From Photorhabdus sp. CRCIA-P01 (GTDB lineage Bacteria > Pseudomonadota > Gammaproteobacteria > Enterobacterales > Enterobacteriaceae), in contig NZ_NMQR01000041.1 in NCBI RefSeq assembly GCF_003545805.1, forward strand, positions 1 to 37,158: a DNA stretch of 37,158 nt, read 5' to 3'. Made by a program: the position numbers and the translations under genes. Positions 1 through 37,158 of this stretch are shown here, piece by piece. The notes beneath the pieces are model-generated. The model was not told the DNA's origin. It ran no database searches and saw nothing but the letters and a program-made list of their open reading frames with translations. Numbering within the stretch: the first letter of the stretch is position 1; each line of letters starts with the position of its first letter.

Positions 1-479
1 CAATAATATTATTACCAATATGTAATGAGATTATTTAAATCATAGTTATTCAATAAAATCATCAAGTTAAAAAAACAGACAAATATAATATAAAGAATAG
101 AATATGCGATCAATATTTTAATACTAATATGAAAACATCACATGAACAATTATTTATCTGTGAAGAACAAATTAAATTACACACTATTAATATTTGATAA
201 TGAAAAATACACACTTACGGATATACTTAGTTTACAAAAAATATATTTAACACTTATTAACAAAAGTTAAAAATAAAATATTCACTTGCTTAAATAATAA
301 TTCACAGAGAATAAAAACATGCTTTATTCTGGGAATATTACCGAGATAAAAAAGTAATATTAAATATATGATTATCGATTTATCTCACTGTTAAAAATAG
401 GATTCAACATTGTTCCCTATTTTCAACAATACCCTAACATTCAATACCTAATTTAATAAATCTATTAAGGATAAAAATC
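1..479. other. AT-rich intergenic region upstream of the first gene
   Basis: No gene is supportable here. The DNA is very AT-rich. A short inverted repeat (ATTGTT and AACAAT, near 409-430) lies about 50 bases before the next start codon and could be an operator, and AAGGAT just before the start codon is a plausible ribosome binding site. No RNA gene or long repeat was seen. Confidence 0.5.
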
Positions 480-1322
480 ATGGAAAATATCTTAAATAAT
501 CCTGATTACGCAGTTAATAAAGCTCAAGAATGGATAGAACATATGGAAAAAGGAGGAACAAGGCTCCTTAAAGATTGGGAGCGCTCAGACAATATTATTA
601 TGGATTATCCTAATGTTGTAGATTCTTCTGATGTACAGAGTCCAGCTAATGGCGCAGCCACAGGAAATTATACACAGCTTGCAAGAGAATCTTCCTCATC
701 ATCTAAAAATCCACTAAGCATTACCGAAGGCTTGCAAACTGTTATTAATATGTGCCGTGCGGTCTCAGGCTATAATCCTTTAGATCCTCTAGGCCAAGGT
801 AATAAAAAGAATTTCTTCTCATTTACAGCAGAATTATCTGGCGTTCCATTCCTTTCTTTGCTGTCAGCAAGCACACAATATGTTATTCAAAAAAGCCATA
901 ATGCAGATGTTTTGATCAACTCTTTCCTGGAAAACTTCTTAGGATTATCTAATCAGGAGAAAGAGCAGATGAAAATCCCGCTGAGGCAACTGGCTATCGC
1001 GGCATTATCTTATGCAGGTAGAACGCAAACTCAATCCAATTTCGTACAAAGTGTTCTTGCTACATCACCAAGAGGTGGTGTGTCATTCTTCTTGTATTGG
1101 TCTGAGTTTTCAATCGTCGCTTCCGCCAATGATAAAGGCATGATCGAATTCAAATCTAGTTACCTCCTGCCACAATCAGAATATAATCTGAGGTACGAAT
1201 CATGGGTAAATGTAAGACCTTCATTCGAGCAAGCACAGAAGGTATCATTAGAAGATTGGATTAACAGTATGACCACCCGGAGAAAGCAAGGAAGTAACGT
1301 AAGAGCGCTCTGTATAGAATAA
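480..1322 (+). CDS. Hypothetical protein, 280 aa, unrecognised
   Basis: I do not recognise this protein. The ATG follows an AAGGAT ribosome binding site. It has no signal peptide. Residues 55-75 are rich in Ser, Ala and Asn and look like a flexible linker. Residues about 115-215 are hydrophobic and probably mixed helical, but no single segment is a convincing membrane span. The N-terminal 50 residues are charged and amphipathic. The layout (polar N-terminus, low-complexity linker, compact C-terminal domain) would fit a secreted effector or a toxin accessory protein, but nothing visible proves that. It stands alone: AT-rich DNA upstream, and an ERIC starting 2 bases after the stop codon. Codon use is AT-rich like the surrounding accessory DNA. 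Confidence 0.75.
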   Translation: MENILNNPDYAVNKAQEWIEHMEKGGTRLLKDWERSDNIIMDYPNVVDSSDVQSPANGAATGNYTQLARESSSSSKNPLSITEGLQTVINMCRAVSGYNPLDPLGQGNKKNFFSFTAELSGVPFLSLLSASTQYVIQKSHNADVLINSFLENFLGLSNQEKEQMKIPLRQLAIAALSYAGRTQTQSNFVQSVLATSPRGGVSFFLYWSEFSIVASANDKGMIEFKSSYLLPQSEYNLRYESWVNVRPSFEQAQKVSLEDWINSMTTRRKQGSNVRALCIE

Positions 1323-1324
1323 TG

Positions 1325-1451
1325 TATACCTTATAGATTTCAAGATGCATCGCGACGGCAAGGGAGCGAATCCCCGGGAGCATAGATAACGATGTGACCG
1401 GGGTGAGTGAGTGCAGCCAACAAAGAGGCAACTTGAAAGATGACGGGTATA
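1325..1451 (+). repeat. ERIC repeat, copy 1 (subtype A)
   Basis: 127 bp bounded by TATA on both sides, with the ERIC core GTGACCGGGGTGAG and the partner block GAATCCCCGGGAGC, which form the long imperfect inverted repeat typical of the family. Its edges begin ATTTCAAGATGCATCGCGACG, as in the copy at 35087. It starts directly behind the 280-aa gene, so its transcript could form a 3' hairpin on that mRNA. Confidence 0.93.
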
Positions 1452-1522
1452 GTGAAATAACCTCAAAATGGTGTCGGCAAAAGCATCGTGGACACCATAA
1501 GTTTCATATGTGATGAGGGCGT

Positions 1523-1654
1523 TCAGAATTCCTCACGTTTTTGTACTGGCGGCTGGTCACGTTCTGTCAAGAAATCAGCCGTAACACTAGGACCATCAAA
1601 CCAACTATCCCAAGATTCACCAGCCATATCAACCTGTCTTGTTGCTTTCTCCAT
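1523..1654 (-). pseudogene. VapB/VagC-type antitoxin C-terminal remnant (43 codons)
   Basis: A 43-residue frame with its own AAGGAG ribosome binding site and ATG. Its sequence (ESWDSWFDG early, a TADF motif, and REEF at the end) matches the toxin-binding tail of VagC/VapB antitoxins. The usual N-terminal AbrB/SpoVT DNA-binding half of about 35-40 residues is missing. It lies 26 bases after the stop of the MocR-type gene on the same strand, so it could be co-transcribed. Past its stop the minus strand reads MKLMVST in another frame, faintly like the MLDTN start of a VapC/VagD toxin, and then runs into an ERIC. I read the locus as a decayed vapBC-type module. A small functional antitoxin tail cannot be excluded because the start signals are good. 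Confidence 0.6.
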
Positions 1655-1680
1655 GAAACTCTCCTTAATTGGGATTAATA

Positions 1681-3102
1681 TCAGCCTTTTTCAGCCAATA
1701 ATGTATGGCAAATATTGCCTAAAGTCTGCATAGCACGTTCAATTTCCTGATTCCAATCAAAAGAGGCATTCAGACGAAAGGCATGGTTAAACTGTTCGCT
1801 GGTACAAAACATATTGCCAGGTGCAATGCTGATCCCTTGTGCCAATGCCAGTTGATAAAGCCGCTGTGCGCTGAACAGAGGTTCAAATTCCAACCAGAGA
1901 AAATAGCCACCTTTAGGGCGATTCACTTTTACCGAAGCGGGCATATAGTCACCAATTGCTCGTAACATCAGGTGCTGACGTTGCTCCAATGTGCGACGAA
2001 GACGACGTAAGTGATTGTCATATCCCCCTTCCGCAAGATAATCAGCAATCGCCAATTGCGTCGGCATGCTGGCAGAAACAGTGCTCATCATTTGTAACTG
2101 TTGGATTTTCTTGGCATGTTTTCCCGCGGCAACCCAACCCACCCGGAATCCCGGCGCCAGACATTTAGAAAACGAGGAGCAGTGCATAAAATTGGTTTCA
2201 CGGTCCAACCCTTTCGCCGGTACAGGCCGTTGTTGATCGAAATAGAGTTCACCATAAACATCATCTTCAATCAGCACCACTTGGTTACTGTTCAGGATAT
2301 TCACCAGCCGTAATTTACTTTCAGCAGACATCGTTCCCCCAAGCGGGTTCTGAAAGTGAGTCATTAACCAACAGGCTTTTATCGGGTATTTCTGGATAAC
2401 CTCCTCCAGCGCATCCAAATCAATACCGTTTTGTGGATCAGTTTTGATTGCTACCGCTTTCAGACGTAAACGTTCAATGGCCTGTAAGGCACCGTAAAAA
2501 GAGGGGGATTCAATCACGACCCAATCCCCCGGCTCAGTCACCGACTGTAAACTGAAACTTAGTGATTCCATCGCACCCGCAGTGATGACAATTTCATCAG
2601 GAGAGACATGAATACCATGCATTGCATAACGGCGCGATATGTTACGCCGTAACTTATCATTCCCCGGCGGTAAATTGGCTAAAGCACTATGTGGCGCTAT
2701 TCGCCTGGCAACCGCCGCTAACGCTTTGGAAAGTTTAGGTTGAATCAATAAGGAAGGGTCTGGAAATGCTGAACCAAATGGAATAATCGCAGGATCTTTG
2801 CACGCCTGTAATACATCAAAAATAGAAGCGCTTATTTCCACACTTTCACTTAAATGTAATCGCTTTCCCCCTTTTGCCGCGGCAAAGGGTTGCAAACGTT
2901 TAGCGACGTAATAACCCGATTGAGGCCGGGAAATGATCCATCCCTGACTCTCTAATAATTGATATGATTGAACAACGGTCATCAAACTCAAACCCGATAA
3001 CTTCACTGATTCCCTCAGTGAAGGTAATCTATCTCCCACCAGCCAGGTACCATCTTCAATATGTTGGAGAATTTGCTTGGCAAATTGCTCATAACGTTTC
3101 AT
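1681..3102 (-). CDS. ydcR: MocR/PdxR-type GntR regulator with aminotransferase domain (YdcR-like)
   Basis: 473 aa from the ATG behind an AGGAGG site; a TTG one codon earlier is less likely. Residues 1-75 form a GntR winged helix-turn-helix (GDRLPSLRE, then LLESQGWI). Residues ~105-470 are a fold-type I PLP aminotransferase domain with the PLP lysine in SFSK (residue 313), the NPLGG loop and DDVYGELYFD. In this family the aminotransferase domain is an effector sensor rather than a working enzyme. Length agrees with E. coli YdcR (~470 aa). It is divergent from the cytochrome bd operon across 131 bp that contain a direct repeat spaced 30 bp, the kind of operator MocR proteins use, so control of both transcripts is likely (inference). 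The effector is unknown. Confidence 0.85.
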   Translation of the reverse strand: MKRYEQFAKQILQHIEDGTWLVGDRLPSLRESVKLSGLSLMTVVQSYQLLESQGWIISRPQSGYYVAKRLQPFAAAKGGKRLHLSESVEISASIFDVLQACKDPAIIPFGSAFPDPSLLIQPKLSKALAAVARRIAPHSALANLPPGNDKLRRNISRRYAMHGIHVSPDEIVITAGAMESLSFSLQSVTEPGDWVVIESPSFYGALQAIERLRLKAVAIKTDPQNGIDLDALEEVIQKYPIKACWLMTHFQNPLGGTMSAESKLRLVNILNSNQVVLIEDDVYGELYFDQQRPVPAKGLDRETNFMHCSSFSKCLAPGFRVGWVAAGKHAKKIQQLQMMSTVSASMPTQLAIADYLAEGGYDNHLRRLRRTLEQRQHLMLRAIGDYMPASVKVNRPKGGYFLWLEFEPLFSAQRLYQLALAQGISIAPGNMFCTSEQFNHAFRLNASFDWNQEIERAMQTLGNICHTLLAEKG

Positions 3103-3126
3103 CAATTCAGACCTCCTCGCAAACTG

Positions 3127-3165
3127 TTATAGTCAATATACAGAAAATTGTCACTATTATAGTGA
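3127..3165. promoter_or_regulatory. Candidate MocR operator between ydcR-like gene and cioA
   Basis: TTATAGTCA at 3127-3135 is repeated as TTATAGTGA at 3157-3165, exactly 30 bp apart (about three helical turns). The second copy also sits in a perfect short palindrome, CACTATTATAGTG at 3152-3164. Direct repeats on one face of the helix are typical of MocR-family targets. The function is inferred from position. Confidence 0.5.
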
Positions 3166-3233
3166 TTTTTTTCATGCTTTACTTATCCGCATACATTTCC
3201 TGCCTTTATTCAAACTAAAAATAAGAGGTCACT

Positions 3234-4571
3234 ATGTTTGGTTTAAGTGCCCTGGAACTGGCCAGAATTCAGTTCGCGTTTACCGTCTCCTTTCACATTA
3301 TCTTTCCGGCGATTACCATCGGGCTGGCAAGTTTTTTAGCGGTACTGGAAGGGTTATGGCTAAAAACGCGTAATACTGATTACAAAGTGCTATATCATTT
3401 CTGGTCGAAAATTTTTGCTGTTAACTTTGGTATGGGTGTGGTTTCCGGTCTGGTTATGGCTTACCAATTCGGCACCAACTGGAGTTTTTTCTCTGATTTT
3501 GCCGGTTCGATCACGGGTCCATTACTGACTTACGAAGTACTGACCGCGTTTTTTCTTGAAGCGGGCTTTCTCGGCGTTATGTTATTTGGCTGGGATCGTG
3601 TAGGTGAAAAATTACATTTCTTCGCTACCGTTATGGTTGCGCTAGGTACTCTGATATCCACTTTTTGGATATTGGCCTCCAATAGCTGGATGCAAACCCC
3701 GCAAGGTCACGAAATTGTCAATAATCAGGTCGTCCCCGTCGACTGGCTGGCAGTGATATTTAATCCCTCCTTTCCATATCGCCTGGCTCATATGTCTACC
3801 GCGGCCTTTCTCGCCTCAGCATTCTTTGTTGCAGCTTCAGCGGCATGGCATTTATTAAAAGGCAATGACTCGACAGCAATGAAAAAAATGCTATCCATGT
3901 CGATGTGGATGATCCTGATTATTGCGCCTTTGCAAGCACTGATTGGTGATGCTCACGGTCTTAACACCCTTGAGCATCAACCCGCTAAAGTCGCCGCAAT
4001 GGAAGGCCACTGGGAAAATCTTCCCGGCGAAGCAACGCCGCTGATCCTGTTTGGTATCCCGGATATGGAACGGGAAGAGACGCGTTATGCCGTCGAAATT
4101 CCTTATCTCGCCAGTCTAATCTTAACTCACAGTATAGATAAGCAGGTTCCGGCGCTTAAGGAGTTTCCACCGGAAGACAGACCAAATGCGCTTATGGTTT
4201 TCTGGTCATTTAGAGTGATGGTCGGCCTCGGTGTGTTGATGATAGTTGCCGGCTTTTGGGGGCTTTGGCTGCGCTATAAGAGACGACTTTATCAGTCAAA
4301 AACCTTCCTGCGTTTCATATTCTTGATGGCACCTTCCGGCCTGATCGCCATTCTTGCCGGTTGGTTTACCACCGAAATAGGCCGTCAACCGTGGGTAGTT
4401 TATGGCCTGTTGCGCACCAAAGATGCAGTATCCGCACACGGTGAAATACATATGAGCATCAGTTTGTTGCTTTTTATCGCGGTTTACAGCTCGGTATTCG
4501 GTGTGGGTTACGCCTATATGATGAAACTTATCCGCAAAGGTCCCAAAAAGGAGCTAAAAAATGGGTATTGA
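3234..4571 (+). CDS. cioA: Cytochrome bd quinol oxidase subunit I, cyanide-insensitive (short Q-loop) type
   Basis: Catalytic subunit of a bd-type terminal oxidase in the inner membrane; oxidises quinol and reduces oxygen to water. 445 aa, shorter than E. coli CydA (~520) because the Q-loop lacks its C-terminal insert, which marks the CIO subtype. Visible haem and proton-channel residues: His21 (VSFHIIF), His186 (YRLAHM), Met329 in SFRVM, Glu101 and Glu109, and the GRQPW motif at 383-387. About nine hydrophobic segments. ATAAGAGG precedes the ATG. The 3' end overlaps cioB by 11 bp, so the two are translationally coupled. CIO oxidases often serve under low oxygen or respiratory poison; here that role is inferred from family. 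Confidence 0.95.
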   Translation: MFGLSALELARIQFAFTVSFHIIFPAITIGLASFLAVLEGLWLKTRNTDYKVLYHFWSKIFAVNFGMGVVSGLVMAYQFGTNWSFFSDFAGSITGPLLTYEVLTAFFLEAGFLGVMLFGWDRVGEKLHFFATVMVALGTLISTFWILASNSWMQTPQGHEIVNNQVVPVDWLAVIFNPSFPYRLAHMSTAAFLASAFFVAASAAWHLLKGNDSTAMKKMLSMSMWMILIIAPLQALIGDAHGLNTLEHQPAKVAAMEGHWENLPGEATPLILFGIPDMEREETRYAVEIPYLASLILTHSIDKQVPALKEFPPEDRPNALMVFWSFRVMVGLGVLMIVAGFWGLWLRYKRRLYQSKTFLRFIFLMAPSGLIAILAGWFTTEIGRQPWVVYGLLRTKDAVSAHGEIHMSISLLLFIAVYSSVFGVGYAYMMKLIRKGPKKELKNGY

Positions 4572-5568
4572 TCTGCCGTTAATCTGGTTCATTATCATTG
4601 TGTTCAGCATCATGATGTACATTGTCATGGATGGTTTTGATCTTGGGATTGGGCTGCTCTATCCCACGGTTAAAAGCGATAAGGACCGTGATTTAATGAT
4701 GAACAGTGTTGCGCCGGTGTGGGATGGTAACGAAACCTGGTTGGTGCTTGGAGGCGCAGGTTTATTCGGCGCTTTTCCTTTGGCTTATGCCGTTATCCTT
4801 GATGCATTAACGATCCCCCTGACATTAATGTTATTTGGCCTGATCTTCCGTGGTGTCGCCTTTGAATTTCGTTTCAAATGCGCGCCTGAGCATCGTCATA
4901 TCTGGGACAAAGCTTTTATCAGCGGCTCGGTGACGGCGACGTTTGTTCAAGGCGTGGTGGTGGGCGCCTTTATTCAGGGGTTCCCGGTGGAAAACCGCGC
5001 TTACGCCGGCAGCTATTTTGATTGGTTCTCACCCTTTCCCCTATTTTGTGGTTTTGGGCTGGTAATTGCTTACGCATTGTTAGGCTGTGGCTGGCTAATT
5101 ATGAAAACCGAAGGGCACCTACAACAAGAGATGTACCGTGTCGCCCGTCCGCTCACTTTTCTGATGCTGACAGTTATCGCCATTATCAGTTTATGGACAC
5201 CATTCATTCATCCGACAATAGCTGAACGTTGGTTTAGCTTACCTAACCTATTGTTCTTCTTGCCTGTGCCACTGTTGGTGGTCTGGTCTGGCTGGAAACT
5301 CCTGCATTCCATCAAACGTAAAGCCCATTACACACCGTTTCTGGTAGCACTATTGTTGGTTTTCCTTGGCTACAGTGGGTTAGGTATCAGTATCTGGCCT
5401 AACTTGATCCCACCGGCCATCAGCTACGAAGCGGCGGCGGCACCACAGCAAAGTTTAGGTTTCATGCTGGTCGGCGCCCTACTTATCATCCCAGTGATCC
5501 TGGTTTACACCTATTGGAGCTACTACGTTTTTCGGGGGAAAGTTAACCATGAACAAGGCTACCACTAA
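4561..5568 (+). CDS. cioB: Cytochrome bd quinol oxidase subunit II
   Basis: Structural partner of subunit I in the bd oxidase. 335 aa with eight or so hydrophobic segments. The family start is clear: MDGFDLGIGLL near residue 23, followed by VWDGNETWLVLGG. GRV/FRGVAFEFR near 100 is also typical. The ATG lies inside the end of cioA and the 3' end overlaps the next small gene by 20 bp, giving a three-gene coupled operon. No key residue appears to be missing. Confidence 0.95.
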   Translation: MGIDLPLIWFIIIVFSIMMYIVMDGFDLGIGLLYPTVKSDKDRDLMMNSVAPVWDGNETWLVLGGAGLFGAFPLAYAVILDALTIPLTLMLFGLIFRGVAFEFRFKCAPEHRHIWDKAFISGSVTATFVQGVVVGAFIQGFPVENRAYAGSYFDWFSPFPLFCGFGLVIAYALLGCGWLIMKTEGHLQQEMYRVARPLTFLMLTVIAIISLWTPFIHPTIAERWFSLPNLLFFLPVPLLVVWSGWKLLHSIKRKAHYTPFLVALLLVFLGYSGLGISIWPNLIPPAISYEAAAAPQQSLGFMLVGALLIIPVILVYTYWSYYVFRGKVNHEQGYH

Positions 5569-5722
5569 TCAAGCTATCACTACTCAAAACATCCCACGCC
5601 CTTCTGTATGGAAACGGATAGGCTGGATGGCAATGATTTGGTTATGCAGTGTGATGGCTCTTTTTGCTGTTTCCACGCTATTTCGCCTTCTGATGACAGC
5701 AGCAGGTATGAAATTGAAGTAA
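5549..5722 (+). CDS. Small DUF2474-type (CydX-like) bd oxidase accessory protein
   Basis: 57 aa. It starts at the ATG overlapping the end of cioB by 20 bp, so coupling to cioB is expected. After a polar N-terminus of about 20 residues (Thr/Gln rich) comes RPSVWKRIGWMAMIWLCSV, then a single hydrophobic helix ending LFRLLMTAAGMKLK. That VWKRxGW plus one helix pattern is what DUF2474 proteins downstream of bd oxidases show. By analogy with CydX it probably stabilises the haem centre of subunit I. Exact role inferred. Confidence 0.85.
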   Translation: MNKATTNQAITTQNIPRPSVWKRIGWMAMIWLCSVMALFAVSTLFRLLMTAAGMKLK

Positions 5723-5789
5723 TTATTAACACTATTTAACAAATTGAGCTAAAGTTTTCATCAGTATTGCAGAACGGAATCTTAACCTG

Positions 5790-7022
5790 ATGAAAACAAG
5801 TTCAAATAACACCATCTTCAAAAACCAAAAACTGTTTGTAATCAACTCTATTATAAATTTATTTTTACTTTTTATACTGTTATTGATTAATAAACCGTCT
5901 ATTCAAGATTTGATCTTACCGTTATTGATAATGTTAAGCATTACAAATATCTACTTCCTGATAAAAGTGGTACATAACTCTGCTCCTGTCAAAGAATGGC
6001 AACATGCAAGATACAAAGCAGAAATTAACGCACTGAAACAAAAAAATAGCTATTTGGATTGCCTCTGTCAAAGCCATTTCAAACTACAAAATTGTAAGCT
6101 GCTACCTGAAAAGCTTCAGGAGATTTTTTCCCACCTCAATCGCCTGATCCCTTTCTGTGAAGCCAAAATCATCTTTTATCCATCACAACAAGAATATTTC
6201 TTCCGCAATCCCCACCAATGTCCCTATTTCGATATGCCGCTGATCATGAGATGGAATCTAGATGATAATATTGATAGCTATGGGACACTCTGGATAAAAA
6301 CACACAGAAATAGTGATCTCACTCCTGATGAAAAAAGCCTGGTCCAGGATGTGGTGACTTTAATGACAAATAAACTATTACGGGAAAATCAGCTCCAATG
6401 CCAACACCAGAGTATGTTGGCCGCAGAGAGAGCCTCTATTTCCCGTGAACTCCACGATTCCATTGCCCAATCCCTCTCTTTCCTTAAGATTCAAGTTAAT
6501 TGCTTATATATCGGCAGTGATAATTTACCCAAGCAAAGCTTAACCTCGCTGAATATGATTAAAGATGAGTTGAATATTGCCTATCGCCAGCTCAGAGAAT
6601 TACTGGCAACTTTTAGGAATGAGCAACCTCAATGTAATCTACAAGAATCTTTACAGACCTTGATTAATGAATTTAACCACCGTCTAGGCTTCAACATTGA
6701 ATTCAATTACCGCCTGACACATCATCAGCACATTCCTGACAGTTACAGCAAACATTTGATACAAATCATTAGGGAATGTTTGAACAACTGTTATAAACAT
6801 GCCAATGCCAATTGGATCAGTATCCGTATTTATCCTATCGATGACAAAATCATTACGGTTGTCAGTGATAACGGTCAGGGTATCAATCTGGACTCCGCTA
6901 ATAAAAACAAATTTGGGCTGGCTATTATGCAAGACAGAGTTTCTATCCTAGGTGGACAATTACAGATAAAAAACCGTAAACATGGTGGTACAGAGGTAGA
7001 AATTCAATTTTCAGTGGATTGA
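5790..7022 (+). CDS. Orphan NarX/NarQ-like sensor histidine kinase (HisKA_3 type)
   Basis: 410 aa. Two closely spaced membrane segments (about 17-33 and 40-60) leave almost no periplasmic sensor loop. Residues ~85-200 form a cytoplasmic GAF-like region with several cysteines (C91, C93, C102, C123, C144). The HisKA_3 box is ERASISRELHDSIAQSL with His222. The ATPase part has RECLNNCYKHA (N box), DNGQGIN and KFGLAIMQDR, so it should be active. The ribosome binding site is weak. There is no response regulator beside it; the nearest LuxR-type regulator, UvrY, has BarA as its known partner. Lying 67 bp after the oxidase operon suggests a redox, nitrate or oxygen signal, and the cysteines fit that idea, but the ligand is not shown by the sequence. 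Confidence 0.85.
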   Translation: MKTSSNNTIFKNQKLFVINSIINLFLLFILLLINKPSIQDLILPLLIMLSITNIYFLIKVVHNSAPVKEWQHARYKAEINALKQKNSYLDCLCQSHFKLQNCKLLPEKLQEIFSHLNRLIPFCEAKIIFYPSQQEYFFRNPHQCPYFDMPLIMRWNLDDNIDSYGTLWIKTHRNSDLTPDEKSLVQDVVTLMTNKLLRENQLQCQHQSMLAAERASISRELHDSIAQSLSFLKIQVNCLYIGSDNLPKQSLTSLNMIKDELNIAYRQLRELLATFRNEQPQCNLQESLQTLINEFNHRLGFNIEFNYRLTHHQHIPDSYSKHLIQIIRECLNNCYKHANANWISIRIYPIDDKIITVVSDNGQGINLDSANKNKFGLAIMQDRVSILGGQLQIKNRKHGGTEVEIQFSVD

Positions 7023-7068
7023 AAAAGGCGGATAAATCCCATTATCGACGGCAGCGCAATTTGTTGAA

Positions 7069-7106
7069 TGATAATAATTAGCATTTGCGTGAATTACTGT
7101 TACACT
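7069..7106 (+). promoter_or_regulatory. Fur box overlapping the ferric reductase promoter
   Basis: TGATAATAATTAGCA at 7069-7083 matches the 7-1-7 Fur consensus TGATAATNATTATCA at 14 of 15 positions. It overlaps a -35-like TTAGCA (7078-7083), with -10-like TACACT 17 bp on (7101-7106). Binding of Fe-Fur here should block transcription of the siderophore-interacting gene when iron is plentiful. Confidence 0.75.
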
Positions 7107-7160
7107 AAATTTGGTTTTATCAGATAATAACCTTCGGTAAATTTTCCAGAGGAATTTTAC

Positions 7161-7994
7161 GTGACTAATAGAACAATTGAAGAAAAAAATATTTACCGGC
7201 CTGCACCACCTAGACTGGTTCAGGTGAAAAACATTTTCGACGTGACACCTAATATGCGCAGTATGACTTTCACCAGCGAGTGTCTGGATAGTTATCCCAC
7301 TGAATGTGAAGGCGGGCACCTAAAGATATTCTTACCGCTTCCGGGACAGACCAAACCGGTATTACCTACTTTATCCCCAGAAGGCCCGATATGGCCGCCG
7401 AGTGAACTGCGTCCAATGACTCGCATTTACTCCGTTCGGGCCATCCGCACCGAACAAAAAGAGATCGATATTGAGTTTGCATTACACCACAATGGCGGCC
7501 CTGCGGTAGAATTTGCTCATAGGGCTAAAATCGGTGACTGGATTGGTATCACTAACCCCGGCGGCCCAGATCCATTACTGCCAAAAGTCAGCAATTATTA
7601 TATGGCCGGTGACCCAAGCTCCCTGCCTGCTATTGCCGCGCTCTTGGAAACAGTAAAACCAGATGCGACCGGGCAAGTCATTATTCGTATCGAAAGCGAG
7701 CAAGATATTCAGGAATTAAAAAAGCCGGCTGGAATAGCGGTTCACTGGATCACCGGTGATGTTGAAATAACTGAAAAAATCATATCTGAATTTAAATCCT
7801 GGTCATTACCAATAGAAGATGTCACTTTCTGGCTTGCTGGTGAAGATAAGCTAGTAAAAGAACTTCGTCGCTATATTCGCCGAGAAAAAGGCTATGAACG
7901 CCACCAGCTATATGCCATCCCTTACTGGAGGCATGGCTTTAATGAGGAAGGTTATCATGTCCTGCGTCATGAAGTGATGGATAACGACGATTAA
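7161..7994 (+). CDS. Siderophore-interacting protein (NADPH-dependent ferric-chelate reductase, ViuB/YqjH family)
   Basis: 277 aa from a GTG start with AGAGGAA seven bases upstream. Cytoplasmic flavoprotein that reduces ferric siderophore complexes to release iron. N-terminal FAD-binding barrel with the family motif RPMTRIYSVR (the RxYS flavin motif) near residues 90-100 and GPAVEFAHRAKIGD about 120-135. The C-terminal SIP domain begins near 150 (YYMAGDPSSLPAI) and carries WLAGED and the KGY...YWRHG ending. Length is slightly above E. coli YqjH (~255). It is monocistronic and preceded by a strong Fur box. Confidence 0.92.
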   Translation: MTNRTIEEKNIYRPAPPRLVQVKNIFDVTPNMRSMTFTSECLDSYPTECEGGHLKIFLPLPGQTKPVLPTLSPEGPIWPPSELRPMTRIYSVRAIRTEQKEIDIEFALHHNGGPAVEFAHRAKIGDWIGITNPGGPDPLLPKVSNYYMAGDPSSLPAIAALLETVKPDATGQVIIRIESEQDIQELKKPAGIAVHWITGDVEITEKIISEFKSWSLPIEDVTFWLAGEDKLVKELRRYIRREKGYERHQLYAIPYWRHGFNEEGYHVLRHEVMDNDD

Positions 7995-8381
7995 CAGCCT
8001 TGTATATCTTACTTGCTTGATCCCCTCACTTACTGAAATCAGAGGATGAGGGAATCAGCGATACTGATATTATCAGCAAGATCACTTAAAACGAGGTTTT
8101 TAAAATCGAAGCAATGAGATTGACGATAACTCAATCCCTATTGAGTTTGTAACACTTTCTTACAAATTTATTTTTTCGTAAATTAAAAAAATGAAAATTT
8201 TCCTTGCTAGTTCCATCATATGGGCAATCAGATATCAATCATTAACGTTATTCACCATTATTTCTATTTAGTAAAAACTAACGAATCATTATGACAGTAT
8301 AATGACAACTTCCCTTCTCCACCGGATAGCAACAATATTATTATTGATGACAACAGAGAAAATAGTTAATTATCTATTTTG
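7995..8381. other. Convergent intergenic region with a dyad
   Basis: Between the ferric reductase and the endonuclease, whose 3' ends face each other. CCCTCA (8023-8028) and TGAGGG (8047-8052) flank a smaller CTGAAATCAG dyad; this can form a cruciform or hairpin and may end transcription, although there is no long T tract. The rest is AT-rich with no coding or RNA gene that I can support. Confidence 0.45.
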
Positions 8382-9380
8382 TTAAGTACCCTTACAGTTT
8401 CCAGCCAACCGAAAACCGGCATTTTTTGCTTCAGTTTCTGTTCTAAAATAGACAGTATTCTTCTCCTGAATCACCTTATAACCTGAACAATGAGAAAAAT
8501 GATAGATTTTGCTATTGTTATTCCCTTTAATTAATCCTGTAGAAGATGCACCAGATAACACCCGTTGCCTCTGGATATCAGTTTGGCTATTTCTCTGCCC
8601 TTTTCCTTGCTCGCTTTTTGGAATGCCAGAGGCGGAGTTCTTATGCCACAATTGCCATTTCCGCTCACCCGTCACAAAAGGATTGTGATGCCCCATAATG
8701 CCGGCAATTCTATTATCTCTTTCCCGTTCCCATTTATTCGGTGGATATTGACGATCCCAAGCGATAAATAATTGCTGTTGTTGGCGGGACATGGAAAGAT
8801 TGTAACGATCGTGCATATAGAAATTAATCCGAGCGACCTGCCCTTTTACTTCATTTCTAGGTTCAAACGTTCGAGATTTAAAATCGACTTTACTGGTACA
8901 ACGACCATAATCATTCGGCATATTTTTCGGTAACATTCCATAACTGAAATTACTACGATCGCCATTAACCTCTCCAATTGATGGAGCCAAATTATGCATA
9001 TCGGATTCCATTGTCCTGAAAACAGGATCGGCAGAGACACAATTCTTCCTCCCTCCATTTTGCCAACATTGCCGCTGATGACCAAAAACCCAGGCAGTAA
9101 CAATATGTTCCCATTCAATTCGTTCAGCACGACTCTGTTGTGACCTGACTTGATAACCACACGAAGAAAGGATTACGCGTCCACCGCTCTTACCTGTCCA
9201 TTGCCAATGACAACCACAATAAAATGTCCCGGCCTCTGACTTAAATTGATCATGATAAATGCGTTTACGCAATTCAACTTTAGCTTGTTCAAAGGTAGAC
9301 GGAGCGGCAAAAGAAGATAAAGGAGCAATTAAACTGAAACACCCAATATGAATTGTCCAAAAAATAACTTTACGTTTCAA
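8382..9380 (-). CDS. endA: Secreted endonuclease I (EndA/NucM/Vvn family) with extra C-terminal cysteine domain
   Basis: 332 aa. Residues 1-25 are a Sec signal peptide (hydrophobic core, cut near SSFAA). Residues ~28-245 are the beta-beta-alpha-metal nuclease: GTFYCGC, GKSGGR, WEH with catalytic His92, HNLAPSIGEVNGDR with metal ligand Asn130, and YNLSMSRQQ. It cuts DNA and RNA outside the cytoplasm. The usual EHVVPA reads EHIVTA here. E. coli EndA is ~235 aa; this one adds ~85 residues, with a Ser/Gln/Asn linker then a small domain (SKIYHFSHCSGY about 290-301, Cys329 near the end) resembling the Ada-type metal-binding module attached to some secreted nucleases. Alone in its transcript, next to tail-fibre array A. 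Confidence 0.9.
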   Translation of the reverse strand: MKRKVIFWTIHIGCFSLIAPLSSFAAPSTFEQAKVELRKRIYHDQFKSEAGTFYCGCHWQWTGKSGGRVILSSCGYQVRSQQSRAERIEWEHIVTAWVFGHQRQCWQNGGRKNCVSADPVFRTMESDMHNLAPSIGEVNGDRSNFSYGMLPKNMPNDYGRCTSKVDFKSRTFEPRNEVKGQVARINFYMHDRYNLSMSRQQQQLFIAWDRQYPPNKWERERDNRIAGIMGHHNPFVTGERKWQLWHKNSASGIPKSEQGKGQRNSQTDIQRQRVLSGASSTGLIKGNNNSKIYHFSHCSGYKVIQEKNTVYFRTETEAKNAGFRLAGNCKGT

Positions 9381-9585
9381 TGCTAAACCCTACTTATATA
9401 AAAATATCATTCTGATTTTAACCTTTTATGTTGCCTCATAATCGACCTATAAGACAAACATTATTTCTTTGCATTTCTTCTTAGCATCTCGTTTAAACAG
9501 AAAAGCTATTCAATAAACAGGTTGAGATATCACAAAATGGTAGTTATCCCAATAAGATACAGGGCCGACATCCGGCCCCGTCTTA

Positions 9586-10884
9586 TTACAATTTATGACC
9601 AAAAGCGCTGCTACTCTCCATTTCTTTCTGTAACTTCTTTCGATTCAAGTTCCAGAGTGAATCTTCTGGCATTTGGACCCGAATATCTAAACGGCAAGAA
9701 TCGGGAATATCACAGGGTTCCCCATCTTGATAGAATATCTTGTTGCCATTGTCATCAATAGATTTGAGCCGCCAATTTTGAAATCTCTCCGGTAAATGTA
9801 CGTGTTGGCGATGGAAAGTCTCAATAATAATAGAGCCGTCAGGTTGAACGTGATCATCAACAAAAATCAGTTCGAGATCATTGTTGTCGCGGGGAACGGA
9901 AATACCTCCATGCACCCCCCAACCACCATCAGCGTTATAGCTCAGGATATTTGATATACGATATATGCCGGTTCCCTGTTTTATCACTTCTGCACCTTCG
10001 GATTCGTCATTAGTCAAGAATGTGCCATCAGGGTAGATTTCTATTATCGGAGAGGCTTTCTTGAGGTATCCGTTGGTGTCTGGTTTAGCGTTCTTATCGT
10101 CCCAAAACTTACGGGTAGCTTGTCTGTTGCTATCGCTATTTATGCTATCTGTACGATATGTATTGCCTTCATGCTCGAAAACCAGCCTATGGCTCCATAC
10201 ATCATACACGCCTTCACTTGATAAGCCATTTACATTACTAATTCTTAACTGAACGCCATACCCACCAAGTGGCAATCCATATTTAGTGACGAATGGCGCG
10301 TTGGGTCCATATCCGGCACAACCATCGTATAAATTTTCCAATCCATTCAAACGAGCAAAACCCATTGAAAGCATTGCATTATTAGTTGATACTGCACCCA
10401 CATCCCCCGCAGTCAGATTGATATCCCCAGTCAACGCCTTACCGTTTATTTTCCGGCTATCAGGTACTCTAGTATTAATATTTCCAAGTAATGAATTAAC
10501 TATTTCCTTAATCAACTGTTGCGTCACTGCCAATGTATCACTATCACCCATCACATCGGTAAGTTGCACAATACCTTTTTGTGTTAATGAAGCATTGGGA
10601 ATTCCTGTTATCGCTTTCTGTTCTAAAGCTTTATTTAACTGTGCAGTGAATTTAGTGACATTACCATCATCTAAAACATCCTCACCGGTTTGTGTCGCAA
10701 TAAAATCAGCTATAACCGATGTTATTGTTGATGTTTGACGAAATATCTTATTTAATGTGTAATTATCAATATACTGCCTGTCTGGAAACCCACGCGACAA
10801 ATTCAGATCTGTTTCATAGTCTTGCTGACTGGGCACATTAGCATTACTATCAATAGCAAAAGCTTTAAAATCATTTTTACTCAT
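9586..10884 (-). CDS. Phage/tailocin tail fibre protein, long form, tip type 1
   Basis: 432 aa from the ATG behind GGGGAAGG; an earlier ATG 13 codons up has no such site. N-terminal ~95 residues (KNDFKAFAI, then SGEDVLDD-like TGEDVLDDGN) are shared with four other fibre genes in the window and are probably the baseplate-attachment part. ASLTQKGIVQLTDV near 120 is a phage fibre repeat (Phage_fiber_2 type). The C-terminal ~280 residues differ from the others: GKALTGDINLTAGDVGAV stalk, then a knob region and a last ~90 residues whose decayed copy lies at 31796-32000. It lacks the collar domain of the other four. No assembly gene follows it. Confidence 0.85.
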   Translation of the reverse strand: MSKNDFKAFAIDSNANVPSQQDYETDLNLSRGFPDRQYIDNYTLNKIFRQTSTITSVIADFIATQTGEDVLDDGNVTKFTAQLNKALEQKAITGIPNASLTQKGIVQLTDVMGDSDTLAVTQQLIKEIVNSLLGNINTRVPDSRKINGKALTGDINLTAGDVGAVSTNNAMLSMGFARLNGLENLYDGCAGYGPNAPFVTKYGLPLGGYGVQLRISNVNGLSSEGVYDVWSHRLVFEHEGNTYRTDSINSDSNRQATRKFWDDKNAKPDTNGYLKKASPIIEIYPDGTFLTNDESEGAEVIKQGTGIYRISNILSYNADGGWGVHGGISVPRDNNDLELIFVDDHVQPDGSIIIETFHRQHVHLPERFQNWRLKSIDDNGNKIFYQDGEPCDIPDSCRLDIRVQMPEDSLWNLNRKKLQKEMESSSAFGHKL

Positions 10885-11173
10885 ATACCTTCCCCAAATT
10901 AAATAATGTTCATTTACAGTCAATAAGTCGAATTATTAGAAATAATTCCCCATAATTTACATCAGTTATAGCCTAATTCTGAAAAACAATAAAAATATCC
11001 TTACTGACCGCCCTCCACTTTTAGCAAAAATAAATTTGAAGTCGATAACCAAATCAACTTTACGAATCAGAGTTCATTTTTACATGAACTTTTATACGAA
11101 TTTTTTCCAATCAAAGCACTGATTAAAAACCAGCGCTTCGTTAATATTTAAGAATTATAAAACTTTAATGATA
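10885..11173. other. Intergenic region upstream of tail fibre 1
   Basis: Holds the leader of the 432-aa fibre gene. TAGGCTATAAC (minus strand, near 10962-10973) matches the proximal part of the shared upstream segment of the other fibre genes, but the distal AT-rich box is not recognisable. The remainder, up to the assembly gene stop, has no gene I can support. Confidence 0.5.
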
Positions 11174-11800
11174 TTATTCTTGCGGCTTTTCCGGCCAATT
11201 AATGTCTGGCACCGATGAAATATCAACCCGACGCAGTAATACCAAATATTTTTTCCAATCTAGCAATAAAGTTTTTTCAGCTTCCGATGCCATTTCAGTT
11301 TCAACCGCATATTGCAATACTGTTATGGCGTCATCAGCTTGCCGACGAAAAATAGCACGTTGTTGTTCTGCCTGTTCAATTTGACCGGCTTTTTGAGCTT
11401 CAAAGTCCGTTACCCATTTTTCACCATCCCATTGATCAAAATCGGTGGACGGTTGCTCGAATGTTAATGTTTCTGGTAATTCACCCAGTACAGCCACTTC
11501 TTCCTGTGCACCCGCTTGCGTGTTGTAAGCTATTTTTCCACGGTGGTCAGGAACAATTTCCCAATAACTTCCGTCCTCACTGCGGCGCACCGCCATATCA
11601 TTAGAATCGGGCAAGTCTGGCGCGTCTAAATAAGAGTGCGCTGACAAACCTACGCCTTCCGCCACATATTCGAAATCAGAACCAGAGAATTCTCTCGAAT
11701 AGGCATTAGCATGATAAACCTTTATCCAGCCAGCTTGAATTGCTAATCCGTCTTCACCTAATATAGCGGTTTCAGTATCTAAGATATTTTCTTGTGTCAT
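11174..11800 (-). CDS. Tail fibre assembly protein (Tfa family)
   Basis: 208 aa. Chaperone-like protein needed for folding or attachment of tail fibres in Mu, P2 and lambda relatives. Visible: GWIKVYHA near 26-32, the mid-protein RGKIAYNT, the FDQWDGEKWVTD motif near 125, and a C-terminal helical region with AVETEMASEAEKTLLLDWKKY typical of Tfa ends. It starts two bases after the stop of the 256-aa fibre gene (TAA TA ATG), a coupled pair. A second copy of the same length is fused to the fibre gene at 30078-31559, and a seven-codon stub follows the fibre at 32123. Confidence 0.92.
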   Translation of the reverse strand: MTQENILDTETAILGEDGLAIQAGWIKVYHANAYSREFSGSDFEYVAEGVGLSAHSYLDAPDLPDSNDMAVRRSEDGSYWEIVPDHRGKIAYNTQAGAQEEVAVLGELPETLTFEQPSTDFDQWDGEKWVTDFEAQKAGQIEQAEQQRAIFRRQADDAITVLQYAVETEMASEAEKTLLLDWKKYLVLLRRVDISSVPDINWPEKPQE

Positions 11801-11802
11801 TA

Positions 11803-12573
11803 TTATTCTGCCTTTACGATGTAGTTAAATGCGATATTGCGGGGACGATTTTCATTCGCAGTAGGTACAATGCGAGAAACATCTATTTCTAGTAGACTAA
11901 ATCGATCTTGGGCTATAGAGTCATATGTGGTGCCAGTATTAAATAAACTGTAGGGGTTAGTTCCAGAAGTATAAAAAGCACCACTAGCGTGACTAAACAT
12001 ACGGGATGAGTTAGTTACAGTTCGTCCACTTACACTACCAGTAATACTCCTAATCGCATCCCCTTGGTGAGTTAAAATTTCACGACCACTATCAACACCC
12101 CGCCCATCATCCCAGCCACGAATAAACTCACCTCTTAAATCAGGTAATCTACCGTTAGGATAAGCTTCTGCTAATTTCGGATACTGTGATCTACTAAAAG
12201 CAGAGCCATTACAAATGAAATAACCGGAAGGTGGATGGGGTAACGGCCAAGGAATAGGAGAGCCAACAGGGATGTTGGAAATACCTGAAATTTTTTGCTC
12301 TAAAGCTTTATCTAAAGCCCTATTGAATCGCACAGTAAGTTTAGCTATATCACCATCATCCAAAACATCCTCACCAGATTGTGTCGCAATAAAATTAGCC
12401 ACAACAGATGATATTGTTGAGGATTGGCGTAATACCTTATTTAATACATGAGTAGAAACATTCTCAGGTGGAAATCCGGTCTGTAAACTCTGGCTTTCTT
12501 CATATTTTTTTTGACTCACTACATTAGCATTATCACTGATAGAAAAGGCTTTAAAATCATTTCTTTGGCTCAT
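11803..12573 (-). CDS. Tail fibre protein with collar domain, tip type 2
   Basis: 256 aa. The shared N-terminal module (RNDFKAFSI, SGEDVLDDGD) is followed directly by the phage tail collar domain (IPVGSPIPWPLPHPPSGYF, LPDLRGEFIRGWDDGRG). The Phage_fiber_2-type repeat seen in the longer paralogues is absent, consistent with an internal deletion or a short form. The variable tip, about residues 175-240, reads SVSGRTVTNSS and is unlike the other tips; the end NRPRNIAFNYIV is shared. An AGAGGGG-type ribosome binding site precedes the ATG. It is coupled to the assembly gene just downstream. Confidence 0.9.
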   Translation of the reverse strand: MSQRNDFKAFSISDNANVVSQKKYEESQSLQTGFPPENVSTHVLNKVLRQSSTISSVVANFIATQSGEDVLDDGDIAKLTVRFNRALDKALEQKISGISNIPVGSPIPWPLPHPPSGYFICNGSAFSRSQYPKLAEAYPNGRLPDLRGEFIRGWDDGRGVDSGREILTHQGDAIRSITGSVSGRTVTNSSRMFSHASGAFYTSGTNPYSLFNTGTTYDSIAQDRFSLLEIDVSRIVPTANENRPRNIAFNYIVKAE

Positions 12574-12655
12574 ACACCCCTCTTAAATTCAATAATGTCA
12601 TTCAGTAATCAATATATTAAATTATCGTACAGATAGCCTCTCTCAATTGGCGAAG

Positions 12656-12732
12656 ATTATAGTCTAGTTCAGGAAAGGAATAATGGGATTTATTTTATAA
12701 CTTATGAGGTTAATTATTTTTGTATAATTGGC
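12656..12732 (-). promoter_or_regulatory. Shared fibre upstream segment, copy for the 256-aa fibre
   Basis: On the minus strand a distal box CCAATTATACAAAAATAATT (12711-12731) is followed by TGAACTAGAC and a perfect -10, TATAAT (12656-12661). No good -35 stands 17 bp before it, which suggests an activator-dependent promoter. Near-identical arrangements precede the fibre genes at 29754, 31559 and 33040. Confidence 0.55.
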
Positions 12733-12873
12733 AGTAATAAATCATCCAACACATTGTAATAAAACACACCCAGATCATCTGCATTGATCACTTCTTACCT
12801 TATCTTTACTATTTAAAATTTTCATGACAATATTTCCTGCCTTTATTAAAACAAATGAAAAAATAACAATGAC

Positions 12874-12900
12874 AAAAAAGACCACACGACAGCGTGGCCT
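12874..12900 (-). terminator. Rho-independent terminator of aqpZ
   Basis: On the minus strand GGCCACG and CGTGTGGTC form an imperfect stem followed by TTTTTTG. It lies about 27 bp after the aqpZ stop codon. Confidence 0.75.
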
Positions 12901-12926
12901 TAAGCAAGGTAACTCACCAGTAAAAA

Positions 12927-13622
12927 TCATTGTTTTTCAGCGAACAATAACCTGTAAATTCCCCCGCCAACAATCCCACCAATCATTGGCATCACCCAGA
13001 AAAACCATAATTGCTCTAAAGCCCAGGTATTCTGGAATATCGCAACAGCCGTACTTCGTGCCGGATTGACTGAAGTGTTGGTAATAGGAATACTAATCAA
13101 ATTAATTAAAACCAGCGCCAAACCGATTGCTAATGGTGCAAAACCCGCAGGTGCTCGTCTATCTGTCACACCAATAATGACAATTAAGAAAATAGCCGTT
13201 AAAACAATTTCAGCTACAATAGCTGATTGAAGTGAAAATCCACCCGGTGAATGCTCACCAAAACCATTTGATGCAAAGCCACTCGTGGTCGCATCAAAAC
13301 CCGCCTGTCCACTGGCAATAACATACAGTACCGCCGCCGCAAGAATACCACCTATAACTTGAGAAATAATATAAGGAATAACTTCTACTGCCCTGAAACG
13401 ACCACCAGCCCAAAGACCAATTGTTACAGCGGGATTAAAATGCCCGCCAGAAATATGCCCAACAGCATATATCATCGTCAATACTGTTAAACCAAATGCC
13501 AAAGATACACCAACAAAACCAATCCCTAATTCAGGAAATGCCGCAGAGAATACAACACTACCACATCCCCCAAAAACCAGAACAAAAGTTCCAAGTAATT
13601 CAGCCGCTAATTTTCTTAACAT
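12927..13622 (-). CDS. aqpZ: Aquaporin Z, water channel with altered selectivity filter
   Basis: 231 aa inner-membrane water channel, aligned end to end with E. coli AqpZ without gaps. Both NPA motifs are present (NPA at 63-65 and 186-188). The aromatic/arginine filter keeps Phe43, Thr183 and Arg189, but the usual His174 is Asn (codon AAT in LINLISIP). The ATG follows GAGGACAAAAC. Monocistronic with a terminator downstream. Filter histidine is considered a hallmark of water-only channels, so the change could widen or alter selectivity; this is inference. Confidence 0.95.
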
Positions 13623-13875
13623 GTTTTGTCCTCATCCAGTTATTCAAAACGAGTTACCTTGCTGAAATTAACTATAGCCAATAAATTAAAATCATGCTTA
13701 TTTTTACTATAACCGCATAACCAACTGATTTTTGTAGCATCTTTGTCTGATACTCACTTTAAACTGGGATTTAATGCATCATCTATCCTGTGCAGATCAA
13801 CTTTTCAGTGAAAAATGGATAACTTAAAATCAATTATCACCAAAATAAGTTCAATATTCTGTTTAAAAATAGGAA

Positions 13876-13904
13876 AATCCGATGCAAAATACCTGCACCG
13901 GATT
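13876..13904 (-). terminator. Probable terminator downstream of first UspF-like gene
   Basis: Minus-strand stem AATCCGGTGCA / TGCATCGGATT with loop GGTATTT, followed by TTCCTATTTTT. It lies ~85 bp past the stop of the 13989 gene. Confidence 0.6.
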
Positions 13905-13988
13905 ATCACATTAGTATTGAATAGCACAATATCTATTAAGCGATAAGTACTATATAAAAGCAGGCTGTTTCATTACTAAATAAATCAT

Positions 13989-14426
13989 TCATCTGACTAC
14001 TAAAACTGAAATATTTGCATATCCGACAATGCCTGAAGCATTTGAGCCTAATAAATGGGTGGAAATATTAGGCCGCCGGGAACCAATAACAATTAAATCT
14101 GCTTTAATCTCATCTGCTGTCGATAATACTTTATCCCTCGGTGATCCAAAGGCTACGGAGAAAGAGACTCGCTCTTTTGGCAAGTCTATTTTCTCAGCCA
14201 CGTTTGCCAATTCCTCTTCTGATCTTGCAATAGATTTCTTGGCAAAAGAGTTGATCAGCTCATATTGGTAACTATAACTAATTGAAAATCTTGATATATC
14301 AGGAACGGCATGGAAAAGATGTATATTAGCATCAGATAACTTCGCCAAATACTCTGCATGTGCAATCGCTTTATCGGTCAACTCATCTTCTGAAATGTCC
14401 ACTGGTACTAAAATCATTTTGTACAT
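13989..14426 (-). CDS. Universal stress protein, UspF/UspG family (copy 1)
   Basis: 145 aa if translation starts at the ATG spaced six bases after AGGAG; a GTG two codons earlier overlaps that site and is less likely. Cytoplasmic Usp fold: MILVPVDISEDELT strand at the N-terminus and the nucleotide-binding end IGSRRPNISTHLLGSNASGIV with SVLVVR. UspF-type proteins bind ATP and affect adhesion and stress survival in E. coli. It is a paralogue of the gene at 14857, sharing most of its residues and the same leader (TAGGAG then GTATGTACAAAA). An ERIC in the opposite orientation lies 54 bp upstream. Confidence 0.9.
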   Translation of the reverse strand: MYKMILVPVDISEDELTDKAIAHAEYLAKLSDANIHLFHAVPDISRFSISYSYQYELINSFAKKSIARSEEELANVAEKIDLPKERVSFSVAFGSPRDKVLSTADEIKADLIVIGSRRPNISTHLLGSNASGIVGYANISVLVVR

Positions 14427-14480
14427 ACGCACTCCTATATTTATATACCAAACCTAACTCTAACTACTTCAATGAGTATA

Positions 14481-14607
14481 TATACCCTTCATCTTTCAAG
14501 CTGCTGCTTTGTTGGCTGCTTTCACTCACCCCAGTCACATCGTTATCTATGCTCCTAGGGATTCGTTCACTTGCCGCCTCTCTGCAACTCGAAATCTATT
14601 AGGTATA
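14481..14607 (-). repeat. ERIC repeat, copy 2 (subtype B)
   Basis: 127 bp, TATA-bounded, in reverse orientation relative to the other four. On the minus strand it carries GTGACTGGGGTGAGTG and an outer arm ATTTCGAGTTGCAGAGAGG shared with the copies at 15799 and 34013. It separates the two usp genes. Confidence 0.93.
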
Positions 14608-14811
14608 AAATATTCCATTATTTGTTGTGAGTTGTTTAACTAAATCAAATAAATTACGGTATAGCTCTATTTTTAATCACTCAGAACCGAGACAGTCAAT
14701 TTTTCTATAACTATTGCATCCTCAATAATTCTACGAAACCCTATGCAATCTCAATGAAAATATTTAATAAAAATATAACAACACACCATTAGCTAAATGG
14801 TAAATCGAGCA

Positions 14812-14829
14812 AGCCATCCGAAGATGGCT
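14812..14829 (-). terminator. UUCG hairpin downstream of second UspF-like gene
   Basis: Minus strand AGCCATC TTCG GATGGCT, a perfect seven-pair stem with a UUCG tetraloop, 27 bp past the stop codon. The T tract behind it is weak, so this may be an mRNA 3' stabiliser more than a terminator. Confidence 0.55.
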
Positions 14830-14856
14830 AACCAATCTCTTCCATTACATTTCACC

Positions 14857-15285
14857 TTATCGAATAACCAAAACAGATGTTGTCGAATATTTGACAACAC
14901 CTGATGCATTAGATCCTAGTAAATGTGTTGTAATATTGGGCCTTCTGGAGCCAATAACAATAAGATCAGCATTAATTTCTGTCGCTGCTGCTGTTATTTC
15001 ATCTCTTGGCGACCCAAATGCAATGGAATAGGATAACCTGTCATCAGGAAAATCGATGGTATCAAGCAGCATTTTCAAATCATCTTCGGCTTTAATTGTC
15101 GCTTTATCCTTAATTTCCTCATATCCCAACGAATATGCGTTAACAATCGCGGATGAAATTGGCAGTACATGGAGAATATGGAGCTTCGCACCTGTTTCTT
15201 TTGCTAAAGACAGTGCATGCTTAACCGCTTTACTCGTTAGTTCATCTTCTGAAATATCTACCGGTACTAAAATAGTTTTGTACAT
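14857..15285 (-). CDS. Universal stress protein, UspF/UspG family (copy 2)
   Basis: 142 aa from the ATG that follows TAGGAGCGTGCGT. A reading frame extends nine codons further upstream but has no better start. Same fold and motifs as copy 1: MYKTILVPVDISEDELTSK at the N-terminus and IGSRRPNITTHLLGSNASG near the end. Copies 1 and 2 are a tandem duplication, each with its own leader and terminator, so they can be regulated separately. Divergence is concentrated in residues 30-75. Confidence 0.9.
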   Translation of the reverse strand: MYKTILVPVDISEDELTSKAVKHALSLAKETGAKLHILHVLPISSAIVNAYSLGYEEIKDKATIKAEDDLKMLLDTIDFPDDRLSYSIAFGSPRDEITAAATEINADLIVIGSRRPNITTHLLGSNASGVVKYSTTSVLVIR

Positions 15286-15312
15286 ACGCACGCTCCTATA
15301 TTTACATACCAA

Positions 15313-15798
15313 ACCAGACTACTACGTTTAGTATACTCTATATCCTGTTAATTACTATGAGTTATTCAACCATATAAATGCAATGATAAAAATCAAAGAA
15401 ATCATTTATATTTCATATCGATATAAAGATATTACCAATACCATTCACATAGAATCAACATTTATAAAAGTAAAAACCAATCATTATCATAATAATAAAT
15501 CCATTACTGTTTGTCATCAATGATGATTAAGTTACTTATTTGCAAAAGAAAAATTCAATTAATACCTTTATTCAATATATCATTCTGTATATAACGAATA
15601 AATAACAATTATAACTTAAGAATTTTTCACAAATCATCCTTCTTCCCGCTCTTTCTCTATAACCAAATAATTAATATCGTTTTTAATTTATTTACCTTAC
15701 ATCTTTAATTTCATATACTTATGATCATTTAATGCATATAATAATATACTTTTACAAATAAAAATATTATGAAAATAGATGCGGTTCATTTCACTACG
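15313..15798. other. AT-rich intergenic region upstream of second UspF-like gene
   Basis: Contains the usp promoter region on the minus strand; no convincing gene, RNA or repeat seen before the ERIC begins. Confidence 0.45.
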
Positions 15799-15925
15799 TA
15801 TACCTAATAGATTTCGAGTTGCAGAGAGGCGGCAAGTGAACGAATCCCTAGGAGCATAGATAACGATGTGACTGGGGTGAGTGAAAGCAGCCAACAAAGC
15901 AGCAGCTTGAAAGATGAAGGGTATA
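15799..15925 (+). repeat. ERIC repeat, copy 3 (subtype B)
   Basis: 127 bp between TATA ends with GTGACTGGGGTGAGTG in the core and the outer arm ATTTCGAGTTGCAGAGAGG. Located just downstream of yecF. Short frames through it on both strands are not genes. Confidence 0.93.
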
Positions 15926-15940
15926 GCAAAAGTGGGATAT

Positions 15941-15966
15941 GTACAGGGGCAATAACATTAACCCCT
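15941..15966 (-). terminator. Possible yecF terminator hairpin
   Basis: CAGGGG and CCCCTG flank a 12-base loop, 10 bp beyond the yecF stop on the minus strand. T residues follow only later (CCCACTTTT). Confidence 0.4.
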
Positions 15967-15976
15967 GAGACCTACC

Positions 15977-16201
15977 TCACTGCCGATATAACGCTTTTAT
16001 TTGCTGAACGGTATTTTCAAATATCCTGGCTTGTTTTTCATCGCCCATTTCTGCAATAACACGTTCCAGATTCAGTACAACTCTCCCTGCGTTAGCTTGT
16101 CCCATAGTTTTAAGCATAGAAGCCAACAGAACTTTCAAACATGTCACCTCCGTAGCCAAGGTTCCAGTATCGGATGAAGGAATTAAATCGATTTTGTTCA
16201 T
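15977..16201 (-). CDS. yecF: YecF, DUF2594 family small protein
   Basis: 74 aa of unknown function. Recognised by length, by CLKVLLASMLKTMGQANAGRV in the middle (E. coli: [21 protein letters not shown]) and by the ending QIKALYRQ. It sits divergent from uvrY as in E. coli and relatives, which supports the call. Mostly helical and cytoplasmic. Confidence 0.93.
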   Translation of the reverse strand: MNKIDLIPSSDTGTLATEVTCLKVLLASMLKTMGQANAGRVVLNLERVIAEMGDEKQARIFENTVQQIKALYRQ

Positions 16202-16635
16202 AGTCGTTACCTGTTTATGTATTAATTACGTCATGAAAATAATAATTATACCACATAATTCATCCCCTATTTTTATACATTTTCCAAATAGATCTACGCC
16301 AAAAAACGTTAAATTATTGTTAAAACCATTTATTTTATAAATATTTATTTAGTTATTAATTTCATCATAATCAGAATATATAGAATGTTATTATTGTAAA
16401 TAAATAATACTTGCTATCGTATAAAATAATTCTCTTTTGTCTTTGGAAGAGATAAGTATAATATTCACATTCCTGATGAACTTTTAGGATAATTTATCTA
16501 TTCTATTGTTTTATATAATCTTTACTAAAAGTCAAAAAATAGACAATTGAAGTTAATTCTTCTGAAACACATTCAATACACAAGCAATATCAATGAAGCT
16601 CATGTATGAGCATAGAGCCAGTTGGAGACACTTTT
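16202..16635. other. Long divergent promoter region between yecF and uvrY
   Basis: 434 bp, AT-rich. AAGTATAATATTC near 16455 is a good -10-like sequence (TATAAT) for uvrY, with TCTTTT 18 bp before it. No coding sequence that I can support. The uvrY message would have a long leader. Confidence 0.45.
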
Positions 16636-17301
16636 TTGATAAATATTTTGTTAGTCGATGATCATGAGCTGATCAGAGTTGGTGTAAAACGTATTCTTGA
16701 TGACATAAAAGGGATAACAGTAGTAGGAGAAGCTAATTGTGGTGAAGATGCGATAAAATGGTGCCGAGCTAATAAAGTAGATATCGTGTTAATGGATATG
16801 AACATGCCAGGCATTGGTGGCCTGGAAGCAACAAAAAGAATCCTACGTTATTGTCCCGATGTCCGTGTCATCATGTTGACTATCTATACTGAAAATCCTT
16901 TGCCAATGAAGGTGATGCAGGCTGGCGCCAGAGGATATCTCAGTAAAGCCTCTACCTCTCAGGACATGGTTAATGCAATTCGTGCAGTTAATGCCGGCCA
17001 ACGCTATATCGCTCCCGATATTGCTCAACAGATGGCCCTTAGCCAAATTAGCCCACAGCAAGACAATCCATTAAGTTGTCTGTCTGATCGTGAATTACAG
17101 ATTATGCTGATGATCACGAAAGGACAAAAGGTGAGCGATATCTCTGAACAACTTAATCTCAGCCCAAAAACCGTCAATAGCTATCGCTACCGAATGTTTA
17201 GTAAACTAAATATCAGCGGTGATGTAGAATTAACACATATGGCAATACGTTATGGGCTATTCGACACAGAGAGTCTATTAAATAGTGACGGAACAATTTG
17301 A
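16636..17301 (+). CDS. uvrY: UvrY, BarA-partner response regulator (GacA family)
   Basis: 221 aa from a TTG start with GGAG eight bases upstream, giving [12 protein letters not shown] as in E. coli UvrY, which also starts with TTG; an ATG ten codons earlier is in frame but lacks family support. Receiver domain 1-120 with phosphoacceptor Asp in [12 protein letters not shown], Lys in LSKAS; LuxR-type HTH ~150-215 ([27 protein letters not shown]). It activates csrB/csrC-type small RNAs and thereby controls the switch between growth and secondary metabolism. The 3' end overlaps uvrC by 17 bp. Confidence 0.95.
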
Positions 17302-19117
17302 TTCAAAAACATTTTTAAAAACAGTAACCAGTCAGCCTGGTGTTTATCGTATGTATGACACCTCGGGCACGGTTATTTATGTCGGTAAAGCCAAGGATTT
17401 AAAAAAACGGCTTTCCAGCTACTTTCGTGCACAGGTCGCCAGTCGTAAAACCGAATCTCTGGTTAAAAATATTGTTCAAATAGATGTTACTGTCACGCAT
17501 ACCGAAACCGAAGCACTGTTACTGGAGCATAATTACATTAAGCTCTATCAGCCCCGATATAACGTTTTACTGCGAGATGATAAATCTTACCCTTATATTT
17601 TTCTCAGCGCAGATAAACACCCTCGGCTGGCAATGCATCGGGGAGCCAAACATGCCAAAGGTGAATATTTTGGCCCATTTCCAAACACTCATGCGGTACG
17701 AGAATCATTAACCTTACTACAAAAACTTTTTCCTATCCGACAATGTGAGGATAGCGTCTACCGCAATCGCTCCCGGCCATGCCTGCAATATCAAATTGGT
17801 CGCTGCCTTGGGCCTTGCGTTAAAGGGCTGGTAAGTGAAGAAGAATATCAGCAACAAGTTGATTATATTCGCCTGTTCCTTTCAGGCAGAGATCAGCAAG
17901 TTTTAACCAGATTAATTGACCGAATGGAACAAGCCAGCCAGCAACTAAAATTTGAAGATGCAGCAAGATACCGTGATCAAATCCAGGCCGTTCGTCAGGT
18001 CACTGAAAGACAATTTGTTTCAGGAACAGACGATGACCTAGATGCCATCAGTGTTGCCTTTGAAGCGGGCATGGCTTGTCTGCATGTACTGTTTATACGT
18101 CAGGGCAAAGTCCTGGGTAGCCGAAGTTACTACCCTAAAGTCCCTACTGGGACAAAGCTTGATGAAATTGTACAAACATTCCTTGGCCAATTTTATTTAC
18201 AGGGCAGCCAAAATCGGACTTTGCCCTCAGCAATTTTGCTGGATTTTACTCTGCCAGAGAAAGACATTTTGTCTGATTCTTTATCTGAAATATCCGGGCG
18301 AAGAATTCATATTCAAACTCGCCCCCGTGGAGACAAGGCTCGTTATCTGAAACTTGCCCGCACAAATGCAACAACCGCCCTAACTACCCGCTTATCGCAA
18401 CAATCAACTATTCACCAAAGATTAGATTCTCTCGCTCAATTAGTTAAGTTAGCAAAAATTCAGCGAATGGAATGTTTTGATATTAGTCACACTATGGGGG
18501 AACAAACTGTTGCATCCTGTGTCGTCTTTGATAGCAATGGTCCACTACGTTCTGAATACCGGCGCTATAATATCAATGGTATTACTCCCGGTGATGATTA
18601 CGCTGCCATGAATCAAGTACTACGCCGTCGATATGGGAAGGCATTAGATGAGTCAAAAATTCCCGACATTATTTTCATCGATGGCGGTAAAGGGCAATTA
18701 GCTCAGGCAATAAATGTCTTTCAGTCTCTTGATGTTGAATGGGATAAAACGCGCCCTCAATTAATAGGTGTTGCCAAAGGCAGTGATCGCAAAGCCGGGC
18801 TTGAAACACTATTTTTCGCAACGGAGGATAAAGGTATCGCATTACCACCGGACTCTCCGGCCCTGCATATGATTCAACATATTCGTGACGAATCACATAA
18901 TCATGCAATAACCGGGCACCGCCAGCGTAGATCTAAAGTTAGAAACACCAGTACGCTGGAATCTATTGAAGGAGTTGGACCAAAACGCCGCCAAATGTTA
19001 CTGAAATACATGGGAGGTTTGCAGCCTTTACGTAACGCAAGTGTCGAAGAGATCGCAAAAGTACCGACTATTTCCTGTGCATTAGCAGAAAAAATTTATA
19101 ATGCATTGAAACACTAA
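17285..19117 (+). CDS. uvrC: Excinuclease ABC subunit C
   Basis: 610 aa, same length as E. coli UvrC. Makes both incisions in nucleotide excision repair with UvrB. GTG start inside the end of uvrY. Domains: GIY-YIG nuclease ([26 protein letters not shown]) residues ~15-95; cysteine cluster around 154-178 ([23 protein letters not shown]); UVR motif ~205-240 binding UvrB; RNase H-like endonuclease ([30 protein letters not shown]) ~380-540; two helix-hairpin-helix motifs at the C-terminus ([22 protein letters not shown]). Complete. Confidence 0.98.
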
Positions 19118-19174
19118 GTACATTGATGCACCATACTTATAAATTCCACTATAGCCAGATAGTTAAGAAGCACT

Positions 19175-19723
19175 ATGCAATTAAATATACCGACATGGCT
19201 CACTCTATTTCGTATCGTCCTGATCCCATTTTTTGTCCTGGCATTCTATTTGCCATTCACATGGGCGCCGATGGTTTGTGCCATAATTTTTATTGTCGCT
19301 GCGGCGACAGACTGGTTTGACGGTTTTCTCGCCCGCCTTTGGAAACAGACAACTCGCTTTGGCGCATTTCTTGATCCTGTCGCAGACAAAATCATGGTTG
19401 CCGCCGCATTAGTCTTAGTTTCCGAACACTATCATACATGGTGGATAACTCTCCCCGCCGCAACCATGATAGCGCGTGAAATTATCATCTCTTCTCTCAG
19501 AGAATGGATGGCTGAATTAGGCAAACGCAGTAGTGTTGCCGTTTCCTGGATGGGTAAGGTAAAAACGACAGCGCAGATGGCGGCATTAGTTGCTTTATTA
19601 TGGCGCCCTAATTTTGAATTCGAATTGGGCGGATTCATATTACTTTATGTTGCTACGGTGATGACATTTTGGTCGATGTTTCAATATGTAAACGCGGCCT
19701 GGTCTGATTTGCGTGAAGCTTGA
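19175..19723 (+). CDS. pgsA: CDP-diacylglycerol--glycerol-3-phosphate 3-phosphatidyltransferase
   Basis: 182 aa integral membrane enzyme that makes phosphatidylglycerophosphate, the first committed step to phosphatidylglycerol and cardiolipin. The CDP-alcohol transferase signature is intact: DWFDGFLAR, then [13 protein letters not shown] (D-G-x2-A-R-x8-G-x3-D-x3-D). Several membrane helices. It lies 57 bp after uvrC in the conserved uvrY-uvrC-pgsA order. Confidence 0.97.
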
Positions 19724-19773
19724 TCGAAATGACGTAAAAACCATCGAACAATCACAGCGTAACAATAATTGTG

Positions 19774-19801
19774 TTGACTCAATACGTGAAGTAAGTAGAA
19801 T
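19774..19801 (+). promoter_or_regulatory. Promoter of the glyW-cysT-leuZ tRNA operon
   Basis: TTGACT at 19774-19779, 16-bp spacer, TAGAAT at 19796-19801. The GC-containing stretch that follows (GCAACGC) is the kind of discriminator seen at stringently controlled stable RNA promoters. Confidence 0.75.
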
Positions 19802-19867
19802 GCAACGCATCGAACGGCGCATAAGATTTACGAAAACAAATAAGTAAATCAGCCAGTTCAAAGTGGT

Positions 19868-19943
<76 letters not shown>

Positions 19944-19991
19944 AATTACTAGTTAGGATAAATGATTGGTAATTTAGTAGCTGATAAGTAA

Positions 19992-20065
19992 GGCGCGTTG
20001 GCAGAGTGGCCATGCAGCGGATTGCAAATCCGTTAACCTCGGTTCGACTCCGGGACGCGCCTCCA
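19992..20065 (+). tRNA. cysT: tRNA-Cys (anticodon GCA)
   Basis: 74 bases including encoded CCA. Acceptor GGCGCGT pairs with ACGCGCC, anticodon GCA at 20024-20026 within GGATTGCAAATCC, T-arm GGTTCGACTCC. Confidence 0.97.
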
Positions 20066-20071
20066 AATTCA

Positions 20072-20158
20072 GCCCAGGTGGTGAAATCGGTAGACACAAG
20101 GGATTTAAAATCCCTCGGCTGTAAGGCTGTGCGGGTTCAAGTCCCGCCCTGGGCACCA
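20072..20158 (+). tRNA. leuZ: tRNA-Leu (anticodon TAA)
   Basis: 87 bases with a long variable arm and encoded CCA. Acceptor GCCCAGG pairs with CCTGGGC, anticodon TAA at 20106-20108, T-arm GGGTTCAAGTCCC. Its 3' end is the likely integration site of the adjacent P2-like prophage; no second copy of the 3' end is visible in this window. Confidence 0.97.
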
Positions 20159-20198
20159 AATGAAATTCATTGATAAAACAGTGAGTTAGGGAAAAGAA

Positions 20199-20224
20199 AA
20201 GGCCACCGCAAGGTGGCTTTTTTG
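20199..20224 (+). terminator. Terminator of the tRNA operon
   Basis: GCCACC GCAA GGTGGC followed by TTTTTT, 43 bp after tRNA-Leu. A strong intrinsic terminator. Confidence 0.9.
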
Positions 20225-20253
20225 CTTTCTGCGATGAGATGAAAATTGAAAAG

Positions 20254-20292
20254 TGGCGGCAGATTGGCGGCACTGGTTATATAACCAGTGCC
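20254..20292. promoter_or_regulatory. Direct repeats TGGCGGCA and 24-bp palindrome, possible integrase arm site or terminator
   Basis: TGGCGGCA occurs at 20254-20261 and 20265-20272, offset 11 bp (one helical turn), as integrase arm-type sites often are. The second copy runs into a perfect 24-bp palindrome centred between 20280 and 20281 (GGCACTGGTTAT and its complement), followed by ACTTTT. It lies between tRNA-Leu and the first prophage sequence. Site function is inferred from position. Confidence 0.45.
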
Positions 20293-20324
20293 ACTTTTGC
20301 GCCAAAAATCAAGCCAACATAATG

Positions 20325-20388
20325 GGTAAAAAAATAAATTTTGCGGGTTTTTGCTACAGCATTGTGGCAGGGACATATAAACGCCATG
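20325..20388 (-). pseudogene. ogr 5' fragment (duplicated)
   Basis: The minus strand starts MAFICPCHNAVAKTRK and then diverges. About 50 bp match the start of the intact ogr at 21543, with small changes that break the first zinc pair (CPRC reads CPCH). The duplication flanks the 249-aa gene, so that gene looks like cargo inserted between two ogr copies. Confidence 0.75.
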
Positions 20389-20490
20389 ATTAGCCCTGGT
20401 AATCGGGGCTTTATTTTACCTTGATGGTGCAATCGAATTACAGTAGGTTCTACAATATGAATTAATCTCATTTGTGCCAAAGAGGGTCTC

Positions 20491-21240
20491 ATGGAAAACA
20501 TATTTGCAACCGTAGCGGTGATTACATTCATTGCCTTTGTTGTTGGACTTATAAAGCCAAGTCTAGTTTTAATGCCGAATAGAAAAAAATCTTCATTTAT
20601 CTACTTACTCGCGTTTTTTGCATCAATCACTATAGGTTCTCAACTCCACCCAACTCATAATTCAACTTCATTGCAGTCAACAGAAAAAACCAATCAGGAA
20701 CCCCAAGAAGAAAGAAAAGAAAAACATAGTGACAAAAAATTCAAATATGCCTCTAAAACACTCAAAGAGTATAGAAACGAACCTCAATACGAAAGAAAAG
20801 AAATTGTTGAAAACTATGTGTCATACAAAGATATCCCTGAAACCGAAACAGATGATTTCTACAGTTGCTTAAGCCAGATATCGTATACGAAATCAGGTGA
20901 TCTTAAACTGGGAGATGTACTTGGATGGTGTTATGCCGACTATACTCAAGATCCCAAATCACTTACAAATCGCATTAACTTTGATGAATTTATGTCTAAA
21001 TTTAGCGGATGGGATGGCTCATATCGCCCACTCGAAAAAATTATTAAAGAAAATATGCATGATGAATCCACATATAAGCACGTAGAAACAACCTATCGCT
21101 TGATATTAGATAAAAATCCTCATGCAGTAATAGAAACGACTTTTAGAGGTAGTAATGCCTATGGTGGGATCGTAAAACAAACCATCTCAGCAAATGTAGA
21201 TATTAAGACAGGCCAAATAATAAATATAATATCTAAGTGA
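20491..21240 (+). CDS. Prophage cargo gene: hypothetical membrane-anchored protein, 249 aa
   Basis: Not recognised. GAGGGTCTC precedes the ATG. Two hydrophobic segments, about 5-21 and 36-52, then a highly charged Lys/Glu-rich stretch 65-105 that may be coiled, then a soluble domain 115-249. That domain has a Cys pair (Cys at about 135 and 152) and a beta-rich end (VIETTFRGSNAYGG). Probably anchored in the inner membrane with the C-terminal domain on the side opposite the short loop. It has its own terminator and lies against the direction of ogr, as phage morons do. Confidence 0.75.
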   Translation: MENIFATVAVITFIAFVVGLIKPSLVLMPNRKKSSFIYLLAFFASITIGSQLHPTHNSTSLQSTEKTNQEPQEERKEKHSDKKFKYASKTLKEYRNEPQYERKEIVENYVSYKDIPETETDDFYSCLSQISYTKSGDLKLGDVLGWCYADYTQDPKSLTNRINFDEFMSKFSGWDGSYRPLEKIIKENMHDESTYKHVETTYRLILDKNPHAVIETTFRGSNAYGGIVKQTISANVDIKTGQIINIISK

Positions 21241-21248
21241 TAGCCGCC

Positions 21249-21275
21249 AAAACCCCGATTTTCGGGGTTTATTTT
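21249..21275. terminator. Bidirectional terminator between moron and ogr
   Basis: CCCCGA TTT TCGGGG stem. Plus strand continues TTTATTTT, minus strand continues TTTT, so it can serve both converging genes. Confidence 0.85.
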
Positions 21276-21291
21276 CTTGCTTACAGTAGAG

Positions 21292-21543
21292 CTAAAAACC
21301 AAAACCTATTTGCTCATCACCATAGTGACTTGCTGGGAATGCCATTTTTGGTAATTTAAATTCTGGTGGGAGTTCATGTTGGTTGGGTGTACAGAGATAG
21401 CGTTCAACGGTTGTAATGGTTGTAAATGTACAGCCGCATAGCAGATTTTGACATTGATGATAACTGCGGCGAGTTTCTTCACTCATCATTTCACTTGTGC
21501 GTGTTTTTGCTACAGCATTGCAGCGGGGACATATAAACGCCAT
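21292..21543 (-). CDS. ogr: Ogr/Delta-type late transcription activator of P2-like phage
   Basis: 83 aa. Zinc-binding pattern C5-x2-C8-x22-C31-x4-C36 exactly as in P2 Ogr, where it activates late promoters by contacting RNA polymerase. Apparently intact although nearly all late genes it would control have been lost. It sits just after gene D on the same strand, as in P2. Confidence 0.92.
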   Translation of the reverse strand: MAFICPRCNAVAKTRTSEMMSEETRRSYHQCQNLLCGCTFTTITTVERYLCTPNQHELPPEFKLPKMAFPASHYGDEQIGFGF

Positions 21544-21584
21544 GATATCAGCCCTCTATAAAGGGTTTGCCTGATATAAGCATA

Positions 21585-22556
21585 TCATGACTTGTCACTA
21601 TTTTTGCTATTTTCGTCAGCCACGCTCATTTCTGTATTCTTAATTTTTAATTCAAGTTCCAGTGAAGTTGTATAGCCACTGTCACCAATATTGTGTACCA
21701 CTCTTGTTATTACCCATTCTGATGAATCAATCACCGTTTTAAAGCCGATGACCTGCGCATATAAATCTGGATAGAGATCTGGGCGGCCCCTCGCGAGGGT
21801 GATACTAAATTCTGCGGCGCCACGTTGTAAAGCTGCCCATTTCGCGGCGGCGGCACGGCGGGCTATACGTTCTGTTTTAAATGTCTGACGCATCACATAC
21901 ACATTTCCCTCTGCACCCTCCAAATAATCGCCCTCTTTTTTACTTGATGCTTGCGCGGTTTTTGGGGATTTGTCAGACTGACTCTTACGCTTCATCGTTG
22001 TTGCAGGTTTTTTACCAAAACTTAAATCTAGCCAGAATGCTTTAACGCCGGTATATGCGTCTCTGTCAGCAACGCTAAAATTATGCTTATCCCCAGATTC
22101 ACGTTTGATTGTGATAACAGGCAGCGGTTTGCCACTGCGCGAAATACCCTGGCCTGGCACGATGAACAACAGCATGCCATTTTTAATGGTCACAATTGCG
22201 CCAAGCATTTCAGCCATCCGGCTCAAAAAACTAATATCGCTTTCATTGGTCTGATCAGCGTGGTCAATTTCAATATTCATCAATTGACGACTGACTCCGG
22301 GCTTTAATTTGTATCTGCCCGCAATAGCACTGACGACTTTTGCAACGGAAATATCGTGCCAGCTATATTCACGCTTTACATTAAATTCCTGGCGAAAATC
22401 GGCACTTCTGGCCGTAACTGTCAGCTGATCGGGGGGGCCAGAGTGGCTAATTTCATCGACTGTGAAAAAGCCTTTATGTATAAGTGCTTCCCCTTGCCAG
22501 CCAATCGCAACAGAAATCTCAACGCCGCGCGGCGGTAATGCGACTTTATCTTGTCC
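21585..22556 (-). pseudogene. P2 gpD-like tail protein, 5' end missing
   Basis: Homology to P2 gpD (late control protein D, tail needle hub relative) starts at GQDKVALPPRG and runs to the stop; PPDQLTVTARSADFR and WHDISVAKVV are clear. About 50 N-terminal residues are missing. The frame stays open upstream to 22694, but those codons are the antisense of the terminase gene and not gpD. The break at about 22550 joins D head to head with a truncated gene P, so everything from O to U has been deleted. Confidence 0.85.
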
Positions 22557-23651
22557 AACGGGGCCACGCTCTATTTTCTCGGTACATCGGCAGCAACCGC
22601 GCAATCCTATACTGGTGATCTCTATTTCGATGAATTCTTTTGGGTCAGCAATTTCATGAATCTGCGCAAAGTGGCAGCAGGGATGGCAACCCACATCGGA
22701 TTAAGACGAACTTATTTTTCGGTACCGTCAAGCGAAGAACACGAAGGGTATCCATTCTGGACTGGGGACTTTTTTAATAAAGCCCGCCCCGGCAAGAAAC
22801 AAGTTGTTATTGATACCAGTCATGCCGTATTACAGCATGGAGTGTTGTGCGGGGATAACATCTGGCGACAGATCGTGACTATTCATGACGCTATCGCGGC
22901 AGGTCTGAATCTTGTTGATTTAGAAGAAATCGAGAGTGAAAACAATCCGGCTGATTTTGACAACCTGTACCGGTGCATTTTTGTTAAATCGGGTGAACGA
23001 GCCTTTGACTATAACGAAGTGATTAAATGCGGTGTTGACGGTTACAACGACAATGTCTGGCCGGACTGGAAACCCTATGCGCTGCGGCCGCTAGGACGCA
23101 AACCCGCCTATATCGGCGCTGATCCAACTGGTACAGGCGGCAACGGTGACGGTTTAGGGCTGGTTGTGATGTCACCGCCTGCTGTCAGCGACGGCAAATG
23201 GCGGGTCATCGAAGCCCTGCAATGCCGCGACATGGCTTTTGAGAAGCAAGCCGAAGAAATTCGTAAACTCACCGAACGCTATAATGTACAGGGGATAACA
23301 ATAGATGGCACAGGCGGAACGGGTGAAGCCGTGCATGAACTGGTTTGTAAATGGTTTCCGGCCGCAACCCTATTGAAATATTCCGCGCCGCTTAAGCGCC
23401 TGCTAGTGATGAAAGCACAAATGCTAATCCGTTCCGGCAGGTTTGAATATGACGCTGGCATGAAACAAGTCGCTACCTCGTTTATGTCCATTAAGAAAAT
23501 AATTACACAGGACGGTGTTGTGACTTATGACGCCGACCGCACACGCGGCATTGATCACGGTGACATTGCGTGGGCTGTTATGAATGTCCTGTACGGAGAG
23601 CCGATATCCAGCGATGCGGGCAGGAATGAGTCTTTTGTAGCGGAGTTTTAA
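22551..23651 (+). pseudogene. P2 gpP-like terminase ATPase subunit, N-terminal third missing
   Basis: Starts in mid-protein at SNGATLYFLGTSAATAQSY, the conserved ATPase coupling region of P2 gpP, and continues with the nuclease domain (GADPTGTGGNGDG, ITIDGTGGTGEAV, DHGDIAWAVMNVLYGEP) to the natural end. P2 gpP is ~590 aa; only ~366 remain, without the Walker A part. A TTG at the junction gives an accidental start. The natural PQ operon order is kept: Q starts 2 bases later. Confidence 0.88.
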
Positions 23652-23653
23652 TC

Positions 23654-24597
23654 ATGCACACTTTTCTACCGGCTGAAAACCAGCCCGAAGTAATGAATAT
23701 AATCAACGACAGTGACGCGGCACAGTGTGCGGCTTTTACCTTTGATACACCCACGCCAATTACATGTGGCTGGGATCTGCTAGATTGCATGGAGTGTGCC
23801 AAAAATGGCCGTTGGTATGAAACCCCCATCGATTTTTACGGGCTGGCGCATGCATTTTCGGCGGCGGTTTATCACCAGTCACCACTGTTTTTTAAACGCA
23901 ATGTGATCATGAGCTGCTTTAAACCTCACCCGCTACTGTCACGGCAAGACATGGCCGCTTATGTACTTGATTATTTGGTATTTGGTAATGCCTACCTGGA
24001 AAAGCGAATGAACCGACTGGGCGGGCTGTTAAGGCTAAAGCACACGCCAGCCAAGTACACGCGACGGGGAGAAGAAATCGACAAATACTGGTTCGTACAA
24101 AGCTGGCTACAAGAATTTGAATTCAGCCCAGGCAGTATTTTTCATCTGATGAACCCCGACATTCATCAAGAAATTTACGGTTTACCTGAATACCTGGCCG
24201 GCCTTCTTTCAGCCAACCTTAACCGTTCTGCAACCACATTCAGAATGAACTATTACGAAAACGGCAGTCATGCCAGCGTTATTGTCTATCTGACTGATGC
24301 ACTGGCCGATCCGAAAGGTGTAGACAATCTGAAAACCGCTCTGAAAAAATCCCGGCGAAATGGCGCATTCAAGAATTTATTTGTCTATGCAGCCAACGGG
24401 AAAAAAGACGGATTGCAAATTCTGCCATTCAGTCAAATCAGTGCCAAAGATGAATTTACTAACGTTAAAGAAGCCACCCGCGACGACATGCTAGCCCCAT
24501 TATGGAAAGCTTGAAGTCAGCCAATGATTGGGCGGGTGAAGACGTCGTGCAATTCAATCGCTATGCTTTGCTTGATGCGTTGAACAGCAGCAAATAA
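23654..24597 (+). pseudogene. P2 gpQ-like portal protein with internal deletion and frameshift
   Basis: The first ~280 residues match P2 gpQ portal (FYGLAHAF, HQSPLFFKRN, ATTFRMNYYENGSHA, FTNVKEATRDDML). After DDMLA the frame shifts: the C-terminal tail MESLKSANDWAGEDVVQF...NSSK continues in another frame to a stop at 24595-24597. About 40-50 residues that normally lie between (the VPPQLMG region) are missing. So this is a deletion plus frameshift, and the protein read in frame ends at 24514. Confidence 0.85.
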
Positions 24598-24926
24598 CCA
24601 CAAAATCAATCCTCTCCACGGACACAACGCATTTAACGCGCTGTGTTCGTTTTCTTTCTTTTCCGTCCCCCGCCTTGAACGCTACGACATCCACATCCCT
24701 GTGTGGTTCTGGCGCGGCGTCAGTGGGCTATTTCGCGATTATCAAGATTACCAAAGTAAACTACCAATCCCCCTCAGCGCACGCTTGCTCCCCCTCCTCG
24801 CCCGCACGCAAAAAGGGGGCGTTTTTGTGCAATTGTGCGTAGTGGATGAAGGCTTGCCGGGTCTGGCGCGGAAGAGGATCACTGGGGTGGTGATTATTGT
24901 GCAGATTTGTGCAAGGAATTTCATAC
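24598..24926. other. Region after gene Q, possible remnant of the cos region
   Basis: No convincing gene. In P2 the cos site lies just beyond Q. Here the minus strand near 24670-24690 reads AAGGCGGGGGACGGAAAAG, loosely like the P2 cos core GGCGAGGCGGGGAAAG. The similarity is weak. The frame 24701-24976 covers low-complexity sequence and is not supported. Confidence 0.3.
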
Positions 24927-24953
24927 AAAAAAATAACCCGCCAATTGGCGGGC
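24927..24953 (-). terminator. Terminator of the YafO-type toxin operon
   Basis: Minus strand CCCGCC AATT GGCGGG followed by TTATTTTTTT, 11 bp past the toxin stop codon. Strong intrinsic terminator. Confidence 0.88.
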
Positions 24954-24963
24954 AAGCTCATTC

Positions 24964-25341
24964 TCAGGTGTTTTGAAAATCTTCCGCACGATCAACCAGT
25001 ACAGCAAGAAATGAGGTTCTTGCTAGCTCATGAGCATTGGGGCTCATGATGCTAATGATTTGATATTTTGATGGGTCACACCAGTGCCGGGTATAAACCA
25101 GGTAGCTATCAGATTTTCGGGCGGCGGGCGGTAAATTACCAAGCCAGGGCATTTCACCCGGCAATTTGATATGAATTTTAAAAACATAAGATTGGCATAG
25201 AGACGCGTGCTCTTCCCAACGCCCTTCATCACCAAAAATGGCGGGAAGCAATCCGCCATTTTTCCAATCTTGTAAAATTTTTGCATATTGCCTTGCAACT
25301 GCGGGGATTTCGATATCTTTGTGAATAGAAACGTGGATCAC
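24964..25341 (-). CDS. YafO-family type II toxin (ribosome-dependent mRNA interferase)
   Basis: 125 aa from a GTG with AAGGGGA five bases upstream. Matches E. coli YafO over the whole length: WKNGGLLPAIFGDEG (YafO: YKRDGVLPDIFGRD), FKIHIKL, LVYTRHW, the ISIMSPNAHELAR block (YafO: IAILKPEPHKLAR). YafO cleaves mRNA at the ribosome. It is the second gene of a two-gene unit with its own terminator, 10 bp after the 193-aa gene. The usual partner, the ~97-aa YafN antitoxin, is not there. Confidence 0.85.
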   Translation of the reverse strand: MIHVSIHKDIEIPAVARQYAKILQDWKNGGLLPAIFGDEGRWEEHASLCQSYVFKIHIKLPGEMPWLGNLPPAARKSDSYLVYTRHWCDPSKYQIISIMSPNAHELARTSFLAVLVDRAEDFQNT

Positions 25342-25351
25342 GGTATCCCCT

Positions 25352-25933
25352 TCAGTGGAAAACTGGGGCTTCTAAGCCTAAAGCAACATGTTCGGTACGA
25401 ATCAGTTCCCGGACTGCATCTTGATCTAAATCAGCACTTGCATTTAATACGTTATTAGGGATATGCGTACTCTTGGTAAATGCAGTAATTTCTTCTAACG
25501 TATAACGTAAGTCAGCAGATGCACGCCCGAAGCGCGTGATCATGCCGCGTAATTCCGTGTCTGTATTAGGAACGGAAGTTAACGCGACTTTTGCCGCTTG
25601 AATGAAGCTTGCACAGACAACAATATGTTTAGCCAGGTAATGCATGTTGTCCTTCGCAAAACTGGACATACTTTTATCGTCAATGGGGATACGCTTTGAT
25701 TCCCACTCAGATCGCAGATTTTTTAAATGGAATCGCATCCGACTAGCGATATTCGCGATAAAAGCAGTCGCCTCTTCAATGGGAAGAAAAACGACTGAAT
25801 CACTCACCTGTTGTAATGTCATGGTGTTTTTGGTGCTGGTTATTGCATCATGGCACCCTATGCTATCCGCCGGCACCGGGGCTATAGCAATCGCCATTGC
25901 TGCCGCCATAGAGGTAATTTTAGTGTTACTCAT
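25352..25933 (-). CDS. Unrecognised 193-aa protein upstream of the YafO-type toxin; candidate antitoxin
   Basis: 193 aa from the ATG spaced eight bases after AGGA; an ATG 11 codons earlier is poorer. I do not recognise it. The N-terminal ~30 residues (MAAAMAIAIAPVPA) are hydrophobic and could be a signal or a membrane segment. The rest is predicted helical by eye (VFLPIEEATAFIANIASRMR, RYTLEEITAFT), with no helix-turn-helix of YafN/PhD type. Position upstream of the toxin, 10 bp gap and common terminator suggest an antitoxin or regulator role. It could equally be a phage accessory protein with the toxin using another antidote. Confidence 0.7.
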   Translation of the reverse strand: MSNTKITSMAAAMAIAIAPVPADSIGCHDAITSTKNTMTLQQVSDSVVFLPIEEATAFIANIASRMRFHLKNLRSEWESKRIPIDDKSMSSFAKDNMHYLAKHIVVCASFIQAAKVALTSVPNTDTELRGMITRFGRASADLRYTLEEITAFTKSTHIPNNVLNASADLDQDAVRELIRTEHVALGLEAPVFH

Positions 25934-26053
25934 ACATAATATCCTGAATGCCAAAACCGATCCCATTGAATCATGTATGACTCATTTTGTCGATATTTTG
26001 GTTTCTTTCCTGTCACAATACGCAATGATTTATTTGAAAGATTCACTCACCCG

Positions 26054-26138
26054 ATATTTACCACAAAAATGATATATTTATCAGTAAAATGAACAAAGTG
26101 GTAAATATAAACTCACGTAAAATGAAAAATATTACCAC
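26054..26138. promoter_or_regulatory. Inverted repeat operator upstream of the toxin unit
   Basis: ATATTTACCAC (26054-26064) and its exact complement GTGGTAAATAT (26098-26108) are separated by 33 bp, and ATTACCAC recurs at 26131-26138. The region is the only intergenic space of the prophage remnant and faces the 193-aa/YafO unit. A repressor or toxin-antitoxin operator is the natural reading, not proven. Confidence 0.5.
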
Positions 26139-26241
26139 CTCATTTTCAAGGTAAAAAATAACCCGCGAAGAGTGCTGAGGAATCCCCAGAAAATAGACAG
26201 GCATAGCGTTTTATCTTCTTTTTGTTGAAATTTTGTCACCT

Positions 26242-26475
26242 TCATGATGTATGCTCTTCGCCCGGATCAAAACCAACCCATATCGGGTTATTCGAAAATG
26301 ACAAATCGGGTCGTTTCCGTTTTTTCCGGTCGTAATACTCAATAATTTGCAGCGCGACGGCGGCAATCTGTACCGCTTCATCTCTTGCCGTTCTTGCGTG
26401 ACCGCCACAAAACTGATCATAAAGAATCATTTCCAGAACACTGCTTATAGCTTGGGTTTTTGAATGGTCAGTCAT
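26242..26475 (-). CDS. Small prophage protein, 77 aa, unrecognised
   Basis: The ATG overlaps the end of the decayed exonuclease gene by 8 bp, the tight packing of phage early genes. Helical and polar: SSVLEMILYDQFCGGHARTARDEA near the start, RKKRKRP in the middle, and an acidic end. Function unknown. It seems intact. Confidence 0.6.
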   Translation of the reverse strand: MTDHSKTQAISSVLEMILYDQFCGGHARTARDEAVQIAAVALQIIEYYDRKKRKRPDLSFSNNPIWVGFDPGEEHTS

Positions 26476-26705
26476 TATCTTTTCCCGCGGTTAATTTTTG
26501 ATAAACAACAGACACCAACTTAGCTTGCTCAATTGCATCATCTAATGCATTGTCATGAAGACTAAACCGCCCTTTTTCGACGTAAAGCGTGTCTATACGC
26601 GACGTTTCTTTCTTTAAGTCAATCCCATTAATTCACCCACAGCGCCAATTGATACGATGGCGGCATCATGGCTCGTTCCCAGTGCTTCATTACCTTGTTA
26701 CCTTT
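26468..26705 (-). pseudogene. DnaQ-like 3'-5' exonuclease remnant
   Basis: Two pieces in different frames. The first is DLEALGTSHDAAIVSIGAVGEL, the start of a phage DEDD exonuclease (normally DLETLGT...AIVSIGA). The second reads RIDTLYVEKGRFSLHDNALDDAIEQAKLV to a TGA at 26468-26470, the family's conserved C-terminal HDALDDA block. More than half of the usual ~180 residues between them is missing and the frame changes. The second piece overlaps the start of the 77-aa gene. Confidence 0.7.
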
Positions 26706-26940
26706 GGTTAAGTTGGCTAAGTTGATTAATTCGCTGCAATAGTGCGTTGCGACGTGCTTGTTGCTGGCGTTCTGTCACTGTCAGACGTAACGAACCGTCA
26801 GAACATAATTGATAACATTGCTCATCTAACTGGATTTTTCCTCCAATAATTAATGATCGAGCCTCAGCTTTGCCGAAATTCAAGCCGATTGAATTGGCAT
26901 AGTCGATGACTTTTTCTACTGATTCATTTTCATCTGACCG
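26698..26940 (-). pseudogene. Prophage early gene fragment, unrecognised
   Basis: A minus-strand frame open from about 26937 to the stop at 26698 (about 79 codons): SDENESVEKVIDYANS, then IGGKIQLDEQCYQLC, then a Gln/Arg-rich helix ERQQQARRN. No ATG with a ribosome binding site is visible and its upstream end abuts the integrase fragment, so it is probably cut at its 5' side. Function not recognised. Confidence 0.45.
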
Positions 26941-27521
26941 TAGACACCTTATGTAAACGATTAGGTGATCCCTTTGCTATTGATTTCGATAAAAATGCAT
27001 TTGCTATTTATCGAGAAGAAAGGCTGAATGGCAAATGGAATGCTAAAGGCCGAGAATCACCAGCCCAATCTACAGTTAATAGAGAACAATCATATTTGCA
27101 TGCCGTATTCTCAGAATTAAAGAGAATGGGGGAATGGGAAAGGGACAATCCACTAAGTGGCATCAGACAATTCAAGGAAGGAGACCAAGAACTGGCATTT
27201 CTGTACCAAGAAGAGATTAAACGCTTGTTGGATGCCTGCGATGATTCAAAAAATAAAGACCTAGGTCATGTTGTACGTATATGTCTTGCAACCGGGGCCC
27301 GATGGGGCGAGGCACAAAAATTAACTCAATCCCAAGTAATGAAATACAAAGTAACATTCACAAAAACAAAAAGTAGTAAAAATCGTACAGTACCAATATC
27401 AAAACGCTTATACGATAGATTACCGAAGCGCCGAGGAATTCTGTTTTCGAACTGTTACGACGCTTTTGAAGGAGCATTTGCCACAATCCCTATCAGTGGC
27501 TTAACGTCCTCACGTGCTTGA
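26937..27521 (+). pseudogene. P2-type tyrosine integrase, middle fragment
   Basis: Open from 26937 without a start codon: VDTLCKRLGDPFAIDF, then the SAM-like core-binding region, then NPLSGIRQFKE and the catalytic domain start ATGARWGEA with the first catalytic Arg and KTKSSKNRTVPIS with the catalytic Lys. Homology stops at FSNCYDAFEGA; the HxLRHTFA box and the active-site Tyr are missing. The last ~15 codons belong to the foreign sequence beyond the junction at ~27490. The prophage therefore cannot excise on its own. Confidence 0.85.
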
Positions 27522-27864
27522 AATAAGGCAGTAAGTCGCCGTAGAACCTGCCATCCTCAAAGGTGATGTCAGAACCTATTGCGCCTATAGTGTCTTCTTT
27601 CTTGGGATCGGATGCGTTGACGGGGATATGTCGGATAAGTAGTTGTTTCTTGCTAAATGTACTTGCTGCTTTCTCCAGTTCGTATGTGTCACGCAACATG
27701 TGATATACCCGCTCTGGGTCAAGTCCGAGCTTCTCATAACCCGGTATTTCCTTTCCCCGATAGGTATTAACAGCCGCCTTTGACAGAATAGTACGTTCAA
27801 CAATAAGATGCCCGTTACCGTCTTTACTACGCATTGATCTATCAAAGGCGAATTTGTCAGTCAT
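27493..27864 (-). pseudogene. DUF2213-type phage protein, 3' truncated
   Basis: 123 codons. AAGAGGTGAGCC precedes the ATG, so the 5' end is natural. It matches the start of DUF2213 phage proteins (RSKDGNGHLIVERTILSKA, GREIPG-like GKEIPGYEKLGLDPERVY, LIRHIPVNASDPKKEDTIG). Homology stops near GRFYGDL, then ~14 codons read into the integrase fragment. This family is not part of P2, so it comes from a second phage. Confidence 0.75.
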
Positions 27865-27894
27865 TGGCTCACCTCTTAAGTTAGAAATTATAAG

Positions 27895-28344
27895 CTATTC
27901 ATTAATAATGCTATCTAAATCTTTGAGATCTTCGTGATGAAGAAGAAAAACACCATGAACAGCAGCTAATTCTCTTGCAGATCTGGTGTAACCAGCATTT
28001 ATAACAACAACCCCAACAGAAGCACCCCAATATGCCATTCCTGCCGCAACTTCTTGAACAGCCTTATTCCCAACAGGAGATGAGTATTTCTTACATTGTA
28101 TAGCAACGCAAAGATCATTCTTTTCTGCAATTACATCTACACCCTGATCGCCGCTACTAGACGTCGCTCTTGCTTGCCATCCATTATTATTAAGAATATC
28201 CGCACAAAATCCTTCGTATTCAGACGGACTCATTTTATCATTCCATTCTAACACTGGTTTTTTTACCAAATAGTCATCAACTGCACTGTCTATTACAGAG
28301 CTATACTCATCATCACTAATAGTCGAAATTTGCTTGCATTGCAA
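27895..28344 (-). CDS. Mrr-like restriction endonuclease domain protein, probably 5' truncated
   Basis: 149 aa. PD-(D/E)XK core of the Mrr_cat family: the domain begins at MSPSEYEGFCADILNNNGW; the catalytic block reads SGDQGVDVIAEKNDLCVAIQCKKYSSPVGNKAVQEV, with Asp and Gln-x-Lys residues intact. Such enzymes cut methylated or foreign DNA. The only start is a TTG without a ribosome binding site, directly after a stop, so an N-terminal domain may be lost. The catalytic part itself looks complete. Confidence 0.8.
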   Translation of the reverse strand: MQCKQISTISDDEYSSVIDSAVDDYLVKKPVLEWNDKMSPSEYEGFCADILNNNGWQARATSSSGDQGVDVIAEKNDLCVAIQCKKYSSPVGNKAVQEVAAGMAYWGASVGVVVINAGYTRSARELAAVHGVFLLHHEDLKDLDSIINE

Positions 28345-28390
28345 CTATGTAAATATGTTCTAATCATTTTTAAATTCAGAGGCATTTGTC

Positions 28391-28744
28391 GTGAAAAAGA
28401 CTCTCTTGTTAGCATTATTTTCACTTCCATTATCAGCAGCAGCGGCAACTAAAATTTTTGTTTGCGGCAATGACCTCATACAGATCGTTGACAACAACGG
28501 ACTAATTGAAGAGGTTAGGGTTAACGATAAACCTACAGATATATTCACTATGAGCCACAAGGTGACTGATGAAGGTGATATCGACTCTTTCTTTATATAT
28601 GGATACAAAGGAAATCTAGAAGTAACGCGTTTATTTAATTCTGGTAAGACAAAACAAACAACAAAACAAAACTTTTTATTCTCTCCCAATGGATCACCAG
28701 AAAATCCCGGAAAACCATTAGGGAAATTCGTATTATGTAGATAA
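28391..28744 (+). CDS. Small secreted hypothetical protein, 117 aa
   Basis: GTG start with AGAGG eight bases upstream. Residues 1-19 are a good Sec signal peptide (KKTLLLALFSLPLSAAAA). The mature part is ~98 residues with one Cys near its start (FVCGND) and one at the end (VLCR), which may form a disulphide. Function not recognised. Divergent from the Mrr-like gene, inside the patchwork next to the prophage. Confidence 0.65.
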   Translation: MKKTLLLALFSLPLSAAAATKIFVCGNDLIQIVDNNGLIEEVRVNDKPTDIFTMSHKVTDEGDIDSFFIYGYKGNLEVTRLFNSGKTKQTTKQNFLFSPNGSPENPGKPLGKFVLCR

Positions 28745-29004
28745 CAAAAATCAAAACATCAGATACAGTGTCTGCTGGCGGCAACAGCCCAAAATATCAA
28801 GAAGATAGCGTTGCTGACCGCGACGCTGGGTTATTTTTATCTGTGGATAGCGGGGAGACTTATATCGCCGGGGCTAAAATGGCGCCTGGGTAGGCGGTCA
28901 AGCCGACTTAATGAGGAAAATAGCCCCCCGATTTTTCAAAACTGAATAAACATTCACCCTTATAACTATCTGTTAATAGCAATAAGGGCCAAATGGACTC
29001 ATCA
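28745..29004. other. Spacer with an unassigned open stretch
   Basis: Plus-strand 28744-28893 is open for about 49 codons without a usable start (TSDTVSAGGNSPKYQEDS, then DAGLFLSVDSGETYIAGA, then a stop). This looks like a gene fragment, probably phage-derived, but I cannot name it. The rest is AT-rich and leads into the fibre gene. Confidence 0.35.
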
Positions 29005-29754
29005 TTATGCTGCCCTTACAATGTAGTTAAATGCGATATTACGAGGGCGATTCTCTGAGGCGACAGGAACAACTCTTGACGCCAGGAATCCAAAGCCGTA
29101 TGGAGTATCCGTGTCAGAAATATTTACCGATTTGAAACTGCCATCTGTAGCTATTCCAAGAACTTGACTAGCATAAAAAGCCCCTCTTGTTGCCAAATGA
29201 TAGTTTGGTGCTATCATGCCAGCGAACGAACCCTGAATATTTCGGATAGCATCCCCCTGATCAGTTAAAACTCCACGGCCACTATCAACACCTCGTCTAT
29301 CATCCCAACCCCGAATAAATTCCCCTCTCAAATCAGGTAATTTACCATCAGGATAAGCTTCTGCTAATTTTGGAAATTTCAACTTATCAAAGACCGCCCC
29401 ATTACACTGCAACCACTCAGCAGGCGGTATGGCAGTCGGCCAAGGAACAGGAACACCTACAGGAATGTTAGAGATATCTGAGATCTTCTGCTCTAATGCT
29501 TTATTTAATTGAGCGGTAAGTTTGGTTATATCACCATTATCCAAAACATCCTCGCCAGATTGTTCGGCAATAAAATTAGCTACGACGGCTGATATAGTTG
29601 ATGATTGATGAAATACCTTATTTAACAAATGAGAAGGAATATCATTTTGAGGAAATTCTGTCTGCAAATCCGGACTTACTTCATATTTCTCTTGACTCAC
29701 TACATTTGCATTATTACTAATAAAAAAATCTTTAAAATCATGCTTGGGACTCAT
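29005..29754 (-). CDS. Tail fibre protein with collar domain, tip type 3
   Basis: 249 aa. Shared N-terminal module (KHDFKDFFI, SGEDVLDNGD), then directly the collar domain (IPVGVPVPWPTAIPPAEWL, LPDLRGEFIRGWDDRRG). The Phage_fiber_2 repeat is absent. Tip residues ~175-235 are similar to the tip of the fibre at 32123 (YHLATRGAFYAS versus FHLATKGACYAS), so these two are recent relatives. AAGGAGGAC precedes the ATG. No assembly gene follows; the next 280 bp hold no Tfa. More amino-acid drift in the N-terminal module than in the other copies (ISNNANVVSQEKYEVSPD). Confidence 0.88.
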   Translation of the reverse strand: MSPKHDFKDFFISNNANVVSQEKYEVSPDLQTEFPQNDIPSHLLNKVFHQSSTISAVVANFIAEQSGEDVLDNGDITKLTAQLNKALEQKISDISNIPVGVPVPWPTAIPPAEWLQCNGAVFDKLKFPKLAEAYPDGKLPDLRGEFIRGWDDRRGVDSGRGVLTDQGDAIRNIQGSFAGMIAPNYHLATRGAFYASQVLGIATDGSFKSVNISDTDTPYGFGFLASRVVPVASENRPRNIAFNYIVRAA

Positions 29755-29841
29755 ATGTCCTCCTTGAATTAAATAATATTATTTTACAATTAATATATTA
29801 AATTATTGTAAAAATGATTTATCACAGTTCACATCAATCAA

Positions 29842-29911
29842 AGTCTAGTTCAAAAAAATAATAATAGGACTTTATTCTCAATTAGAATATTAACTATTTT
29901 TGTACAATTGG
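29842..29911 (-). promoter_or_regulatory. Shared fibre upstream segment, copy for the 249-aa fibre
   Basis: Minus strand CCAATTGTACAAAAATAGTT (29892-29911) then TGAACTAGACT (29842-29852) and TTTGAT in the -10 position. Same order and spacing class as upstream of the 256-, 493- and 305-codon fibre genes. Confidence 0.5.
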
Positions 29912-30047
29912 TTATAATAGGAAATTCAATATCAATAAGCTACTATTCTCTCCCCTCTTTTATTTCTTACTACAATTTTTCTATTTCAAGTTATAGACTG
30001 AATTTCTTTCCGTCTCCTAATTCCAACATCAACAAAACCATTGTATG

Positions 30048-30076
30048 AATGACCTGTTTATTCAGGTCATTTTTTC
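30048..30076 (+). terminator. Hairpin at the end of the fibre-Tfa fusion gene
   Basis: AATGACCTG TTTATT CAGGTCATT followed by TTTTT on the plus strand. The gene next to it runs on the minus strand, where the stem is preceded by A residues and not followed by T residues. It may still stop or stabilise the minus-strand transcript. Confidence 0.5.
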
Positions 30077-30077
30077 A

Positions 30078-31559
30078 TTACCTCGGCTGTTCCGGCCATT
30101 CAATATCGGAAGACAGTGAAATATTTACTCTATTGAGCATTACCCTGTATTTTTTCCATCTCAGTAAAGCAGATTTTTCTACTTCGGTAGCGATATCTAA
30201 ATCAACAGCATCTTGCAGTAATGCAATGGATTCATTCGCGTGTCGCAACAGAGTTACACGCCGCTGCTCCGCTTGTTCAATCTGATTTGCTTTTAGGGCT
30301 ACATTATCAGTGACCCATTTTGTGCCATCCCATTTATCAAAATCGGTGGCAGGTTGCTTTAAGGTCAGAGTCTTAGGTAATTCACCCAGCTCAGTAATTT
30401 CCTGTTGAGTTCGTGTTAACGTATCGTAAGCTATTTTTCCCCGATAATCAGGGACAATTTCCCAACACTTACCTTCTACACTGCGACAAACAGCCTTATC
30501 GTGAGAATCGGAAAGCTCTGGCGCGTCGGGATAAGCTCCGGCTGACAGACTGACACCAAGCATGACATATTCAATATCAGAGTTTATGAATTCTCGGGTA
30601 ATTTGATTCGAGTGATAAACTTTTATCCAGCCGGGTTGAATAGCTAAACCATCTTTACCCAATACGGCTGTTTCATGTTCTAAAGAGTATTTTTGTTCTG
30701 TCATTATGTTACATGCTGCTGCTCTTACTATGTAGTTAAATGCTATATTGCGGGGCCTTGATACCCCTATATATGCAGAATTCGCAATCCAGTCTGTCTG
30801 AGCTTTATAATATACAGATTTTACCGAAATATTGTTATTTCGGGGAAGATCCCATTGCAATTTTGTGAGCTCATTACGCGAGGGGGTAATTATAAAATTA
30901 CTCGCCCGATCAACATTCTGTACCAAATAAGCCCCTTCCTGCCACGACAATATTGAACGAGATGGATCCACATTTCGACCACTGTCCCAGCCACGGATAA
31001 ATTCGCCTCTTAGATCGGGTAATCTGCCATCAGGATAAACTTCTGCTAACTTTGGATACTGCAACTTATTGAAAAATGCACCGTTACAAACGAGATAGTT
31101 GATAGGTGGATAGGGTAACGGCCACGGAATGGGGGAACCCACAGGTACATTAATTTCCTCACGTAATGAATTTATTATTTCCTGAACAAGCTTTTGTGTC
31201 ACAGCCAATGTATTGCTATTGCCAATCACATTGGTAAGCTGAACAATACCTTTCTGTGTTAATGAGGCATCAGGAACCTTTGTTGTCATTTTCTGTTCCA
31301 GCGCTCTATTTAATTGGGTGGTGAGTTCACCTATATTCCCATCGTCCAGAACATCATTGCCCGATTGTGTGGCGATAAAATTAGCGACTACAGAGGATAT
31401 CGTGGAAGACTGACGTAATGCCTTATTTAGCATATCAGTGGTAATACCATCTTGTGGAAACCCAGTTTGCAAACTCTGACTTTCTTCATATTTTTCTTGG
31501 CTAATCACATTAGCATTATTACTAATAGAAAAAGCCTTAAAATCATTTTTTTTACTCAT
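30078..31559 (-). CDS. Tail fibre (tip type 4) fused in frame to tail fibre assembly protein
   Basis: 493 aa. Residues 1-~281 are a fibre: KNDFKAFSI, SGNDVLDDGN, ASLTQKGIVQLTNV repeat, collar (PVGSPIPWPLPYPPINYL, LPDLRGEFIRGWDSGR), a tip unlike the others, and RPRNIAFNYIVRAA. Where the paralogues have a stop codon this gene reads A-C-N-I and then MTEQKYS, the start of a 208-residue Tfa ending IEWPEQPR. An ATG at 30704 could still start Tfa alone. Compared with the pair at 11174-12573 the junction has gained bases (GCAGCAGCATGTAAC) that remove the stop and align the frames. Both functional parts look complete, so the product may be a fibre with its chaperone attached, or two proteins by internal initiation. 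Confidence 0.85.
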   Translation of the reverse strand: MSKKNDFKAFSISNNANVISQEKYEESQSLQTGFPQDGITTDMLNKALRQSSTISSVVANFIATQSGNDVLDDGNIGELTTQLNRALEQKMTTKVPDASLTQKGIVQLTNVIGNSNTLAVTQKLVQEIINSLREEINVPVGSPIPWPLPYPPINYLVCNGAFFNKLQYPKLAEVYPDGRLPDLRGEFIRGWDSGRNVDPSRSILSWQEGAYLVQNVDRASNFIITPSRNELTKLQWDLPRNNNISVKSVYYKAQTDWIANSAYIGVSRPRNIAFNYIVRAAACNIMTEQKYSLEHETAVLGKDGLAIQPGWIKVYHSNQITREFINSDIEYVMLGVSLSAGAYPDAPELSDSHDKAVCRSVEGKCWEIVPDYRGKIAYDTLTRTQQEITELGELPKTLTLKQPATDFDKWDGTKWVTDNVALKANQIEQAEQRRVTLLRHANESIALLQDAVDLDIATEVEKSALLRWKKYRVMLNRVNISLSSDIEWPEQPR

Positions 31560-31648
31560 GCACTTACTCCTTAAGCAAAATAATATTTTTTATAATCAAC
31601 ATATTTAATTACTGTAAAAATAATCCGCCTGTAATTCATTCAAATTAA

Positions 31649-31722
31649 AGTCTAGTTCAGAAAGAAGAGTAATACAGCATTCCTATTTATTAGGAGATTG
31701 ACTGTTTTTATATAATTAACCG
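31649..31722 (-). promoter_or_regulatory. Shared fibre upstream segment, copy for the fibre-Tfa fusion
   Basis: Minus strand GTTAATTATATAAAAACAGT (31702-31721) then TGAACTAGACT (31649-31659) and TTTAAT in the -10 position (TTTAATTTG). Confidence 0.5.
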
Positions 31723-31795
31723 CAATAAGTAATTAAATATTTTAGAATCGGAAATATATCCAAACCATTTATATTTAATATCTGAAAACTATTTT

Positions 31796-32001
31796 TCTCT
31801 TATTCCTTCTATCTCTTCTTGTAACTGCTTCTGTTTTAAGCTCCAAGATGAATCTTCCGGAATTTAGGCACAAACATCTAAACGACAGTATTCTGGAATG
31901 CCACAGAACTCTCTATCTTCATAAAACATACATTCATTGTTCTCATCAATACAACTTAAGTCGTCAGTTCTGAAAACAAGTCGGTAAATGAGAGTGCTAA
32001 C
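31796..32001 (-). pseudogene. Decayed tail fibre tip (copy of the tip of the 432-aa fibre)
   Basis: Minus-strand remnant of the last ~65 codons of the fibre at 9586: HLP, then FQN-stop-RL, then after a one-base shift IDEN, FYEDREFCGIPEYCRLDVCA-stop-IPEDSSWSLKQKQLQEE. Intact version: FYQDGEPCDIPDSCRLDI and MPEDSLWNLNRKKLQKE. It has at least two internal stops and one frameshift. Homology begins within ~12 bases of the solitary CRISPR-like repeat. Confidence 0.8.
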
Positions 32002-32029
32002 TTTCTAAGCTGCCTGTACGGCAGTACAC
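32002..32029 (-). CRISPR. Solitary type I-F CRISPR-like repeat (no array)
   Basis: 28 bases that match the enterobacterial I-F repeat (as in Pectobacterium) at 26 of 28 positions on the minus strand. The hairpin core CTGCCGTACAGGCAG and the 3' handle CTTAGAAA are exact; the 5' end reads GTGTA instead of GTTCA. No second repeat, leader or cas gene is in the window. A weak promoter-like pair (TTTAAC at 32060-32065, TAATAT at 32037-32042, 17-bp spacer) on the same strand would start transcription at about the first base of the repeat. The 32 bases after it are the fibre pseudogene. Confidence 0.75.
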
Positions 32030-32036
32030 TTATTAC

Positions 32037-32065
32037 ATATTAACCTCAACCTATTGAGTGTTAAA
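32037..32065 (-). promoter_or_regulatory. Weak promoter candidate for the solitary repeat
   Basis: Minus strand TTTAAC (32060-32065), 17-bp spacer, TAATAT (32037-32042). Matches to consensus are 3 of 6 and 4 of 6. Expected start point is 32028-32031, right at the repeat. Confidence 0.3.
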
Positions 32066-32099
32066 GAAGTAGAACAGCCTCTTTTTCTATTTCTGGCTA

Positions 32100-32123
32100 T
32101 CAAACGTATTTTTGTTCAGCCAT
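32100..32123 (-). pseudogene. Seven-codon stub of a tail fibre assembly gene
   Basis: ATG overlapping the fibre stop (TAATG) starts MAEQKYV then stop. This is the start of a Tfa gene (compare MTEQKYS in the fusion gene). The rest of the gene has been lost, so the fibre at 32123 has no assembly partner beside it. Confidence 0.7.
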
Positions 32124-33040
32124 TATGCCGCTCTTACTATGTAATTAAAGGCTATATTGCGGGGGCGATTCTCCGAGGCTATAGGAACAACCCTTGACGC
32201 GTCGAACCCAAAACCATATTCAGTGTATACAACATCCGGGGTAAAATGACCTACCGATTTGAGCTTGCCGTCTGTAGCCACCCCAGAAGTTGCACTAGCA
32301 TAACAAGCCCCTTTTGTTGCCAGATGAAAACCATTTGTTATCGCCCCAGGAAACGACCCCTCAATATTTCTGATAGCATCCCCCTGATGAGTTAAAACCC
32401 CACGGCCACTATCAATACCTCGACCATCATCCCATCCGCGGATAAATTCACCCCTTAAATCAGGTAATCTACCGTCAGGATAAGCTTCCGCCAACTTCGG
32501 ATACTGTAATCTATTAAAAGCTGAACCATTACAAGTGAAATAACCGAACGGTGGGTGAGGTAACGGCCACGGAATAGGAGAACCGACAGGAATTTCATTG
32601 GCTGTTTTAATCCGGTTATCTATCTCTTCGCGGGTATATTCACGTAATGAATTTATTACTTCCTGAACAAGCTTTTGTGTAACCGCTAATGTATCGCTAT
32701 TGCCAATCACATTTGTAAGCTGGACAACACCTTTTTGTGTTAATGAGGCGCCAGGAATGTCTGTTGTAATTTTTTGTTCTAACGCTTTATTTAATTGAGC
32801 GGTAAGTTTGGCTATATTTCCATCATCCAGAACATCATTGCCAGATCGTGTCGCGATAAAATCAGCCACAGCAGATGATACCGTTGACGCTTGACGTAAT
32901 ACCTTATTTAACAAGTGAGTGGGAACATTATCTGGTGAAAATCCAGTCTTCAAACTTTGGTTTTCTTCATATTTTTCTTGATTTACCACATTCGCATTAT
33001 CACTAATAGAAAAAGCCTTAAAATCATTCTTATAACTCAT
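32123..33040 (-). CDS. Tail fibre protein with collar domain, tip type 3b
   Basis: 305 aa, the most complete fibre of array B: shared N-terminal module (KNDFKAFSI, SGNDVLDDGN), ASLTQKGVVQLTNV repeat, a short helical EEIDNRIKTAN linker not seen in the others, collar (IPVGSPIPWPLPHPPFGYF, LPDLRGEFIRGWDDGRG), tip related to the 249-aa fibre, and NRPRNIAFNYIVRAA. CAGGAGAA precedes the ATG. It stands first in array B by transcription direction. Confidence 0.9.
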   Translation of the reverse strand: MSYKNDFKAFSISDNANVVNQEKYEENQSLKTGFSPDNVPTHLLNKVLRQASTVSSAVADFIATRSGNDVLDDGNIAKLTAQLNKALEQKITTDIPGASLTQKGVVQLTNVIGNSDTLAVTQKLVQEVINSLREYTREEIDNRIKTANEIPVGSPIPWPLPHPPFGYFTCNGSAFNRLQYPKLAEAYPDGRLPDLRGEFIRGWDDGRGIDSGRGVLTHQGDAIRNIEGSFPGAITNGFHLATKGACYASATSGVATDGKLKSVGHFTPDVVYTEYGFGFDASRVVPIASENRPRNIAFNYIVRAA

Positions 33041-33130
33041 GTATTTTCTCCTGAAATTAAATAATGTTATTTTATAATCAATATATTGAATTATTATAAA
33101 AACAATCCCCCTTGCAATTTACGTCAATCA

Positions 33131-33201
33131 AGTCTAGTTCAGAAAAAGAATAATGCAGCGTTCTTATTACTTATAAGGTTAATTATTTTTATATAATTGG
33201 C
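33131..33201 (-). promoter_or_regulatory. Shared fibre upstream segment, copy for the 305-aa fibre
   Basis: Minus strand GCCAATTATATAAAAATAAT (33182-33201) then TGAACTAGACT (33131-33141). The distal box is almost identical to that at 12708-12732 although the genes are 20 kb apart. Confidence 0.5.
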
Positions 33202-33216
33202 AGCAATTGAAATTGT

Positions 33217-34012
33217 GTCTGTGTTTACTATTATACAAATAAATCATTAAGATTTAATAATAACTCCTTAAATCTTTTATATTTTCAGATTGATTTATTT
33301 TTTTATCTCAGAAATTTTAACCATCATAATTTCACAAAAAGTTAAAATAATCACAGTGACATTTCATCTTGCCTTACTAATAACACTTTCAATTAAGGGA
33401 TTTTTATTAATTCCAGGAACGTTAAATCTATTGATCGATACAATATGCCGAGACTATTGACAACCATTAACCAATAATTACCATCGAAAAAAATAAGCAT
33501 TACCAACTATCATTGAACATGCATGAAAAATATCCTTATTAAATAATTTTATTGTAAAATAATATCTATAAATATATTTGTGTTTATTTAAATCTTCTTT
33601 ATTAAATAATAAAGAATTTAATTAACAGCGTGTTTTTCCTTGAAAAACAAATTGTTGCTCTATGCTATAGAATCAAGTCATTTTAAGTAGAATTATTACT
33701 TAAATCATTCAGATAATGTCTTAAGTAATCACCAAGGATTTACTATGCAAAATATAAAAAGTAAACTAAACAGTATCACTTTAATCTTAACTTGCACTAA
33801 GAATAAAAATAAATAACTTTCCAAAATAGTGCTACACCTTATCTACCAACAACCCTATGTATAACAATGAGTTGAATAAAACCATGTGTAGCGGAATTAT
33901 GAAACCTTATTTATGGTCTTTTAAATACATAAACTATATTTAATAATCTTAGAATACGAATAATAATTCCTCCACTAAGATAAAACATACTTTAAAACAA
34001 TGCAGAGTATTA
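33217..34012. other. AT-rich intergenic region between fibre array B and the LuxR solos
   Basis: No substantial gene. At 33745-33816 a 23-codon frame (MQNIKSKLNSITLILTC, then a Lys/Asn-rich end) has an AAGGAT site nine bases before its ATG and may be a leader peptide or the start of a lost gene. Otherwise nothing beyond AT-rich sequence was seen. Confidence 0.4.
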
Positions 34013-34139
34013 TATACCTAATAGATTTCGAGTTGCAGCGCGGCGGCAAGTGAACGAATCCCCAGGAGCATAGATAACTATGTGACTGGGGTGAGTGAAA
34101 GTAACCAACAAAGCAGCAGCTTGAAAGATGAAGGGTATA
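34013..34139 (+). repeat. ERIC repeat, copy 4 (subtype B)
   Basis: 127 bp, TATA-bounded, core GTGACTGGGGTGAGTG, outer arm ATTTCGAGTTGCAGCGCGG. It ends 30 bp before the first LuxR-type gene and thus lies in its 5' leader or promoter. Confidence 0.93.
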
Positions 34140-34169
34140 AACTTATCATCAGCTATATAGGGATTAATC

Positions 34170-34844
34170 ATGAACAAAATTAATGGAACATATATTTCAC
34201 CACAAATAATAAACACGATGGAAGCAAGCAATGAACCGTGGGGAATCAAAGATAAAAATTCACGCTTTATTTATGGTAATCTGGCCCTAAAATCTATTCA
34301 AAACATTCCAACTCCATTTGATTATGAAGGGCTTTTTGATGACGAACTTCCCTGGAATGGTGCAGAATTTGCGAAAGAATTTATCGATCATGATAAAATT
34401 GTAATGACAAAAGGAGAAAGAGTCTGTTCACTCGAAACATATACGTATGGAAAAGAAAAAATCTTATCGTCTTACTTCCAAGAAAAATTACCACTATATA
34501 ACGATGCAAAGGAATGTATAGGCATCTTTTTTCATGGATGGAAAGCCAAAGATTTTTCATTAATTAACCTATATCAATATTATAACGATCTACCCACATC
34601 TATTATATTCCAACCACCAACAGATACGTTTACCCAACGTGAGTGGGATATTATTTTCTTCTTTCTACAAAAATGCACCAGGAAACAGATTGGAAAAATA
34701 TTAAATATTGCTTACCGTACAGTTGAATCCCATATGACCAATATATATCACAAGATAGGTGTTGACTCCAATCAACAACTGGAAGAATATTGTCTCATCA
34801 ACAATTTTAAACGCTATGTACCCGAAAAATTTTTACTATCTTAG
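34170..34844 (+). CDS. PAS4-LuxR solo transcription regulator (1)
   Basis: 224 aa. Residues ~8-115 form a PAS4-like sensor (SNEPWGIKDKNSRFIYGN, the family's EPWG-KD-SRF-Y pattern). Residues ~150-215 are a LuxR HTH: TQREWDIIFFFLQ, KQIGKILNIAYRTVESHMTNIYHKIGV, including the recognition-helix TVESHM. No LuxI partner is nearby. Photorhabdus carries many such solos, thought to sense host or self signals. An ERIC directly upstream may influence its expression. Confidence 0.9.
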   Translation: MNKINGTYISPQIINTMEASNEPWGIKDKNSRFIYGNLALKSIQNIPTPFDYEGLFDDELPWNGAEFAKEFIDHDKIVMTKGERVCSLETYTYGKEKILSSYFQEKLPLYNDAKECIGIFFHGWKAKDFSLINLYQYYNDLPTSIIFQPPTDTFTQREWDIIFFFLQKCTRKQIGKILNIAYRTVESHMTNIYHKIGVDSNQQLEEYCLINNFKRYVPEKFLLS

Positions 34845-35086
34845 TAATTCCATTTACTATTTTCTAGTCATAAAAAGCATGATTAAATAGTTTATCTCTG
34901 TCGGTATGATGCAATCCTACCATCAATGGATGGTGATATTATCTCGAATTATATCGGCAGACTTTTTATATATTAAAAATATCAGTCACATAAACAGCTT
35001 AATACTTATTTAATTTTTTGGAGAAATAATCAAAGGGTGTCATGTCAACGATAAAATACACCCAAAATTAAATCTACAATGGCATA
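34845..35086. other. Intergenic region after LuxR solo 1
   Basis: AT-rich, no gene seen. It ends at an ERIC. Confidence 0.4.
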
Positions 35087-35213
35087 TATACTCTATGGAT
35101 TTCAAGATGCATCGCGACGGCAAGGGAGTGAATCCCCGGGAGCATAGAGAACTATGTGACCGGGGTGAGCGAGTGCAGCCAACAAGGAGGCAACTTGAAA
35201 GATAACGGGTATA
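35087..35213 (+). repeat. ERIC repeat, copy 5 (subtype A)
   Basis: 127 bp, TATA-bounded, core GTGACCGGGGTGAGCG and arm ATTTCAAGATGCATCGCGACG, nearly the same as copy 1 at 1325. It lies 18 bp from the 3' end of the PAAR stub and may mark the point where that gene was cut. Confidence 0.93.
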
Positions 35214-35231
35214 CACTGCGGGTATTTTCAG

Positions 35232-35318
35232 CTATGGCGGTAGCAGCAGCTTCGGCCTTATAATCTGTCCACCACAGGTAGTTTTGTCACCAACCAGCAG
35301 GTAATACCCTATTACCAT
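35232..35318 (-). pseudogene. PAAR-domain protein stub, 28 codons
   Basis: Minus strand ATG, then VIGYYLLVGDKTTCGGQII, which is the conserved N-terminus of PAAR spike proteins (YYLLxGDKTTCGGxI). It then diverges into RPKLLLPP and a stop, 18 bp before the ERIC. PAAR proteins cap type VI secretion or contractile tail spikes. The rest (~60 residues of PAAR repeat) is lost. Confidence 0.7.
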
Positions 35319-36250
35319 CTATTCACATCCCCATTAGCTAATCGCATTAAGAGTAGGTTTAATCGAAATTTTTACCCTATTATTACCACTTAAGTATTAA
35401 TAGATGATCAACAATGCAATCAATTTGCGTTAAAAAATACAGGAATATTCTGAAATTGATGAAAATCAGGTCAATTTTTTGCCTCCGACGTTATCTCGCT
35501 GGCACTGCCAAAACAGAAAATCATTGATAAAAACTTCGGAAAATGGGGTAAGAATGTGATTGTGACAAACACCTAAGTGGAACTTGAAATACAACTTTAT
35601 ATCTCGGACTATACCATTTTAAGTAAGTTTTTTATTTAATTATTCTTCAATAATTTAATTTCATAGAATTTACCTAACCTTAATTTTATTTAATAATAGC
35701 TATTGTCAGCAGCAGGCAAATTCAGACACAGCTTTTAGACTGAAAACTTCATATAGTTGATTATTCTGACATTTCCAAAATATAGTTTACCAAATTACGA
35801 TGACCTGTATATGACGTTTAAAAAGCATTCTTTAATTGATCGAATATTATTCTGATTAAATGCCATTTTTTCGCCATTATTCCGCTCCAAAAATAACACC
35901 TTCTTTTTCATTCTATTACCTATCATCGTTATAGCAACCGCTCCCTCATTCTTCGGTTAATGACAGAAAGTTTTTGATCTACGTCACTTAATTACTCACG
36001 ACTTAAAAAGGTTATTCATTAATTTTACTATCTAGTAAGTGATCTAAAATGTTTTTATACAAAATAGTATTTTTTGTTATATCCATTAATGTTAAAAGTT
36101 CCATTATATAACAATAAAAGGTTTAATTAATAAATATATGTATTTTGACGAGCAAGTTATTATATTCTATTATATTACCAAGGTATTTTGAGTATAATTA
36201 GTTAACAAATATGTCAGATAACAATTGAAATATTCGTCCAGGAGTCACCA
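35319..36250. other. Intergenic region with an unassigned gene fragment
   Basis: Plus strand about 35471-35575 reads SGQFFASDVISLALPKQKI then KNFGKWGKNVIVTNT and a stop, which looks like the 3' end of a lost gene; I cannot name it. It is near the PAAR stub, so it may be cargo from the same vanished locus. The remainder up to the second LuxR gene is AT-rich and holds nothing I can support. CCAGGAGTCACC before 36251 is the ribosome binding site of the next gene. Confidence 0.4.
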
Positions 36251-36871
36251 ATGCAACAGATGAAAAACAGACCTAATAATATCACCCCACAATTAATTCA
36301 TATGTGGGAAAAAAGTGATGAACCTTGGGGAGCTAAAGATCTCCAATCAAGATTTATTTATGCCAATTCTGCTTTTTATCAACTACTCAATTTGCCTGAA
36401 AATTTCGATATTACCGGGCTTTTAACAGGTGAATTACCCTCACCTATTGCAGAATATGAAAAAGAATTCCACCTTCAGGATCAAAAAGTTCTTCAAACAA
36501 TGCAACGCGTTAGTTCACTAGAAACGCATCCATTTGAAGAGCATAAGATTAAGCAAATCTATCTTTGTAATAAATACCCACTTTGTGATGAAGATGGCAA
36601 TTGTATTGGGCTCACTTTTCATATGTGCAAAACCAAAAACTTTTCTACTGCTTACTATTATGAAAAAACCCTTCCGGCGACGTTGGAATTTACCGCCCCT
36701 AATGACAAATTAACACAAACTGAATGGGAAATTCTCTTTCTAACTCTGCGCTCATTAGATGAAGAAAAAATCGGTGAAGAGTTAATGATAAGTCCCGAAG
36801 ATGTAGTTAATCATATTCAATCAATTTACCAAAAGTTCAATTTGCCATTACACGAAGAATTATACCCGTAA
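36251..36871 (+). CDS. PAS4-LuxR solo regulator (2), divergent and shortened C-terminus
   Basis: 206 aa. The sensor half is clearly paralogous to solo 1 (SDEPWGAKDLQSRFIYAN at ~22-40). The DNA-binding half follows the same plan (TQTEWEILFLTLRSLDEEKIGEELMIS) but the recognition helix reads EDVVNHIQSIYQ where solo 1 has RTVESHMTNIYH, and the last ~15 residues of the HTH region are missing (ends NLPLHEELYP). AGGAG precedes the ATG. It may no longer bind DNA well and could act as a modulator of solo 1, or be decaying. Confidence 0.85.
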   Translation: MQQMKNRPNNITPQLIHMWEKSDEPWGAKDLQSRFIYANSAFYQLLNLPENFDITGLLTGELPSPIAEYEKEFHLQDQKVLQTMQRVSSLETHPFEEHKIKQIYLCNKYPLCDEDGNCIGLTFHMCKTKNFSTAYYYEKTLPATLEFTAPNDKLTQTEWEILFLTLRSLDEEKIGEELMISPEDVVNHIQSIYQKFNLPLHEELYP

Positions 36872-36920
36872 TCATTGAAGATGCTTGATTTTATCCGAAA
36901 TGGAGATCATTATCCTCGCT

Positions 36921-37158
36921 ATGAAAATATTTATTACATCAGAACAAAAAATCAAACTTGAGCGTCTTCACGACACCACTCGCGATGGTCAAGTACGAGA
37001 CAGAATAAAAGCTATCCTTCTGGCTTCTGAAGGGTGGAGTTCTGTGATGATAGCTCAGGCATTGCGACTCCATCAGACCACGGTTGACCGCCATATCAGT
37101 GATTACCTTAATCACGGTAAACTTAAATCGGGTAATGGGGGGTCTGACAGTTTACTTT
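36921..37158 (+). mobile_element. IS630-family transposase, 5' part, runs off the window
   Basis: From ATG 36921: MKIFITSEQKIKLERLHD, then RDRIKAILLASEGWS and IAQALRLHQTTVDRHISDYL, the N-terminal helix-turn-helix of IS630-type transposases. 79 codons are open to the end of the window. An in-frame ATG seven codons earlier (36900) is a less likely start. The left inverted repeat should lie between 36872 and 36920 but I cannot define it without the right end. Confidence 0.85.

Follow-up and report, generated by a model that had tools for sequence, protein, structure and literature searches.

In Legionella pneumophila, collapse of type I-F CRISPR arrays to a single repeat through recombination between the first and last repeats has been proposed, and the text of the same study describes an engineered deletion that mimicked the collapse and the refilling of the depleted array by priming from another array (PMC7056967). 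The collapse and refilling of type I-F arrays in Legionella are also treated in the text of a review (PMC8047081). A different significance attaches to single type I-F repeats in phage-derived DNA. RacrIF1 is described as a strongly expressed small RNA whose inhibitory part is the 70-76 nt that precede the Cas6f cut; the accompanying survey of solitary repeat units (SRUs) screens its candidates by the repeats around them, and its main text never uses the word ‘leader’ (PMC10651486). In Photorhabdus luminescens, six arrays with the repeat GTKCACTGCCGTACAGGCAGCTTAGAAA are described in both the TT01 and DJC genomes, with spacers that differ by strain (PMC6267812). These arrays belong to the same repeat family as the locus reported here; single-repeat loci are not mentioned in the text of that account, and the string ‘tail fib’ is absent from its main text (PMC6267812). 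Among open PMC papers, we found no description of CRISPR arrays between Photorhabdus tail-fibre genes.

The DNA analysed here, hereafter the window, is a stretch of 37,158 nt from Photorhabdus sp. CRCIA-P01 that represents contig C145 of a 5.3-Mb genome in 208 contigs, and it contains a single type I-F repeat among tail-fibre genes (Table 1). A preliminary description had put this repeat forward as a candidate RNA anti-CRISPR, with a relic of a lost array as the alternative. We conclude with high confidence that it is the latter, a collapsed type I-F CRISPR array of the host that has also suffered leader loss: a leader remnant adjoins the repeat, arrays occupy the same site in five of seven relatives, and the window falls among array-bearing tips in a tree of the flanking sequence. 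The collapse of an array to one repeat is already known in kind, and the window adds a natural Photorhabdus case together with the loss of leader motifs. As in Legionella, a type I-F array is down to one repeat in a cell that has another array, but the window is without ~111 bp of leader and the integration motifs in it, which makes refilling unlikely; and whereas the Legionella array that was refilled had been engineered, the window is a natural case inside a tail-fibre cluster (PMC7056967).

Table 1. Coordinates of the features at the solitary repeat locus, numbered from the first base of the window
Feature	Position	Strand	Basis
Third tail-fibre gene of the cluster	29005..29754	-	Pfam PF07484
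Tail fibre fused to tail-fibre assembly protein, trailer side	30078..31559	-	Pfam PF07484, PF02413
Trailer-side flank	31560..32001		Collinear with the sequence that follows the last repeat of the orthologous arrays in G003, G006, G007 and G008
Single type I-F CRISPR repeat GTGTACTGCCGTACAGGCAGCTTAGAAA	32002..32029	-	Rfam RF01317; repeat identity with relatives; fold
CRISPR leader remnant, 38 bp adjoining the first repeat	32030..32067	-	Alignment with 15 array leaders; genus search
Promoter-like TTAACA-16-TAATAT in the retained leader end	32037..32064	-	Predicted; similar in other leaders
Deletion junction, distal leader missing	32067..32068	-	Gap placed here in 6/6 pairwise comparisons
Tail-fibre (collar domain) gene, leader side	32123..33040	-	Pfam PF07484 and PF03406; orthologue beside array in relatives

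The repeat itself is an ordinary member of its family. Its match to the Rfam model CRISPR-DR4 is beyond chance, at 43 bits against a gathering score of 35 and with an E-value of 7.5e-7 in that Rfam search. The identity first reported for the minus strand, 26 of 28 positions against GTTCACTGCCGTACAGGCAGCTTAGAAA, was reproduced, as was the intact hairpin, the CTGCC/GGCAG stem being kept as a 5-bp helix of -8.6 kcal/mol. The folding energy is unexceptional (z -1.76, with 10 of 200 shuffles equally good; z -0.76 with flanks). The description of the 5′ handle as altered was mistaken: both differences sit at repeat positions 3-4, at the other end from the 8-nt type I-F 5′ handle, which reads CTTAGAAA and is intact. 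Nor is the repeat as a whole an altered one, since its GTGTAC... form is letter-identical to the standard array repeats of six genomes (G001, G002, G003, G007, G008 and G009), and is the main repeat of fibre-cluster arrays in G003 (third array), G007, G008 (second array) and G009. It differs at two positions from the GTTCAC... form and at one from the GTGCAC... repeats of its own genome, and is thus a different variant from that of the genome's three large arrays.

A scan of the window at up to nine mismatches to the consensus found no second copy, in agreement with the earlier claim of a lone repeat. The repeat is intergenic and, as in an SRU, has no partial repeat within 100 bp. A functional array needs two or more repeats separated by a spacer, and the window holds one repeat and no spacer; a crRNA-like two-repeat unit, considered as a further candidate, is ruled out because the scan found no second repeat at this threshold.

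The sequence that adjoins the repeat ties it to CRISPR arrays. A collapsed array is expected to have leader sequence directly upstream of its repeat, and here 38 bp are kept. When 70 bp around the repeat, spanning the leader-repeat junction, were used as a query, matches were found in all 12 genomes of the genus; repeat counts at the junction matches that were fetched showed that the matches are array starts, and the organism names were Photorhabdus for 23 of 23 stretches. A dispersed transposon-like family ending in the repeat had also been considered, as a 66-bp piece was found at many scattered sites in the genus in a first search, and this candidate was rejected when the second search and the repeat counts identified the scattered sites as leader-repeat junctions of arrays.

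The distal part of the leader is missing, with a gap of 111 bp in five of six pairwise comparisons and of 112 bp in the sixth. In the alignment of 15 leaders, the missing block carries an IHF-like site and a CCCTTTTTT...AAAAAAGGG inverted repeat. The site in Photorhabdus leaders is presumed to be IHF-like from its resemblance to the IHF consensus. Leader statistics were drawn from 41 distinct leaders, the window's own included, which had been selected by requiring TTAATAT[GC]TAA before the repeat; the conservation of a -10-like hexamer among them is therefore by construction, and the selection has no bearing on the -35-like, IHF and inverted-repeat motifs. The IHF-like pattern is present in 38 of the 40 other leaders and CCCTTTTTT in 39 of the 40, and both are absent from the window leader. 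The window therefore has neither the IHF site nor the type I-F inverted-repeat motif that mark the leader of a functional array, and on these motifs the truncated leader can probably no longer support spacer acquisition.

The weak promoter mentioned in the preliminary description lies in the retained leader end. The TTAACA-16-TAATAT sequence is indeed present, and is the only promoter candidate in positions 31880-32300; as evidence for a dedicated promoter it fared less well, because one site was found against 1.0 in shuffled sequences and it lies within the conserved leader end. A -35-like hexamer with at least four of six matches occurs in 37 of the 41 leaders, and because a similar promoter-like site is found in most other leaders, the sequence in the window may be a true leader promoter.

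The locus was fetched from seven relatives (G003-G009; G001, G002, G010 and G011 were left out). In five of the seven, a true array stands at the orthologous position between the same fibre genes, with two repeats in G004, three in G006, three in G007, eight in G008 and 33 in G003; the flanks are collinear, with a trailer that differs in G004 beyond ~31805. The comparison with G006 shows the relationship most directly. Window positions 30078-32029 align across the gene for the fibre/assembly fusion, then the trailer flank and finally the terminal repeat, positions 32002-32067 align with the first repeat and the leader, and positions 32067-33207 run on into the next fibre gene once ~110 bp of leader have been skipped. 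The picture in G008 is the same, both sides being collinear, so that only the array interior and ~110 bp of leader are missing from the window; G003 and G007 are similar to G006, but have extra fibre copies and arrays. The fibre/assembly fusion gene has 88-92% DNA identity in the relatives. In the two remaining genomes, the G005 locus has no repeat at up to eight mismatches, and in G009 similarity to the window ends at 31887, without a trailer junction, the array being elsewhere in the cluster.

IMG/VR records contain further arrays in the fibre cluster, with 8, 10, 5, 4 and 1 repeats. The only other copy of the window locus found here is the IMG/VR record L095; the two have 100% identity for 14,232 bp, as far as one base short of the contig end, and L095 probably represents the genome of the window itself. 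The fibre clusters of G003, G006, G007 and G008 (L085, L086, L087 and L088) carry two or three arrays with their own leaders, interleaved with tail-fibre genes; the fibre module and the array may have been duplicated together in these clusters.

The direction of change was addressed with a tree of 10 tips built from the 1.7-kb trailer-side gene and flank, an unrooted tree of a recombining fibre locus. G004, G006 and two IMG/VR records form a group (support 1.000) that the window joins (0.995), followed by G007 with another record (0.938); the node joining G008 and G009 has a support of only 0.257. An array lies beside the flank in every tip except G009, although in IMGVR_2846523622 it is ~0.5 kb from the flank end and has another trailer. 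By parsimony on this unrooted tree, the single repeat would be the derived and not the ancestral state. The nearest array-bearing tips, G004 and G006, have GTGCAC repeats, and GTGTAC repeats are found one step further away, in G007 and L100, so that the repeat variant and the flank point to not quite the same nearest relative.

Arrays at this position have demonstrably lost spacers. The flank of G006 is identical to that of IMGVR_2848770152, which has eight repeats and seven spacers; of the seven, only numbers 4 and 7 remain in G006. Spacers 5 and 6, which lie between these two, must have been deleted in G006, whereas the absence of spacers 1-3 could instead reflect later gains in IMGVR_2848770152. 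A further record, L099, has an intact leader and one repeat, and both of its flanks are 98.5-98.9% identical to a P. bodei locus with two repeats. One array position is seen in states of 1 to 33 repeats, with direct evidence that spacers were lost between strains that are nearly identical, and Photorhabdus therefore offers a system in which the collapse of arrays can be tested.

These comparisons favour a model in which an ancestor carried a normal type I-F array, with leader, repeats and spacers, between two tail-fibre genes. Recombination between the first and last repeats, or replication slippage, would then have removed all spacers and left one repeat; it is the collinear flanks, together with the arrays of the sister genomes, from which we infer loss from first to last repeat. 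A separate deletion of ~111 bp would have taken both the IHF-like site and the inverted-repeat motif contacted by Cas1-Cas2/3, along with the rest of the distal leader. With that stretch and its motifs gone, as the alignments show, refilling of the locus would be improbable. As the locus has no spacer, it would yield no spacer-carrying crRNA, and a read-through transcript would be expected to be cleaved by the Cas6f of the host, to no known effect. The window repeat is perfect, whereas sister arrays often end in a repeat with mutations at its 3′ end, which suggests that either the crossover generated a clean repeat or the ancestral terminal repeat was itself clean, as it is in G008. The preliminary description had stated that the anti-CRISPR proposal would fail if the repeat were the last unit of a decayed array with further degenerate repeats; the repeat does appear to be such a last unit, by way of collapse, and the degenerate repeats are not in the window. 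No ancestral spacer, which would be evidence for an earlier array in the window's own lineage, survives at the locus.

Two other routes to a single repeat beside a leader were weighed. One is a newborn array, consisting of a leader and a repeat that never acquired a spacer; loci with one good repeat and intact leader motifs do exist in L099, L124 and L128, but the neighbouring tips of the tree hold 2-33 repeats at the site of the window, whose leader is without the integration motifs, and we consider this origin barely conceivable. The other is an assembly artefact that conceals a real array. Misassembly is formally possible in a 208-contig assembly, and the sole other copy found of the locus, L095, probably comes from the same genome; against this, the assembly resolved arrays of 32, 36 and 41 repeats elsewhere in that genome, and a leader gap as clean as the 111 bp seen here would be atypical of a repeat-collapse error, which leaves the artefact a negligible prospect.

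The collapsed-array model also has to be set against the original proposal of an RNA anti-CRISPR (Racr), whereby the transcribed repeat would sequester Cas6f and Cas7f in a dead-end complex and so protect a phage from the I-F system. The resemblance to RacrIF1 and the SRUs is real, as the window has one I-F repeat, without a second, that keeps the Cas6f-type stem-loop and is intergenic within phage-derived DNA of a host with a matching I-F system (PMC10651486). In addition, the I-F gene set of the host is complete, the promoter-like sequence adjoins the repeat, the site is within fibre genes and IMG/VR calls the record L095 viral. What sets the window apart from RacrIF1 and the SRUs is that it has a CRISPR leader remnant and orthologous arrays, and that it is known here from sequence alone (PMC10651486). 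The repeat is unmodified and attached to a piece of leader, where an independent phage element would be neither attached to a leader nor orthologous to real arrays; because several sister genomes keep an array at the same spot, a relic is the better explanation than a phage anti-CRISPR RNA.

Other lines of evidence give the anti-CRISPR proposal no support. The five small ORFs beside the repeat have no match to an NCBIfam family, and an RNA from the promoter candidate would start approximately at the repeat, ~20 nt before the cut, as against 70-76 nt for RacrIF1 (PMC10651486). The phage-derived stretch of the window is preceded by uvrY, uvrC, pgsA and genes for tRNA-Gly, -Cys and -Leu, and the terminase and portal matches beside the fibre cluster cover only part of their profiles, which indicates a resident remnant and not an active phage. 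A blastn search with the intergenic region found no match at an E-value of 0.01 in 50,697 phage records, a set that may exclude records from the genome of the window. For a Racr-like role, there is no evidence beyond what an ordinary leftover array would show, and we regard such a role as very unlikely.

The spacers of the genome were considered from the same viewpoint. None of its 109 own spacers matches the window at 20 or more bases, and a comparison of 572 distinct spacers from 41 loci with the window and the loci fetched by then found three foreign spacers with matches of 26 or more bases to the window, one of which matches it at three separate positions. One own spacer (L022:4037-4068) is a 32/32 match to the cas5f gene of the same genome (L021:13409-13440), on contig C1. 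The flank of this protospacer is AA, and CC stands beside three other protospacers; on the strength of these dinucleotides, the cas5f target is probably not cut. Self-targeting that would call for an anti-CRISPR was accordingly rejected as a candidate explanation, since no own spacer matches the window at 20 or more bases and the AA flank at cas5f suggests that no inhibitor would be needed there.

A retained function of the single hairpin was considered in two further forms. The repeat is on the same strand as the leader-side fibre gene and begins 93 bp after its stop, no terminator-like site was found in positions 31880-32300, and the hairpin is intact, so that it could serve as a Cas6f cleavage site in the 3′ region of the fibre mRNA, where cleavage of a read-through transcript from 32123-33040 would alter mRNA stability. 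Read-through is an assumption, however, and relatives hold arrays at the site, so the element has not been selected as a single hairpin; this proposal is highly improbable. Alternatively, a collapsed array locked by motif loss might have been retained as a decoy for Cas6f on the chromosome or as a Racr-like brake on the cell's own I-F system, which we think very unlikely; if true, it would be a possible route from arrays to SRUs.

The preliminary description had proposed a search of the complete genome for I-F cas genes and arrays, and both were found. The genes cas6f, cas7f, cas5f, cas8f, cas2-3 and cas1 are on contig C1, without internal stops, together with type I-F arrays of 32, 41 and 36 repeats, and an array of four repeats is on C136; the GTGCAC... 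repeats of these arrays are identical to the window repeat at 27 of 28 positions. At least 114 CRISPR-DR4 matches are distributed over C1, C136, C132 and C145, with 150 of 2312 first-look candidates scored. Three other loci of this genome are of note. On C132, a second single-repeat relic (L024:459-486), degenerate with five mismatches, lies behind a leader-proximal end, and what we take to be an ERIC-like sequence stands where the distal leader would be. The four-repeat array on C136 (L023:1211-1400) has an intact leader and one spacer of only 14 nt, and an array that ends beside cas1 on C1 (L022:1728-1936) has terminal repeats that degenerate step by step, up to nine mismatches in the last.

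For the window, an anti-CRISPR candidate becomes an explained relic, of an ordinary kind, which is useful as a warning and offers a tractable example of collapse. Surveys of solitary repeats in ‘viral’ sequences can take in collapsed host arrays, and a useful control for solitary-repeat anti-CRISPR claims is to ask whether a CRISPR leader adjoins the repeat and whether relatives have an array at the corresponding site. We compared 123 IMG/VR stretches from two scans and found, among the matches listed, at least 32 solitary I-F-type repeats, of which 23 are away from the ends. The full leader signature accompanies at least two of these 32 (L099 and L177), among the matches listed; L095, with its cut leader, fails the leader-signature test, so that two of 32 is a lower bound.

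Another solitary repeat is in the record IMGVR_UViG_3300013099_000026, which is called viral. Its repeat (L102:2941-2968) is a perfect GTTCAC... solitary repeat that is leaderless and directly follows a promoter-like TTGCAT-17-TATATT, read by eye. As a leaderless phage SRU with a promoter-like sequence of its own, it shows features that the window is without, and on these sequence features it is a better candidate for an RNA anti-CRISPR than the window. Single good repeats behind an intact I-F leader, with degenerate copies nearby, are present in P. namnaonensis (L124:3378-3405) and P. akhurstii (L128:5878-5905).
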